From: Colwellia sp.
GTDB taxonomy: Bacteria > Pseudomonadota > Gammaproteobacteria > Enterobacterales > Alteromonadaceae
Direction: 5' to 3'
Assembly (NCBI GenBank): GCA_013215295.1
Contig: JABSOZ010000003.1
Location: forward strand, 124,001 to 188,000
DNA length: 64,000 nt
Positions 1 to 64,000 of the stretch are shown one piece after another. Position 1 is the first letter of the stretch. Each line of letters begins with the position of its first letter. Both the position numbers and the translations under genes were made by a program. The notes below the pieces were generated by a model. That model was not told where the DNA came from, searched no databases, and saw only the letters and a list, made by a program, of their open reading frames with translations.

Positions 1-61
1 AAACCTGAATTTCTGAAATGATCACTAATGCTAATTAGGATTACGTAACGGCCTTAGTCAT

Positions 62-778
62 TTATAGTCCACACACGTCAACTCTATGCCGCATTAGAAA
101 ATCAAAGTTTGGTTGATCACTCATAGGTGCCTTAAATTTGTTGTTTTTTAACAGGTTACTTATTACTGGATCAGATTTTTTTGATAAAACTATATTGTAA
201 TCAGAATCCAATCCAAAATACCCTTTATCAAATAGACCATCGTGATGTCGACACAGCAAAATTGCATTCGTTGGGTTCAGGCGATTTTCACTATCCATAG
301 TCCAGGGAACAATGTGGCTACAAACTAACAAATCACTTTGATGAATATCACAAAAAGCGCATATCCCTGAGTAATTTTCTAATACAATACTTCTTAAAAC
401 TGACTGACCAATTCGCTGCTTCGTAGTGCGATCTATTTCAGTAATAGCTTTTTGTTCAAAAATTTTATGGTTGTTACTCTTGATAGCTTCCTTTGCTAAT
501 AATTCAACCTCATTAAACTCTTTAACTTTATAAATTGCTAATCTAAATAGGTCGGAATAATCATCCAAGTTCACTTCATTCTGTAATAGACCTTTATGCT
601 CTCCTTTAATGCCATAATGGTGAAGGATTTCCATTGCTACAAAACCACCACCTTTCGCTGGGGCTGGTAGCCCAAGGATATTTCGCTGTATAGTCCTGTG
701 GCTTTCACTATTGATCAAGTAAGCACGTAATACTTTTATAATAATGTCTTCATTAAACTCGTCTAAATATTTCGACAT
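62..778 (-). CDS. HNH endonuclease domain protein (integron cassette)
   Basis: ORF contains CAFCD...VCSHIVPW...NPTNAILLCRHHDGLFDKGYF, an HNH_2-type zinc/HNH motif; flanked by attC-like sequence. Confidence 0.8.
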   Translation of the reverse strand: MSKYLDEFNEDIIIKVLRAYLINSESHRTIQRNILGLPAPAKGGGFVAMEILHHYGIKGEHKGLLQNEVNLDDYSDLFRLAIYKVKEFNEVELLAKEAIKSNNHKIFEQKAITEIDRTTKQRIGQSVLRSIVLENYSGICAFCDIHQSDLLVCSHIVPWTMDSENRLNPTNAILLCRHHDGLFDKGYFGLDSDYNIVLSKKSDPVISNLLKNNKFKAPMSDQPNFDFLMRHRVDVCGL

Positions 779-792
779 GAGGTCTCTATCAT

Positions 793-882
793 ATAATGCC
801 GCATTAAGCAGCTAATAATTGTTGGCTGTATTGTGTAGTTAAACAGATCAAATTGTTAGTAGTCCCGCTTGAACAGCTTATA
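793..882 (-). repeat. attC-like recombination site
   Basis: Minus strand TATAAGCTGTTCAAGCGGGACTACTAACAATTTG...CAGCCAACAATTATTAGCTGCTTAATGCGGCATTATA; imperfect inverted repeat between two ORFs, degenerate terminal core (ATTATA). Confidence 0.65.
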
Positions 883-1645
883 TTTCACTTGAATTCACTG
901 CTTGAATATTATTATTTATTATTATTTGTTTAGTTGCCGGTCTCGCTTTATTCTCTCGAGGAAAATGCCATAAATTGAAACTTTGATTGGGGTAAGTATC
1001 ATAATGAAGTTTGTCCCAACTTAGCATATTTGCCATTTTAATAAATGCAGCCTCTTTAGCTCTAGATAATGTTAGGGCGGGGTTGAGAAATTTCATGTAA
1101 CCAGAATTAACGGCGCCTGTAAGAATATCTACAACTTGTAAACCTAAGTGAGCTTTAGAATCATGCATCTCAACTGTACCAACGGATTTTCTTTTTCCCA
1201 GTTGGGACAACATGTTATTTGCAATAATACCTATAACTTCATCATTTCTTTTATATTTATCACATTTTTGATCGATATAGACGGTCAAGTTAGAGCTGGT
1301 TTGTTGAGCAACCGACTTAACTAATTCTGTGTATGTTTTATAAAATGCTGTTTCACGATTTTTCTTCCAATTGTTGTATTTCCTCTTTTCTACGATTATC
1401 GCATGAAAACAACAATTGCTCTTTAATACCATATTGAGGAGGTCTATACATATGTTCGATTGACCCGCACTATTTTTGATTTTTGACCACTTTAACTCGC
1501 CGACAATTCCCCACTTCTTTTTTAGGTTCAAAACATAGTCATTGAATTCTTCGGTTTTGTCGATAGGTACGCAAAGCAAACCTATCGAGTAACACTTGTC
1601 ACTTCCTGTAGTTCCGCTCTCATCTCCATATACAAGATAATCCAT
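878..1645 (-). CDS. DUF3800 domain-containing protein (integron cassette)
   Basis: N-terminal YGDESG motif, internal YIDQKCD, and C-terminal DSKAHLGLQVVDILTGAV typical of DUF3800. Confidence 0.8.
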   Translation of the reverse strand: MDYLVYGDESGTTGSDKCYSIGLLCVPIDKTEEFNDYVLNLKKKWGIVGELKWSKIKNSAGQSNICIDLLNMVLKSNCCFHAIIVEKRKYNNWKKNRETAFYKTYTELVKSVAQQTSSNLTVYIDQKCDKYKRNDEVIGIIANNMLSQLGKRKSVGTVEMHDSKAHLGLQVVDILTGAVNSGYMKFLNPALTLSRAKEAAFIKMANMLSWDKLHYDTYPNQSFNLWHFPRENKARPATKQIIINNNIQAVNSSEI

Positions 1646-1668
1646 TACACCGTACTCTCCTTGAAATA

Positions 1669-1742
1669 TAACGCCCAGCTAACAGCTAACAGCTAACAGC
1701 TAACAGTAAACTGTTATTTGTCCTTTTAAGCAGCTTATAGGT
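1669..1742 (-). repeat. attC-like site with internal 7-bp tandem repeat
   Basis: Minus strand CCTATAAGCTGCTTAAAAGGACAAATAACAGTTTACTGTTAGCTGTTAGCTGTTAGCTGTTAGCTGGGCGTTAT; terminal GGGCGTTAT core. Confidence 0.75.
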
Positions 1743-1746
1743 GAAT

Positions 1747-2229
1747 TTACTGATCACTAGCTTCTTCACAAGCCTTAGATAGTGCAGCAGCTAACAACGC
1801 AATTATATTAATAAATTGCTGCCTTGGTTCCAGTTTTTTATGACTTTTAACTTCAAGCCCCAATTCAGTATGAACGTATAAAGTATTTTGTTGGAGCATT
1901 TGCTTCTCGTTGCTATCAAGAGTTTCATAAAAATTTTTAACATCACTTTTATTTAGTTCATCTCTAAGCTCGTGAGCAAATTTATTTCTTAATTTTCCGA
2001 GAGCGTTTAAGCTACTTTCGAATCTTGGTTGAAGACCGAAAGCTAATGCTATTTGCACAACTTGAAAATATTCAAGCTTGCTTGCCTCTAAATATGCTTC
2101 ATTGACTATGAACGATTTGATTAGCTTACGTAGGAAATTTTCAACTACGATATGAGTTCTTATTACTATGCCTAAATCATCTTCACTTTCAAATGACTTA
2201 AACAAAGGCTCCAATTCCATAGTATTCAC
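1747..2229 (-). CDS. HEPN/MltR-like helical protein (integron cassette)
   Basis: All-helical 160 aa protein with VVENFLRKLI and LRNKFAHEL; R-x4-H motif resembles HEPN. Confidence 0.5.
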   Translation of the reverse strand: MNTMELEPLFKSFESEDDLGIVIRTHIVVENFLRKLIKSFIVNEAYLEASKLEYFQVVQIALAFGLQPRFESSLNALGKLRNKFAHELRDELNKSDVKNFYETLDSNEKQMLQQNTLYVHTELGLEVKSHKKLEPRQQFINIIALLAAALSKACEEASDQ

Positions 2230-2230
2230 C

Positions 2231-2327
2231 TAACGCCCTAATAAGGGGCAAAAATTTGTTGGTTAAAATGTTGAGTAACGAAAACAGTAAACTGTTTTTT
2301 GTCCTTATTAATTAGCTTGTTATAAAT
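2231..2327 (-). repeat. attC-like recombination site
   Basis: Minus strand TTATAACAAGCTAATTAATAAGGAC...GCCCCTTATTAGGGCGTTAG between two cassette ORFs. Confidence 0.8.
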
Positions 2328-2331
2328 CAAT

Positions 2332-2910
2332 TTACACCTGTGTCAGTAGTTTAACAGCTAGACGTGTGATGCGGAAAATACGGTTGCCTTGAGAGCTATA
2401 ATCTAAAAGTAAAAGGCCTAAATTAACAAGCTGAGTTAAATCATCTTCGACGAATCTAGGCTCCTTTATTTCAAGGCTCCCTTGAGTGTCCATAAATAAG
2501 AAACTAGTTCCATCAAATGTATTTGATTCAAGAAACGAGCTACCTCCCGTAGAGTTAAGCTGGTTGATTATTGATATCGCTTGCTCAGATAGTTCAATAT
2601 TGGGAGCTAAAGCATTTGAGATCTCTTTAAAACCACCAATAGAAGATGAGAGAACCAGTAAAGTTTCATCTAAAGCGGAAAGTTTTTGGAGAACTACTTC
2701 ATGGTTTAGATTTAAAAGTGACTTTATACCTAGGCTTAAAAGATGGTTAGACATAATCTCGTCTAATAAACTTTTATGCCTCTTTTCATCTAACCAGCTA
2801 ACAAACTCCTTGTACTCATCTTCTGAGGCAGAATTCCTTTCAGATTTGAAGTTACTTAATAGCCCTACAATAGTAGCGAATGTTGTTGCCGCAGTTAATA
2901 CTTCCACCAA
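2332..2910 (-). CDS. hypothetical protein (integron cassette)
   Basis: Open frame of 192 aa flanked by attC sites; AAGGAGAG-like RBS upstream. Confidence 0.6.
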   Translation of the reverse strand: MVEVLTAATTFATIVGLLSNFKSERNSASEDEYKEFVSWLDEKRHKSLLDEIMSNHLLSLGIKSLLNLNHEVVLQKLSALDETLLVLSSSIGGFKEISNALAPNIELSEQAISIINQLNSTGGSSFLESNTFDGTSFLFMDTQGSLEIKEPRFVEDDLTQLVNLGLLLLDYSSQGNRIFRITRLAVKLLTQV

Positions 2911-2925
2911 TCTCTCCTTGATTTA

Positions 2926-3030
2926 TAACGCCCAAATAACAGGCTAAGTAATGGTTGGCTAAAATTGTGTAGTGAAACGAAACGTAGCCAACTGTTACGT
3001 GTCTTTGTTGGTTTTCTTCTTAGTACAACT
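2926..3030 (-). repeat. attC-like recombination site
   Basis: Minus strand ...ACACGTAACAGTTGGCTACGTTTCGTTTCAC...TTAGCCAACCATTACTTAGCCTGTTATTTGGGCGTTATA; paired TTGGCTA arms. Confidence 0.8.
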
Positions 3031-3033
3031 ACA

Positions 3034-3576
3034 CTAACCAACTCTTATTCTACGGTCAATCTCCCTTTTAACGGCACCTAGCGCATACGATTTATCTCCA
3101 CCCGCAACTGCCCCCATTGTCTGGCGATTACAGTTCTCACAGATAAATTTAGTTTCACTTCTATCGTAGAAACTACTGTGGCATGTACTGTCATCGTAAA
3201 CCAATGTTGCATCACATGTAGGGCAATAGCACCAAAGGTTACTTATGTTTACCCCTCTCCAATCCCATCTCCAATTAACATCAAATATGTTATCCGACAC
3301 GTAGTCTTTATGTTCAGGCTGTTTAAACATGTCCGCAATATTTATTAGAATAACTACAGAGCCTATAAAAGCTAAAATAAATAATAAAAGGAAAAACCAA
3401 CCTGAAAAAGAATAATCTTGAAACATCGAATCCCAGCACCAAATACAAAATGACCAAATGGATTTTGCCGCGGTAATCGATAATTCGCGGACTTGAGGGA
3501 TTAAAAGTAAAATAACGCCAGCTACTACAGAGGCAATAACCCCGTTCCTAATGCTTTTAATCGAATTATTACTCAT
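3034..3576 (-). CDS. two-TM membrane protein with C-terminal zinc-ribbon-like domain (integron cassette)
   Basis: Two hydrophobic stretches (VIASVVAGVILLLIP; WFFLLLFILAFIGSVVILI), then CPTCDATLVYDD...FICENCNRQ. Confidence 0.6.
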   Translation of the reverse strand: MSNNSIKSIRNGVIASVVAGVILLLIPQVRELSITAAKSIWSFCIWCWDSMFQDYSFSGWFFLLLFILAFIGSVVILINIADMFKQPEHKDYVSDNIFDVNWRWDWRGVNISNLWCYCPTCDATLVYDDSTCHSSFYDRSETKFICENCNRQTMGAVAGGDKSYALGAVKREIDRRIRVG

Positions 3577-3591
3577 AACATTCCTTGTGTA

Positions 3592-3686
3592 CTAACGCCC
3601 AAATAAGGGGCTGATAATAGTTGGCTAAAATGGGTAGCGGAGCGAAACCAGCCAACTGTAATTTGTCCCAATTGAATAGCTGTTAT
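3592..3686 (-). repeat. attC-like recombination site
   Basis: Plus strand TAACGCCCAAATAAGGGGCTGATAATAGTTGGCTAAAATG...AGCCAACTGTAATTTGTCCCAATTGAATAGCTGTTATG; near-identical to the site at 4104-4200. Confidence 0.85.
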
Positions 3687-4087
3687 GTTGCAATTGCAAC
3701 ACTGTATTCTTTGTTTTTAAGTTTAACTAGTTGTGACTTACTTAAACTGTCTTGGTTCGTTAAATTCTTAGGCTCAACAAAGATTAAAAATGTGCGTTTA
3801 TCTTTTGTATTCCAACCGAAAGTGACAAATTTTTTGTCTGCTAAAAAACTCTGATTACCATCTTTATAATCGGCAACAGGTAAAGAACCATTTGGGTCAA
3901 TTGACTCTGTAGCAGTTACATGAATTAAACCGATACAGCTTTTAACTAAAACTTGATCTTTATGTCCAGCTGAATTAGTTACATTCTCAAGGATTTCTGC
4001 ATCTTTACCTAACGATAATAAATGCTCTACCACTAAATTAGCTAAACATTTTTTACGTTGTTGAACTGAAGCTCCAGTTATTCTCAT
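3683..4087 (-). CDS. hypothetical protein (integron cassette)
   Basis: ORF track start at 4168 lies inside the attC; ATG at 4087 (MRITGASVQQRKK...) has an AAGGAGA RBS just after the attC core. Confidence 0.65.
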   Translation of the reverse strand: MRITGASVQQRKKCLANLVVEHLLSLGKDAEILENVTNSAGHKDQVLVKSCIGLIHVTATESIDPNGSLPVADYKDGNQSFLADKKFVTFGWNTKDKRTFLIFVEPKNLTNQDSLSKSQLVKLKNKEYSVAIAT

Positions 4088-4103
4088 ACATTCTCCTTGC
4101 GGC

Positions 4104-4200
4104 ATAACGCCCAAATAAGGGGCTGATAATAGTTGGCTAAAATGTGAAGCGGAACGAAACCTAGCCAACTGTTAGCAGCCCCGCTTAATTTTCTTATAGG
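4104..4200 (-). repeat. attC-like recombination site
   Basis: Minus strand CCTATAAGAAAATTAAGCGGGGCTGCTAACAGTTGGCTAGG...TTTAGCCAACTATTATCAGCCCCTTATTTGGGCGTTATG; long imperfect hairpin. Confidence 0.85.
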
Positions 4201-4226
4201 TGTTACCTAAATACCAAACTTAAAAA

Positions 4227-5009
4227 TTAATCCTCTTGAACCTGTTCAAAATTAAATTTAACCTTTGAAGGTTCAAAAATTGCACGCTCAATTACTTCTG
4301 CCGAATCTAAATCGAACAGTGCAATATTGTGTCCGTCAGCTAAAGAGCTTTTGTACCCAATACCATCATAACCCTTAGATTTGATAAACTCTGAAATAAT
4401 CTGTGTCGGTGTATAATCAGATTTTAAATCTGATGTTTTAGTTGGTTTTGAAAATGCGTTGTCGATATCTAACCAAACGGCTTCGACAATCTTTGAAGCA
4501 GACGGTTCCTTAAAATAAAACTTTTTGTTGGTTTTTCCATGGTTAACAGAAAAATCTATAATCCTTAAATCTCTAGATAATTTAAAATGACCAAGAGAAA
4601 TAATTGACCCAAGCCAAGGCCTAATCTCTGACATAGCAGTTTCTTTATCCGTTGCTACATATAAGCACGGTATACCTTTCGAGTTGGCTCTTCCTTCGGA
4701 GGCGCTGAAAGGTAACGGCTTCATTCTGTTCGAATCATACGGACAGGGCCAGTCCTCTATATGGACTTCCTCATTAGTATCAGGATCAGTCTGATAAAAA
4801 GGCATCAAATCATGTCCTTCTTGGGCTCGCCATACAGATGTATCTTTGTATAAGGTAAGAACTCGTTTTTGACAAGTATTGTTGATGGCAGTAAGAAAAT
4901 CTTTGGATTCATTACTCATAATATAACGAAATTTGGTATTTACAGATTGGCTAAAATCCCAATAGCTACGCCAAGACTTGAAACTCATCACTAGATCCTT
5001 TTGTAACAC
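4227..5009 (-). CDS. RES domain protein, putative NAD+ phosphorylase (integron cassette)
   Basis: VWRAQ...PLPFSASEGRANSKGIPCLYVATDKETAMSEIRPW...LRIIDFS...DYTPTQIISEFIKSKGYDGIGYKSS RES-family motifs. Confidence 0.75.
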   Translation of the reverse strand: MLQKDLVMSFKSWRSYWDFSQSVNTKFRYIMSNESKDFLTAINNTCQKRVLTLYKDTSVWRAQEGHDLMPFYQTDPDTNEEVHIEDWPCPYDSNRMKPLPFSASEGRANSKGIPCLYVATDKETAMSEIRPWLGSIISLGHFKLSRDLRIIDFSVNHGKTNKKFYFKEPSASKIVEAVWLDIDNAFSKPTKTSDLKSDYTPTQIISEFIKSKGYDGIGYKSSLADGHNIALFDLDSAEVIERAIFEPSKVKFNFEQVQED

Positions 5010-5508
5010 CTAACACCTAACAGCTTATTAGACGAGCGAATATCTACTTTCCAACAGGTCATTAACTGTCTGATTTATTGATAATACAAATGAAATTACC
5101 TTTATATTACTGTTATATCAAGTGTTTATTGATTTCCTTTAATGCAATTTTGGATAATACGCGTTTTTATCTCGTTTTCTCTGGTGAAAGAGGATAGCTT
5201 TCTTTATTAACTGAAAATATGTATTACAAGTTTTAGGGCAAATAATTTGAAGGAAATGTATCAACTTCGCGCATGAAGAAGTCATTAGCACCTTATTGAT
5301 CTTATGCCAGATAGACTAATCTAAGCCTCGTAGCCATAAGTAATTTAAAACTACTAATCGCCTAACGTCTTTCATTTCTACGCAGTTTTAGGTTTTCAGG
5401 AATTACAGCCACTAAAAACGCTAAAAGTATAAATTTCGCGCAAACGAATAGACCCGAATATATAAAGTCGGTGGGTTTGAAGTATTTGATTGATTTGTAA
5501 GAGAAAAG

Positions 5509-5585
5509 TGGTGGCCCCTCCCTGACTTGAACAGGGGACCTGTCGATTATGAGTCGAATGCTCTAACCAACTGAGCTAAGGGGCC
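5509..5585 (-). tRNA. tRNA-Ile2 (anticodon CAU, lysidine type)
   Basis: Minus strand GGCCCCTTAGCTCAGTTGGTTAGAGCATTCGACTCATAATCGACAGGTCCCCTGTTCAAGTCAGGGAGGGGCCACCA; full cloverleaf, encoded CCA; acceptor GGCCCCU resembles ileX-type tRNA rather than elongator tRNA-Met. Confidence 0.9.
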
Positions 5586-5751
5586 ATTTCTTTTTACTTT
5601 AAATTGAAGCTTCAACTTAAAGCGGCGTGAAGTATAAGCATTTTTTATTTTGTTGTCACTAGCCTATTTTTAAAAAGTGCAAAAAATCACATCGTTCGCT
5701 CAATTGTTAGGCAATACGGATGATTTATTATCGGTATTGCCTAAATCCTCT

Positions 5752-8700
5752 TTATCTTTTAATGATTTTTTTTCTAGCCAATAAAGATAATGACAGGAAT
5801 GTTAACCAAAACATTGAACCACCAGAAGATTTTTTCGATGTTGGTGCAACGACTACAGCTGAAGCTATAACTGAAACAGTAATACTTTCAGCTGTTGATG
5901 CTCCTTGCGAGTCAGTAGCAGTAAACTTAAATGTTAACGAGCCAGCATTATCAGGGGCTGTGAAGCTTGTGATTAACGACTCGGCATTAGTCAATGTTAC
6001 ACTCGACCCTGCAGTTTGTTCCCATAGGTAAGTCATTGAATCATTTTCAGCATCTATAGCTTGTGCTGCTAGGCTTTGCGTCTGACCGCCATTCAATTCA
6101 AAGTCATCCCCAAGTGTTACAACCGGTGCGGTATTCACTGGAGGTGCAACAACTGTAATAGTAATGCTTCCTTCTGTTGATGCGCCCCTAAAGTCTGTCG
6201 CTGTGAATTTAAATATTAAAGAGTCAGTATTATTGGGTGCTGTAAAGCTTACTGATAATGTATCGGCATTCGTCAATGTTACCTCAGTGCCGTCAGTTTG
6301 CTCCCATAGATAAGTCATCGCATCGTTATCTACGTCACTAACTTGTGCTGTTAAGGTTTGCGTCTGACCAGTATTTACTTCGAAATTTTCCCTAAGAGTT
6401 ACAATCGGAGCGGTATTGAAATCGTCATCAGCGATAGTAAACGTTATTTCAGCATTACTGCCAAGGTTACTGCCATCGATACTTGATAAAGTTAAGGTGA
6501 AATTCTCATTTTGTTCTTCTTCAGTATCATTGAGTATCGTTAGGATGATTTCTTTTGTCTCACTTTCGCCATCTGCCCAAGAGACTTGACCTGATGCATC
6601 AAGCATATCGCTGCCGATAATTGCTTCGCCTGAAGTCATGTTATATTGAAAAGCAATACTACCAACTGTGCTACCAAGACGATTTACGTTTACGGTGTAT
6701 TCACCGACAGTCTCTGAAATTGTTTGCTCAGAAAATTCAAAACTGCCTGTTCCTGTATTGATTTGTCCATCAATATTAATGGTGTTGTAATTATTTGAGC
6801 CCAATGTAGCGCCATTAGTTGGATTATATAAGCGTATAAAAAATGATTCTGCTAATTCAGTATTTTCCATATCATCTGCAATGACGATACTAATGGTTTT
6901 ATCAGTATTGTCGTTTGCTGCCCAAGTAAGCGTGTTATTTTCTACTGTAAAGTCATCTACTGGTTTAGCACTACCTTGAATTACTTGGTAGCTAACCGCG
7001 ACGCTTTCTGTACTGTCTGAGGCATTACGTTGCACTGTTAAGTTAAACGTTGTTCCTTGAGCTGTTTGTGTACTATTACTCTCAAAACTGAACATCCCTT
7101 TAGTTGATGCATTAGCGTTGTCTTTTAATACATATAAGCCACTGTTAATATCACTGACTAAAATATTACCAGAAGGTAAATATGGATAAACGCCCCAAGC
7201 GCCATTGAAGCTGGCACTATTACTAGGAGTATAGGTATCAAAAAAGCCTACTTCTGTTGGTGTTGTTGGATCTGTTATATCTAAAATAGTTAAACCACGT
7301 TCATAGTTCGACATATAGTATCTATTGCCACGAACAAAACCATTATGATCAATAGCTCGTGTAGGACCCGTCCATTGACCTACTTGTGTAGGATTAGTAA
7401 GATCTGCAATTGAGAATATTCTAACGGTTGTATTTAAACCACCTCGTTGTTCGTCAAACTCGTCATGCAATAAGATAAACTGTTTGTCTTCTGTGCCCCA
7501 ACCAGAATGCACATATTGGTTGCTTTCATCAACATCGCTGTAGGTAGCTGTGCCTAAATGGTCCGTACTATTTGGATCAGTGATATTCCAAAGCTTCATT
7601 TCTTTCTCATTAAAATCAATGAAAAGCGTACATGCCCCAGATGTTAAGCCACAGTCATCAACTGAACGTTGATCATCTATTATCAGAGATGCACCATCAT
7701 GTGTATAACCGCTACCATAATTATGACCTGAAGCATTAGCTAAAGTTCTTGGGTTTGTTAATGAATAATTCTGAAAGGCACCACTTCTGCTATTCGCACC
7801 AATAAGTTGTAAAGTAGCCGTTTGATCTGGCAGTGTGATATTAAGCGTATGGTCTACATTTGTGATGTAAACATTGTGAGCGGTATTTACGACATCATTT
7901 TTTTCTACCAGGCTGACGGAATTAGGAAGGCTATTTAGATCAATAATGGTAACGCCTCCATTACTTCCTTCTGTTGTTGCATAGGCGTATGCTTGCCATA
8001 AATTTACGTTTTCATCATAATGTTGATAAACCTTAACGTCTCGCCATGAAGAGCTAACACCTGAGATAGTACCTACTTCAACAGGAGTGGTGGGGTCTGT
8101 AACGTTAACAACAATAACGCCATTTTGAACACCCATAATGGCAAACTCATTACCAGTATTTAAATCAACATGTCCCCAAATATCATTACCAGCACTTGGT
8201 GAACTAGACATACTAGATAAAGGGAAATGCGACAGTAAATCGACATTATTACAATCGAATACATCAGCCTTACCATTTTCACACGCTTCGTTTGATTGGC
8301 TTTGGCTTAATTGATGATATCCCTTAAGTTTTTGTTCTAAATCTTTATCTACAGTGAAGGCTTTACCATCAGCAATGATTCTAAAACCATTTTTTCTTAA
8401 TTCATCAACCATATTAGCTGGAATATTATATAAACTGGTGACATTAGACTGAGGGCTTTGTGATTGATAATGATCGAAACGGTTATATCCACCTAAAACA
8501 GGTACCAGAGCACTTTTTAAAAAGAATAATTCTTCGCTAGAAGTGATGGTGAAATCACCTGACGATACAAGCACTTTATCGCCTTTGTTGGCTTGGCTTA
8601 CAGCATAAGCGATTGTTTTACATGGTCTGAGGACGTTGTCACAGCGGTCTTTGTCTACGCCATTACTGTCAACAAATCTAGATTTATCATGCTCTGAATG

Positions 8701-8778
8701 GGCAAATGTATTTGAAGGTAGTATGAAAGATGCTATTGAAATAATTGCAATTCCAATAGGTAATGATAATTTAGCCAT
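5752..8778 (-). CDS. choice-of-anchor B family-like (LVIVD repeat) protein with Calx-beta and PKD/cadherin-like repeats and GlyGly-CTERM tail
   Basis: Signal peptide; repeats such as GLTILDITDPTTPTEVG; C-terminus SSGGSMFWLTFLSLSLLARKKIIKR fits GlyGly-CTERM sorting signal. Confidence 0.75.
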   Translation of the reverse strand: MAKLSLPIGIAIISIASFILPSNTFAHSEHDKSRFVDSNGVDKDRCDNVLRPCKTIAYAVSQANKGDKVLVSSGDFTITSSEELFFLKSALVPVLGGYNRFDHYQSQSPQSNVTSLYNIPANMVDELRKNGFRIIADGKAFTVDKDLEQKLKGYHQLSQSQSNEACENGKADVFDCNNVDLLSHFPLSSMSSSPSAGNDIWGHVDLNTGNEFAIMGVQNGVIVVNVTDPTTPVEVGTISGVSSSWRDVKVYQHYDENVNLWQAYAYATTEGSNGGVTIIDLNSLPNSVSLVEKNDVVNTAHNVYITNVDHTLNITLPDQTATLQLIGANSRSGAFQNYSLTNPRTLANASGHNYGSGYTHDGASLIIDDQRSVDDCGLTSGACTLFIDFNEKEMKLWNITDPNSTDHLGTATYSDVDESNQYVHSGWGTEDKQFILLHDEFDEQRGGLNTTVRIFSIADLTNPTQVGQWTGPTRAIDHNGFVRGNRYYMSNYERGLTILDITDPTTPTEVGFFDTYTPSNSASFNGAWGVYPYLPSGNILVSDINSGLYVLKDNANASTKGMFSFESNSTQTAQGTTFNLTVQRNASDSTESVAVSYQVIQGSAKPVDDFTVENNTLTWAANDNTDKTISIVIADDMENTELAESFFIRLYNPTNGATLGSNNYNTINIDGQINTGTGSFEFSEQTISETVGEYTVNVNRLGSTVGSIAFQYNMTSGEAIIGSDMLDASGQVSWADGESETKEIILTILNDTEEEQNENFTLTLSSIDGSNLGSNAEITFTIADDDFNTAPIVTLRENFEVNTGQTQTLTAQVSDVDNDAMTYLWEQTDGTEVTLTNADTLSVSFTAPNNTDSLIFKFTATDFRGASTEGSITITVVAPPVNTAPVVTLGDDFELNGGQTQSLAAQAIDAENDSMTYLWEQTAGSSVTLTNAESLITSFTAPDNAGSLTFKFTATDSQGASTAESITVSVIASAVVVAPTSKKSSGGSMFWLTFLSLSLLARKKIIKR

Positions 8779-8919
8779 AATATCTCTTTTATTTATTTAG
8801 CTGTTCAATTTTGATGGCTTTACCATAGCAAGTTAACGTACAATTTAAAACCAAGCAGTTAACACCTCTTTAACTTTATGTAAATATTACTTTGCATTTA
8901 TTGATTAAGCCTGATTAAA

Positions 8920-9762
8920 ATGACACGTTATATATTAAATAAATTCCTGATAAGCACTATTTCTTTGTTATTGAGTGTAACTCTGCTCAGCGGATGTTTT
9001 GAAAAATCACCTCCTAAAAAAGTTTTGTTTCAGCCGGTGTTTAAAAACATGCCGTTAAGCTGTGAAAGCAATTTCCATGCTTCTGATAACAAAAAGATAA
9101 AAGTTGGAGAGCTGAAAAATTGGCAATATCAACAGTTACAGTTCTATATACATGGTGTTGAAGTCAAGATGAAAAATAATGGTTGGCAGCCATGGAGAAT
9201 GACAACAAATGCAAATCAAGCGAGTAATGTCGCTTTATTAGGAGAAACATGTAATGAAAATACACAGCAGTCGAATTGGCAACTTGAGTTAGTCCCTTTC
9301 GATGACTCAGCCAATATAACCGATATTCGTTTTACTTTAGGTGTACCTTTTGAGCTGAACCACCTTAACCCTTTAACACAACCTAGCCCGATAAATGACT
9401 CGTCAATGTTCTGGGGATGGAGAGGGGGGCATAAATTTATGCGTGTAGAGTTAGTTTCACAAGGTGATGATTGGCTATTTCATTTAGGCTCTATCGGTTG
9501 TAAAGCTTTAAGCCCAGTTCGTGCGCCGAAAAGTGAATGTTTGCATCCTAACCGTGTGAATGTTTCTCTCCCTTTTACCGAGAAAACATCAGCAATCAAA
9601 TTTGATCTCGCTGTGTTGTTACACGATATTGCATTAACACGTGAAAATAGTTGCCAATCAGCCGTTGATGAAGAAAGTTGTAAAACATTATTTAAAAACT
9701 TAAACATGGCAGCTGACAGTAATAATAAATCATTGTTATTTACAGCACAAAAAAATGGGTAG
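8920..9762 (+). CDS. MbnP-like lipoprotein of a metallo-mystery pair
   Basis: Lipobox LLSGC; FTLGVPFELNHLNPLTQPSPINDSSMFWGWRGGHKFMRVEL...FHLGSIGC...RAPKSECLHPNRV resembles the MbnP family. Confidence 0.8.
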   Translation: MTRYILNKFLISTISLLLSVTLLSGCFEKSPPKKVLFQPVFKNMPLSCESNFHASDNKKIKVGELKNWQYQQLQFYIHGVEVKMKNNGWQPWRMTTNANQASNVALLGETCNENTQQSNWQLELVPFDDSANITDIRFTLGVPFELNHLNPLTQPSPINDSSMFWGWRGGHKFMRVELVSQGDDWLFHLGSIGCKALSPVRAPKSECLHPNRVNVSLPFTEKTSAIKFDLAVLLHDIALTRENSCQSAVDEESCKTLFKNLNMAADSNNKSLLFTAQKNG

Positions 9763-10921
9763 CCGACTTTTGAATTTAGCTAAATTATCAATACACGTTT
9801 TGTTCGTCGTAAGTGTTTTCCTCACATTACAGTCTTGTAGTGATAAAAAAGAGCAAACAAGTGATTACCAATGGCCGATTTTAGCTGGGTTTCCTAAACC
9901 TCAAGTGCCGAAAGATAATCCAATGACTCAAGCAAAAGTTAACTTAGGTAAAGTGATTTTCTTTGATAAAAACTTATCTGCCAATCAACAACAAGCGTGT
10001 GCCAGTTGTCATCATCAAGAATTTGCCTTTGGTGAGAATATTCCGCACTCATTTGGTAGCACAAAACAAGAGCATAGGCGGAACTCTCCCGCCTTAGTTA
10101 ATATAGCGTATAACAAAACGTTAACTTGGGCACATGACGGTATAACGTCTATTGAGCAACAAATTCTGTTGCCCATGTTTGGCGAGTCACCGATTGAACT
10201 AGGCATAACGGGTCATGAAGAAGAGGTGTTAGCGAGATTTGAAACGGCTGATTATCAAGTGTTATTTTCGGCTGCATTTCCACACCAGCCTGCAAATTTT
10301 GATTTGATTGTAAAGTCGTTGGCAAGTTATGTTCGCAGTTTGATTTCGTTAAAATCGCCTTTTGACACCTATGCTTATATGGCCGATGACGACGCTATTT
10401 CAGCATCTGCTTTACGCGGTATGAATTTATTTTTCTCTGAAAAACTTGAGTGTCATCATTGTCACGGTGGCTTTAATTTTACCCAGTCAACCAGTCATGA
10501 AAAACAACTGATTGATCGCAGGCCATTTCATAATACGGGCTTGTATAATGTCAGCCGCGATACTCAAAGTAACCTCTCAGGTTATCCAAAGCATGATACA
10601 GGTTTATCTGAAATATCAACGTTAGCAAGAGATGATGGCCGATTTAGAGCACCAACATTGCGGAATATTGAAGTCAGTGCACCTTATATGCATGATGGTA
10701 GTATTGCCAGTTTATCTGAGGTTATTGATTTTTATGCTGCCGGTGGACGAAATATTACCACTGGAAAGTTGCAAGGCGATGGCCGCGATAATCTGTTGAA
10801 AAGTCAGTTCATCAAAGGGTTTGTTTTAACAACCGAAGAGAAATCCGACTTGATTACTTTTTTGAAAACACTCACCGACCCAAGCTTTTTATCTGATCCT
10901 AAGCATATTGTTGCAGAGTAA
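9755..10921 (+). CDS. MbnH-like di-heme cytochrome c peroxidase family protein
   Basis: Lipobox LQSC; two CxxCH motifs (CASCH, CHHCH); overlaps the MbnP-like ORF by 8 bp. Confidence 0.8.
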   Translation: MGSRLLNLAKLSIHVLFVVSVFLTLQSCSDKKEQTSDYQWPILAGFPKPQVPKDNPMTQAKVNLGKVIFFDKNLSANQQQACASCHHQEFAFGENIPHSFGSTKQEHRRNSPALVNIAYNKTLTWAHDGITSIEQQILLPMFGESPIELGITGHEEEVLARFETADYQVLFSAAFPHQPANFDLIVKSLASYVRSLISLKSPFDTYAYMADDDAISASALRGMNLFFSEKLECHHCHGGFNFTQSTSHEKQLIDRRPFHNTGLYNVSRDTQSNLSGYPKHDTGLSEISTLARDDGRFRAPTLRNIEVSAPYMHDGSIASLSEVIDFYAAGGRNITTGKLQGDGRDNLLKSQFIKGFVLTTEEKSDLITFLKTLTDPSFLSDPKHIVAE

Positions 10922-10960
10922 AGATTTAAGTAAGTTCAGACAGTAAATTAAAGACAAAAA

Positions 10961-10986
10961 AAATCCAGTAATTAATTACTGGATTT
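10961..10986. terminator. bidirectional terminator hairpin between mbnH-like gene and rpoD
   Basis: AAATCCAGTAATTAATTACTGGATTT perfect inverted repeat with A/T flanks between convergent genes. Confidence 0.7.
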
Positions 10987-11013
10987 TAAATTATCTATTT
11001 CAAGATGAAGTTT

Positions 11014-12855
11014 TTATTCACCGTCTAAGAAACTTTTAAGTTGCTCAGAGCGAGAAGGGTGACGTAGTTTACGTAACGCCTTAGCTTCAATTTGACGAAT
11101 ACGTTCACGAGTAACATCAAACTGCTTACCCACTTCTTCTAAAGTATGATCAGTGTTCATATCGATACCAAAACGCATTCTTAACACTTTAGCTTCACGA
11201 GCCGTTAAGCCAGCTAATACTTCGTGTGTAGCAAATTTCAAGTTTTCAGCCGTAGCTGAATCAACAGGTAATTCACCACTACCGTCTTCAATAAAATCAC
11301 CTAAGTGTGAATCTTCGTCATCACCAATAGGGGTTTCCATTGAAATTGGTTCTTTAGCTATTTTCAATACCTTACGAATTTTATCTTCTGGCATGATCAT
11401 GCGTTCAGCTAATTCTTCAGGTGTTGGCTCACGTCCCATTTCTTGTAACATTTGACGAGAAATACGATTTAATTTATTAATCGTTTCTATCATATGTACT
11501 GGGATACGAATCGTTCTGGCTTGGTCAGCAATAGAACGAGTGATCGCTTGACGGATCCACCACGTTGCATACGTTGAAAACTTGTAACCACGACGGTATT
11601 CAAATTTATCAACAGCTTTCATCAAACCAATGTTACCTTCTTGAATTAAATCTAAGAACTGTAAACCACGGTTGGTATATTTTTTAGCAATTGAAATAAC
11701 GAGACGTAAGTTGGCTTCAACCATTTCTTTTTTCGCACGACGAGCCTTAGCTTCACCGATAGACATACGACGGTTAATATCTTTAATACCGTGTACATTT
11801 AAGAATGTTTCTTTTTCTAATTGATTTAATTTATAAATACAACGTACAACGTCTGATTCAATGTCAGACAATTTGGCTGAGTAAGCATGACCTGCAGCTT
11901 TCTGTTCATTAAACCAATCTTTAGACGTTTCATTACCTGGAAAGATTTTGATAAACGTTGTTTTTGGCATGCCAGCACCAACAACACAGTGCTTCATGAT
12001 TAAACGTTCTTGAATGCGTAATCTATCCATTACGCTGCGCATGTTTTTAACAAGCTTATCAAAAAGTTTAGGTATTAAACGGAATTCTTTAAATACTTCA
12101 GCGAGTGCATCAATAGCTGCTTGTGCGTCTTTATGACCGCGACCTTTAGCTTCAATAACTTTATTTGCTTTTTCATAAGCATTGCGAAGTAGAGTGAATT
12201 TTTCTTTAGCAAGCTCAGGACAAGGACCAGTATCTTCTTCTTCCTCGTCTTCTTCTTCAGCATTGGCTTTATCTTCATCACTCAGATCTTCTTTAGAAAG
12301 CTCTGAACCAATATGAGTCGCGGCAGCTGGTATTTCTTCTTCTTCAGCATCAGGGTCTAAAAAGCCAACAATAATGTCAGTTAAACGTAGTTCTTCAGCT
12401 TCAAAGTTGTCCCACATCTCGAGTAAAAAATTGATTGCAGGCGGATATTCAGCAACACTGCGCTGAACTTCTTTAATGCCTTCTTCAATACGCTTAGCGA
12501 TAACAATTTCGCCTTTACGCGTTAATAGTTCAACGGTACCCATTTCACGCATATACATACGTACTGGATCTGTTGTTCTACCAATTTCGCTTTCAACCGT
12601 AGCAAGTGCTTGAGCTGCTGCTTCTGCAGCATCTTCATCGGTATTACCTTCTGTCATCATCAAGGTATCTTGATCTGGAGCAGTTTCGAATACTTGAATA
12701 CCCATGTCGTTGATCATTCTAACGATGTCTTCAACTTGGTCTGAATCGATTATGTCTTGTGGCAGGTGATCGTTAACTTGAGCAAAAGTTAAGTAACCTT
12801 GCTCTTTACCTTTGGTAATGAGCTCTTTAAGTCTAGATTGTGGTGCTTGATTCAT
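11014..12855 (-). CDS. rpoD: RNA polymerase sigma factor RpoD
   Basis: Full-length sigma70 with regions 1.1 to 4.2, e.g. [27 protein letters not shown] and [20 protein letters not shown]. Confidence 0.98.
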
Positions 12856-12969
12856 CGACGAGTGTCCACCTAAATTATGGCTATCAAAATGAAAACAGTA
12901 AGCCAGAAATTATAGCTAATTGCTTAGTATATTGCCAGCGTTAAACTACGTTCAACTTATTTTTGCTTG

Positions 12970-14727
12970 CTATGCACTTAATAAACTGTGCAATTCTTGT
13001 TTTTCACTTTTACTTAAACCGCTTGCATGTTCTTTAGCAAGCAATTCCTCAGTGCGTTGTTCAATAAATATATTTAAAAAACTTTCTATTACATCTATAA
13101 ACATTGATTCAGCATTTTCAGGTTCAACATGATGTTGTAAACACATCAATTTGGTTAGTTGATTACCTTCTGTAGTGCCTCTAAAATGTTCAATGAGTTG
13201 CGCACTGTTAATGTCTGGTTTCTGCTTACATAGTACTAACAAGCTATTTAGCAAGGGAATACCTGGCATATCGAGCTGTTGTAAAATGGTAATATCTGGT
13301 AATGCACTTATTATATGGGGGTGCTCAAGTAATAATGCAATAGCAAGACGCAATGGGGTGATTTTAGTTTTCTTATTTATTTTATTTTTCTTGGTTGTGT
13401 TAGCAAAATCACGATTAAGTTTTGCAAATTGTTGTTCAGTACCATGACCAAATCGGTTAGCTAGTTTTGTTAATATAGCTGTTTTCAAATTACTATCAGG
13501 TAACTTTTCTAAATAAGGTTGGAATGCGCTAACTGCTGCACCTTTTCCCTCAGGAGAGTTCATATTAATTTGGGAAAGTAAATGGTCGAATAAAAACTCT
13601 GAGAAGGGCGTCGCTTGATCTAATATGGCTTCAAATGCTTCTTGCCCTTTTTCACGGATTAGCGAATCAGGATCTTCCCCATCAGGTAAAAATACAAATT
13701 TTAACGAGTAGCCGTCTTGAATCAACGGTAGGGCATTATCCAGGGCACGCCATGCTGCGTCTCGTCCTGCGCGGTCACCATCGTAACAACAAATAACTTC
13801 TTTAACCGTTCTAAATAATGTTTGTAATTGTTCCGATGTAGTCGCGGTTCCTAATGATGCAACTGCATAAGTAACACCGTGTTGTGCAAGTGCAACAACA
13901 TCCATATACCCTTCAACGACGACCAAACGTGTTAATTGTTTGTTTGCTTGTTTCGCTTCCCATAAACCGTAGAGTTCTTGGCCTTTATGATATATACGTG
14001 TTTCCGGTGAATTTAAGTATTTCGGCGTGCCATCACCTAAAACTCTGCCGCCAAAACCAATGACACGACCACGTTTATCACGAATGGGAAATTGAATACG
14101 GCCACGAAAACGATCATAAGGTCGATTTTTATCGCCAGGAATAGCCATACCTAAATCAACAAGCTGTTGCGTGGTTTGCGGGTTAACACCAAAGGTGCCC
14201 ATCATGCCATCCCACGCATCGCTGATATAACCAATACCAAACCTTTTTACCACCTCGCCACTTAAATCGCGGCCTTTTAAATATTCGATGGCGGTGTCTT
14301 TATCTTTAGCTACTTTAAGTTGTTGTTGATAAAAACGGCTGATTTTTTCCATCAGTACGTAATCATCTTGTTTTTGTTGATGAGCTTGTTGTTGCTGCTT
14401 TTGTTGAGCCGGGCTTTGATTGTTTTTCTCGCGCGGTACTTCCATATTGTAATGAGAAGCAAGCTCTTCAATGGCATCAGGGAATTCTAAACGGTCAAAC
14501 TCCATCAGAAAAGAAATGGCATTCCCGTGTTCACCACATCCAAAGCAATGATAAAACTGTTTATCTTGGCTTACGCTGAATGAGGGAGACTTTTCGGTAT
14601 GGAAAGGGCAGCAAGCTTGGTAATTTTTACCTGCTTTTTTTAACGGTACTCTAGAATCGATCAACTCAACAATATCAGCGCGAGCTAATAAATCATCAAT
14701 AAATTGTCGAGGGATCATACCAGCCAT
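12970..14727 (-). CDS. dnaG: DNA primase
   Basis: Zinc-binding CPFHTEKSPSFSV...FYHCFGCGEHG, TOPRIM VVEGYMDVVAL; adjacent to rpoD. Confidence 0.97.
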   Translation of the reverse strand: MAGMIPRQFIDDLLARADIVELIDSRVPLKKAGKNYQACCPFHTEKSPSFSVSQDKQFYHCFGCGEHGNAISFLMEFDRLEFPDAIEELASHYNMEVPREKNNQSPAQQKQQQQAHQQKQDDYVLMEKISRFYQQQLKVAKDKDTAIEYLKGRDLSGEVVKRFGIGYISDAWDGMMGTFGVNPQTTQQLVDLGMAIPGDKNRPYDRFRGRIQFPIRDKRGRVIGFGGRVLGDGTPKYLNSPETRIYHKGQELYGLWEAKQANKQLTRLVVVEGYMDVVALAQHGVTYAVASLGTATTSEQLQTLFRTVKEVICCYDGDRAGRDAAWRALDNALPLIQDGYSLKFVFLPDGEDPDSLIREKGQEAFEAILDQATPFSEFLFDHLLSQINMNSPEGKGAAVSAFQPYLEKLPDSNLKTAILTKLANRFGHGTEQQFAKLNRDFANTTKKNKINKKTKITPLRLAIALLLEHPHIISALPDITILQQLDMPGIPLLNSLLVLCKQKPDINSAQLIEHFRGTTEGNQLTKLMCLQHHVEPENAESMFIDVIESFLNIFIEQRTEELLAKEHASGLSKSEKQELHSLLSA

Positions 14728-14843
14728 TACTGCTCTTTCTTTGGTTGTTTGTGCGATGTTTATTTTAAACCTAAATAACCTATAGTGGATAGGTGTTTTT
14801 TAGTTTCTCGCTAGGGTGGAACTAAAAATGAGTTTATATAAAC

Positions 14844-14875
14844 AAAAAAGCCGTAAAATAAATTTCACGGCTTTA
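14844..14875 (-). terminator. terminator downstream of yqeY
   Basis: Minus strand AAAGCCGTGAAATTTATTTTACGGCTTTTTTG hairpin with T run. Confidence 0.65.
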
Positions 14876-14922
14876 AAATATTTTTCTATAAAATGAAGCT
14901 AGTAAGCTTTTATTACAACCTT

Positions 14923-15369
14923 TTATGCATTTAATGTATTGCGAACTTGGCCACTTACTGCGCCTAAATCTGCTTTACCTTGCATTAATGGTTTTAATAT
15001 CGCCATTACTTTACCCATATCTGCCATTGAAGCAGCACCGGTATCGTTAATAGCTTGAGAAACTAATTCACTAATTTCTGCATTTGTAAGTGGCTGCGGA
15101 AGAAAAAATTCTATCGCGGTTACTTCTTCAGCTTCTTTAGCGGCTAGTTCCTCTCGACCACCCTCAGTAAACATCTTGATTGACTCTCTGCGTTGTTTAA
15201 CCATTTTGGTTAAAATCGCAATGACATTGTCATCAGTTGCTTCGAGGTTATGATCTATTTCAGCTTGCTTAACAGATGATATAGCCATGCGAATAACGCC
15301 AAGACGATTTTTGTCTTTAGCGCGCATAGCGATTTTCATTTCATCTCTGAGTTGAATTATTAAACTCAT
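14923..15369 (-). CDS. yqeY: GatB/YqeY domain-containing protein
   Basis: MSLIIQLRDEMKIAMRAKDKNRLGVIRMAISSVKQAEID...MGKVMAILKPLMQGKADLGAVS. Confidence 0.93.
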   Translation of the reverse strand: MSLIIQLRDEMKIAMRAKDKNRLGVIRMAISSVKQAEIDHNLEATDDNVIAILTKMVKQRRESIKMFTEGGREELAAKEAEEVTAIEFFLPQPLTNAEISELVSQAINDTGAASMADMGKVMAILKPLMQGKADLGAVSGQVRNTLNA

Positions 15370-15407
15370 ATTTTTTACTCGATAGTCTTAAATACTACTA
15401 AGGTATC

Positions 15408-15623
15408 TTAGTACATGCGAACGCGGCGAGCGTTTTCACGAGAAACTTTTTTAGCAGCGCGTTTAACGGCAGCAGCTTTCTTACGTTTACGTTCCCAAGT
15501 AGGCTTTTCGTAAGATTCGCGACGGCGAACTTCTGAAAGGATCCCTGCTTTTTCACATGAACGTTTAAAACGACGTAATGCAACGTCAAATGGTTCGTTT
15601 TCTCTTACTTTAATTACTGGCAT
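15408..15623 (-). CDS. rpsU: 30S ribosomal protein S21
   Basis: [55 protein letters not shown]. Confidence 0.98.
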
Positions 15624-15856
15624 GTACTTTGTACCTTAATATGTATCTATATAATTGGTGTATAGCTTAAGCATCATTGCTTCGCAAACACCCACTCTAT
15701 CAAAATTGGGTGACGTATTCTAAAGCGAACGACTAGTTAAAGTAAAGTGTAATGTAGGTTAAAACTAAAATAAGGTGGTGTAATATATAATAGGGCGTTA
15801 AAATCGCCAGATAAAGTGAAGTAAACGTTATTTAGCGTCTTAAGGTTAAGGGTAAT

Positions 15857-16915
15857 ATGCGAATTTTAGGTATAGAAACATCTTGTGATGAAACAGGTAT
15901 TGCTATTTATGATGATGGAAAGGGTGATTTACCTGAAGGTATTGTTGCACATCGTTTATATAGTCAAATTGCTGTTCATGCAGATTATGGCGGCGTTGTT
16001 CCTGAATTGGCATCAAGAGACCATGTACGTAAAACCCTACCTTTAATTAAAGAGGTTTTAAAAGAAGCTAACTTAACACCTGCTGATTTAGACGGCGTTG
16101 CTTATACGGCTGGACCTGGTTTAGTTGGAGCATTATTGGTGGGCTGTTCAATTGGCAGAAGTTTGGCTTATGGTTGGGGGTTACCTGCTGTGCCTGTTCA
16201 TCATATGGAAGGACACCTCTTAGCGCCAATGTTAGAAGAAAATGTACCAGATTTTCCTTTTGTTGCTTTACTTGTTTCAGGTGGACACACTATGTTAGTG
16301 CGTGTTGACGGTATCGGGCAATATGAAATGTTAGGCGAATCGGTAGATGATGCCGCTGGTGAGGCGTTTGATAAGACTGCAAAATTACTTGGTCTTGATT
16401 ATCCAGGTGGCCCAGCATTATCTAAAATGGCAGAAAAAGGCACTAAAGGACGTTTCACTATGCCACGTCCGATGACCTCTCGCCCAGGTTTAGATTTTAG
16501 CTTTAGTGGTTTAAAAACTGCTGCTGCTATCATTATCCGAAAAGAAATCGAGTTGCAAAAGTCATTAGGTAATGAAGGTATGGATGAGCAAACTCATGCA
16601 GATGTTGCTTATGCGTTTCAAGAAGCTGTGGTAGATACTTTAGCGATTAAGTGTCGCCGAGCTTTGCAACAATGTGAATTGAAACGTTTAGTTATTGCTG
16701 GTGGCGTTAGTGCTAACACTTCATTACGTGAAAAGTTAGCACAAATTACTAAAAAGCTGGGCGGTGAAGTTTTCTATCCACGTCCTGAATTTTGTACGGA
16801 TAATGGAGCGATGATCGCTTATGCTGGCTTACAACGTTTAAAAGCTGGAACAGACGCAGATTTATCGTTTAAAGCGACGCCTCGTTGGCCATTAGATACT
16901 TTACCGGCTGTTTAA
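15857..16915 (+). CDS. tsaD: tRNA N6-adenosine threonylcarbamoyltransferase
   Basis: [19 protein letters not shown]...[13 protein letters not shown]...; divergent from rpsU. Confidence 0.97.
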
Positions 16916-16929
16916 TAACGGGTATGAAA

Positions 16930-17511
16930 TTATTTGGACGTGTTTTTGAAGGAAACTTTACTCTCATGTCCTTTAATTAATCGCCATATATTGTCCTTAT
17001 GACGAAAAATGATTAACACGGAAAGCATCATCACAGGGTACATGTATAAAGGTTTTAACAGCCAAATATAAAAAGGCGCTAGCGATACCGTAATAATGGC
17101 AGCTAAACTTGAATACCGAGTGAAAACTATCACGATTACCCAAGTCAAAATTAGCAGTCCTCCTAAATCTAAACCGATTGGTAATAACACACCAAGTGCA
17201 GTCGCTACTCCTTTTCCTCCTTGAAAATTAAAGAATATAGGGTACATATGGCCCAAACAAGCGGCGAGTGCTATTAACCCTAAATTGAGCGGTTCTAAAC
17301 CAAGGAAATATGCACCCCATACTGGAATAGTGCCTTTGAGAATATCAAAGCCTAATACCAGTGAAGCTATAAATTTGTTACTGATACGTAACACATTGGT
17401 CGCGCCGGGATTGTTGGAGCCTATCGTACGAGGATCGGGGAGCTTTAATAATTTACATAATAAAATAGCACTAGAAATCGAGCCGACCAGATAGGCAGCA
17501 ATGATCATCAT
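16930..17511 (-). CDS. plsY: glycerol-3-phosphate acyltransferase PlsY
   Basis: [38 protein letters not shown]; start shortened from the track ORF (17580) to the [11 protein letters not shown] methionine. Confidence 0.9.
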
Positions 17512-17785
17512 GAGTGTTAGTAATAAAGCGATAATACAAAAATCTCCAAATTTATTGTTAAAACTATTATTTTTACACAAATTTTTAACAACTTTTTATA
17601 TTCTATCGTTTCGCAATCGCAATGCAAATAAGTTTTTCTTTCCAGTCTGCCAATAATAAATATTAATTGATCAGTGACCCTAGTTTTTATAGCTTTGCAC
17701 AGGTAAAATCGCCCTTTATTTTAGTTGTTACCGGCAAATTGTTCATTTTTATTTTTGATTACTGATTAAAGGCGAGTATACGTTA

Positions 17786-18160
17786 ATGGATAAAGTTCAT
17801 ATTCAAGGCTTAAGCATTCAAACCACGATAGGTTTTTTCGAATGGGAAAAGCAGATCAAGCAAACGTTAGTAATAGATTTAGCAATGGGATGGAATACAG
17901 CGTTAGCTGCTGAAAATGACGATCTTGCTAAAACGTTAGACTATGCCGAGATATCAGCAATAATTGCTGACTTTGCTAATAATAACCCTGTTGACTTAAT
18001 TGAAACACTCGCAGAACGCATGGCTAAATTTTTGATGGAAACTTATCATATACCTTGGCTTAAGTTGAAAGTAGCAAAGCCGAATGCCGTTCATAATGCG
18101 TTAACCGTCGCCGTTGAAATTGAACGTGGTAGCCAATCAAATAACGATAAACAGATGTAA
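17786..18160 (+). CDS. folB: dihydroneopterin aldolase
   Basis: MDKVHIQGLSIQTTIGFFEWEKQIKQTLVIDL...LDYAEI. Confidence 0.93.
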   Translation: MDKVHIQGLSIQTTIGFFEWEKQIKQTLVIDLAMGWNTALAAENDDLAKTLDYAEISAIIADFANNNPVDLIETLAERMAKFLMETYHIPWLKLKVAKPNAVHNALTVAVEIERGSQSNNDKQM

Positions 18161-18651
18161 TGGCCAGTTTATATATTTCACTTGGCAGTAATGTGGACCG
18201 ACACCACAACGTAAGTGCAGGTTTGACTGCACTTAAATCAATTTTTGGTGAGTTAACGTTGTCGTCATTATTCGCAAGTAAAGCAGTGGGTTTCGATGGC
18301 GCAGAATTTTATAATATGGTTGTGGGTGCAACCACCGAGCTTACCATTGAACAAGTTGCAACAGCACTTCGCGATATAGAGTTTGCTAACGGCCGAGAAA
18401 TTGATGCGAAAAAATATAGCCCACGTTCGCTAGACTTAGATTTATTACTCTATGATGATTTAGTGCTCGATACGCCTGCACAAATTCCACGCGCTGAAAT
18501 TACAGAAAATGCTTTTGTTTTGTGGCCGCTTGCTGAAGTAGCACCACTTGTCAAACACCCCCTTTTGAAAAAATCTTATCAACAACTTTGGCAAATGTAC
18601 GACAAATCAAAGCAACAAATAACCATAGTAGACTTTTCTTGGCCAAGCTAA
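18160..18651 (+). CDS. folK: 2-amino-4-hydroxy-6-hydroxymethyldihydropteridine diphosphokinase
   Basis: YISLGSNVDRHHNV...SPRSLDLDLLLYDDLV; TAATG overlap with folB. Confidence 0.93.
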   Translation: MASLYISLGSNVDRHHNVSAGLTALKSIFGELTLSSLFASKAVGFDGAEFYNMVVGATTELTIEQVATALRDIEFANGREIDAKKYSPRSLDLDLLLYDDLVLDTPAQIPRAEITENAFVLWPLAEVAPLVKHPLLKKSYQQLWQMYDKSKQQITIVDFSWPS

Positions 18652-18717
18652 TAAGAAAAGTTATGCAATTTAAAATTGACCATTAAGCATTGAACGAAAA
18701 AAGGAATATAATTACTA

Positions 18718-19533
18718 ATGACTATCACAGAGATATTTATTTTAGCTATTTTACAGGGATTGACGGAGTTTTTACCGGTTTCAAGTTCTGCGCATTTAAT
18801 ATTACCCTCAGCAGTTCTAGGGTGGAAAGATCAAGGGATAGGGCTTGATGTAGCTTTGCATGTAGGAACTTTACTTGCTGTTGTTTTATATTTTCGTAAA
18901 GACGTAGCGAACATGGCGGTTGCTTGGGTTGGCAGTATCAAAGGTGATAATTCCAGTTTTGAAGGCAAACTTGCTTGGTGGATATTATTTGCCACTATCC
19001 CGTTAGGTATCTTTGGTTTGCTTGGCAAAGACTTTATTGAAGCGCATTTACGTACTGCTGCAGTTATTGCTGCGACCACCTTAATTTTTGGTTTTTTCTT
19101 GGGGTATGCTGATATTAAAGCAGGAAAACGCAAAGCTTCTGAGCATATTGATTTTGAAAAGCTAGGTTTTAAAGGCGCTATGCTCATTGGGCTAGCACAA
19201 GCAATCGCTCTTATTCCGGGGACATCACGTTCGGGTATAACAATGACCATTGGTTTAATGCTTGGCTTAAATCGAGCCAATGCCGCACGATTTTCCTTTT
19301 TATTATCTATTCCTGCTATTGCGATGGCGGGATGTTATTTAACGTTTAAACTTATTACCGGCACTGAAGGTGTTGATTGGAGCGCTATTGGACTTGGCAG
19401 TGTGTTAGCTTTTTTTAGTGCTTATGCCTGTATTCATTATTTTCTCATTCTATTAAACAAAGTTGGCATGATGCCATTTGTAATATACCGGTTAGTACTC
19501 GGTGTGGCATTACTTTGGTTCGTGCTTGGTTAA
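18718..19533 (+). CDS. uppP: undecaprenyl-diphosphatase
   Basis: ILQGLTEFLPVSSSAHLIL...LIPGTSRSGITMTIGLMLGLNR. Confidence 0.96.
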   Translation: MTITEIFILAILQGLTEFLPVSSSAHLILPSAVLGWKDQGIGLDVALHVGTLLAVVLYFRKDVANMAVAWVGSIKGDNSSFEGKLAWWILFATIPLGIFGLLGKDFIEAHLRTAAVIAATTLIFGFFLGYADIKAGKRKASEHIDFEKLGFKGAMLIGLAQAIALIPGTSRSGITMTIGLMLGLNRANAARFSFLLSIPAIAMAGCYLTFKLITGTEGVDWSAIGLGSVLAFFSAYACIHYFLILLNKVGMMPFVIYRLVLGVALLWFVLG

Positions 19534-19662
19534 TTGACTCAATCGATTTAGATATCGTACATACAGTAAATAAAAAAATAATAATAAAGATAAAATATAA
19601 CATTTGAATTTGTTTTCAAATGTTCACCCTATACAAATATAAAATACAAAAGTGAGTAACAA

Positions 19663-20817
19663 ATGAATTTATCATTAACCGAAGAACAGATGATGATTCA
19701 AGATATGGCAAAAAAATTCGCTGAAAGTGAATTAGCTCCAGTAGCCGCCGAACTTGATGAAACCCAAGATCAAACACTTTTCCTTAATAACCTAGCGCAA
19801 TTAACAGAGCTTGGTTTTATGGGCTTAAACATTAAAGCTGAATATGGCGGTGTGGAAGCAGGTTCTGTCGCTTTTAGTTTAGCGATAACAGAAATTGCTC
19901 GAGCTTGTGCTTCAACTGCGGTAACTACATCAGTCACTAATATGGTTGCTGAAGTTATTCAGGCAGTAGGTAATGAAGAACAAAAACAAAATTACTTACC
20001 TAAAATATGTAGCGGTGAATATAGAGCAGGTGCTTTTTGCTTAACAGAGAATAATGCGGGCTCAGACCCTGCAGGTATGAAAACATCAGCAGTACTCGAC
20101 GGTGATGAATACATTTTAAATGGCAGTAAGCTATATATTACCAGTGCTAGTTTTGCCGATATCTTTGTAGTTTGGGCAGTAACTGATGCAGAGGCGCCAA
20201 AAGGAAAAGGAATTTCTTGCTTCTTAGTTGAAGCAAATACGCCAGGTATTACGGTAAGTAAACCTGAAGAAAAAATGGGACAAAAAGCCTCTCCGACCAA
20301 TGAAGTGAGCTTCACTGATTGTCGTATTCCCGTTAGCGCTATGATGGGAAAAGAGAATAAAGGTTTTGGTGTTGCTGTTGGTGAACTAGCTGGCGGTCGT
20401 ATTGGTATTGGATCTTTAGCTTTAGGTATTGGCTTAGCCGCTATGGATTACGCGCGTGTCTTTATTACTGAGCGTAAACAATTTGGTCAAGCATTATCAA
20501 ACTTCCAAGGCTTACAGTGGAAACTTGCTGAACGCTATACCGATTTAGAAGCGGCTCGTTTATTACTTATGCAAGCGGCTTACACAAAAGAGCAAGGTTT
20601 ACCGTTTGGTAAAGCAGCTTCTATGGCCAAGTTATTTGCTGCAGAAAAAGCGAATACCGCTTGTTATGATGCCTTGCAATTAATGGGGGGAGCAGGTTAT
20701 ATCAAAGAATATCCATTAGAGCGTATGGCGCGTGATGTTCGTGTTACTGCTATTTATGAAGGCACGAGCGAGATCCAAAAAATAATTATTGCCCGTGAGT
20801 TATTGCGCGAAATTTAA
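19663..20817 (+). CDS. acyl-CoA dehydrogenase
   Basis: AFCLTENNAGSDPAGMKTSA...LQLMGGAGYIKEYPLERMARDVRVTAIYEGTSEIQKIIIARELL. Confidence 0.95.
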   Translation: MNLSLTEEQMMIQDMAKKFAESELAPVAAELDETQDQTLFLNNLAQLTELGFMGLNIKAEYGGVEAGSVAFSLAITEIARACASTAVTTSVTNMVAEVIQAVGNEEQKQNYLPKICSGEYRAGAFCLTENNAGSDPAGMKTSAVLDGDEYILNGSKLYITSASFADIFVVWAVTDAEAPKGKGISCFLVEANTPGITVSKPEEKMGQKASPTNEVSFTDCRIPVSAMMGKENKGFGVAVGELAGGRIGIGSLALGIGLAAMDYARVFITERKQFGQALSNFQGLQWKLAERYTDLEAARLLLMQAAYTKEQGLPFGKAASMAKLFAAEKANTACYDALQLMGGAGYIKEYPLERMARDVRVTAIYEGTSEIQKIIIARELLREI

Positions 20818-20839
20818 TTTTATCTCGTTTAACGAATCT

Positions 20840-20880
20840 AAAGCTGAATTTCCTTTAAAACAAATGGAGTTCAGCTTTTT
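20840..20880 (+). terminator. terminator after acyl-CoA dehydrogenase gene
   Basis: AAAGCTGAATTTCC...GGAGTTCAGCTTTTT imperfect hairpin plus T run. Confidence 0.6.
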
Positions 20881-20949
20881 GTGTTTACCCCTTGAGCTTT
20901 CAATAATCGCCCCAAAATATAGGGTATAGACGCTTATCAATAAAAATAA

Positions 20950-21810
20950 ATGGAAATGAATGTGACTACAAATGCCATTGAAATAACGTTAGAAAATTTT
21001 CAACAGATTATTTTAGAAGAATCTAAAACTAAGCCGGTATTAATAGATTTTTGGGCAGAAACAGTCCCTGAGAGTTTACAATTAAGAGATAGACTTGCCG
21101 CAGACTTAAATGGATTTGAAGCGCATGTTTTATATGCAACCGTGGATTGTCAAACTCAGCAACAAATAGCTCAGCAGTTTGGTATTCAAGGGTTACCTAC
21201 CGCTATATTAGTGAAAGATGGACAGCCACTTGATGGGTTAACTGGGCCACAAAGCGATGACAATATAAAAGCGTTTTTAGCGAAACATTTACCTAAGCAA
21301 GAAGACTTACTGCTCGCTCAAGCACAACAACTTTTAGCTGATAATAACGTTAATGATGCATTTACAGTGATCAACAATGCTTATCAACTTGATAGTGAAC
21401 GTGCCGATATAAAATTATTACTATCAGATGTGTACCTACAAACAGGTAAAATCACTGAAGCAGAATCATTACTCGCCACTATTTTAATGGTAGATCAAGA
21501 CAGCTATTATCAAGCTTTGATTGCTAAGTTAGAACTTGCTAGCCAAGCCGCTGATTCGCCAGAAATCAAAGCGTTAGAAGCCCAGTTAGCGAATGATACT
21601 GATAATGTTGAATTACAGCATCAACTTGTCGCACAGTACAGCCAAGTTAATCGTCATGAAGAAGCATTGGTATTACTCTTTCGTTTAATGCAAAAAGACA
21701 GTAGTGATGCGGTAAGCAAAAGTTTGTATCTTGATGTCTTAAAATCGTTGCCTGATGGTGATCCAATAGCGAACAAGTATCGTAGAAAATTGTATACTTT
21801 GATGTATTAA
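20950..21810 (+). CDS. thioredoxin-fold/TPR co-chaperone YbbN (CnoX)-like protein
   Basis: Trx fold FWAETVPESLQLRDRLAADL...GIQGLPTAILVKDGQPLDGLTGPQ plus TPR-like C-terminal half; no active-site Cys pair. Confidence 0.8.
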   Translation: MEMNVTTNAIEITLENFQQIILEESKTKPVLIDFWAETVPESLQLRDRLAADLNGFEAHVLYATVDCQTQQQIAQQFGIQGLPTAILVKDGQPLDGLTGPQSDDNIKAFLAKHLPKQEDLLLAQAQQLLADNNVNDAFTVINNAYQLDSERADIKLLLSDVYLQTGKITEAESLLATILMVDQDSYYQALIAKLELASQAADSPEIKALEAQLANDTDNVELQHQLVAQYSQVNRHEEALVLLFRLMQKDSSDAVSKSLYLDVLKSLPDGDPIANKYRRKLYTLMY

Positions 21811-21969
21811 TTCAAGATAAAAATGAATGATAGCAAGTCTTACGCATGTTTATAAAAAACATTCATAAATATGCGTAGTGAGATTTCTAATTAAATTTTT
21901 TATTTATATAAATATTAATATAAAGGGTTAAATAAAAGTTAATCGTAAAGTAAATCTGAGTATGAATAC

Positions 21970-22548
21970 TTAACCTACCGCGGCTATTGGTTCGACTTCA
22001 TATGCTACTGGCTTAAGTTTACTCACAAATGTTTGTCTAAATTTAGCTAGCTTTGGTGAAATAATGACTTGGCAATATGGCGTTTCAGCATTGTTGCTGA
22101 AATAATTTTGATGAAACTTTTCACCAGAAAAGAACGCAGACTCCTTGGTAACTTCAGTCACAATTACCGCATTAAACATATCACTTGCATCGATCTCAGT
22201 AATAACGTCCAAGGCGAGTTCTTGTTGTTCTTTACTGTGATAAAAAATCCCTGAACGATATTGAGTACCTATATCGTTACCTTGGCGATTTAATTGAGTG
22301 GCATCATGTAGCGTGAAGAAAACCTCTAATATTTCACGAGCACTAATCTGTGTGGTATCAAACGTTAACTGCACAACTTCTGCATGACCACTTTTACCTG
22401 AGCAAACGTTTTCGTAAGTGGCAAGCGCTGCATTGCCGCCCATATAACCTGATATAGCAGATTTAATGCCGATTAATTGTTTAAATGCCGCTTCAATACA
22501 CCAAAAGCAACCGCCAGCTAGCGTGATTTTTTCTTCATGTGATGACAT
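21970..22548 (-). CDS. msrA: peptide-methionine (S)-S-oxide reductase
   Basis: ITLAGGCFWCIEAAFKQLIGIKSAISGYMGG. Confidence 0.95.
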   Translation of the reverse strand: MSSHEEKITLAGGCFWCIEAAFKQLIGIKSAISGYMGGNAALATYENVCSGKSGHAEVVQLTFDTTQISAREILEVFFTLHDATQLNRQGNDIGTQYRSGIFYHSKEQQELALDVITEIDASDMFNAVIVTEVTKESAFFSGEKFHQNYFSNNAETPYCQVIISPKLAKFRQTFVSKLKPVAYEVEPIAAVG

Positions 22549-22724
22549 TAAATTAAACCTTAATATGTGTGATTAAGGCAACCTTACAACGATAGACGTT
22601 TAGATGTCTATACGTTTTTGTTGGAAATTATAAATAAATTGTTTTTGACCCTTTAAAAGCAGGATAATTAGCGTAATATCAATAAATAATATTACCGAAA
22701 TGAAATTTTATCTCCTTATTTTTA

Positions 22725-23957
22725 TTGAAGTTTAATCAAGTTCGTACGGTTATTTTCCTACGCAGTATTGCTATTGTTATTCAGCTTATACTAATATTTT
22801 TTGTAAATGTAATTTTGGAATATGAACTTCCTTGGATGCCGTTAATTGTTGTCATTTCAATTGAAGCGCTATTTACCTTGGGCAGTTATTTATATTACCG
22901 TTCAGGTAAGGAAGCTGACAGGATCGCCTTACTTGGGCAAGTGTGCGCAGACATTATTTTCCTATCCTTTATTCTTTATTACAGTGGCGGGGCGACGAAC
23001 GCTTTTGTTTCCTTGTTACTTATTCCAATTGCTATTGCAGCCGTAACATTAACACCATTATTTTTAGGTGCGGTAGCGCTTTTAGCTATTGCTTCATACA
23101 GTGTATTACTTTGGTTATTACCGATGTCAGTAATGCATGGCAATATGGAAGGGCATTTTATTGGCATGTGGATTAATTTTCTATTTTCCAGCATCGTGGT
23201 TGCTACAGTCGTAGGACAAATGGCAAGGCGCATCTCACAAAAAGAACATGCGATTGCGACTTTTCGTGAGGAGCAATTAAAGCAAGAAAAAATAATGTCG
23301 TTGGGTGTTGCTTCTGCTCAAATAACTCACCAGTTAGCAACACCTATTGCTACAGTGCAGTTACTGGTGGATGAGCTGAGTGATGAATTACCAGAACACC
23401 CTGTAGTGGTTGACTTACAAACACAGTTGTTACGTTGCAGCCAAAGCTTAGCAGAGTTTCGTGAAATGGTTTTTGAGATAAAAGAGCAAACGTCAAAGCA
23501 TATGTTCTGCGATAACATTATCGAACAGATGATTGAACACATCGGCCTAAATTATCCCGATGTTAACGCCGAGTTTATATCAAACAATAGTCAATCTGTA
23601 TTATGTGAAAAAGCAATGATATTGGCGGATGCTTCGTTATTGCCGGCGATTCTCAATTTAGTCAATAATGCGATTAGAGCAACTAAAGTCAATAATAGTT
23701 ATCAAATTGAGTTAGCCAGTGTTTGTGATCAAAAAAACTGGCAACTCAGTATTCGTGATTTTGGCCGAGGTTTTACTGAATCTACATTAAATGAATTGGG
23801 TGTTAAGCCCGTAAGCAGCAAACAAGGTCTAGGTATGGCTGTGTTTTTGAGTCATGCAAGTCTAGAACGATTAGGTGGCACACTGACTCTAACAAATCAC
23901 CTTGATGGTGGAGCATTAGTTACGTTAAAATTACCTTTAATTACAGAGGGTGTGTAA
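22725..23957 (+). CDS. RegB/PrrB-like sensor histidine kinase
   Basis: Six-TM N-terminus, ASAQITHQLATPIATVQLLVDEL H-box, HATPase (NNAIRA, DFGRGF, GLGMAVFL); apparent TTG start. Confidence 0.85.
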   Translation: MKFNQVRTVIFLRSIAIVIQLILIFFVNVILEYELPWMPLIVVISIEALFTLGSYLYYRSGKEADRIALLGQVCADIIFLSFILYYSGGATNAFVSLLLIPIAIAAVTLTPLFLGAVALLAIASYSVLLWLLPMSVMHGNMEGHFIGMWINFLFSSIVVATVVGQMARRISQKEHAIATFREEQLKQEKIMSLGVASAQITHQLATPIATVQLLVDELSDELPEHPVVVDLQTQLLRCSQSLAEFREMVFEIKEQTSKHMFCDNIIEQMIEHIGLNYPDVNAEFISNNSQSVLCEKAMILADASLLPAILNLVNNAIRATKVNNSYQIELASVCDQKNWQLSIRDFGRGFTESTLNELGVKPVSSKQGLGMAVFLSHASLERLGGTLTLTNHLDGGALVTLKLPLITEGV

Positions 23958-23960
23958 GGA

Positions 23961-24554
23961 ATGGAATTAATGAAATTACTTATTGTTGAAGACGATAACG
24001 CCTTTGCTAATACGCTCAAACGAAGAATGGAAAAAAACGGCTATAACTGTTGGTTGGCAGATAACATTAATGATGCGTTACTGACTTGTCATCGTCAATT
24101 ACCAGAATTTATACTACTGGATATGAAACTTAATAATGAGAGTGGTTTGAATTTGATTACTCCCATTAGAAAGCTACTGCCAAACAGTCACATTATCCTT
24201 CTAACAGGCTTTGCGAGTATTGCTACTGCCGTTGATGCCATAAAGCTTGGTGCTGATGAGTACTTAACTAAACCTGTAGACACACAAACCTTGTTATTTG
24301 CGTTAGCTAAAAGTAGTCATAATTCAACAAAAAAGCACATATCGTCTACAACGCATGTAGGTGAGAAAATTCAAAATGAACCAACGCTTTCAACAGAGCA
24401 AGTGGAATGGGAGCACATTCAACAGGCCTTGAAGTTTAATAATGGTAATGTTTCAGCAACGGCACGTCAGATTTCAATGCACCGGAGAACTTTGCAAAGA
24501 AAGTTGCAAAAAAAACCAACAATGAGTACTGAACAAACAGTATTTGATAATTAA
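23961..24554 (+). CDS. RegA/PrrA (ActR)-like response regulator
   Basis: Receiver LLIVEDDNAFANTLKRRMEKNGY and Fis-type HTH ATARQISMHRRTLQRKLQKKP. Confidence 0.88.
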   Translation: MELMKLLIVEDDNAFANTLKRRMEKNGYNCWLADNINDALLTCHRQLPEFILLDMKLNNESGLNLITPIRKLLPNSHIILLTGFASIATAVDAIKLGADEYLTKPVDTQTLLFALAKSSHNSTKKHISSTTHVGEKIQNEPTLSTEQVEWEHIQQALKFNNGNVSATARQISMHRRTLQRKLQKKPTMSTEQTVFDN

Positions 24555-24761
24555 AAATTGCGATAATGTTTGGTAAAAATGATAGTGGGGTTGCACACTG
24601 CCTTTATATATTTCTGGGGAAATTAACAGTATCAGTTCCCTGTTTGAAGTTAGTCGATAATTTTGCGATGCATTATAAATGCAGCTTGTGACACTTTTAT
24701 GATGTTACAAACTTTTAGGTTATCATCTGCACAGGAAAATCTTTTAATTCTCAGAGAAAAT

Positions 24762-25004
24762 ATGTTTTCAGATCAAAAAGCTTTACTCGACGCCGTGAAC
24801 CAAATCATGCCTTTCGGAAAATACTCAGGAAGACCTTTATTACATCTTCCTGAGCCTTATTTAGTCTGGTTTAAATCAAAAGGCTTTCCTGAAGGAAAAT
24901 TAGGACAGCAGCTTGAATTAATCTACGAAGTAAAACTCAATGGTCTTGAAGGTATGTTGGAGCCACTCTTACGTTCAAGTCGTTTAGGTATTCCTGAACA
25001 TTAA
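24762..25004 (+). CDS. DUF3820 family protein
   Basis: MPFGKYSGRPLLHLPEPYLVWFKSKGFPEGKLGQQLELIYEVKLNGLE; start moved to MFSDQKALLDAV with AGAGAAAAT RBS. Confidence 0.85.
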   Translation: MFSDQKALLDAVNQIMPFGKYSGRPLLHLPEPYLVWFKSKGFPEGKLGQQLELIYEVKLNGLEGMLEPLLRSSRLGIPEH

Positions 25005-25246
25005 AATAATTTTTTATAAATAGACCTATTTTTATATTCATAGGTAATAAAGCTTTTTGGTAACAAGTTGTTTTATTTATTTAATCTTAAAGTTGACGTT
25101 TTATCATTTTATTTATATTTACTTTAGTTGGTTTTTTAGCCATAACTCACTTGATTTAGTCCTTTTATTAACCTTAACTTAGTTGTCGATTGCTGTTTTA
25201 TTCGACAATGCTAAAAGTACAACAGGACAAAGACGGAGAATTATTA

Positions 25247-25420
25247 ATGAGAACAAAGAAAAGAGATCGGCTAGGTAGAGCACATTCGAATGGTTATCAA
25301 GCAGGCCTGAATGGAAAAACGAAAGAGAAGTGTCCTTATCAAAATACTGATGTTAAATCAGAATGGTTAGGCGGCTGGCGTGATGCCGTTACTGATCGAC
25401 ATGCGGGATTATTCAAATAA
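25247..25420 (+). CDS. rmf: ribosome modulation factor
   Basis: MRTKKRDRLGRAHSNGYQAGLNGKTKEKCPYQNTDVKSEWLGGWRDAVTDRHAGLFK; start moved from track 25190; RBS ACGGAGAA. Confidence 0.93.
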   Translation: MRTKKRDRLGRAHSNGYQAGLNGKTKEKCPYQNTDVKSEWLGGWRDAVTDRHAGLFK

Positions 25421-25448
25421 TTAAATATAAAAATAGCGTTAATAAAAC

Positions 25449-25476
25449 AAAAAACCTTTCTTTAGAAAGGTTTTTT
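25449..25476. terminator. bidirectional terminator between rmf and ung
   Basis: AAAAAACCTTTCTTTAGAAAGGTTTTTT. Confidence 0.8.
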
Positions 25477-25495
25477 ACATTTTAGCGTTAAAAAA

Positions 25496-26182
25496 CTAAG
25501 GCGTTATAGGTAAATGCCAGTTTATTTGTGGAATGTCTTTAGAACGTAACCATTCATTTGCTTTTGAAAAGTGCTGACAACCAAAAAATCCTCTATATGC
25601 AGATAGTGGTGATGGATGAGGTCCATTTAATACCAAGTGCTTATCTGTATTAATGTTTTTCCCTTTTTTTTGTGCATGAGCCCCCCAAAGTAAAAACACA
25701 CAAGCGTTACTTTCATGGTCAATTTTTTCTATTACTGCATCTGTAAATGTTTCCCAGCCTAACTTTGCATGAGAATGCGCTTGTGCTTGTTTTACCGTTA
25801 ATACGGTATTGAGTAATAAGACGCCTTGCTCAGCCCACGGCGTTAAACAACCGTGATCAGGTTTATTGAAATCACTATATTCATTGACTAATTCTTTATA
25901 AATATTGACTAAAGACGGAGGAACTTTGACACCGGGTTGAACTGAGAAGGCTAAGCCATGTGCTTGTTTGTCACCGTGGTAGGGATCTTGCCCTAAAATT
26001 ACCACCTTAATGTTTTTAATGTCGTGATAACAAAATGCACTAAATACCTCACCTTGTACAGGAAAAATAACGTCGCCATTAGCTCGCTGTTTAGACAGTT
26101 TTTGGTTTAGCTCGACAAAATAAGGTTTTACTTGTTCATCATTGATCAGCTTTTGCCATTGCGGCTTGATTTTTTTGCTCAT
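25496..26182 (-). CDS. ung: uracil-DNA glycosylase
   Basis: VVILGQDPYHGDKQAHGLAFSV...NGPHPSPLSAYRGFFGCQHFSKAN. Confidence 0.97.
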   Translation of the reverse strand: MSKKIKPQWQKLINDEQVKPYFVELNQKLSKQRANGDVIFPVQGEVFSAFCYHDIKNIKVVILGQDPYHGDKQAHGLAFSVQPGVKVPPSLVNIYKELVNEYSDFNKPDHGCLTPWAEQGVLLLNTVLTVKQAQAHSHAKLGWETFTDAVIEKIDHESNACVFLLWGAHAQKKGKNINTDKHLVLNGPHPSPLSAYRGFFGCQHFSKANEWLRSKDIPQINWHLPITP

Positions 26183-26291
26183 AATTTAATAATAAAAAAG
26201 GCCGTTAATATAAATTAACGACCATTTTAAACGCTTCTATACTCGTTGCCAATCTAGATGTATGTATTCTGCATCTGGAGTTCTAAAGGTA

Positions 26292-27587
26292 TTATTTATC
26301 GTTTGATAACAAGTATTCGCGTAAGTCACTAAAATTAGCAGCCATATCCTTAGATAAAATCACTTCGCTAGCACAATCAGCTAGCTCTTTCGGTAAACCG
26401 ATAGGTTGTCCTAAAATACTTTCTACGACTTCTTTAAATTTTGCTGGATGAGCAGTACCTAAAAATACGCCGAATTCGCCTTCACTTGTATTATATTGCA
26501 ATGCTTTGTAGGCAACTGCAGCATGTGGTTCACTGATGTAGCCAAGCTTAGCAAGCTGCAAAACGGTTGACTGTGTTTGCTCTTCGTCTATTGATACCGA
26601 GCTAATACAATCGCTTGGTACAATGCCTGTTTTGAGCATATGTTCAATACGAGGCCAGTTATTTGGATCGCTAACGTCCATAGCATTTGAGATAGTTGCT
26701 ACTGTTTCGTTTGGAGCCCATTCGCCTGTTTCAAGATAACGCGGAACGGTATCGTTAGCGTTAGTTGCAGCGATGAATCGTTTGATAGGTAAGCCAAGTG
26801 CTTTGGCAAATAATCCAGCAGTTAAATTACCAAAATTACCACTTGGAATAGAGACAACGATATTATCCAATTCGCTTTTACATTTTTGACGAGATAACTG
26901 TGCGACTGCTTCAAAGTAATAACATATTTGTGCTAATAAACGACTTATGTTTATAGAGTTGGCTGAATTCAAACCGATTGTAGATGCCAATTCTTTATCG
27001 TCAAAAGACTTTTTAACCAATGCCTGACAATCATCAAAAATCCCGTCAATAGCAAGGGTTTCAATATTTCCACCTAACGTGGTGAACATTTTTTCTTGTA
27101 GCAGACTGATCTTTCCTTTTGGATATAAAATGACAACACGAATATTTTCTATACCATGAAATGCGTGAGCAACTGCAGCACCTGTATCACCAGATGTTGC
27201 TGTTAGTATGGTGATTTTTTTGTCTTTACTAAATGCTTGAAGACACTTAGCCATAAAGCGAGCACCAAAATCTTTAAAAGCGAGCGTTGGGCCATGAAAT
27301 AACTCTAATACTGCACGATCTTTACTGATGGGTTGGATTTGTGCAGGAAAGTTAAAAGCACTTGTCACAATATCGGTTAACTGACCTTTTGTTAGATCAT
27401 CTTTAACAAAAGGGTAAAGTACTTGCACACTTCTTTCGACCAATGGCATGGCGAGTAATTCGTCGATGTTATCTAAAACCGGAATTGTTTCAGGAAAAAA
27501 TAATCCTTGGTTCTTACCTAAACCTTGTTTAACCGCGCCTGCGAAACTGACTTGTTCATCGTTTTCTTTTAAATTATAAAATTTCAC
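26292..27587 (-). CDS. thrC: threonine synthase
   Basis: ELFHGPTLAFKDFGARFM...TATSGDTGAAVAHAF; thr operon order. Confidence 0.97.
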   Translation of the reverse strand: MKFYNLKENDEQVSFAGAVKQGLGKNQGLFFPETIPVLDNIDELLAMPLVERSVQVLYPFVKDDLTKGQLTDIVTSAFNFPAQIQPISKDRAVLELFHGPTLAFKDFGARFMAKCLQAFSKDKKITILTATSGDTGAAVAHAFHGIENIRVVILYPKGKISLLQEKMFTTLGGNIETLAIDGIFDDCQALVKKSFDDKELASTIGLNSANSINISRLLAQICYYFEAVAQLSRQKCKSELDNIVVSIPSGNFGNLTAGLFAKALGLPIKRFIAATNANDTVPRYLETGEWAPNETVATISNAMDVSDPNNWPRIEHMLKTGIVPSDCISSVSIDEEQTQSTVLQLAKLGYISEPHAAVAYKALQYNTSEGEFGVFLGTAHPAKFKEVVESILGQPIGLPKELADCASEVILSKDMAANFSDLREYLLSNDK

Positions 27588-27634
27588 AACATATTCCTAA
27601 TAAGTTCTTTCTTTTTTACTTTTCAATTATGTGA

Positions 27635-28582
27635 TTAGCGGGGTAATTTACCGGCACCTGCTACATCAACCTGGCAGACGTGGACAAAACCCAAATCGGT
27701 TTGTAAATAGTTTTCTTTTAACCAGCTAGCAGCACTTTGTGCTTTTTCAAGTGAATCAGACACACAAAATAAAGTGGGCCCTGAACCTGAAATACCTATG
27801 GCTAAATGGCCTTGTTCTTCTAAGTAAGTTTTAGATTGTTCAAACTTAGGTAATAAGTGCTTACGATAGGGTTCTGCTATTACGTCTTTGAGGACTGAAA
27901 ATGCCTGTTCTTTATCATTACGGTGACAAGCATCAACAAAAGTTGCTAAGTTTTGGCTAAAAGTAATCGCATCAGCTCGACTGTATTTAGTGGGTAAAAC
28001 ATCACGAGCGGCTTTTGTTGAAACATTAATGCCGGGGTAGGCCATCACGTAATAGCAATTAGCAAATTGAGGTAAGTCTCTGCAAATAATCTGTTGGTCG
28101 GGCACCATTAATTGTAGGCCGCCTAAGTAACAAGGAGCTACATTGTCATAATGTAAACTGCCACTTATTTTGGCTTCCATTTCGCCCATCATGAATAACA
28201 ACGTTTTCTCATCAAAATATTCTAGATAAAATTCATTAAGCGCAACCAATGCGGCAACTACCGAACAAGCGCTAGATCCTAAGCCACTTCCGACAGGCAT
28301 ATTTTTATCTAATGTTAGTTGTACTTTTTGTATTGGTTGCTGTGCTTTTTCAAGCGCTTGGTTAAATAACACCATGCAATGCCAAACAATATTATCTGTT
28401 GGCTTACCCGGTAATTTATTTGCAAACTTACCGATGACAATAAGCTTATTTTCTTCAGCTGATTCTATAGAAACGATATCACCTAACAATGTACCGTCAA
28501 CGGGTTTAACAGCTAGGCCTAATACATCAAAACCTACATTGAGGTTACCAATTGATGCTGGCGCAAAAACGGAAATAGTCAT
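27635..28582 (-). CDS. thrB: homoserine kinase
   Basis: [22 protein letters not shown]...MPVGSGLGSSACSVVAAL; TAATG coupling with thrA. Confidence 0.96.
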   Translation of the reverse strand: MTISVFAPASIGNLNVGFDVLGLAVKPVDGTLLGDIVSIESAEENKLIVIGKFANKLPGKPTDNIVWHCMVLFNQALEKAQQPIQKVQLTLDKNMPVGSGLGSSACSVVAALVALNEFYLEYFDEKTLLFMMGEMEAKISGSLHYDNVAPCYLGGLQLMVPDQQIICRDLPQFANCYYVMAYPGINVSTKAARDVLPTKYSRADAITFSQNLATFVDACHRNDKEQAFSVLKDVIAEPYRKHLLPKFEQSKTYLEEQGHLAIGISGSGPTLFCVSDSLEKAQSAASWLKENYLQTDLGFVHVCQVDVAGAGKLPR

Positions 28583-31038
28583 TAGTATTGTTGCTCCCAT
28601 GCTAATGTTCTTAATAAATCACCAAAGACTCCGGCAGCAGTTACTGCAGCACCTGCGCCATAGCCACGTAATACGAAAGGTAATGGTTGATAATATCGAC
28701 TATGTATAGCTAAAGCGTTTTCACCATCTTTTACACTATAAAGAGGGTGGTCACTTGATACAGCTTCAATGGAAACTTTACATTGTCCATTAACGATATT
28801 GCCGATATAACGTAAGACTTTTCCTTCACTTTTTGCGTGAGCGATACGTTTAGAAAATTCTTCGTCGATTTTCGGTAAGTTATTCATAAAGTCGTTTACA
28901 TCCCCACTCGCATCAAAATCTGCCGGTAATACTGACTCTATAGAGATGTCAGATAATTCCAGTTGCATTCCTGCTTCACGTGCCATGATTAATAACTTAC
29001 GGGCAACGTCCATACCACTTAAGTCGTCACGCGGATCCGGCTCAGTAAAGCCATTTTCTTTTGCTATTGCAGTGGCTTGAGAAACCGTCATACCTTCTTC
29101 TAACTTACCAAACATATAGGAAAGTGAACCAGAAAGTACTCCTTCAAAACGTACTAACTCATCACCCGCTTTTATCAAATTTTGTAATGTGTCAATGACA
29201 GGTAAGCCTGCACCCACCGTTGTTTCGTATAAGAAACGACGGTTTGATTTTTGTGCTGCGCTACGAAGCGCTTGATAGTATTCCCAAGAGTCGGTATTGG
29301 CTTTTTTATTTGGCGTAACAATATTAAAACCTTCTTCAAGGTAGTTAACATAGCTCATTGCTAAAGATTCACTTGAAGTAGAGTCTACTAAAACGGGATT
29401 AATCAAATGATTTTTACGCACAAAAGCTTTTATGTTTTCAACATTTACCGGTACCGACGGGTTAGCCATTTCTGCTTGCCAGTTGTCTAAATTGATACCT
29501 TCTTCATTAAATACCATACCTTTACTGTTAGCGATGCCATAAATTTTTAAGGAAATATTTTGTTCTTTAAGTTTAGGCTGCTGACGAGCAATTTGCGCAA
29601 TAAGTTCACTACCAACTACTCCACAACCAACAAGAAATACATCAATGGTTGGTTTGTGTGTAAAGAAATTTTGATGACTTACTTTCATTGCATCGGTACA
29701 CTTACGTTTTTCTACCACGACAGATATGCTGCGCTCTGAAGAGTCTTGAGCGATAGCTATAACATTAACTCGTGCTTGAGCAAGAGAGCTAAAGAACTTA
29801 GCGGCAACACCTTGCTGGTGATGCATTCCATCACCTACTAATGACACGATTGATAACTCGTGCTGTAATTTAAGTGGTTCAAGCAAACCGTTGAGCAATT
29901 CTAGTTCAAACTCTTGTTGAAGGCTAAGTTGAGCTAATGCAGCGTCGCTGGAATGAATACAAAAACTGATACAGTATTCGCTAGATGATTGACTTATTAG
30001 TACTAGAGAAATGTTTTCTTGGCTCATGGTTGCAAAAACGCGGCTGGCCATGCCAACCATTCCTTTCATACCCGGACCTGAAACGTTAATCATTGTTAGG
30101 TCGTCAAGGTTGGATATTGCTTTTACTTTTTTCGTTTTATCGTCTTCATTTGAAATTAATGTACCTGGTGCTGACGGGTTACCGGTATTTTTAATCAAAC
30201 AAGGAATATGGAATTGTGCAATGGGTCCAATCGTTTTTGGATGAAGCACGCTTGCACCAAAATAGGAAAGTTCCATCGCTTCTTGATATGACAAATAATC
30301 GAGTAATTTAGCCTCTTTTATTAATCGTGGGTCAGCATTAAAAACACCGTCTACGTCAGTCCATATTTCACAACAATCTGCTTCAGCACAAACAGCTAAT
30401 ACTGCAGCAGAATAATCGGAGCCATTTCTACCTAAAGTCGTTAATTGTTTTTGGTTGTTGACACCAATAAAGCCAGGCATTAAAGCAACGTTGTTTAGTT
30501 TTTCATAATGTATTTTGAAATTTTCTTTTGATAACACTAAGTCGGCTACCGCATTGAGTGAAGCATCATTAGTGATTAAAAAATTCTCTGGAACAAGCAC
30601 CGATGTTTCGATGTTTTGTGCGTTTAGTACCGACTCAAGTAAGGCAACACTTAAACGTTCACCTATGCTGATAATAATCGCTCTTATATGATCTGGACAA
30701 TAAGACAGCATTGTTGCACCTTGCAAAAAGCGCGACAGCTTATGTTCCCAGTTAACAAGAGTTTGTTCTGCATGTAATGGACTGAAGTTTGGTAAGCTAG
30801 CACCGAGATCTTCAATAATGGTCTTAATTGCTTTTCTGAAATGTTCTAGGTCATTTTGTAATTTTATTCCATCACTAATATTTTCTGCCATAGCAACTAA
30901 ATGGTTAGTTACGCCTTGTGGCGCTGAAACAACCACGGCAACAGGAGAGTCGTTACTCTTGTCAGATATGATTTTGGCGACTTGCACAAAGCGTTCTGCT
31001 GATGCTAGCGACGAACCGCCAAATTTTAATACACGCAT
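28582..31038 (-). CDS. thrA: bifunctional aspartokinase/homoserine dehydrogenase I
   Basis: [17 protein letters not shown]...[12 protein letters not shown]...[14 protein letters not shown]. Confidence 0.98.
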
Positions 31039-31120
31039 TTTACTTCCTCTTTATTACACCGTGCCTTGCGAGCCAAAGCGTTGTGTAATGATTAAAATCT
31101 TAAAACCTTAAAACAAAAAA

Positions 31121-31155
31121 AAGCCCGTTACCTAAAGGGTCACGGGCTTTTTTAT
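31121..31155 (-). terminator. thr operon attenuator
   Basis: Minus strand AAGCCCGTGACCCTTTAGGTAACGGGCTTTTTTTTG hairpin plus T run between thrL and thrA. Confidence 0.9.
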
Positions 31156-31172
31156 AATGTGTTTTTTACACG

Positions 31173-31247
31173 TCAGCCGATGACCATCATCCCATTGAGG
31201 GTGATAGTAGTAATAATAGTGGTAATTCGGCGGATAAATGTTGTCAT
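31173..31247 (-). CDS. thrL: thr operon leader peptide
   Basis: 24 aa MTTFIRRITTIITTITLNGMMVIG, rich in regulatory Thr/Ile codons, upstream of attenuator; not in ORF track. Confidence 0.93.
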   Translation of the reverse strand: MTTFIRRITTIITTITLNGMMVIG

Positions 31248-31360
31248 GAGTATAAAATGCCTGAGCAGTGTTTTACTGTCAATAGTTTTTTATGAATAAA
31301 AAGTTATACTTTATTCATAAAAGTTGGGATTGGTTGTTTTTTTCTGTATATTAATAGGTT

Positions 31361-32320
31361 TTATTCAGTTTTAATAACTTCAACAAGCTGTTTTGCAACG
31401 CAAACCATATTCCTGCCTGAAGCTTTAGCGTCATATAGCGCAAGGTCTGCATTAGATATTAAATCTTCGTGACGTTTGTCTTCTTTGCTGATAACTGCGA
31501 CACCAACGCTTGCAGTAACTTTTATTTCAGATTCTTGAAAGTTAATTATATTTTTGCTGATAGCTATTCTAATTCTTTCAGCAACATCTAAAGCGCCGAC
31601 TATATCAGTATTTGGCAAAATAATGGCAAACTCTTCACCACCGTAACGTCCGAATAAATCACCTAAGCGCAAAAGTGAACTAATGACTTTTGCCGTTTCA
31701 ATAAGTACCAAGTCGCCACCTAAGTGTCCGTAGGTATCATTAAGCAATTTGAAATGATCTAAATCGAACATAATGAGGGCTAAACCATGCTGATAACGAC
31801 GAGCACGAGAAAATTCTTTTTCTAAACATTCTTCCCAGTGCTTACGGTTAAATATTTGTGTTAAACCATCAATTCGGTTTGCCTGTGCGAGTTCTTCTAA
31901 TGTTTTGTTAAGCATTGTCTGGTAATGACAAACATCTGTAACATCCTCAATCAGAATACATACATTGTCACTACCATCTTTTCGTTCAAGCGGCAGGAAT
32001 GTGCAGTTCTGTGCCATAAAATGACTATTAGTCGATATAGGACGTGTATGCTGTAATTCAAAAAGGTGATGTCTTTGTTCCCATGAGCAGAATGATTGTG
32101 ATTTCAATTGAAATACACTCTCAACTTTTCTTTTTAACCATTTTTGAGGTAATTCAGGAAAAACTTGAAAAATGTTATAACCAACAACATCATCTGTTTT
32201 TCTATTCGCATGAATTTCTAAATATCGATTCCAAAACACAATGTTGTATTGATTATCAATAATCAGAATACCGGTGTTTAGTTTGTTAGTAATATCAGTG
32301 CAAATATCATTTGGAGACAT
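31361..32320 (-). CDS. PAS-GGDEF diguanylate cyclase
   Basis: PAS-like N-terminus; RLGDLFGRYGGEEFAIILPNT with an RxxD I-site five residues before GGEEF. Confidence 0.9.
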   Translation of the reverse strand: MSPNDICTDITNKLNTGILIIDNQYNIVFWNRYLEIHANRKTDDVVGYNIFQVFPELPQKWLKRKVESVFQLKSQSFCSWEQRHHLFELQHTRPISTNSHFMAQNCTFLPLERKDGSDNVCILIEDVTDVCHYQTMLNKTLEELAQANRIDGLTQIFNRKHWEECLEKEFSRARRYQHGLALIMFDLDHFKLLNDTYGHLGGDLVLIETAKVISSLLRLGDLFGRYGGEEFAIILPNTDIVGALDVAERIRIAISKNIINFQESEIKVTASVGVAVISKEDKRHEDLISNADLALYDAKASGRNMVCVAKQLVEVIKTE

Positions 32321-32928
32321 TAAAATTCTTCTAAAATTCTGTTTATAACAGCTTTGATGTTATTAATTGCAGATTCAGGTATAAACAAAATCATATCGCA
32401 ATTAAATGAATAATCAGTAACTTGATAAGTTATTTTAACTTTTAATGCTAAGTCCCAATTAAATGATTGTTGAGCAAGATGGTCAGATACAGCACTTTGT
32501 GAACCGGCCAGCAAACGCGGAGCACTGTAAGACATTTGGTTATCTATTTGTTTAGCAAAAACATTTAAAAAAGTTGTGGTTAAGATCGAACTTAAATCAA
32601 TAATTTGCTCTTCAACTGATAACTCGTCCGGTTCATAACCTAGTAAATCAGCTAGGCGATCAGAATCCTTCGGCTTGTACACTAATAGTGCTTCACCACG
32701 AATTCCTTCATAGCCAAAGAAGCCTTGACTGACAACCGAGGCAGAATTTTCATTACTGCCTAAGGTTTCAATCAGACTAAGCGTGCTTACTTGTTCAATA
32801 CTGGGTACTTTCAAATAAACGAAGGTGTCTAAGTACCTTGCAAGTTGGTCACTTGCTTGACCCATAGCAACATTGATTATTTCTTGTAAACAATCTTGTT
32901 GATCTTCATTTAAATTGAGTTCGCTCAT
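32320..32928 (-). CDS. CheC/CheX-like phosphatase domain protein
   Basis: DCLQEIINVAMGQASDQLA (DxxxExxN) motif; second motif degenerate (DLSSILTTTFLN). Confidence 0.75.
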   Translation of the reverse strand: MSELNLNEDQQDCLQEIINVAMGQASDQLARYLDTFVYLKVPSIEQVSTLSLIETLGSNENSASVVSQGFFGYEGIRGEALLVYKPKDSDRLADLLGYEPDELSVEEQIIDLSSILTTTFLNVFAKQIDNQMSYSAPRLLAGSQSAVSDHLAQQSFNWDLALKVKITYQVTDYSFNCDMILFIPESAINNIKAVINRILEEF

Positions 32929-33290
32929 AAAAAACCGTGATTTTTCAAATTAGTATTTAGGACTTCTATTTGAACGGGTTTACGTAAAAAAGCTTTCGCG
33001 CCCAGCTCAAGTACTTTATTTTGCATTTCGGGTTGAATGTCAGCAGATATGACGAAAATTGCCGGTGTGATGTTTTCTTCTTTTAATGCTTGCAAAACAC
33101 CTAGTCCGTCCAGAACGGGCATAGTAAGATCAAGAAATAATATGTCAAATTGTTGACTTCGCAAAAGTTCAACGGCTTCTTGGCCATTTTTTGCTAATTG
33201 TGCGTTGGCAGAGAGTTGCTCAGGTAAGCTGCGTAAAACTTGTTTACGGGCCATATTAGAGTCATCACAAACAAGAACTGAGAAGCCCAT
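32925..33290 (-). CDS. single-domain response regulator
   Basis: FSVLVCDDSNMARKQVLRSL...DILFLDLTMPVLDGLGVLQAL...FLRKP; ATGA overlap with next gene. Confidence 0.9.
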   Translation of the reverse strand: MGFSVLVCDDSNMARKQVLRSLPEQLSANAQLAKNGQEAVELLRSQQFDILFLDLTMPVLDGLGVLQALKEENITPAIFVISADIQPEMQNKVLELGAKAFLRKPVQIEVLNTNLKNHGFL

Positions 33291-33477
33291 GTGATAGGTT
33301 TTCCTTTATTATTTTTATTTTATAATGCTAATCTACCTTAAATTTTGTGCACTGTTAATGAATAAAACATAAAAAGCCGTTTTTTTATGCTTTTATTGAC
33401 AAAGATCATCAATAAAAGCTTAATTTAACAACAAATATGAAATTTTAGCGTATTTATTATTTTATTTTACGTATTAA

Positions 33478-33573
33478 TTACACGCCAAATATGGCTGAAA
33501 ATAGCATAATAGATAATATTGCTGAAAGGGTATATATCGCAGTTGCTTTCCAACTGTAGGTTTTTAATTTCAT
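33478..33573 (-). CDS. 31-aa small membrane protein (smORF)
   Basis: MKLKTYSWKATAIYTLSAILSIMLFSAIFGV*; upstream GAGGACGCAAACCATG gives a plausible RBS; one predicted TM. Confidence 0.6.
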   Translation of the reverse strand: MKLKTYSWKATAIYTLSAILSIMLFSAIFGV

Positions 33574-33854
33574 GGTTTGCGTCCTCATCTATTTGTAATA
33601 ACGACAAATAATCAATTGTCATTATTTTATTCGTTTAAATTAGTGCAGAAAACTTAAGCGATATTCATGCCACATATTCATCGTAAACGGAGGATTTACT
33701 TAGAGATTATTATTTGGCTGAATAATACTTAAATCTTTTGGATATTTTAGGGGCAATAGCAGAAGGGATCTGTAATAAGTTTTTATAAACCTGATCTATT
33801 TTGTAATCATTATTTGAACGTATTTTGTGAAGGAGATTTAATTATCGACGCTAT

Positions 33855-34592
33855 TTAAATATTTGGCCAATACAACTGATGCTGATGAGATTTCAACCAA
33901 GCTTTTGCTAGCAAATAGTTAGGAAAATTTAACTCGACTAATTGCCAAAACTCTCTGGAATGATTCATATGTTGAAGGTGACAAAGTTCGTGAACAATAA
34001 CGTAATCAATTACCCAATTAGGTGTCATCGCGAGTAATGAACTAAAACTAAGCTCAGCTCTACTATTACAACTTCCCCAACGAGATTTATACAGCCTTAC
34101 TTTAAAGGATTTAGGTAAAACGCCAATCTTTTCTGCTTGAAGACTGAGATTTTCATCGACATAATTACTGGTTTGTTGCTTTAGCCAATCTTCCAGTTGT
34201 TTCTTTACCTGTTTTTCTTTCAATTCAGCGTTATCAATTGCTTTTATTTTCGTTCTATTTGAAATAGTGACAATGATAAAATCTTGATCGAGGATAACTT
34301 CGGGAAATAAGCCGTAAGTAATGTGGAGTGTTTTAAGTTCACCCTTGATTAATAGTTTACTATTTTCTTGATAATGATTATTTGAATAGCGAGGGAGATT
34401 ATTTTGCTCAGCAACTTTATTTTGTAGCCAAGTGCTTTTAGCGTTAACAATGTTGGCTACTTCTTTGTCAGAAACAAATTTTGGTGCACGAATAATAATT
34501 TTTCCGTGCTTAACCTGTAAGCCAATCGTTTTTCTTTTAGCACTGCGAATAAGTTGATACGACAACATACTCGCAGGTTTTAGTGCTTGCAC
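33855..34592 (-). CDS. YgjP/WLM-like M48-family metal-dependent hydrolase
   Basis: VIVHELCHLQHMNHSREFWQLVE zinc motif and KSRWGSCNSRAELSFSSLL. Confidence 0.88.
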   Translation of the reverse strand: MQALKPASMLSYQLIRSAKRKTIGLQVKHGKIIIRAPKFVSDKEVANIVNAKSTWLQNKVAEQNNLPRYSNNHYQENSKLLIKGELKTLHITYGLFPEVILDQDFIIVTISNRTKIKAIDNAELKEKQVKKQLEDWLKQQTSNYVDENLSLQAEKIGVLPKSFKVRLYKSRWGSCNSRAELSFSSLLAMTPNWVIDYVIVHELCHLQHMNHSREFWQLVELNFPNYLLAKAWLKSHQHQLYWPNI

Positions 34593-34601
34593 AACAAGGA
34601 A

Positions 34602-35015
34602 CTAAGCAGCGTCTTTATTCGCTTTGGCTTTTCGTGGTGCTTTAGCAGCGGGTTTACTTACTTTTTTTACAGCTACAGTTGCTGGTTCAATACTTTCTTG
34701 TTCTGACGAATCAGTGGCCGATAAAGGTGCAGAAGCCTGTTCTTCACTTTTAGCGACGACCTTTTTTGCCGTTGGTACAGGTTTGGGCTTTTTAGCTTGA
34801 AGTGCAATAAGTACATCTTCACGATTTTTAGCCAAATAAATACAGAGTTCTTCACGAATTTTCTCATTAAGATCTAATGTGGTACCTTCAAACATTTCGG
34901 CTAAGCTATCAGCCATATCAAGCATTTTGTCATACTCGTCTGCTGCTTTTTTATCCATGAATGTTTCAACCTCCACACCTTGTCTAATGACGACAAATCG
35001 ACTTTCAACTGCCAT
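34602..35015 (-). CDS. yebG: YebG family DNA damage-inducible protein
   Basis: MAVESRFVVIRQGVEVETFMDKKAADEYDKMLDMADSLAEMFEG with LexA box upstream. Confidence 0.85.
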   Translation of the reverse strand: MAVESRFVVIRQGVEVETFMDKKAADEYDKMLDMADSLAEMFEGTTLDLNEKIREELCIYLAKNREDVLIALQAKKPKPVPTAKKVVAKSEEQASAPLSATDSSEQESIEPATVAVKKVSKPAAKAPRKAKANKDAA

Positions 35016-35094
35016 TATTTTTCCTTACCTGATCAATATTACGCTTGATAGTTTTATCATATACGATAAAACGGCCTATACAACTTAAATTTAG

Positions 35095-35110
35095 CTGTAT
35101 ATGAATACAG
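35095..35110. promoter_or_regulatory. LexA (SOS) box
   Basis: CTGTATATGAATACAG, exact CTGT-N8-ACAG, 80 bp upstream of yebG start. Confidence 0.88.
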
Positions 35111-35188
35111 TACTATACGAGCTTTTTAATTAAATACAATCATTTTATAAAGCCTGGTTATTTGATAGTACTGTTTTTTCACGTTTTA

Positions 35189-36604
35189 CTACAACAATCT
35201 CACTCTAAATTTACGGCCTTTCAATTTTCCGTCACTGAGTTTCTTATAAGCGAGTTTGGCAAATTTTCTGCTGACAGCAACATACGCCCAGTTATCAGAC
35301 AACTGAATCTTGCCCACTTCACTACCAGAAATAGTTTTATCGCCAGTCAATGCACCCAGTATATCGCCGGCACGTACTTTTTGCTTTTTACCGCCGTCAA
35401 TTTGTATCGTCGACATTTTCGGAGAATACACCGAGGCATTTAAAACACTAGCATCTGGGAGTAATTCACCTTCGATAGTACGGTCAAGGTAATCTTCTAA
35501 TAAACCAATTTTGTAGCTTTCTTTTTCACTGAAAAATGAACAGGCAATACCCGTGCTACCTGCTCGGCCTGTGCGGCCAATACGATGAACATGAATTTCG
35601 CTGTCACGAGCAATATGATAATTAAACACAGCGTCTAAAGCATCAATATCTAAACCGCGTGCGGCGACATCGGTAGCGACTAAAATTGAAATACTTTTAT
35701 TAGAAAAACGGACTAAAACTTCAGTACGATCTCTTTGCTCTAAATCACCATGTAAATCTTGGACATTAAAACCATAATTGCGTAGTTCATTTACCACAAT
35801 TTGTACGTCTTTTTTGGTGTTACAAAAAACGATGCTAGATTCTGGTTGATGTTTTAACAATAATAATCGTATGCCGTCGATACGTTCACTGTCATTTTCT
35901 ACTTTATAGAAGTGCTGTGAAATAGTACTTTCTTCATGATTGCCTTCAACGGTAACTTTCGTTGGAGAACGCATTATTTTTTTAGATATATCAGAAATTT
36001 CTGCTGGAAAAGTCGCACTGAAGAGTAATGTTTGTCGATCTTGTGGGATCTGAGAAATAATATAATCAACGGAAGCTTGAAAGCCCATTTCTAGCATACG
36101 GTCGGCTTCATCGAGTACTAACATATTTACATCATTTAACTTTAGAGTTCCTCTGCCAAGATGATCTTCAATTCTTCCTGGTGTGCCAACAATAATGTGC
36201 GCGCCATGCTCTAATGAACCAACCTGAGGGCCAAATGGCATACCACCACATAACGTTAAGATCTTGATATTATGAATAGCGCGTGCCAGTTTACGCAGCT
36301 CTTTTGCTACTTGATCAGCCAATTCACGTGTTGGACAAAGGATCAACGATTGAATACGGAAACGTTTTACTTCTAATTTCTCTAATACACCTAAGCCAAA
36401 CGCAGCTGTTTTTCCTGATCCTGTTTTCCCTTGGGCGATAACATCACCACCAGAAATAATGATAGGTAGGCTTTGTGCTTGTATATCGGTCATCTGTTGA
36501 TAACCCATAGAGTCTAGATTTTGAATTAACTCAGGTTTGAGTTGTAAAGTGGAGAAACTAAGTTCGCTCAACGGAAATTCCTTGGCATAATAATAATGCG
36601 CCAT
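35189..36604 (-). CDS. dbpA: ATP-dependent RNA helicase DbpA
   Basis: DEAD-box GKTGSGKTAAFGLG, VLDEADRMLEMGF, HRIGRTGRAG, and C-terminal DbpA RNA-binding domain. Confidence 0.93.
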   Translation of the reverse strand: MAHYYYAKEFPLSELSFSTLQLKPELIQNLDSMGYQQMTDIQAQSLPIIISGGDVIAQGKTGSGKTAAFGLGVLEKLEVKRFRIQSLILCPTRELADQVAKELRKLARAIHNIKILTLCGGMPFGPQVGSLEHGAHIIVGTPGRIEDHLGRGTLKLNDVNMLVLDEADRMLEMGFQASVDYIISQIPQDRQTLLFSATFPAEISDISKKIMRSPTKVTVEGNHEESTISQHFYKVENDSERIDGIRLLLLKHQPESSIVFCNTKKDVQIVVNELRNYGFNVQDLHGDLEQRDRTEVLVRFSNKSISILVATDVAARGLDIDALDAVFNYHIARDSEIHVHRIGRTGRAGSTGIACSFFSEKESYKIGLLEDYLDRTIEGELLPDASVLNASVYSPKMSTIQIDGGKKQKVRAGDILGALTGDKTISGSEVGKIQLSDNWAYVAVSRKFAKLAYKKLSDGKLKGRKFRVRLL

Positions 36605-36625
36605 TTTACCTTGTTTATCGCATTA

Positions 36626-37321
36626 TTACTCGATAAAAAAACGGTTCAAGTTCAGAGCACACTTTTTCGGTTGCTCAAGTGGCAACATATGGCCGGTGTT
36701 GGCAAGCACAGATAAAGAAATAAAGGGTGAATGTGCCAAAATAGCTTCAATACGACTGAGCTTAACTAGTGAGTCGTTATCTCCAATTAAAAACATTATT
36801 GGTAGGGTAAGTGAAGGGAGTTTCACTAACAAATTCTCTCGTTGAGTTGTCACTGTTAATTGGTGAATGAGGGTTGCTTTGCCAAGGCTAGTATCCATTG
36901 CTCGAATACAGTGAATGATGTCTTGGTTGTTGATGTTATCTGGGTGAAGCAGTGCGGTTATACGTTTCGTAGGGATCCCTGAATATCCGTGAGTTTTTAA
37001 ATAAGCGATGGTTCGGCTACGCTCTTTTAATTCATGTTCCGGCAAGGAGTAAGACATATTAGAAATAAGCAGTAATTTATTAATTTGTTCAGGAAATTTC
37101 AAGGCATAAGCGGTAGCGATATACCCGCCTAAAGAAAATCCGGCTAAATTTAATTTTCCTTCTGGCAGCTGTTTCTTAAGTAAAACGACTATCTCTTCAA
37201 TACTATTACCCATAGGAATGGCAATATGTATAAGCTCAACATTTTCAGGTAAGTGCTTAATACACGCTTGCCATAAACGTTGGTCGCACATGGTGCCAGG
37301 TAAGCAATATATTTTAGTCAT
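36626..37321 (-). CDS. alpha/beta hydrolase
   Basis: MTKIYCLPGTMCDQRLWQ...LNLAGFSLGGYIATAYAL; track start 37363 overlaps moeA. Confidence 0.85.
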   Translation of the reverse strand: MTKIYCLPGTMCDQRLWQACIKHLPENVELIHIAIPMGNSIEEIVVLLKKQLPEGKLNLAGFSLGGYIATAYALKFPEQINKLLLISNMSYSLPEHELKERSRTIAYLKTHGYSGIPTKRITALLHPDNINNQDIIHCIRAMDTSLGKATLIHQLTVTTQRENLLVKLPSLTLPIMFLIGDNDSLVKLSRIEAILAHSPFISLSVLANTGHMLPLEQPKKCALNLNRFFIE

Positions 37322-37331
37322 CATTGATTTA

Positions 37332-38567
37332 TTACTGAATAACGTCATCAAATAACTGCACATTCACTATTTCATTTGCCGACACTTTTCCTTGGCTCGC
37401 CGGTAAAATAATATAACAATTGGCAGTAGACATACTGGTTAATACACCAGAACCTTGGCTACCTGTGCTCGTAACGATCATCTCTCCTTGCTCATTGGTT
37501 GATAATATCGCGCGCTGAAAATCCATGCGTCCGGGGCGTTTATTTAACGGGGTTGCCGTTTTTACTTTCAATAACGGCTTATTTCTTGGTTGAGCATGCT
37601 GTAATTTTAACAGGGCAGGTACCGCTAATTGATGCGCCGTTACTAATGCTGAAACGGGGTTGCCTGGTAAGCCAAAAAAGTAACTGTTGGGTAATTTTCC
37701 AAAGGCAAAAGGTTTACCGGGTTTCATGGCAATTTTCCAAAAGCCAATTTCACCTAATTGTTCAAGTACCAGCTTTGTATAGTCAGCGTCGCCTACAGAA
37801 ACACCGCCAGAAGAAATCACTACATCAGCTTGCTGGTCTGCCTGTTCGAAGGCATCGCGTATTGCTTGTTCGTCATCGGCTATAATACCGAAGTTAATAA
37901 CAGTGACATTAAGTTTGGTCAACATGGCGATTAATGCATAACTGTTACTCTCAAAAATATCACCTTCATTGAGTTTTTCTCCAGGAGACTTTAATTCGTC
38001 GCCGGTAGCTAATACCGCAACGGTAATTTTACGAAAAACTTCAATGGTCGGTACACCTAACGATGCTAATACGCCAATGTCGATAGCTGATAGTTTTCTA
38101 CCAATAGCAAATACTTGCTGGTTTATTGCAATATCTTCACCAGAAAAACGAATGTTATCGTTAAATTCACGGTCTTCTAAAAAAGTAATGTTTTGTTCGT
38201 TTGTTTGGCAGTTTTCCTGCATTTCTACGGTATCGCAACAATTGGGTAATTTTGCACCGGTCATAATACGGATACATTCACCCAAGTTACATTTACCTTG
38301 AAAAGGTTCGCCAGCCATTGAACGACCAACCATGGTTAAGGTATTCGTTTTTTGTAAACTGGCTAAGCTAAACGCATAACCGTCCATTGCTGAATTGTTG
38401 TGTGGTGGAACATTTAATGGGCTTGATATGTTACTTGCTAACACGCGATTTAACGCTTTTGATAAAGGGATAAATTCAGTTTCGCAGATCGGCTTTATCG
38501 CCGATAACATTTTTTCCATTGCTTGTTCAAAAGGTAATAGTCCGGGGGCAGAACAACAATCAACCAT
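37332..38567 (-). CDS. moeA: molybdopterin molybdotransferase MoeA
   Basis: PPHNNSAMDGYAF, ISSGGVSVGDADYTK, FGLPGNPVSALVT. Confidence 0.96.
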   Translation of the reverse strand: MVDCCSAPGLLPFEQAMEKMLSAIKPICETEFIPLSKALNRVLASNISSPLNVPPHNNSAMDGYAFSLASLQKTNTLTMVGRSMAGEPFQGKCNLGECIRIMTGAKLPNCCDTVEMQENCQTNEQNITFLEDREFNDNIRFSGEDIAINQQVFAIGRKLSAIDIGVLASLGVPTIEVFRKITVAVLATGDELKSPGEKLNEGDIFESNSYALIAMLTKLNVTVINFGIIADDEQAIRDAFEQADQQADVVISSGGVSVGDADYTKLVLEQLGEIGFWKIAMKPGKPFAFGKLPNSYFFGLPGNPVSALVTAHQLAVPALLKLQHAQPRNKPLLKVKTATPLNKRPGRMDFQRAILSTNEQGEMIVTSTGSQGSGVLTSMSTANCYIILPASQGKVSANEIVNVQLFDDVIQ

Positions 38568-38638
38568 AGGTAACTCTTTTGTTTAGTTTGTTTTTAGGCG
38601 GTAAATAAACGCCGCTGACTTTGTTGAACATTATGACT

Positions 38639-38661
38639 CATATTCTCCTTTAAAGAATATG
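38639..38661. promoter_or_regulatory. palindrome in the moeA/moaA intergenic region
   Basis: CATATTCT-CCTTTAA-AGAATATG perfect 8-bp arms. Confidence 0.5.
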
Positions 38662-38678
38662 TTTTAAATATTGAGTTC

Positions 38679-38692
38679 TTGATGTATATCAA
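38679..38692. promoter_or_regulatory. FNR/EtrA-type box
   Basis: TTGATGTATATCAA, perfect TTGAT-N4-ATCAA between moeA and moaA. Confidence 0.75.
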
Positions 38693-38771
38693 AATTACTT
38701 ATTGTATGGCCGTATTTTAATCTTGAAAATAGTTTACTATACTAAAACAATTAAAATAAATTATTCGCCGA

Positions 38772-38884
38772 GCTTTTTTAGCTAAATCTTTTTTGGAATG
38801 CTATTCAAGCCGTGGTTACAGCAATATCGCTTTAACCGCCAGGGTTAACAAGGAAACGCGTTAGCCTCCCTACATTTGGAAAGG
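38772..38884 (+). ncRNA. molybdenum cofactor (Moco) riboswitch-like leader
   Basis: GCCGTGGTTACAGCAATATCGCTTTAACCGCCAGGGTTAACAAGGAAACGCGTTAGCCTCCCTACATTTGGAAAGGTG parallels the E. coli moaA leader (CCAGGG..AAGGAA..GCCTCCC..TGGAAAGGTG) and precedes moaA. Confidence 0.85.
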
Positions 38885-38888
38885 TGAG

Positions 38889-39860
38889 ATGTTAACAGAC
38901 AACTTCGGTCGCAAGTTTTATTACTTGCGCCTCTCAATTACTGACGTGTGCAATTTTCGTTGCACCTATTGCTTGCCTGATGGTTATTCATGCGACAATG
39001 ATCGCGACTTTCTCTCATTTGATGAAATCAAACGTGTGGCTAACGCTTTCGCGCAAATGGGCACGGAAAAAATTCGTATCACCGGCGGCGAACCTTCGTT
39101 GCGTAAAGACCTACCTGAAATTATCGCTGCTTGTAAGCAAACCCCAGGTATTAAAAAAGTCGCGATTACCACCAATGGCTATAAATTACCTGAGCATTTA
39201 CAAAGCTGGTTAGATGCCGGCATTGACGCGATCAATATTAGTATTGATAGCCTTGACCCACGCATGTTTCATTCAATTACCGGGCATAATAAGTTACCGC
39301 ATATTTTAAAAGGCATTGATATGGCGTTGGCGGATGGTCGTCCAACGATCAAAATTAATACCGTATTAATGCGTGAATACAATGGTCACGATATTAAAAC
39401 TTTTCTTGATTGGCTTAAAGTGACTCCGGTGACCTTACGCTTTATTGAGCTTATGCAAACGGGTGATAACCAAGAGTTTTTTGATGCACAACATGTACAG
39501 GGTGCACGTATTAAACAAAATTTAATACTCGATGGTTGGTTACCTGTGATAAATGATAAAGCTGCGGGGCCGGCACAAGAATTTTATCATCCCGATTACT
39601 TAGGTAAAATTGGTTTGATCATGCCTTACAGTAAAGACTTTTGTAACACCTGTAATCGTTTACGAGTGAGCTCATTAGGAAAATTGCATTTATGCTTATT
39701 TACCGAGGCAGGTTTACCGCTGAAAGAGTATTTACAGCAAGACGATATCGAACCGTTGAAAGCACAAATTCGCGCCATGATGACAGATAAAAAAGCCACG
39801 CACTTCTTACAAGATAAACTGACAGGTGCTACGAAAAACCTGGCTATGTTGGGCGGATAA
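38889..39860 (+). CDS. moaA: GTP 3',8-cyclase MoaA
   Basis: YYLRLSITDVCNFRCTYCLPDGY...RITGGEPSLRKDL. Confidence 0.97.
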   Translation: MLTDNFGRKFYYLRLSITDVCNFRCTYCLPDGYSCDNDRDFLSFDEIKRVANAFAQMGTEKIRITGGEPSLRKDLPEIIAACKQTPGIKKVAITTNGYKLPEHLQSWLDAGIDAINISIDSLDPRMFHSITGHNKLPHILKGIDMALADGRPTIKINTVLMREYNGHDIKTFLDWLKVTPVTLRFIELMQTGDNQEFFDAQHVQGARIKQNLILDGWLPVINDKAAGPAQEFYHPDYLGKIGLIMPYSKDFCNTCNRLRVSSLGKLHLCLFTEAGLPLKEYLQQDDIEPLKAQIRAMMTDKKATHFLQDKLTGATKNLAMLGG

Positions 39861-39897
39861 TATGATCGGTAATATGTTAGGACATAGAGAAAAGAGT

Positions 39898-40572
39898 ATG
39901 ACCGCTTCTTTTTTCAATCAAGACTGTTTAGGCGTGGTATTAGCGGGCGGAAAATCTTCTCGTATGGGTACTAATAAAGCCATGTTAATGCGTAATAGCT
40001 CTACTCTTAACGGGCAATCACGCGGCAGTGAAAATATGCTTAGCTTCAGTAAAAATTTACTGAAAAATATAGGTATAAATAACATTGTTGTCAGCGGTAA
40101 TAATGAAAGTGGCGATGTTGGTATGGGAAATACCCAACATTATGTTGCCGACCAATTTGCTGAGCTTGGTCCTATGGGCGGTATTTACAGTGTCATTAAA
40201 AAATACCAACCTAAAGCATTACTCATTTTACCGGTAGATCTACCCTTAATGACCCAGCAAACGCTTCAGCAGTTAAAAATGAAAGGTGAATTAAGCCAAA
40301 AAGCCTGCTTCTTTACCGATCATTTTCTCCCGCTTTACTTACCCTATAATGCGTTTGTTGAGCAATTTTTCACGACAAACTTTGCACAATATCAGCAAGG
40401 GCATAAAAGTGCGGTAAACGAAAAAGGTAATAGGAAAAAAAATGGCCCATCGATTCGTTCGATGTTCGCACAAGTGCCGCATCAGGCTTTAGCGCTAAAG
40501 TCGCCACAGTGTTTATTTAATAGCAATACACCAGAACAATGGCAACAAGCAGAACGGCGTTTTAATGTTTAG
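39898..40572 (+). CDS. mobA: molybdenum cofactor guanylyltransferase
   Basis: CLGVVLAGGKSSRMGTNKAML; exact start uncertain (39862 or 39898). Confidence 0.88.
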   Translation: MTASFFNQDCLGVVLAGGKSSRMGTNKAMLMRNSSTLNGQSRGSENMLSFSKNLLKNIGINNIVVSGNNESGDVGMGNTQHYVADQFAELGPMGGIYSVIKKYQPKALLILPVDLPLMTQQTLQQLKMKGELSQKACFFTDHFLPLYLPYNAFVEQFFTTNFAQYQQGHKSAVNEKGNRKKNGPSIRSMFAQVPHQALALKSPQCLFNSNTPEQWQQAERRFNV

Positions 40573-40612
40573 ACGAAATCAATTTAAAAATTAATAAACT
40601 TTAGGAAAAATT

Positions 40613-41161
40613 ATGAGCTCTTCACATGGCGGTAACGCTTTTATTCCCTTATCAATCGCCGTATTAACCGTTTCTGATACCCGTGATGAATCTAACGATA
40701 CCTCTGGGCAAGTACTTGTTGAACGCTTAACTGAAGCAGGCCATAAACTCGCCGATAAAGTGATTGTTAAAGACGATATTTACCAATTACGCGCAATTGT
40801 TTCTAAGTGGATCGCTGACGATAATGTGCAAGCGATAATTTCTACCGGCGGTACCGGTTTTACGGCTCGTGATAATACCCCTGAAGCTTTACTGCCATTA
40901 TTTGATAAAAATGTTGAAGGTTTCGGTGAAGTGTTTCGTGCTATTTCCCTCGATGAAATTGGTACTTCAACCATCCAATCGCGTGCTTTTGGCGGCATTG
41001 CCAATAGTACCGTTATTTTGTGTGTACCCGGTTCAACCAATGCTTGTCGTACGGCTTGGGATAAACTGATTAAAGAGCAACTCGATGCGAGCCATCGTCC
41101 TTGTAATTTTGTGCCGCATTTAAAAATGGCCGACATTGAGCTTTGTGAGACGCGTGACTAA
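40613..41161 (+). CDS. moaB: molybdenum cofactor biosynthesis protein B
   Basis: IAVLTVSDTRDESNDTSGQ...ISTGGTGFTARDNTPEAL. Confidence 0.95.
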   Translation: MSSSHGGNAFIPLSIAVLTVSDTRDESNDTSGQVLVERLTEAGHKLADKVIVKDDIYQLRAIVSKWIADDNVQAIISTGGTGFTARDNTPEALLPLFDKNVEGFGEVFRAISLDEIGTSTIQSRAFGGIANSTVILCVPGSTNACRTAWDKLIKEQLDASHRPCNFVPHLKMADIELCETRD

Positions 41162-41688
41162 TGGACAACTCTACCGAACAAGTAAAACCTAGCCTTAGCC
41201 ATATAAATAAACGTGGCGAAGCAAATATGGTTGATGTCACTGAAAAAGCCATGACCTCACGTTCTGCTACGGCAGAAGGTTATATTCAAATGTCGGCGCA
41301 CACTTTGTCGTTAATTACCCAAGGCGATAATAAAAAGGGTGACGTATTTTCTGTTGCCCGTATTGCCGGTATTCAAGCAGCAAAAAAATGTAGTGACTTA
41401 ATTCCGCTTTGTCATCCCTTAATGCTAACGAAAGTTAAAGTAGATTTCACCATTGATGAAGAAAACAGCCAAGTACACGTTACTAGCTTATGTAAATTGA
41501 CCGGACAAACCGGTGTTGAAATGGAAGCGTTAACGGCGGTTGCTATTGCTTGTTTAACCTTGTTTGATATGTGCAAAGCGGCGGATCCTTTAATGGAAAT
41601 TCACGGCATTCGAGTGATAACCAAAGAAGGCGGTAAGTCGGGTTCTTGGCAAGCAAAAGCTGAGCAAGCTAAGAAGAATGAAGGATAA
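41161..41688 (+). CDS. moaC: cyclic pyranopterin monophosphate synthase
   Basis: ANMVDVTEKAMTSRSATAEGYI...IPLCHPL...GVEMEALTAVAIACLTLFDMCK. Confidence 0.96.
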   Translation: MDNSTEQVKPSLSHINKRGEANMVDVTEKAMTSRSATAEGYIQMSAHTLSLITQGDNKKGDVFSVARIAGIQAAKKCSDLIPLCHPLMLTKVKVDFTIDEENSQVHVTSLCKLTGQTGVEMEALTAVAIACLTLFDMCKAADPLMEIHGIRVITKEGGKSGSWQAKAEQAKKNEG

Positions 41689-41691
41689 GCT

Positions 41692-41940
41692 ATGATCAAA
41701 GTAATATTTTTTGCCGCGTTACGCGAGCAGTTGGGCTGCGACGGCACTGAAGTCAGCGCTAATAACGCGAGCACAGTTGCTGAAGTCAAAGACGCTTTAG
41801 GGCAAAAAGACGAGGGTTGGAAAAATTATTTAGCCAATAACTCATTACTTTGTGCGGTTAATCATCAAATGGTGCAGGGCGACTTTGCAGTAAAAGCTGG
41901 CGACGAAGTTGCCTTTTTCCCTCCTGTTACAGGTGGTTAA
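41692..41940 (+). CDS. moaD: molybdopterin synthase sulfur carrier subunit
   Basis: MIKVIFFAALREQLGCDG...C-terminal FFPPVTGG. Confidence 0.94.
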   Translation: MIKVIFFAALREQLGCDGTEVSANNASTVAEVKDALGQKDEGWKNYLANNSLLCAVNHQMVQGDFAVKAGDEVAFFPPVTGG

Positions 41941-42427
41941 AATTGTGAATATAAACACTGCCATGAATAAGCACGCAGAAATTAGCATTCAAACGGAAGA
42001 CTTTGATCATGGCTTTGAAGTTAACTTGTTAGAAAATGATAATGTTGAAGACGGCGCAGTCGTGACTTTCAGCGGACGAGTGCGTAATAATAATTTAGGG
42101 TTAAAGGTAAAAGGTTTATTCCTTGAACATTACCCAGATATGACTGAAAAACTCTTGGCTGAAATTATTCAAACGGCTAAAACTCGTTGGAATATTGGTC
42201 GGGTAAAAGTTATTCACCGTATAGGTCAGTTAGCTATTGGCGAACAAATCGTTTTCGTTGGCGTCACCAGTAAACATCGCCAAGATGCTTTTGCGGCTAA
42301 CGAGTTCATCATGGATTTTTTGAAAGTAAAAGCGCCGTTCTGGAAAAAAGAACTCACTGAGTTGGGTGAAACATGGCTTGAAGCGAAAACCAGTGATAAA
42401 GAAAAAGCACAGGCGTGGAGTAAATAA
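41909..42427 (+). CDS. moaE: molybdopterin synthase catalytic subunit
   Basis: VVTFSGRVRNNN...LFLEHYPDM...PFWKKE; true start probably near 41964. Confidence 0.93.
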   Translation: MPFSLLLQVVKIVNINTAMNKHAEISIQTEDFDHGFEVNLLENDNVEDGAVVTFSGRVRNNNLGLKVKGLFLEHYPDMTEKLLAEIIQTAKTRWNIGRVKVIHRIGQLAIGEQIVFVGVTSKHRQDAFAANEFIMDFLKVKAPFWKKELTELGETWLEAKTSDKEKAQAWSK

Positions 42428-42429
42428 GC

Positions 42430-43299
42430 TTGGGTTTATTGCCAGTTCGAGTATTCATTAGCTTTATATGTATCGGACTAATGCTTTGTCCATTACCTTT
42501 AGTTGCAGCTACAAATACCGTAGGCTCAGATGAAAAAAGTATAGATGAAAAACCATTGCGCATTGCGGTTGCCTCAAATTTTGCCCCAACATTAAAAAAA
42601 TTACTCGCTCGCGATAATCCCGATCAAACAAAATTCCCTAAGCCACTTATTATAGTCGCATCTAGTGGTACCTTATTCCTGCAAATTCAACATGGCGCTT
42701 CGTTTGATCTATTCTTATCTGCAGACAGTAAACGACCGCAATTATTAATAGCAACAGATTTAGCCTTTAAAGTTAGCCAACAAACCTATGCTTATGGGCA
42801 GTTAGCGCTTTGGTCAGCAAGAAACAATATATCTACTGACCCACTTACCACCCTTAAAAATAACCAGCAACGCCTTGCTATTGCCAACCCTAAAATCGCG
42901 CCTTACGGTAAAGCGGCTAAACAAGTACTAGAAAGCTTGGAGCTGTGGCATGATTATAAAACGCGGCTAATTCAAGGTATTAATATTAGCCAAACGTTTC
43001 AGCAAACTCGTTCACAAGCGGTAAATTTAGGCATTGTTAGTAATAGCCAATTAGTGCTCAATAATTTAAAGGGTGTGTTAATTCCCGCGCGTTTACATCA
43101 GCCGATACAACAGCAATTAGTGATTTTAAAACGAAGCCAAAATAACCAACAGGCAAAGCGCTTCGTTAAATTTTTGATGAATGAAAAAAGTCAGCAATTT
43201 ATTGCTCAGTCAGGTTATGCAAAACTGAGTGAAATTAAGGAAAAAGTTAAGGGTAAAATTAAGGAAAAAGTTAAGGGTGAGGTGAATACCCATGAATAG
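42430..43299 (+). CDS. modA: molybdate ABC transporter substrate-binding protein
   Basis: RIAVASNFAPTLKKL...IVASSGTLFLQIQHGASFDLFLSAD; TTG start. Confidence 0.92.
   Translation: MGLLPVRVFISFICIGLMLCPLPLVAATNTVGSDEKSIDEKPLRIAVASNFAPTLKKLLARDNPDQTKFPKPLIIVASSGTLFLQIQHGASFDLFLSADSKRPQLLIATDLAFKVSQQTYAYGQLALWSARNNISTDPLTTLKNNQQRLAIANPKIAPYGKAAKQVLESLELWHDYKTRLIQGINISQTFQQTRSQAVNLGIVSNSQLVLNNLKGVLIPARLHQPIQQQLVILKRSQNNQQAKRFVKFLMNEKSQQFIAQSGYAKLSEIKEKVKGKIKEKVKGEVNTHE
43231..43278 (+). repeat. 24-bp tandem duplication in the 3' end of modA
   Basis: [g/a]aaattaaggaaaaagttaagggt twice, one mismatch, encoding (E/K)IKEKVKG x2. Confidence 0.9.
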
Positions 43300-44008
43300 C
43301 ACGCACCCAGATATTCTTGCACTTATTACCACGCTAAAAATGGCGGGTATCACCACAATTATTCTGATGTTAATTGGCACTCCGCTGGCGTGGTTTCTCG
43401 CTAAAATGAAAAGCCGAGGCAAAGTTTTTATTGAAGCCTTGGTTGCTTTACCACTTGTTTTACCTCCAACAGTACTGGGTTTTTATTTATTACTGTTATT
43501 TTCGCCGCAATATTTACCCGGACAAATTTGGCAAGAAACTACCGGGCAACAACTTGCTTTTAGTTTTTCGGCCATTGTTATTGGTTCGGTATTATATTCA
43601 TTGCCGTTTGTTGTTCAGCCCTTACAAAAAGCCTTTGAACAATTGGGTGATGACTTATTAGAAGCCGCAGCCATGTTAGGCGCTAGCGCGTTCGATCGCT
43701 TCTTTACTATTGTATTGCCCATAACCAAAGCGAGTTTTATTACTGCCGCCAGTTTAGGTTTTGCTCATACGGTTGGCGAATTTGGTGTGGTTTTGATGAT
43801 TGGCGGTAATATTCCCGGCGAAACCCGCGTATTGTCCATTGCCTTATTTGATCATGTTGAAGCGTTTGATTACGCGCAAGCCCATATTATTTCAATAAGT
43901 TTAGTTGTTTCATCGCTTGTTTTATTGTCGTTGATTTATTTACTCAATCGACCTAATAAAAGTCGCCCAACTAAAAAGAATCAGACTAAATCAAAGAGGC
44001 TTAGTTGA
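43292..44008 (+). CDS. modB: molybdate ABC transporter permease
   Basis: Multi-TM; EAAAMLGASAFDRFFTIVLP...ALPLVLPPTVLGFYLL. Confidence 0.95.
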   Translation: MNSTHPDILALITTLKMAGITTIILMLIGTPLAWFLAKMKSRGKVFIEALVALPLVLPPTVLGFYLLLLFSPQYLPGQIWQETTGQQLAFSFSAIVIGSVLYSLPFVVQPLQKAFEQLGDDLLEAAAMLGASAFDRFFTIVLPITKASFITAASLGFAHTVGEFGVVLMIGGNIPGETRVLSIALFDHVEAFDYAQAHIISISLVVSSLVLLSLIYLLNRPNKSRPTKKNQTKSKRLS

Positions 44009-45114
44009 TGGCTGATTTATCAATAAACGTTAGGGTCGAACATGACGATTTTCACCTCTCTATCAACGAAAAAATATCGTTAACAGGTATTACTGGGGTT
44101 TTTGGTCATTCGGGCTCAGGTAAGTCGACACTATTAAAAGTAATCGCAGGGCTTGAAAAGCATGCGCAGGGTAAGTTAGTCATTAACGACTTACTTGAAT
44201 CGGATATTTTACTCGATAGCGAAGCAAAAATATTTATTGCATCACAGCAACGTAATATCGGCTTAGTGTTTCAGAATAGTCGTTTATTTCCGCATCTATC
44301 GGTAGAAGAAAACCTGCGTTATGGACAAAAACGCAAAAAGAATATCGAAAGAAATAAACCGTTAGACTTTACTGAGATTGTGGCGTTAACCAAATTAGAT
44401 AATTTATTGTCGAAATCAGTCGCTCAACTTTCTGGCGGCGAACAACAGCGTGTTGCTTTAGCACGTGCTTTATTAGCCGAGCCTCGATTACTATTACTTG
44501 ATGAGCCACTGAGTGCGTTAGACGATAAAAATAAAAGTCTGATGCTAACCTTATTAGCTAAAGTACAAAAACAGCTAAATTTACCTATGTTATACGTCAG
44601 CCATTCCTTGGCTGAAATTCAACAGTTAGCTAATAACCTGTTAGTGCTATCGTCAGGTAAAGTCACTCATTATGGTGATATACATCAGGTGATTCATCAA
44701 TTAACCACCAATAATGAGATATTGCACCAAACCAGTTTGTCATTAACGGTGAAAGAGCATTTAGCAGAATATGGCTTAACGAGTTTAGCGTTGGGCGACC
44801 AGCAGATATTAATGTCACTTAATCAGCAAATTGAGAGTGATGCCAATACCAACACCAATGTTCGTTGCATTATTGCCGCAAGTGATATTAGTGTCACTTT
44901 ACATGAGCCCAGTGAAAGTTCGATAGTTAATCATTTACAGGGAACAATAACGAGTTTTGAGCCCTGTCAGTCACAGGTACTGTTAACGGTTAATTGCTCA
45001 GGCCAAGACTTTTTTGTCAACATTACCGCTTGGTCAGCTCAGCGTTTGTCGTTAATCGTTGACCAAAAAGTATTCATTCAATTTAAAGCCAATAGCGTAC
45101 GTACACTGCGTTAA
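44005..45114 (+). CDS. modC: molybdate ABC transporter ATP-binding protein
   Basis: FGHSGSGKSTLLKVIAGLE...QLSGGEQQRVALARALLAEPRLLLLDEP; C-terminal TOBE. Confidence 0.95.
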   Translation: MMADLSINVRVEHDDFHLSINEKISLTGITGVFGHSGSGKSTLLKVIAGLEKHAQGKLVINDLLESDILLDSEAKIFIASQQRNIGLVFQNSRLFPHLSVEENLRYGQKRKKNIERNKPLDFTEIVALTKLDNLLSKSVAQLSGGEQQRVALARALLAEPRLLLLDEPLSALDDKNKSLMLTLLAKVQKQLNLPMLYVSHSLAEIQQLANNLLVLSSGKVTHYGDIHQVIHQLTTNNEILHQTSLSLTVKEHLAEYGLTSLALGDQQILMSLNQQIESDANTNTNVRCIIAASDISVTLHEPSESSIVNHLQGTITSFEPCQSQVLLTVNCSGQDFFVNITAWSAQRLSLIVDQKVFIQFKANSVRTLR

Positions 45115-45153
45115 TTTTACATAAGAAATATTGACTAGGAAGCACTTCAGATC

Positions 45154-45903
45154 ATGTTATCTCAAAACGAACAATTACGTTATAGCCGACAAATTATGCT
45201 CAATAAAATTGGTGAAAAAGGCCAGTTGGCATTACGTGACGCTAAGGTACTGATTGTCGGCATGGGCGGCTTAGGTAATCCGGTAAGCTTGTATCTAGCC
45301 GCTGCTGGCGTGGGTACTTTGTTTATTGCTGATGGTGACACCGTCGATATTACCAATCTACAGCGACAAATATTGTTCAGCGAAAGTGATGTCGGCAATA
45401 ATAAAGCAGATGTTGGCGCTGAAAAATTACAGCAACATAACAGTGAAATTACTATTGAAGTAATTGATGAAATGCTCGATGCAGAATTGGCTAATTATTA
45501 TATTGAGCAAGTTGATGTAGTGATTGATTGCACCGATAATATCGCGACGCGTTATTTATTGAATCAAGTGTGCGTTGAACTAAAGACGCCCTTAATTGTT
45601 GGCGCGGCGACGGGCTTTGACGGTCAGCAGTTAGTGGTTGATCCCCGTAATCCAGAAAGTGCTTGTTACCAATGTTTATTTCCAGCCAGTGAAAAGGCCC
45701 CAGCGAACAATTGTCATACCGTAGGGATAGTCGGTCCAGTATTAGCAATTGTTGCCGGTATGCAATCGTTACAAGCGATAAAGTTATTAACGGGTAATGC
45801 GATACACATTAATCAGCTGAATATGTTTGATGGTTTAACGAATCAATGGCAACAGTTCAGTTTGAAAAAGCAGGCTGACTGTCCTATTTGTAGTGATTGT
45901 TAA
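45154..45903 (+). CDS. moeB: HesA/MoeB/ThiF family adenylyltransferase
   Basis: RYSRQIMLNKIGEKGQLALRDAKVLIVGMGGLGNPVSLYLAAAGVG. Confidence 0.9.
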   Translation: MLSQNEQLRYSRQIMLNKIGEKGQLALRDAKVLIVGMGGLGNPVSLYLAAAGVGTLFIADGDTVDITNLQRQILFSESDVGNNKADVGAEKLQQHNSEITIEVIDEMLDAELANYYIEQVDVVIDCTDNIATRYLLNQVCVELKTPLIVGAATGFDGQQLVVDPRNPESACYQCLFPASEKAPANNCHTVGIVGPVLAIVAGMQSLQAIKLLTGNAIHINQLNMFDGLTNQWQQFSLKKQADCPICSDC

Positions 45904-46103
45904 GTTATTGCTTTACCAATATCTACGATGAATTAATTACTGTTCTAATGCTAACTATGGTCATAAAGGTGCCAGTCAAGAAGTTATATTAGGACGACGT
46001 TTAAGTGTACATTGTTGACGTAACTAATTGAAAATATTAATGTATTCTAAGACTGTAGAACAACCCAGTATGGAATACATTAAATTTAATAATAAGGACA
46101 TTT

Positions 46104-46609
46104 ATGAAACATATTTTATTAACCATTATTATATTGGTGTTAAGCGCTTGTGGGGGGATACTGATAAAAAAGCACCTGAAATCAATGATGTACAACCTGA
46201 TTCAGAGAGCTTCACTTTACAAAATGTCAGATTCGATTCAAAAGATTATTATGAAGGAGAGCAGGTTACGGTTACAGAAGGTACTAGCTTTGAAGTTCAG
46301 TGGGTATCACCTACCTCAGCATCCTACAGAATAGATTTATATTTATCGACTAACGGTGAAGTACATTCTGACAGAAATAAGATAGTAGGGCTTAAATGTG
46401 GCAGCGCTTCTTTCTCACTTTGTCCTAACGCAACAGGTGAAGTTCAATGTGGAATTGATGACAACCGCTTATCTTGCTCTGTTGGAAGTGAGAACTTTCA
46501 GCCTAAAGATCTATCAAGCCTAAGGTTTATTATTAGAGGTTGTGATGCCTTCAGTAACTGTGATGTAAAAACGTTTAACTTGTCAGTACAAAATAATACA
46601 GGTGATTAA
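46104..46609 (+). pseudogene. lipoprotein gene with a -1 frameshift at a G6 tract (or phase-variable/sequencing artefact)
   Basis: Signal peptide MKHILLTIIILVLSACGG is in the frame of 46104; the mature domain DTDKKAPEINDVQPDSESFTLQ... is in the frame of 46028; one extra G joins them. Confidence 0.7.
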
Positions 46610-46935
46610 GAATAACGTTGTCGTTAGAAATTATTTGCTTGAAATTCTAGTGTTACTAATAATACTAAACACGAATATTACTTTTGAAACGTGAAGTGTA
46701 ACAAGTGATTATGGTGTGCAGCGGATCTAAAGAAAAGCCAATAGCTACCGTCTTAAAGTGCACAAAGTTAGCTTTAGCAGTTTCATGATAAATGATCGCT
46801 GTTGGGGCGCAGAAGCCAGTCAAGTTTGCGGAACAATCAGAATTGATACGCCTCCTGCAAGCTCAGTATTATAAAGTATCCTTATATATGTTAGAATTTA
46901 GAAATATTATTATTTAAAATTATTAGGGGTATTTC

Positions 46936-47289
46936 ATGTCTGAACACTCAATTATCGACATTTGTGTTGAACCTATAGAACTTTGTAACTTACTCAAAAT
47001 AGCCAATATGGTTGGCGGTGGCGGCGAAGCTAAAACCATGATCAGTGAAGGTAATGTTTTAGTAAATAATGAAGTTGTAGTTCAAAAGCGTAAAAAAATT
47101 CGAAACGGCGATATTATCGAATATAACGGTAAAATTATTGAGATCGCTTATAATCCCACCAAAAAATCAGCAGAGTTTATTAATACCGTAGTTTTAGCGA
47201 GTAAAAAGGAACAAAGGAAAAAAAGAGCTAAAAGTAAAGCGCGAATTAATTCATCAGAAACTGTTACTGAACCATCGATCAAACGCTAA
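46936..47289 (+). CDS. S4-like RNA-binding protein (YbcJ-like) with basic tail
   Basis: ELCNLLKIANMVGGGGEAKTMISEGNVLVNNEVVVQKRKKIRNGDIIE. Confidence 0.9.
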   Translation: MSEHSIIDICVEPIELCNLLKIANMVGGGGEAKTMISEGNVLVNNEVVVQKRKKIRNGDIIEYNGKIIEIAYNPTKKSAEFINTVVLASKKEQRKKRAKSKARINSSETVTEPSIKR

Positions 47290-47732
47290 AAGGCCAAATT
47301 TTTAGCACCTACTACCCTCTAGATAATTCCGCAAAGTGGTTTAACTTGTCACAGGTAAAATATGAAATATTGCACTAACTACCTTTAACTTTGTGCACTA
47401 AAAAGTCATGCTTCTGCGATTATGTGAACCACTGCTTTGGTAGTTTAGTGTCGAGTGAGAGCTGCTACTTTGTCAGAGATAACGACAAAGATGACTTTGT
47501 TGGAATGGAGTACTATACAGTCGTAAACAAGCTGGCCCTAAAGTGCAACAAATTATGGAGGTGTTATCGAAACAGAATCTAATCAAACCTGCTCATTTAG
47601 CTGTTATAGCTAATGTTTCTTTTGTGGTGAGTTTTCCTTTCAAATCTAATTATCTTAATGACGCAATGTAAGACCAGCTGCGGTTAGATAAATTTAATGT
47701 ACCGCTAATTGAGCTAAATCAGGTTATGAAAA

Positions 47733-47751
47733 AGGCCGAGAATATCGGCCT
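47733..47751 (-). terminator. terminator downstream of DUF885 gene
   Basis: AGGCCGATATTCTCGGCCT followed by T run on minus strand. Confidence 0.65.
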
Positions 47752-47857
47752 ATTATGCAATTTTAGTTTACATCTTTATTATTCAATAGGAATGGTTAGA
47801 TTTTTTGCCCCTTTACTTAACCTAGTGCCTAATGGACGGTTCAAAATAATGAAAACC

Positions 47858-49669
47858 TTATTCAGTCGCTTTATGTCTCTCTTCTTCGATTGTTGCTAAC
47901 GTTGTTTCAATGTAGCTGTTAATTTGGTCTTCTAGTACGTTTAAAGGTACCGAGCCGTTTTTCAAGATTTGATGATGAAATTCACGCACATCGAAGTTTT
48001 GTCCTAATTCGGCTTCAGTTTTTTTACGGAGATTTCTAATGGTGATCTCACCAATTTTGTAAGATAACGCTTGTCCTGCCCAAGAGATATAACGATCAAT
48101 TTCTGTTTTTACATTGTGTGTTGATAGCGCAGTGTTATTGGTCATAAAGTTCATGGCACGTTCTCTTGACCACCCCATAACATGCATGCCAGTATCAACA
48201 ACAAGACGCGCAGCACGCCACATTTCATAGGTTAGGCGACCAAAATTACTGTAGTGATCTTGGTAAATACCTGCCTCAATACCTAACCATTCAGCATACA
48301 AACCCCAACCTTCACCGAAAGCAGAAATATAAGCATTCCTACGGTACGAAGGTAAGTTATCTAATTCTGCATTAAGTGATATTTGTAAATGATGCCCAGG
48401 TACGCCTTCGTGCAATGTAAGGGCAGGCAACACATAAAGTGGACGTTTATCTAACGCGTAGGTGTTTACCCAGTAATAGCCGGGCTGACTATCATTTTGT
48501 GCGCGAATATAACGACCAGTAGTATATTTAGGCGCGATACTGTCAGGCACGGGGGCAACACCATAAGGTGTGCGTGGTAAATGCTTAAATAACGCCGGTA
48601 ATTTTGCATCCATTTGTTTTGCAATATATGAAGCTTCTTTAATTAATGCTAATGGCGTTTTCGCGTAAAATTGTGGGTCAGTACGTAAAAAATGGGTGAA
48701 CTCGGTGAAAGAGCCTTTAAAACCCGTCTTGATAATAATCTCAGCCATTTCTTTGCGAATACGCTTAACTTCACTCAAGCCTAATTTATGAATTTGTTCA
48801 GGCGTCATGTCGGTGGTGGTGTAGTGTTTAACACGATTTTGATAGAAGGCATTCCCGTTAGGGGTCTCTGAAATACCGATGGTTTTACGGGCGTTCGGAA
48901 AGTATTCTTGCGTAAAAAAATGATAATAACTTTGATAAGCCGGAATAACTTTCGTTTCTAATATTTCAATAAGCTGCAGCCTTTTTTCAATAAGAAGGTT
49001 AGCGTCAATTAACGTTGATGCAGTGGTAAAAGGTTTAAGAAACTCAGAATCTTCAACATGCTTAGGAATAAAGGCAAGTATTGACTGTTCATATCCAACT
49101 AACACTGCTTGAGGCTGAGTAATACCTGTTGCCAAGCCTTGCTGCATCCAATAAATATTTTGATCGAAATATTCAGGAAGTGCCGATAGTTTATTTAAAT
49201 ATAATTCAATATCTTTTGCTTTTTTAAACCTTGTATTGTTGATAACAAAATTTAAATTTGAGTGGAAACCTGACTCAGATTTGAAAGGCATGTAATGTGC
49301 TTTAAATTGATAGTTAGCCACATTATTATCAAGTTGAGCTTTAATAATAGAATAGTTAATCTTATTATCGTCGGATAGGGAATTTTGATTTATGGCTTCA
49401 AACATCGCAGCGATGGAAACGCGTTCTTGATATTTTTTTTCTAATGCTTGTGGTGATAAATCAGGCCAATGTTTTTCTTCTTTTGTTGCTTCATCTTGCT
49501 GATAAAGTCCTTTGCCTGAACGATGATCTAATAGTTGTTTAACCGCACCATCAAATTGTTCATTAGCTGTACTCTGAGTCGAATCAGTTTTGTTACTTGT
49601 TGTTTGACAAGCGCTAAGTGCGATAATAATGGCTGGAATGACGAGCAACTTACCGAAAGAAAAATTCAT
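47858..49669 (-). CDS. DUF885 family lipoprotein
   Basis: Lipobox LSAC; LHEGVPGHHLQISL motif. Confidence 0.9.
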   Translation of the reverse strand: MNFSFGKLLVIPAIIIALSACQTTSNKTDSTQSTANEQFDGAVKQLLDHRSGKGLYQQDEATKEEKHWPDLSPQALEKKYQERVSIAAMFEAINQNSLSDDNKINYSIIKAQLDNNVANYQFKAHYMPFKSESGFHSNLNFVINNTRFKKAKDIELYLNKLSALPEYFDQNIYWMQQGLATGITQPQAVLVGYEQSILAFIPKHVEDSEFLKPFTTASTLIDANLLIEKRLQLIEILETKVIPAYQSYYHFFTQEYFPNARKTIGISETPNGNAFYQNRVKHYTTTDMTPEQIHKLGLSEVKRIRKEMAEIIIKTGFKGSFTEFTHFLRTDPQFYAKTPLALIKEASYIAKQMDAKLPALFKHLPRTPYGVAPVPDSIAPKYTTGRYIRAQNDSQPGYYWVNTYALDKRPLYVLPALTLHEGVPGHHLQISLNAELDNLPSYRRNAYISAFGEGWGLYAEWLGIEAGIYQDHYSNFGRLTYEMWRAARLVVDTGMHVMGWSRERAMNFMTNNTALSTHNVKTEIDRYISWAGQALSYKIGEITIRNLRKKTEAELGQNFDVREFHHQILKNGSVPLNVLEDQINSYIETTLATIEEERHKATE

Positions 49670-49792
49670 ATTTATATAATTTTGTAGTTAACAATAACGA
49701 TAAACTAACGTAATTTGCTTTAAGTAAATAGGTTTGTACGACGAACTGTTTCACTTATCAGATAAATACCGACATACCCAATCTTTAAACCT

Positions 49793-51136
49793 TCAGTTTT
49801 CGAACAGAGGAAGTGTCAATATGGCTTCACAACCCGAGCGGTCAGTTCTATTTTTCAGGGTTAGTTGGCCATCATGGGCTTCTGATATTTGTCGACAGAG
49901 TATTAAACCTATGCCTGAGCCTTGTTTCTTAGTGGTATAAAAAGGTACAAATAAATTGTCAGGATTATTAATACCTGTGCCTTGATCGCAAATGCTTATT
50001 TTCAATTTGTATTTATTGATTTTCCAACTTACGGTAATGGCTTCAACATCGCTGTTAATTGTTTGAGATTCAATGGCATTTTTAATCAAGTTAATTAATA
50101 CCTGTTCAATTTGAATGGGATCGATAGATAAACTGATGTCTTCTTTTGAAAGTAAAGTAATGTTGTTTTGTTTAAATAAAGGGATGATCTTTTCGAACAA
50201 TTGGATAAGTGAAGTGAGTCTTTTCTTTGGTTTGGGTAGGTTCGCAATTTGTTTATAGCTGTTAACAAACTCTCTTAAACTCTGTGTTCGTTGAGAAATG
50301 ATTGTTAGTCCTTCAACTAAGTTTGTACGATGTTTTTCCAGATCATCTTGGCGGCTCAATAGGCGTTTTGACGTTTGGCTAATTGAGGAAATAGGTGCGA
50401 GTGAGTTATTTATTTCATGGCTAATCACCCGAACTAAACTTTGCCAAGCATTGCGTTCTTCAGATCTTAGCATGGTACTTACGTCGGTGATAAACAGTAA
50501 TTTATGTTGTTTTCCAGATTCACGAAATTCTTCTACATGCACGGTAAACTTACCTTGCTGGTCACCAAAATTTAAAGGCATAACTTTACTTTGCCCTATA
50601 ACAGCAGACTTCAGTTGTAGTAATACATCAGTCGGTACATCTTTAGCGATATCTTTTGAGGTGGCTGAGCTCAATTGCAATAGCTTTTGTGCTGCAGGGT
50701 TTATGAGTTGAATTGTGTTTTCATCATCTAAGGCAACGATAGCGACATCAATATGGTTGATCACTGTTTGTAAGAGTAATTGGCTTTCCACTGATTTGAT
50801 TCGTTGGTCGTTTAGTCGTTGTGACAAATTATTAATGGTCGTTACTAACTCATCTAAAGCAGAATTATTATCTCGAGAGCGGGCTCTCAGACTATAATCA
50901 CCTTGGGCCATAGCATCGAGTAAATTACTTAAACTACGGAATTGATAAGCGGACTTTTGATAAATTCTTACGTGGCAGTAAATCAGCGTAATCGTGGATA
51001 AAAGAAACGTAAGTAAAATGATGTAAACTGATATTGCTGCGTAAATCATTATAGGGATTAGCAAGATAAAAAGCGGCAGTGATGCCAATAATGATAGGCG
51101 AGTTAATTGCGCTTCAAAAGATTTTCCATTGATCAT
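49793..51136 (-). CDS. NtrY-like sensor histidine kinase
   Basis: Two TM, HAMP/PAS-like region, RVISHEINNSLAPISSISQTSKRLL H-box, HATPase GSGIGLILC. Confidence 0.88.
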   Translation of the reverse strand: MINGKSFEAQLTRLSLLASLPLFILLIPIMIYAAISVYIILLTFLLSTITLIYCHVRIYQKSAYQFRSLSNLLDAMAQGDYSLRARSRDNNSALDELVTTINNLSQRLNDQRIKSVESQLLLQTVINHIDVAIVALDDENTIQLINPAAQKLLQLSSATSKDIAKDVPTDVLLQLKSAVIGQSKVMPLNFGDQQGKFTVHVEEFRESGKQHKLLFITDVSTMLRSEERNAWQSLVRVISHEINNSLAPISSISQTSKRLLSRQDDLEKHRTNLVEGLTIISQRTQSLREFVNSYKQIANLPKPKKRLTSLIQLFEKIIPLFKQNNITLLSKEDISLSIDPIQIEQVLINLIKNAIESQTINSDVEAITVSWKINKYKLKISICDQGTGINNPDNLFVPFYTTKKQGSGIGLILCRQISEAHDGQLTLKNRTDRSGCEAILTLPLFEN

Positions 51137-51167
51137 TTCTGTCCTCGTATCATCGGTTTCTTCTATA

Positions 51168-52571
51168 TTACTTATCTATTCTTCGATAAAAAGCACTACG
51201 GCTTAATCCTAGAGATTTTGCTGCTTTTATAGCATTACCATTAAAGTGTTTTAATCGATGATCAATAATATCTAATTCAAGTGATGCTAACGTTGGTAAT
51301 TCACCTTTGGTATCAATATTACCTGAAACTTCACTCGTTGTCGGTTCACAAGAAGACCTCGCAACGGTCGGTAAACCTAAATCAGCCAATTCAATGATAC
51401 TTTGCTGACACAGTATTTTTGCTCGTTCGATCACATGGCTTAATTCTCGAATATTTCCAGGCCAAGGGTAGTTTTTTAGCGCGCGTTGTGCTTCTTTACT
51501 GATAATGATTTTATTATCATGGTTAGTTATCGCGTTATTTTTTGAGCGCTTTAAAAAAAAATGAGCCAGCGGGACAATATCATCAAGGCGGTTACGCAGC
51601 GACGGTATTTCAATGGTAATGGTGTTGATACGATATAATAAATCTTTTCGAAAATGAACGTTGTCAACGTCAGCTTCAAGATTTGCATTTGTCGCTGAAA
51701 TGAGCCGAATATTAACTGATTGAGTTTTGTTAGCCCCTACTTTTTCAAACTCACTGTCTTCCAAAACTCTTAAAAGTTTGCCTTGTTGAGAGAATGGCGT
51801 GTTAGCTATTTCATCTAAAAATAGCGTGCCTTTGTCTGCCATTTCAAACCGACCAATACGCGTTGATTTAGCATCGGTAAAGGCTCCTTTGACATGACCA
51901 AACATTTCACTTTCAAAAAGCGTTTCGGTAACCGCGCCCATATTAACTGAGACCAAGTCTGAGTTGTTACGCGTAGAAACGTTGTGGATATAACGGGCAA
52001 ACATGCTTTTACCTGTGCCATTTTCTCCCGTTAATAATATGCTGGCGTCACTTTTAGCAACTTTGTCTATTAGTGCTTTCACTTTTTTCATCGCGTCAGA
52101 TTTTTCGATGATTACGCCCGATTGTTCTTGGTTAACTTGTTGTTGTAATAACTGGTTTTGCTGTTGTAGTTTTTGCGTCTGTTTTTGGCCTTCAGCAAAT
52201 TTGATCTGATTTTTGATTATCGCGATCAAACGGTCATTATCCCAAGGTTTTTGGATAAAATCATTGGCACCATTTTGCATGGTGCTTACCGCCACTTCTA
52301 TGTTCCCCCAGCCAGTCATTACCACTATCGGGGTATCGTCGTCGATTTTTCTAATCGCTTCAATCAACGCCAAACCTTCTTCACCTGAAGTAGTGTCGAG
52401 TGAGTAGTTTAGGTCCATGAGTATGAGGTCAAAACTTTCTTTAGCAATTGAGGCAAGTGCAAACGCTGGTGTTTGCTTTAAGCTAACTTCATAACCTTCA
52501 GAATATAGCAGCATCTTTAGTGCTGATAATATATCTACGTCATCATCAACTAATAGGATTTTTTTACTCAT
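51168..52571 (-). CDS. sigma54-dependent response regulator (NtrC family)
   Basis: Receiver KILLVDDDVDILSALKML; AAA+ TGENGTGKSMFARYIH; GAFTDAKSTRIGRFEMADKGTLFLDEI (GAFTGA variant); Fis HTH; start moved from 52622. Confidence 0.93.
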   Translation of the reverse strand: MSKKILLVDDDVDILSALKMLLYSEGYEVSLKQTPAFALASIAKESFDLILMDLNYSLDTTSGEEGLALIEAIRKIDDDTPIVVMTGWGNIEVAVSTMQNGANDFIQKPWDNDRLIAIIKNQIKFAEGQKQTQKLQQQNQLLQQQVNQEQSGVIIEKSDAMKKVKALIDKVAKSDASILLTGENGTGKSMFARYIHNVSTRNNSDLVSVNMGAVTETLFESEMFGHVKGAFTDAKSTRIGRFEMADKGTLFLDEIANTPFSQQGKLLRVLEDSEFEKVGANKTQSVNIRLISATNANLEADVDNVHFRKDLLYRINTITIEIPSLRNRLDDIVPLAHFFLKRSKNNAITNHDNKIIISKEAQRALKNYPWPGNIRELSHVIERAKILCQQSIIELADLGLPTVARSSCEPTTSEVSGNIDTKGELPTLASLELDIIDHRLKHFNGNAIKAAKSLGLSRSAFYRRIDK

Positions 52572-52622
52572 AGTGTGGTGTATAAGTCCATTTTCAAAGA
52601 TAGGTTTTAAATTAAAACACAA

Positions 52623-52653
52623 AAGATGGTGCTAGATTATTTAGCACCATCTT
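52623..52653. terminator. strong hairpin between ABC permease and response regulator genes
   Basis: AAGATGGTGCTA-GATTATT-TAGCACCATCTT, perfect 12-bp arms, TTTTG follows on minus strand. Confidence 0.75.
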
Positions 52654-52731
52654 GCATGTTATTACGGACAAGTGGTTATCTGTTCTTAAGTGAGTTTATT
52701 AGGATCAAGACAAGCTCGCCACCCTTTTATA

Positions 52732-55188
52732 TTATTCATAATGTAAGGCTTCACTGGGTTCCATTTTCAAAGCACGTTTAGTAGGTAAATAAGTTGCAAT
52801 CATTACAATTGACCCAATAAACATGATAATGGAAAGGGTAATTATTATGAGTATACTCAGGCCGTTATTAAAAAGCTGTAATATTGCAAAGCCTAAAAAG
52901 CATCCTGCAAAGACTCCGGGAAACCCTCCCCATAATAATTGCTTCAGCCCAGTAGTCATGAACTCTTTTATAATAAGATCTTCGTCTGCGCCAAGCGCTT
53001 GTTTAACGCCTATTTCTTGTGTGCGTTGATTAATGGTATTTGACATTACGCCATAAATTCCACTCCCTGCCAATATAACCGCAGCTAAACCGCAAAGTAA
53101 CGTTAATGAACTAACAAACTTTAAGGGTGCTGCCATTCTTTCAATACCTTGGTTATAGGTTTCTATGCGGTACGCAGGTAACTGAGCATCTATGGATTTT
53201 AGTGTTGCTCGTAATTGACGAATAGTGGCTGAATTATCCGTTTGAACGCGCATCGCTATGCTTATTGTCCCTTTAGGTACCTGTGAGTATGGTCGAAACA
53301 CTGAAGGTATTTTAGCGTAAATATCATCACCTTGAGCGGTATGTGCAACTACTCCTACAATTGTTAGCCAGTCTTGAGGTTTTCCATTTTCAGAGATTAA
53401 TCTGAAACGCCTCCCTAGAGAAGACTGTGTGCCAAAATGACGTTCTGCAAAGCTTTGGGTAATTACCGCTGTGTATTTTTCTAATCCTTCATCGCTGCTG
53501 TTAAAATATCTACCATGATGTAATTTGACCCCTAACTTTTTTAACGATCCTATGGTGGTTGATATGTTATTCGCCTTTGGATATTGCTCGTTATTTTTTT
53601 GGGTATACTCTTTCCCTTCTATTTCAAAGAGGGCAGTATCTGCACGAAAGCCAGGCAACTTCTTAGATATCATCACGTCACCAATATTTGATGAATTTTC
53701 AAGGCGAGAAGTAAGTGTTTTGGCAAACAATACCCTACTCGCTTTAGTTGGATAGTCGGTATCGGATAAAATAACCTTAGCGACGATGGTATTGTCTGTG
53801 TCTGCGCCAATATTTATATTTCGTTCAATATAAGATGCAACCGTTAAGGATACTGCCGATATTAATACCGTCATAGAAATAAATATTTCACTCATAACAA
53901 GTAATTTATTTATTCGACCAGACTTTTTACTTGTAGCTCCTCTTGTGCCATCACGTAAAACGCCATTAAAATCTTCAGCAGAATTTTTCCATGCAGGTAA
54001 TAATCCGGTGACGACTATCGAGCAGATAACAAACAGGAAAAATAGCGATAGGGTAAAGTTGTCAAGACCGAACTCCCACCAGAAAGGAAGAGGGTCAGTA
54101 AAAAATGTCGCGGTAATTTTTTGTGTAACCTGTAAACCCCACGCCATCACTAATAACCCTATTAATCCACCTAGGCTACATATAATGATGCTTTCCCACA
54201 GCATTTGACTTATTAGTCGTGAACGAGGGGCGCCTAAAGCAACGCGTATGGCTGTTTCTTTACGTCGTTCAACCGCTCTGGAAAGTAATAAGTTACCCAC
54301 GTTGATGGATGCTAAGATAAAAACTAATAAAGCGACGATTAACATAGTGTAAATAATCACGTCGCCATCTTGAACATTTGCCCACGGGATACTAGTGATA
54401 TAAGCGCCAATGCCATGATTGGTTTGCGGGTAATTTTGTTCTATTCGTTGCATGATAAGATCTAGCTGGCGATTAACATCTTCTATAGACGTGCCTTCGT
54501 CAAGATGGGCGAGACCATAAATAGGTTCTGCCTGACCACGTGTTAGTTGCGTCGGATGTTGTTTTATCGGCAGCCAAAGATCTGCACTGTCAGGAAACGC
54601 ATAACCTTGCGGCATTACGCCAATGATTTCATGATTAACACCATTAATAAGTATAAGCTTACCAATGATATTTTTATCACCAGCATAGATGTTTTTCCAT
54701 AAATCAAAACTTATGAGGGTAATCGCTTCGGTGCCTGGTTGATTTTCAGCATCACTAAATTCTCGTCCTAATATAGGGGGAGTACGTGTTAATTCGAAGA
54801 AATTCGGCGCTATTAATATCGCTTTGTAACGTCTAGCCCCGTCATTACCTGCAACATTAACGGCAGTATCGTAATAGAGGCTAAATTCAGAAACACCTTG
54901 AAGTTGTTTTTTTATTTCAAAGTAATCATGGCTATTTAATCTATTTTGGTTGTGATAGCCATTTTCTGAACCGCTGAAAATAACCAGCGAACCACCATCG
55001 GTAAAAGGAAGATCTTTGAATAAAATGGTATTAAGGAATGAAAACATAAAAACACTTAAGCCGATCCCTGCGGCCATTACCAAGGTGGTTAAAATGGTAA
55101 AGCTGGGTTTTTTAGCTAATAAACGCATTGCATAGCTAATGTCTTGTAGTACTGTCGAATACATCATATTTAGCTCTTTATGCCGCAT
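52732..55188 (-). CDS. ABC transporter permease (MacB/FtsX, ADOP-like)
   Basis: Two FtsX-like TM modules; NVGNLLLSRAVERRKETAIRVALGAPRSRLI and RTQEIGVKQALGADEDLI. Confidence 0.92.
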   Translation of the reverse strand: MRHKELNMMYSTVLQDISYAMRLLAKKPSFTILTTLVMAAGIGLSVFMFSFLNTILFKDLPFTDGGSLVIFSGSENGYHNQNRLNSHDYFEIKKQLQGVSEFSLYYDTAVNVAGNDGARRYKAILIAPNFFELTRTPPILGREFSDAENQPGTEAITLISFDLWKNIYAGDKNIIGKLILINGVNHEIIGVMPQGYAFPDSADLWLPIKQHPTQLTRGQAEPIYGLAHLDEGTSIEDVNRQLDLIMQRIEQNYPQTNHGIGAYITSIPWANVQDGDVIIYTMLIVALLVFILASINVGNLLLSRAVERRKETAIRVALGAPRSRLISQMLWESIIICSLGGLIGLLVMAWGLQVTQKITATFFTDPLPFWWEFGLDNFTLSLFFLFVICSIVVTGLLPAWKNSAEDFNGVLRDGTRGATSKKSGRINKLLVMSEIFISMTVLISAVSLTVASYIERNINIGADTDNTIVAKVILSDTDYPTKASRVLFAKTLTSRLENSSNIGDVMISKKLPGFRADTALFEIEGKEYTQKNNEQYPKANNISTTIGSLKKLGVKLHHGRYFNSSDEGLEKYTAVITQSFAERHFGTQSSLGRRFRLISENGKPQDWLTIVGVVAHTAQGDDIYAKIPSVFRPYSQVPKGTISIAMRVQTDNSATIRQLRATLKSIDAQLPAYRIETYNQGIERMAAPLKFVSSLTLLCGLAAVILAGSGIYGVMSNTINQRTQEIGVKQALGADEDLIIKEFMTTGLKQLLWGGFPGVFAGCFLGFAILQLFNNGLSILIIITLSIIMFIGSIVMIATYLPTKRALKMEPSEALHYE

Positions 55189-55918
55189 CAGTTTGATGCG
55201 TGTTTATATGGTTTAGGTTTGTCTGGTTGTTATTTTTATCAGCGATAATTTGACCGTCTAAAATATCAATGCTTCGAGTTGCTCTTTTTGCTGAACGAGG
55301 ATCATGAGTTACCATGCAAATGGTTGTTCCTTCTTTATGCAATAGGTCTAATAAAGTCATAATCGTTTCAGCATTTTCTGAATCCAAGTTTCCGGTGGGT
55401 TCATCTGCAAGTATAATGGAAGGGTTGCCCGCAATAGCTCTAGCGATTGCAACTCTTTGTTGCTGCCCACCTGACAGTTGTGATGGAAAATGATTTGCTC
55501 TGTGTTCCATATTGACTTTCTTCAATGAAGATAGCACGAATTGTTCACGTTCATTTTTAGTCAGGTCCTTTCGGTAACTTAAGGGTAAGTTTACATTTTC
55601 TTCAACAGTAAGATCACTGATCAAATTAAAAGACTGAAAAATAAAACCAATGTCTTTATTGCGGATGCGAGCGCGTTCTTTTTTTGAAATACCAGATACA
55701 TCATGAGCGAGTAATTGATAAATGCCACTATTGCTGGTATCAAGCAGACCTATTAAATTGAGTAAAGTCGATTTACCACATCCTGACGGGCCAGATATTG
55801 AAACATACTCACCTTTATTAATGACCAGTGAAATATTGCTTAGGGCATGAGTTTCTACTTCGTCAGTGTAAAATACTTTATTAACATCATTTAATCTAAT
55901 TAATATATTGCTCATCAT
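55178..55918 (-). CDS. ABC transporter ATP-binding protein (MacB/LolD type)
   Basis: SGPSGCGKSTLLNLIGLLDTSNSG...LSGGQQQRVAIARAIAGNPSIILADEPTGNLDS. Confidence 0.95.
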   Translation of the reverse strand: MMSNILIRLNDVNKVFYTDEVETHALSNISLVINKGEYVSISGPSGCGKSTLLNLIGLLDTSNSGIYQLLAHDVSGISKKERARIRNKDIGFIFQSFNLISDLTVEENVNLPLSYRKDLTKNEREQFVLSSLKKVNMEHRANHFPSQLSGGQQQRVAIARAIAGNPSIILADEPTGNLDSENAETIMTLLDLLHKEGTTICMVTHDPRSAKRATRSIDILDGQIIADKNNNQTNLNHINTHQTDAA

Positions 55919-55946
55919 TTATTCCTTGTCGATGATTGTTTATTGT

Positions 55947-57209
55947 CTAGTTAATTCTAATTTTTTCGTAGTTATCCCAATCAGTTGGATCTGAAATTAT
56001 AATTTTTTCTCCGATGTTAAGGCCCTCGACAATCTGTATCTGATTCACCGAGCCTTTACCTAATTTTACCTGAATGCGCTCTGCGAAATTACCATCGAGA
56101 CTTATTCTATAAAGTGATGCAGTGCTTTGGCTTTGCGAAAATAGCGGACGGCTAACAAATAGGGTATCAATGATTTTTGTGGTAATTATTTCACCATCTA
56201 CCGTTAGATCGGGTCTTGCATCTTTGGGTAACGGGCTGTTAAATATTACGTCGACCTGAACAAAACCATTAACGACAGCGGGGTCAATTCTGGATACGAT
56301 CCCCTTAACCTTATCGTTCCGCGTATCAATCATTACACTTTGACCTACGGCGACTTCGCGGATCTGAAGTTCTGGTATTTGTATCTCTGCGATTAAATCA
56401 TTTTGTTGTGCGAGTTTTGCAATGTTGCCACCTATTACTACTCGTTGCCCAGCAGACAATGGGATATCTTGCACTACACTGTTTATGCTGGCATAAACCT
56501 TTAGTGCGTTTACCTGTTGTTGTGCACGTTCTAACGTTTTTTGCATTTTTTCTAATCGGGCTGTTCTAGCATCGTTTTGCGCGATAATAATTTCTGCCAT
56601 CTTCTCTAATCGCGCTTGTTGAATAACCCAACGTTTTTTTAGTTGAATAGCTTCTAAACGTGTTTGCTGGTACTCAATTTGAGAAACGGTACCTGTGCTT
56701 TTTAGGAATAACTTCGTTTGTGCATCTAACTTTAACTTCTTACTTTCATAATTTAGTTGTGCATCTAGCACAACCGATTTTTGATCGAGTAGCATTGATT
56801 CTTGAACAACTCGACTGGCTTTGCTTTCTGAGGTTTTTGCGCGCAACTCCCATTTAGTTTCTTCTAATGACTGCACTAACAAAGGATTGCTGAGTTCTAC
56901 AATTAGGTCTCCTTGCTTCACTATCTTGCCGGGTTTAACGAGGACGCGTTCAACTCGAGCATCTACACTGGCAGATAACCACTGAATATTATTGGGCACC
57001 AATACACCTGTCCCACGAACCGATACTAAAAATTCACCACGCTTTACGTCGTCGAATACTAAGAAGTCACCATCGACAACAAAGTCTGCCTCTGACAAAA
57101 ATTGTAAATAGTTTAAGGCGACAAATACTGTACTCACCGCAACAAGCCATGGCCAATAGCGCTTTATTATTGAAGGTGACTTTTTTGCTATTGCTATATC
57201 CAAGTTCAT
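55947..57209 (-). CDS. HlyD/MacA-like periplasmic adaptor
   Basis: Single TM, coiled-coil hairpin, VRGTGVLVPNNIQWLSASVDARVERVLVKPGKIVKQGDLIVELSNP. Confidence 0.92.
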   Translation of the reverse strand: MNLDIAIAKKSPSIIKRYWPWLVAVSTVFVALNYLQFLSEADFVVDGDFLVFDDVKRGEFLVSVRGTGVLVPNNIQWLSASVDARVERVLVKPGKIVKQGDLIVELSNPLLVQSLEETKWELRAKTSESKASRVVQESMLLDQKSVVLDAQLNYESKKLKLDAQTKLFLKSTGTVSQIEYQQTRLEAIQLKKRWVIQQARLEKMAEIIIAQNDARTARLEKMQKTLERAQQQVNALKVYASINSVVQDIPLSAGQRVVIGGNIAKLAQQNDLIAEIQIPELQIREVAVGQSVMIDTRNDKVKGIVSRIDPAVVNGFVQVDVIFNSPLPKDARPDLTVDGEIITTKIIDTLFVSRPLFSQSQSTASLYRISLDGNFAERIQVKLGKGSVNQIQIVEGLNIGEKIIISDPTDWDNYEKIRIN

Positions 57210-57264
57210 CTCTCACTTTTACGTTTCGGCTAATTTTTATCGAACACTGTCAACTAATGAGAAA

Positions 57265-57280
57265 GCAGTATATATGCCAA
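57265..57280 (-). promoter_or_regulatory. sigma54 -24/-12 promoter
   Basis: Minus strand TTGGCATATATACTGC with exact GG-N10-GC, about 55 nt upstream of the efflux adaptor start. Confidence 0.7.
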
Positions 57281-57627
57281 ATAACTAACACCTTGATATT
57301 AAAGGTTTATGTAAAGTTTTATGTAGGCGGTTTTTCATGATCCCATTTTTGGTACAGACAAATTTACTTTAAATCCCATAATTGGGATTTTAATAAGTAT
57401 TAAGCTAAAAACTATGAGGTAAATAGCTAAAGCATTAATAGACTTTGCATGGAATAAAATGAGTTTTCGTTAGGCAAACATATAACCGTTCAATTTAGGT
57501 GTTTTTTCTCGTAATTGATGTTATTTGGAATTATTTTGCGTATTTTGTGTTTTATTTGGTTTTTCGTTACTGCTGTTTGGTTTTTTGTTAGAATTGTTTT
57601 GTCGAAACAACCCGCGAGATAAATATC

Positions 57628-59193
57628 ATGTCACTTGAAAATCATTTCCTTCCCTTTAGAAATAATATTATTGGTCAGTCTTTAACACATGAAATTAATG
57701 GCCAGAAATTAGATATTGTCTATGCGGATTGGACAGCAAGTGGCAGGCTTTATGCCCCTATTGAAAATTATATTACTAACACCTTAGGTCCTTTTGTCGC
57801 GAATACGCATACAGAAACCAATTTAACGGGTTGTGCGATGACCCATGCTTATCATGATGCGCAACAAATAATAAAACATCATGTAAATGCTTGTGATAAT
57901 GACGTATTAATTACCGCGGATGCAGGAATGACCGGTGTTATTAATAAGTTTCAACGTATTTTAGGTCTGCGTATTCCTGAACGTATGCAAGATCAAGTTA
58001 AGTTTGATGACTGTGATAAACCCGTCGTTTTCATCACGCATATGGAGCATCATTCAAATCAAACTACATGGTATGAGTGTGATGTAACTTTAGAAATTGT
58101 TGACCCTGATAGCAACGGTTTACCGTCGTTAGATCATTTGAAGTTATTGCTTGAAAAGTATCAAGATCGAAAAGTAAAAATAGGTTCATTTTCATCATGT
58201 TCAAATGTTACGGGCATTAAAACGCCTTATTATCAATTAGCAGAAATAATGCACGAGCAGGGTGGTTTATGTTTTGTCGATTTTGCTTGTTCAGCACCTT
58301 ATGTTGATATTGATATGCACCCAACAAACCCCAAGCAATCGTTAGACGCTATATTCTTTTCTCCCCATAAATTTCTTGGGGGCCCGGGTAGTTCAGGTGT
58401 GCTTATTTTCAATAAAGCACTCTATAAAAATAAAGTGCCAGATCACCCAGGTGGCGGAACAGTAACGTGGACAAATCCATGGGGAGAGCATAGTTTTTTC
58501 AATAATATTGAAATGCGTGAAGATGGCGGAACGCCCGGGTTTTTACAATGTATTCGTACCGCGTTAGCGATCAAAGTAAAGAACGCCATGGGTGTTGATA
58601 ATATTATCGCCCGTGAAAAAGAAATTACTGGTTATGTGATGGGCGAATTAGCAAAAAATGACAAAGTCGTCATGTTAGAAGAAAATATTAGAGACCGCTT
58701 GGCCATTGTTTCTTTTTATATACCTAATGTTCATTATAATTTAGTGGTACGTTTACTTAATGATAAATTTGGCGTGCAAACGCGTGGTGGTTGTTCATGT
58801 GCAGGAACTTACGGCCATATTTTACTGAATGTTGATCACGACACATCAAATAAGATCACTGAAAAGATCAACAGGGGTGATTACGCTGAAAAGCCCGGTT
58901 GGATACGTGCATCGTTTCATCCCACTACTTCTGATAAAGAAGTTAAATTCATTGTTGATGCGATTAATCAAGTCACGATAAATATTACTGAGTGGGCAAA
59001 TGAATATCGTTTTAATCCGGCAACGGGTGATTTTGAACATAAAAATGCTTCGGTTGAATATCCAAGTCTCACCGACTTTCAACCCTTAGCGCTTGCTGAT
59101 ATTGAAGTAAAACAGACTGAAAAAGATCTTCATATAGTGAGTGACCCTGAAATTAATAAGTCACCTTCATTACTCAAGAAAATATTTGGCTAA
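57628..59193 (+). CDS. class V aminotransferase-fold PLP enzyme
   Basis: FFSPHKFLGGPGSSGVLIF PLP lysine motif; QTRGGCSCAGTYGH. Confidence 0.9.
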   Translation: MSLENHFLPFRNNIIGQSLTHEINGQKLDIVYADWTASGRLYAPIENYITNTLGPFVANTHTETNLTGCAMTHAYHDAQQIIKHHVNACDNDVLITADAGMTGVINKFQRILGLRIPERMQDQVKFDDCDKPVVFITHMEHHSNQTTWYECDVTLEIVDPDSNGLPSLDHLKLLLEKYQDRKVKIGSFSSCSNVTGIKTPYYQLAEIMHEQGGLCFVDFACSAPYVDIDMHPTNPKQSLDAIFFSPHKFLGGPGSSGVLIFNKALYKNKVPDHPGGGTVTWTNPWGEHSFFNNIEMREDGGTPGFLQCIRTALAIKVKNAMGVDNIIAREKEITGYVMGELAKNDKVVMLEENIRDRLAIVSFYIPNVHYNLVVRLLNDKFGVQTRGGCSCAGTYGHILLNVDHDTSNKITEKINRGDYAEKPGWIRASFHPTTSDKEVKFIVDAINQVTINITEWANEYRFNPATGDFEHKNASVEYPSLTDFQPLALADIEVKQTEKDLHIVSDPEINKSPSLLKKIFG

Positions 59194-59224
59194 TATTTAC
59201 CTCGCTTAAATACGGTGGAAATGA

Positions 59225-59839
59225 TCATTTTTCAAAGTGAATGATCATTTCTGCGGCAACGCAATGACATTCATTTTCACAAGCTGGGCATTGATAACCT
59301 TGTTTACTTATTTCATTCCAGCGTTCAGCGTGATCTTTTACTAATATACCGCCACATTTAGTAAAATATTTAACTGCACTATTACCTGGGCTTTGTCTCC
59401 ATAAATGGCTAACACCAGCGACTGCACCTTGCTTAATAGCTGCTTTAGTTGATAGCTTGAGTAAGTGACTACCCACACCATAGCCACGGTAATTCTCATC
59501 TACGGTATTACATTTAAAGTAACAGACTTTATCAGCAGGAAGTTGCCATAATTCAGGACTACACCACTCATCTATTTTCCATTGATTAACAGAATAGGTT
59601 AATCGAAAACCAATAAGTATATTTTCAAAATAAGCGACAAAATTAGCATTTACTACTGATGAGTCTTGCTGTTTAGTTAAGCCTTTTGCATACCAATCCA
59701 ATATAATGTTGTTATCAATATAACCAGCACCATGCACCGCAGTACCTAAAGCAATGATAGCTGAGAAATCTTTAGGTAACATTTCACGATAAGTTACTTG
59801 AACTTGTTTTTCTTCGATATTTTTTTTCATTTTAGACAT
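59225..59839 (-). CDS. GNAT family N-acetyltransferase
   Basis: CNTVDENYRGYGVGSHLLKLSTKAAIKQGA acetyl-CoA motif. Confidence 0.8.
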   Translation of the reverse strand: MSKMKKNIEEKQVQVTYREMLPKDFSAIIALGTAVHGAGYIDNNIILDWYAKGLTKQQDSSVVNANFVAYFENILIGFRLTYSVNQWKIDEWCSPELWQLPADKVCYFKCNTVDENYRGYGVGSHLLKLSTKAAIKQGAVAGVSHLWRQSPGNSAVKYFTKCGGILVKDHAERWNEISKQGYQCPACENECHCVAAEMIIHFEK

Positions 59840-59936
59840 TCATTTAAATAAAATATTTTTAATCATTCAGCTTAGCAAATTTTTTATAAATGGGGTAAGG
59901 TTTATCTGATTCTCTCCATTAAAGTAACCTTAAAAA

Positions 59937-61307
59937 ATGTACGATCCTTTACACGATAAATCTCCAGGTTGTGGCGTAGCATATCCACAAAGTTATTGGG
60001 CTGAAAATGCCGATATACAAAATAATGCACCAACGAGCGATGGACAAATTAGTCAAGACTTAGACGTTGATGTGGCAATTATTGGCGCTGGCTATACTGG
60101 CCTTTCTTGTGCACTTCATTTAGCGCGCGAACATGGCATTAAAGCGCATGTGTTAGAAGCAAATCAAACTGCTTGGGGTTGCAGTGGCAGAAATGCTGGC
60201 TTTATTCTTAAGTCTTCAGGCCGTAAATCTTATAGCGATATGGCAAAGAAATGGGGTGAAGAAGTGATGCGCGGCATTTATGATGAAATGTGCGATGGCG
60301 TAGCAACGGTAAAGTCACTGATCGCTGAAGGCATTGATTGCGACGTGCAAGAACGCGGATTTTTAAAGGTCGCTCATAAGCCGAGTAAGTTAGCCGAACT
60401 AATTAAACAAGCAGAACTCCAACAAAAAACGTTTTCCGGTATTAAAAATAGTGAAGTAGAGATTTTGACGAGAAATGAAGTTCGTCAACAATACATGGAC
60501 GATAAAAATGCATATGGTGCAATTCGTTATAAAGACGGTTTTGGCTTAAACCCGCTGAAACTTGCATGGGGATATCAACGTTTAGCACGGGAAGCTGGCG
60601 CTAAAGTACATACAAGCTCTCCAGTGTTAGACGTTTTAGATGAAGGAAACCAACAAAAATTAGTGACACCTAAGGGTGTGGTTACTGCAAAAAAAGTCGT
60701 GATCGCGACCAATGGTTATACCCCAAAAGGTTTTCATTCATTGATAACAGACCGAACATTACCGGTACTTTCACAAATCATTGTTACTGAGCCATTATCA
60801 GAACAACAATTAGCTGATTGCAATTTCTTAACGTCGAATGTAGTGATGGATACACGCGCACTAAAATACTATTACCGTAAGTTACCTGACAACCGCATTT
60901 TGTTTGGTGGTCGTGGTGCAATTACGGGTAAATCTGCTGACGATCCTTATTACGCTCAGCGTTTATTAGCGGTGTTAAAAACAAGCTTTCCACCTTTGCA
61001 AAATTTGAAGTATCAATATGCTTGGTCTGGCTGGATTTGTATGGCGCTAGATGACTTACCGCATATCTATCAAAATAAGAACAAGAGTGTATTTTATAGC
61101 ATGGGTTATTGTGGCTCTGGTGTGTCATTTTCTGTGCAAGCGGGTAAACGTTTAGCTGAGAAAGTTGCTGAAAAGGCGATTGATCCAAAAATCGAAAACC
61201 TGCCTTTATATAATTGTGAACTACCCAAGTTTCCGTTTGCGCCATTAAGACGTGTCGGGCAATGGGGCTACTTTCATTATGGCAAAATAAAAGACGAGTG
61301 GTTTTAG
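59937..61307 (+). CDS. FAD-dependent oxidoreductase (DAO/PuuB-like)
   Basis: VDVAIIGAGYTGLSCALHLAREHGI...GCSGRNAGFIL. Confidence 0.92.
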   Translation: MYDPLHDKSPGCGVAYPQSYWAENADIQNNAPTSDGQISQDLDVDVAIIGAGYTGLSCALHLAREHGIKAHVLEANQTAWGCSGRNAGFILKSSGRKSYSDMAKKWGEEVMRGIYDEMCDGVATVKSLIAEGIDCDVQERGFLKVAHKPSKLAELIKQAELQQKTFSGIKNSEVEILTRNEVRQQYMDDKNAYGAIRYKDGFGLNPLKLAWGYQRLAREAGAKVHTSSPVLDVLDEGNQQKLVTPKGVVTAKKVVIATNGYTPKGFHSLITDRTLPVLSQIIVTEPLSEQQLADCNFLTSNVVMDTRALKYYYRKLPDNRILFGGRGAITGKSADDPYYAQRLLAVLKTSFPPLQNLKYQYAWSGWICMALDDLPHIYQNKNKSVFYSMGYCGSGVSFSVQAGKRLAEKVAEKAIDPKIENLPLYNCELPKFPFAPLRRVGQWGYFHYGKIKDEWF

Positions 61308-61403
61308 CGACGAGTGTCAGCTTCTTTTACAAAATTTATTTCTATGAAATTTCACCTTGGTTAAAAATAAATAAGTAATTGATAAATATAATATATATAT
61401 GTA

Positions 61404-61419
61404 AGGCTTGATTTTTGCA
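61404..61419 (+). promoter_or_regulatory. sigma54-like -24/-12 promoter upstream of PEP-CTERM gene
   Basis: AGGCTTGATTTTTGCA with exact GG-N10-GC and TTGCA -12 element. Confidence 0.6.
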
Positions 61420-61494
61420 TTGATGTCTAATAATGATGAATTTACCTTCCTGCAGACTAAGAAGTAACAGCATAGGAAATAGGAAATAGCTAAC

Positions 61495-62838
61495 ATGGAT
61501 AAAACAAAACTTTCGCTAGCATTTGGACTATTGTTAACTGCTGGGTTTAGCCAGTCTGCCTTCGCCGGCACAACAACCGGTGAAACCGAACATTATTTAG
61601 TGATTGCAACCGGTGGGAAAAATTCTTTACAAGATCATGTCGAAATGTCAAATGTTGAGATTGGTGCTAACCAAGAATTTTTGTCTGTTGAAGAACCTTC
61701 TCTTGGTGGAAGCCAATTACTGGGTAAATTCAAAAACTCTGGAACAGGCTTTGGTGGCGGTGTAACGTTAAATGATAAAGGTATTGATATTTCTGCTACC
61801 AATCTTGCTGCTCTAGTAGGTAAAGACTACCGTGGTAATGTTGCCTTAATTGGAGAGAATGCCAAAACAGCATTTTCAAATGTAGATATCAACGCTAAAG
61901 ATAGCACTGCGAATAGTGGCGTTTTATGTGCTAATTTCACAGAAGGTGAAAGCGAGTGCGAGGAAGATAATACGGCGTTCTTTAAAGAAGCTGATCCTAA
62001 TAACCCAGATAATTATGATTTTGGTGTCGGGGCGACAAGTGGTGTAGATTTTTCTGGTGCCAATGGCTTGATTAACGACTTAGTCGCACAACGTGAGTGG
62101 ATTCTTGGGCTAACAGCTGATGTTATATGGACTGATGTTAGCCAATTTAATGATAGCAACGAATTTGAAGGTGGTGATTTAAACGGAGTGATCACCACAT
62201 CGACTGATGGTTTAAATACTCAAACTGACGGTATTAATGCTGATTATATTGTTATTGATCTTAATTTAGGTGGTAATGCGTTTGTATTAAATAATCTCAA
62301 CTGGGTAATAGACTCAGAGCTAACGGTCATTTTTAGAATGGTTAGTGGTACTAATTACCAATTTAAAAACTCTTCTATTATGCTGAGCGATACTACAGCA
62401 ACCAAAAACTTTGTTGACTCAGACTATAATGAGTTAGGGGCTATTTTTTATCAAGATGCCTATAACTCCAATTCAGGTACCAATTCGGTTTTTGATTTAA
62501 GTAATGTTGTACTTGGCGGTATCGGTTTATGGGATTTTACCGACTTTAACCCAAATGGTGGGAGTGGGGGGTTAATGTATAAAAATCTTGATAATGAGGA
62601 AGGTAACCTATTTGGCTCTAAGTGGATCGATCACGATACAACCGAAATATCCATGGATAATGCTCAAGGCTGTGGCCAATTCATTAGTAATACTGTTGAC
62701 ATGTCAAATGCCCGTTGGAGTCGTTGTTCTTTAGGACAACCTGAAGTCACTCCTCATACTGAAGTACCAGAGCCTAGTACCTTGATATTATTTGCTTTAG
62801 GTTTGTTCGGTTTAAGATATAGAGCTAAACATTCATAA
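61495..62838 (+). CDS. PEP-CTERM sorting domain-containing protein
   Basis: Signal peptide ending FSQSAFA; C-terminus VPEPSTLILFALGLFGLRYRAKHS. Confidence 0.92.
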   Translation: MDKTKLSLAFGLLLTAGFSQSAFAGTTTGETEHYLVIATGGKNSLQDHVEMSNVEIGANQEFLSVEEPSLGGSQLLGKFKNSGTGFGGGVTLNDKGIDISATNLAALVGKDYRGNVALIGENAKTAFSNVDINAKDSTANSGVLCANFTEGESECEEDNTAFFKEADPNNPDNYDFGVGATSGVDFSGANGLINDLVAQREWILGLTADVIWTDVSQFNDSNEFEGGDLNGVITTSTDGLNTQTDGINADYIVIDLNLGGNAFVLNNLNWVIDSELTVIFRMVSGTNYQFKNSSIMLSDTTATKNFVDSDYNELGAIFYQDAYNSNSGTNSVFDLSNVVLGGIGLWDFTDFNPNGGSGGLMYKNLDNEEGNLFGSKWIDHDTTEISMDNAQGCGQFISNTVDMSNARWSRCSLGQPEVTPHTEVPEPSTLILFALGLFGLRYRAKHS

Positions 62839-62857
62839 TTGTTAAGAAAATTAGAAA

Positions 62858-62887
62858 AACGACCAATTTATTGGTCGTTTTTTTTTG
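62858..62887 (+). terminator. rho-independent terminator
   Basis: AACGACCAATTTATTGGTCGTTTTTTTTT. Confidence 0.85.
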
Positions 62888-62936
62888 TCAAAAGGCTTAT
62901 GCTTTCATCTGTTATTTTTATTCTTCAAAGGTCTAT

Positions 62937-64000
62937 ATGTTTAACTTACCCCCATTTTTCTCAGATAGCCTTAATACAACTAAAGCATGCATATTGACTC
63001 TGATTTTTTTTCTTAGTTCATCTGTTTTAGCCCAAGAAAAAAATATTGTGCTAGAGCACTATGAACTAGCACAAAAGGCCTATGAAAATAATGAAAATGA
63101 AACCGCCTATATCCATTTAAAAAATGCTTTGCGACAGGATGGTAACTATATTCCCAGCAAAATTTTAATGGCTAAGTTGTTATTACAATATGGCTATTTT
63201 TTTGATGCGACGTTAGAGTTTGAAGAAGTGGTAAACCTAGGCGGTGATTATAATTTATATATTCAACCTTATGCAGAAGCACTATTACTGAATAATAAGC
63301 CTGATGCAGTATTAGCTTTAGCCCTGGGCGCTCGGCTGTCTAATAGCAGTGCGACTCAATTACATATTCTTCGAGGTAAAGCGCAGGCAAAATTGAAAAA
63401 CCTGCCACAAGAGTTAAATGAATACCAAAGAGCTTTAAAATTAAACCCACAGCATGTTGGCGTGTTAAATAGTTTTGCTGGCTTTTATTTAAAAACTGAA
63501 GACTTGACCAAAGCACAACAATACTTAGAACAATCATTCCAACTTGACGAAAAGCATTATTTAACCTGGCATTTACAGGCACAAATATATAAACAGCAGT
63601 CATTAAATCAGCAAGCAATTGATACCTATTTGAAAGCTTTAGCGATAGCGCCAGAATTTCTTGATGCCAAGCGTGGTATTGCCAGTGTTTACATTAATCA
63701 GAATGATGATAAAAAAGCACTTGAGTTAGTCGTACAGGTATTAGAAAAATCCCCTAATGATCCTCGGGCCAAACTATTACATGCCAATTTATTATTTAAA
63801 CAAAACAATAATAAAGAAGCGAAAGCGATTTTAACCAGCTTAAATCAAAAAATAGCGTTAATCCCTGAAGATGTGCAAATAAAGAATAACTTTTTATTTT
63901 TTATTAACGCCCTAAGTCAATATTTACTGGAAAACTATCAGTCGGCACTACGCCATATTAATAAATATTTACGAGATGAACCTGATAACTTTCAAGCGAT
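62937..64000 (+). CDS. TPR repeat protein, PEP-CTERM system PrsT-like (truncated by window edge)
   Basis: Open frame from ATG 62937 to the window end; signal peptide; NENETAYIHLKNALRQDGNYIPSKILMAKLLLQYGYFFDATLEFEEVVNLGGD; absent from ORF track because no stop. Confidence 0.8.
   Translation, partial: MFNLPPFFSDSLNTTKACILTLIFFLSSSVLAQEKNIVLEHYELAQKAYENNENETAYIHLKNALRQDGNYIPSKILMAKLLLQYGYFFDATLEFEEVVNLGGDYNLYIQPYAEALLLNNKPDAVLALALGARLSNSSATQLHILRGKAQAKLKNLPQELNEYQRALKLNPQHVGVLNSFAGFYLKTEDLTKAQQYLEQSFQLDEKHYLTWHLQAQIYKQQSLNQQAIDTYLKALAIAPEFLDAKRGIASVYINQNDDKKALELVVQVLEKSPNDPRAKLLHANLLFKQNNNKEAKAILTSLNQKIALIPEDVQIKNNFLFFINALSQYLLENYQSALRHINKYLRDEPDNFQA

Follow-up and report, generated by a model that had tools for sequence, protein, structure and literature searches.

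The window analysed here, a stretch of 64,000 nucleotides, corresponds to positions 124001-188000 of contig C23 in G000, the draft genome of a Colwellia sp. (5.77 Mb, 52 contigs). Throughout, G-numbers denote compared genomes and C-numbers denote contigs of G000. The left end of the window carries an array of minus-strand genes with interspersed attC sites, a sequence matching an attI crossover core together with its upstream leader at the 5' end of the array, and a tRNA-Met gene beyond the leader (Table 1). At the level of sequence, the attC sites, the attI core, the leader, the absence of an integron integrase gene (intI) and the repeats of the tRNA-Met gene are all established for this array.

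Table 1. Features of the array and the adjacent tRNA-Met gene (positions in the window unless a contig is given)
Feature	Position	Strand	Evidence or remark
Last gene, HNH endonuclease (restriction-like)	62..778	-	PF13391 41.4 bits; PADLOC HNH E=4e-29
attC, cassette 6, degenerate	793..888	-	38.7 bits, E=2.5e-7
Cassette 6 ORF, DUF3800, PADLOC candidate defence family PDC-M04A	878..1645	-	PF12686 48.6 bits; PDC-M04A E=5e-26
attC, cassette 5, degenerate, tandem TAACAGC repeat	1668..1745	-	22.1 bits, E=0.007
Cassette 5 ORF, weak HEPN/Abi-like	1747..2229	-	RiboL-PSP-HEPN E=2e-5, below curated cut-off
attC, cassette 4	2230..2327	-	79.5 bits
Cassette 4 ORF, no family above curated cut-off	2332..2910	-	ORF
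attC, cassette 3	2925..3027	-	77.6 bits
Cassette 3 ORF, predicted membrane protein, Cys motifs, no family above curated cut-off	3034..3576	-	ORF
attC, cassette 2	3592..3690	-	87.3 bits
Cassette 2 ORF, no family above curated cut-off	3683..4087	-	ORF
attC, cassette 1	4104..4204	-	91.8 bits
Cassette 1 ORF, RES domain (RES-type toxin-like)	4227..5009	-	PF08808 67 bits
attI crossover core TCTAATAAGCTGTTA	5018..5032	-	Exact match to intI-adjoining core in G002, G004
attI leader, putative Pc region	5018..5288	-	Modelled part 5018-5174, weaker similarity to ~5288
tRNA-Met(CAT), island integration hotspot in genus	5509..5585	-	
tRNA-Met 3' 45 bp, direct repeat marking island ends	5509..5553 (C23:129509-129553)	-	Exact copy C23:110847-110891

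We found six attC sites on the minus strand between window positions 793 and 4204, four of them strong and two degenerate, each following one of the successive cassette ORFs; no recognisable attC lies beyond the terminal HNH gene. A preliminary description of this DNA had proposed attC-like hairpins in at least five gaps, a claim that failure of an attC covariance model to hit those gaps would have overturned. Instead the model matches six sites and its paired columns covary. This model, R1, was built from an alignment of the four strong window sites with 12 more from G000 (n = 16) and has the canonical attC fold: an R box, a 3-nt spacer, an L box with extrahelical bases and a terminal stem. 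R1 was thus partly trained on the four strong window sites, and independent support comes from covariation, from the R' pattern and from an alignment to a blaVMB-1 cassette. Across the 16 aligned sites, 88% of 463 base-pair cells are paired versus 77% in shuffles, the covariation score is 0.266 versus 0.083 in shuffles (and at most 0.10 with the 3' partners slid), and 14 pairs are altered on both sides. The R' pattern KCCYSTTAKKNGGGCGTTA, with up to two mismatches, has 88 matches in the genome versus 2 for a reversed control. In a blastn search against plasmids, the window attCs aligned at approximately 78% to part of a Vibrio integron, namely the DNA under its blaVMB-1 cassette; this integron adjoins an annotated integron integrase. 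Across 80 kb of neighbouring or C16 sequence, R1 returned nothing comparable to the window sites. The sites at 3592 and 4104 had been described as near-identical, and indeed they share 90% identity over 68 nt. A search of a phage collection with the array gave no match.

Toxin- or defence-like content is often reported in chromosomal integrons, and the predicted RES, DUF3800, HEPN-like and HNH genes of the array are consistent with such content. The possibility that the RES cassette also occurs as a cassette on Pseudoalteromonas pPBSW1 was rejected on gene neighbourhood, since the homologue there sits among ordinary chromid genes.

The 5' boundary of the array, GTCTAATAAGCTGTTAG on the minus strand, is identical to the intI-adjacent attI core of G002 at 17 of 17 positions and to that of G004 at 16 of 17. 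Among the 71 intI loci with enough upstream sequence, 51 contain a TCTAATAAGCTGTTA-like core (up to two mismatches) at a median distance of 234 nt from the intI start. Because the core recurs at this position, we regard the 5' end of the array as an attI crossover site. The boundary repeat noted in the preliminary description has the sequence reported for it, but GTTAGGTGTTAGGTGTTAC is the first-cassette side of the attI core (5018-5032) and not merely the edge of the array. The core is preceded by a conserved leader of approximately 160-270 bp, and blastn similarity between the window leader and other leaders extends over up to 277 nt. RNAalifold found essentially no RNA structure in the leader (-0.84 kcal/mol), and its model, R2 (158 positions), was therefore built as a sequence-only model; R2 matches the window at 5018-5174 with 114.7 bits. 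A sigma-70 scan of the leader found no promoter on the array strand; the leader is nonetheless conserved. Window positions 5416-5491, considered as a dispersed repeat, proved to be single copy in G000.

This boundary bears on the idea that IntI placed the cassettes at a non-attI genomic site (attG) that happened to lie on an island. IntI insertion at weakly defined attG sites has been reported (Loot et al. 2024, as cited in PMC11389934). An attG boundary would have no attI homology, however, and the boundary here is an exact attI core with a leader common to ten other arrays and to intI-linked attI sites. We consider attG insertion the least probable of the explanations weighed here, to the point of being scarcely credible.

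We found no intI similarity within window positions 1-5508, and a search between the array and the tRNA-Met gene for intI or its remnants likewise found none. This bears out the earlier statement that no intI ORF lies from the array 5' end to the tRNA. With six same-strand attC matches and no integron integrase close by, the array is a CALIN by definition, and its description as an integron-type array without a visible integrase is confirmed. Compared with a complete integron, the array lacks an adjacent divergent intI but has, as judged from its core and leader, an attI at its 5' end. Calling it simply a cluster lacking an integrase is therefore right in that no intI adjoins it, but leaves out the attI core and leader, as well as an intact intI on another contig.

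Our data indicate a large integron and a single intact integrase in G000. Genome-wide, R1 gave 138 attC matches at E<=0.01, most of them on contigs that break inside attCs (C8, C24, C40, C42, C43, C49). The single intact intI lies at C16:269-1246 and encodes 325 aa (TIGR02249, 448 bits versus a cut-off of 265); a decayed intI is present at C17:295-724. The C16 gene is near a contig end, and the contig stops approximately 200 nt past its attI core. In G001, G002 and G003, an array directly adjoins a homologous or related intI, and the array of C16 was therefore probably cut off by the assembly. The upstream region of the C16 attI is unlike the window leader, with the core alone in common, and for this reason the use of orphan attI sites by the C16 IntI stays a proposal.

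The leader is present in 11 copies in G000 (C6, C8, C17 twice, C22, C23, which is the window copy, C24 twice, C34, C35 and a divergent copy on C49). None of the 11 adjoins intI, and each has a like-oriented attC 302-904 nt downstream, a distance of approximately one cassette length. For a random site and strand, such a downstream attC is expected in approximately 1% of cases, given approximately 138 attCs in 5.77 Mb. Twelve multi-attC clusters have a 5' end that is not at a contig end, and nine of these have the leader; it is absent from those on C15, C38 and C52.

Since this is a draft genome, the array might belong beside the C16 intI and have been misjoined, and C8, C40, C42, C43 and C49 do break inside attCs, with C16 ending just past its attI. 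Yet the window array is internal to the 642-kb contig C23, with unique flanks and the signature of a tRNA island, its leader does not resemble the region upstream of the C16 attI, and the same arrangement occurs in closed genomes. Closed G027 has two orphan leaders with at least 10 attCs behind each, and closed G115 has one with 11 attCs behind it; the 19-kb loci of both genomes contain no intI. Draft assembly therefore does not account for the arrangement, and a misjoin at the window is very improbable.

In related genomes, the leader is also found directly upstream of, and divergent from, intI or an intI pseudogene, with attCs following (G027, G115, G035, G119, G003, G410 and G312); four of these genomes (G027, G115, G119 and G410) have extra leader copies without intI. 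From these comparisons, the conserved leader is the predicted attI region. The leader could instead be a promoter-bearing repeat unrelated to attI that precedes arrays by chance, as might be suggested by the G000 leaders being 40-55% identical, outside the core, to most intI-linked attI regions. We consider this improbable, since the core coincides with the crossover point at approximately 234 nt from intI across many genera and the orphan and intI-linked leaders of G027 share 96% identity. The intI-linked attI regions of G001 and G003 were rejected as direct parents of the leader; G003 gave 67% over 92 bp and G001 gave nothing at the cut-off. The window leader is 84% identical to that of G285, from a different genus, versus at most 75% to the other G000 leaders. 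This closeness to the leaders of other species would fit horizontal arrival, with low tree support.

We also considered whether a complete integron at this locus lost intI by deletion and kept attI and the array. Integrase loss or translocation is generally taken to be the origin of CALINs (PMC11389934), and decayed integrase genes do occur, next to leaders in G003 and G312 and on C17 of G000. On the other hand, neither the window nor the 1.5 kb around each of the other orphan leaders examined yielded an intI remnant, whereas the leaders themselves are conserved, and approximately ten separate losses that each spared attI are less economical than dispersal of an attI module. Loss by deletion is thus possible but, in our estimate, clearly the less likely history.

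The array lies between two copies of the 45-bp repeat that are 18.7 kb apart. The preliminary description had suggested that the array could be a piece of a larger integron extending to the left; what extends leftward instead are island genes, up to the second copy of the tRNA-Met 3' end. Together with the array, the repeats enclose genes for a 2047-aa FG-GAP/PKD protein, a 450-aa tyrosine integrase, a VapE-domain protein and a serine recombinase. The integrase is a phage-type tyrosine recombinase (L003:13986-15338), and both hallmarks of a tRNA genomic island, direct repeats of the tRNA 3' end and an encoded site-specific integrase, are present. Two congeners have segments with other contents at the same tRNA-Met with like repeats, of 8.5 kb in G001 and 15.2 kb in G003. 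The relatives checked have either other islands or nothing comparable at tRNA-Met, so that the unvarying gene order that would have spoken against a cassette array was not encountered. The far repeat copy lies 7 kb from the island integrase, and the repeat-bounded stretch may therefore be composite and not one element. Furthermore, approximately 58 bp immediately 3' of the tRNA-Met gene (window positions 5451-5508) are common to G004, which has no second repeat, and a single clean insertion is therefore not enough to account for the island. In G115 and G250, too, an orphan module follows immediately 3' of a tRNA-Ser gene, but the search there turned up no usefully long repeat of the tRNA 3' end. 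The notion that every module is tied to a tRNA was rejected, as just three modules, those of the window, G115 and G250, are placed immediately 3' of one.

Taken as a whole, the array is best explained, and we think probably so, as an orphan integron platform comprising attI with its leader, a run of six recognisable cassettes and a terminal gene but no intI of its own, open to use in trans by the host IntI and carried on an island. Given that no intI is present in cis, the cassettes would owe their insertion at the window attI to an IntI supplied in trans, at present most probably that of C16 or else an enzyme lost earlier; alternatively, they may have been inserted by a former cis intI that has since been lost. 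The leader would provide the first cassettes with a promoter, and the island may move, or may once have moved, by means of its own tyrosine integrase at tRNA-Met, carrying the array with it. Mobilisation of CALINs in trans is treated as an accepted idea (PMC12444791, PMC11389934).

An orphan platform of this kind resembles several known systems. In the sections of PMC12444791 and PMC9229058 consulted, CALINs are defined by attC sites without intI, at scattered loci. The window array shares with them at least two attC sites, no neighbouring intI and an assumed mobilisation in trans, but at its 5' end it has an attI core and a conserved leader, neither of which belongs to the CALIN definition. 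The CALINs of Xanthomonas (PMC12444791) and the CALIN/SALIN elements of Shewanella (PMC9229058) likewise consist of attC clusters apart from intI, at several sites on the chromosome, whereas the same sections describe no 5' attI leader. Sedentary chromosomal integrons of the Vibrio type have in common with G000 a TIGR02249 IntI, uniform VCR-like attCs and large arrays, the latter elsewhere in G000; they differ in that the window platform has no intI and that approximately ten more orphan platforms are scattered along the chromosome in place of one. Class 1 and class 2 integrons can contain displaced pieces of attI, the delta-attI-type cassettes, in which IntI still recognises attI sequence separated from intI (PMC12901181). 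In such a cassette, the place of the attC after an ORF is taken by a partial attI, whereas here a full-length attI region lies upstream of the array and its first ORF, and the cassettes have attCs. With tRNA-integrating islands, the locus shares the tyrosine integrase, the 45-bp repeat of the tRNA 3' end and other islands at the same tRNA in congeners, and differs in that the cargo is an integron platform with cassettes. A limited literature search found no paper on Colwellia integrons.

What our comparison adds is that many integrase-less arrays keep a predicted attI together with its upstream region. The origin of integrase-less arrays is unsettled among integrase loss, translocation and insertion at random sites. 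The leader at most multi-attC arrays with a visible 5' end speaks against insertion at random and in favour of dispersed attI platforms, of which at least one rides on a tRNA island. If use in trans works, a single integrase would serve approximately ten platforms, and each of these could express its first cassettes.

A broader possibility, which we put forward tentatively and hold to be rather unlikely as a whole, is that the attI of Colwelliaceae is a dispersed module. Such a module would consist of a leader with a few cassettes, sometimes with a post-array element GTTATCGATACAAAATCTAATCC...GCTAATGTC and, at the leader end, an inverted GCTAATGTC-like motif, and would be spread across the chromosome and tRNA islands and both loaded and reshuffled in trans by a single host IntI. 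If true, one genome would contain many expression-competent platforms run from one integrase. The window array has only a doubtful match to the module-end element or motif, at either end. Elsewhere, several arrays tentatively end at the conserved element GTTATCGATACAAAATCTAATCC...GCTAATGTC, which directly abuts the last attC in 13 of the 30 loci with a match; the element also occurs in other positions and has 14 copies in G000. Of 18 leaders, 7 contain the inverted GCTAATGTC-like motif (up to one mismatch), which was chosen after some of the tested leader sequences had been seen, at 190-330 nt upstream of the core, versus 1.2% of shuffled sequences.

We found that tRNA-Met (window 5509-5585) is a genus-level island hotspot. 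This gene and its homologues in two comparison genomes (G001 and G003) are associated with 45-46 bp direct repeats, and the island cargo differs from genome to genome. Elsewhere in the Colwellia sp. draft genome, two attC sites directly adjoin a phage-type integrase (C38:7042-8939, locus L161). This integrase is 33% related to that of the window island, and the locus is possibly another cassette-carrying island.

The attI core is itself exactly interrupted by insertions in G001 (L147, near 10618), in Pseudoalteromonas denitrificans (L291/L292), and in G005 (L199). In G001, the inserted sequence runs on to a second tyrosine recombinase gene. Given that these insertions are exact and that the AGACTATGGCGTCAATAG... 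insertion end is identical across two different genera, our data suggest that mobile elements target attI.

LexA boxes resembling CTGTAtataaATACAG precede intI, with the attI core approximately 200 nt downstream of the box, at L201, L214, L213, L144, and on C16, which carries the only intact intI of the Colwellia genome. Such a box is retained at the same distance in the intI-lacking copy in the closed genome G027 (L223), which hints that this copy derived from an intI-linked region. A second, degraded intI copy lies at C17:295-724 (L142); attI and the sequence after it are the same as in the intact C16 copy.

An approximately 70-bp repeated element (GTTATCGATACAAAATCTAATCC...GCTAATGTCTCnnnTGTGGC) occurs in 14 copies in the Colwellia genome and in up to 29 in one congener. 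Among the copies examined, approximately half are directly adjoined by attC, and the element may represent post-array sequence or a transposon end.

Positions of copies of the repeated element in the Colwellia genome
Copy	Position	Strand
Window copy	47567-47640	+
Further copies, including	C17:65731, C24:4076, C24:1015, C52:122919, C23:364508	

Approximately five tandem repeats of approximately 22 bp each, like ATGTAATTAGGTGGCAAAACTG, adjoin an orphan attI module on C24, upstream of its leader (C24:8870-9000, L152), and look like the termini of transposons of the tni/Tn7 or IS21 type.
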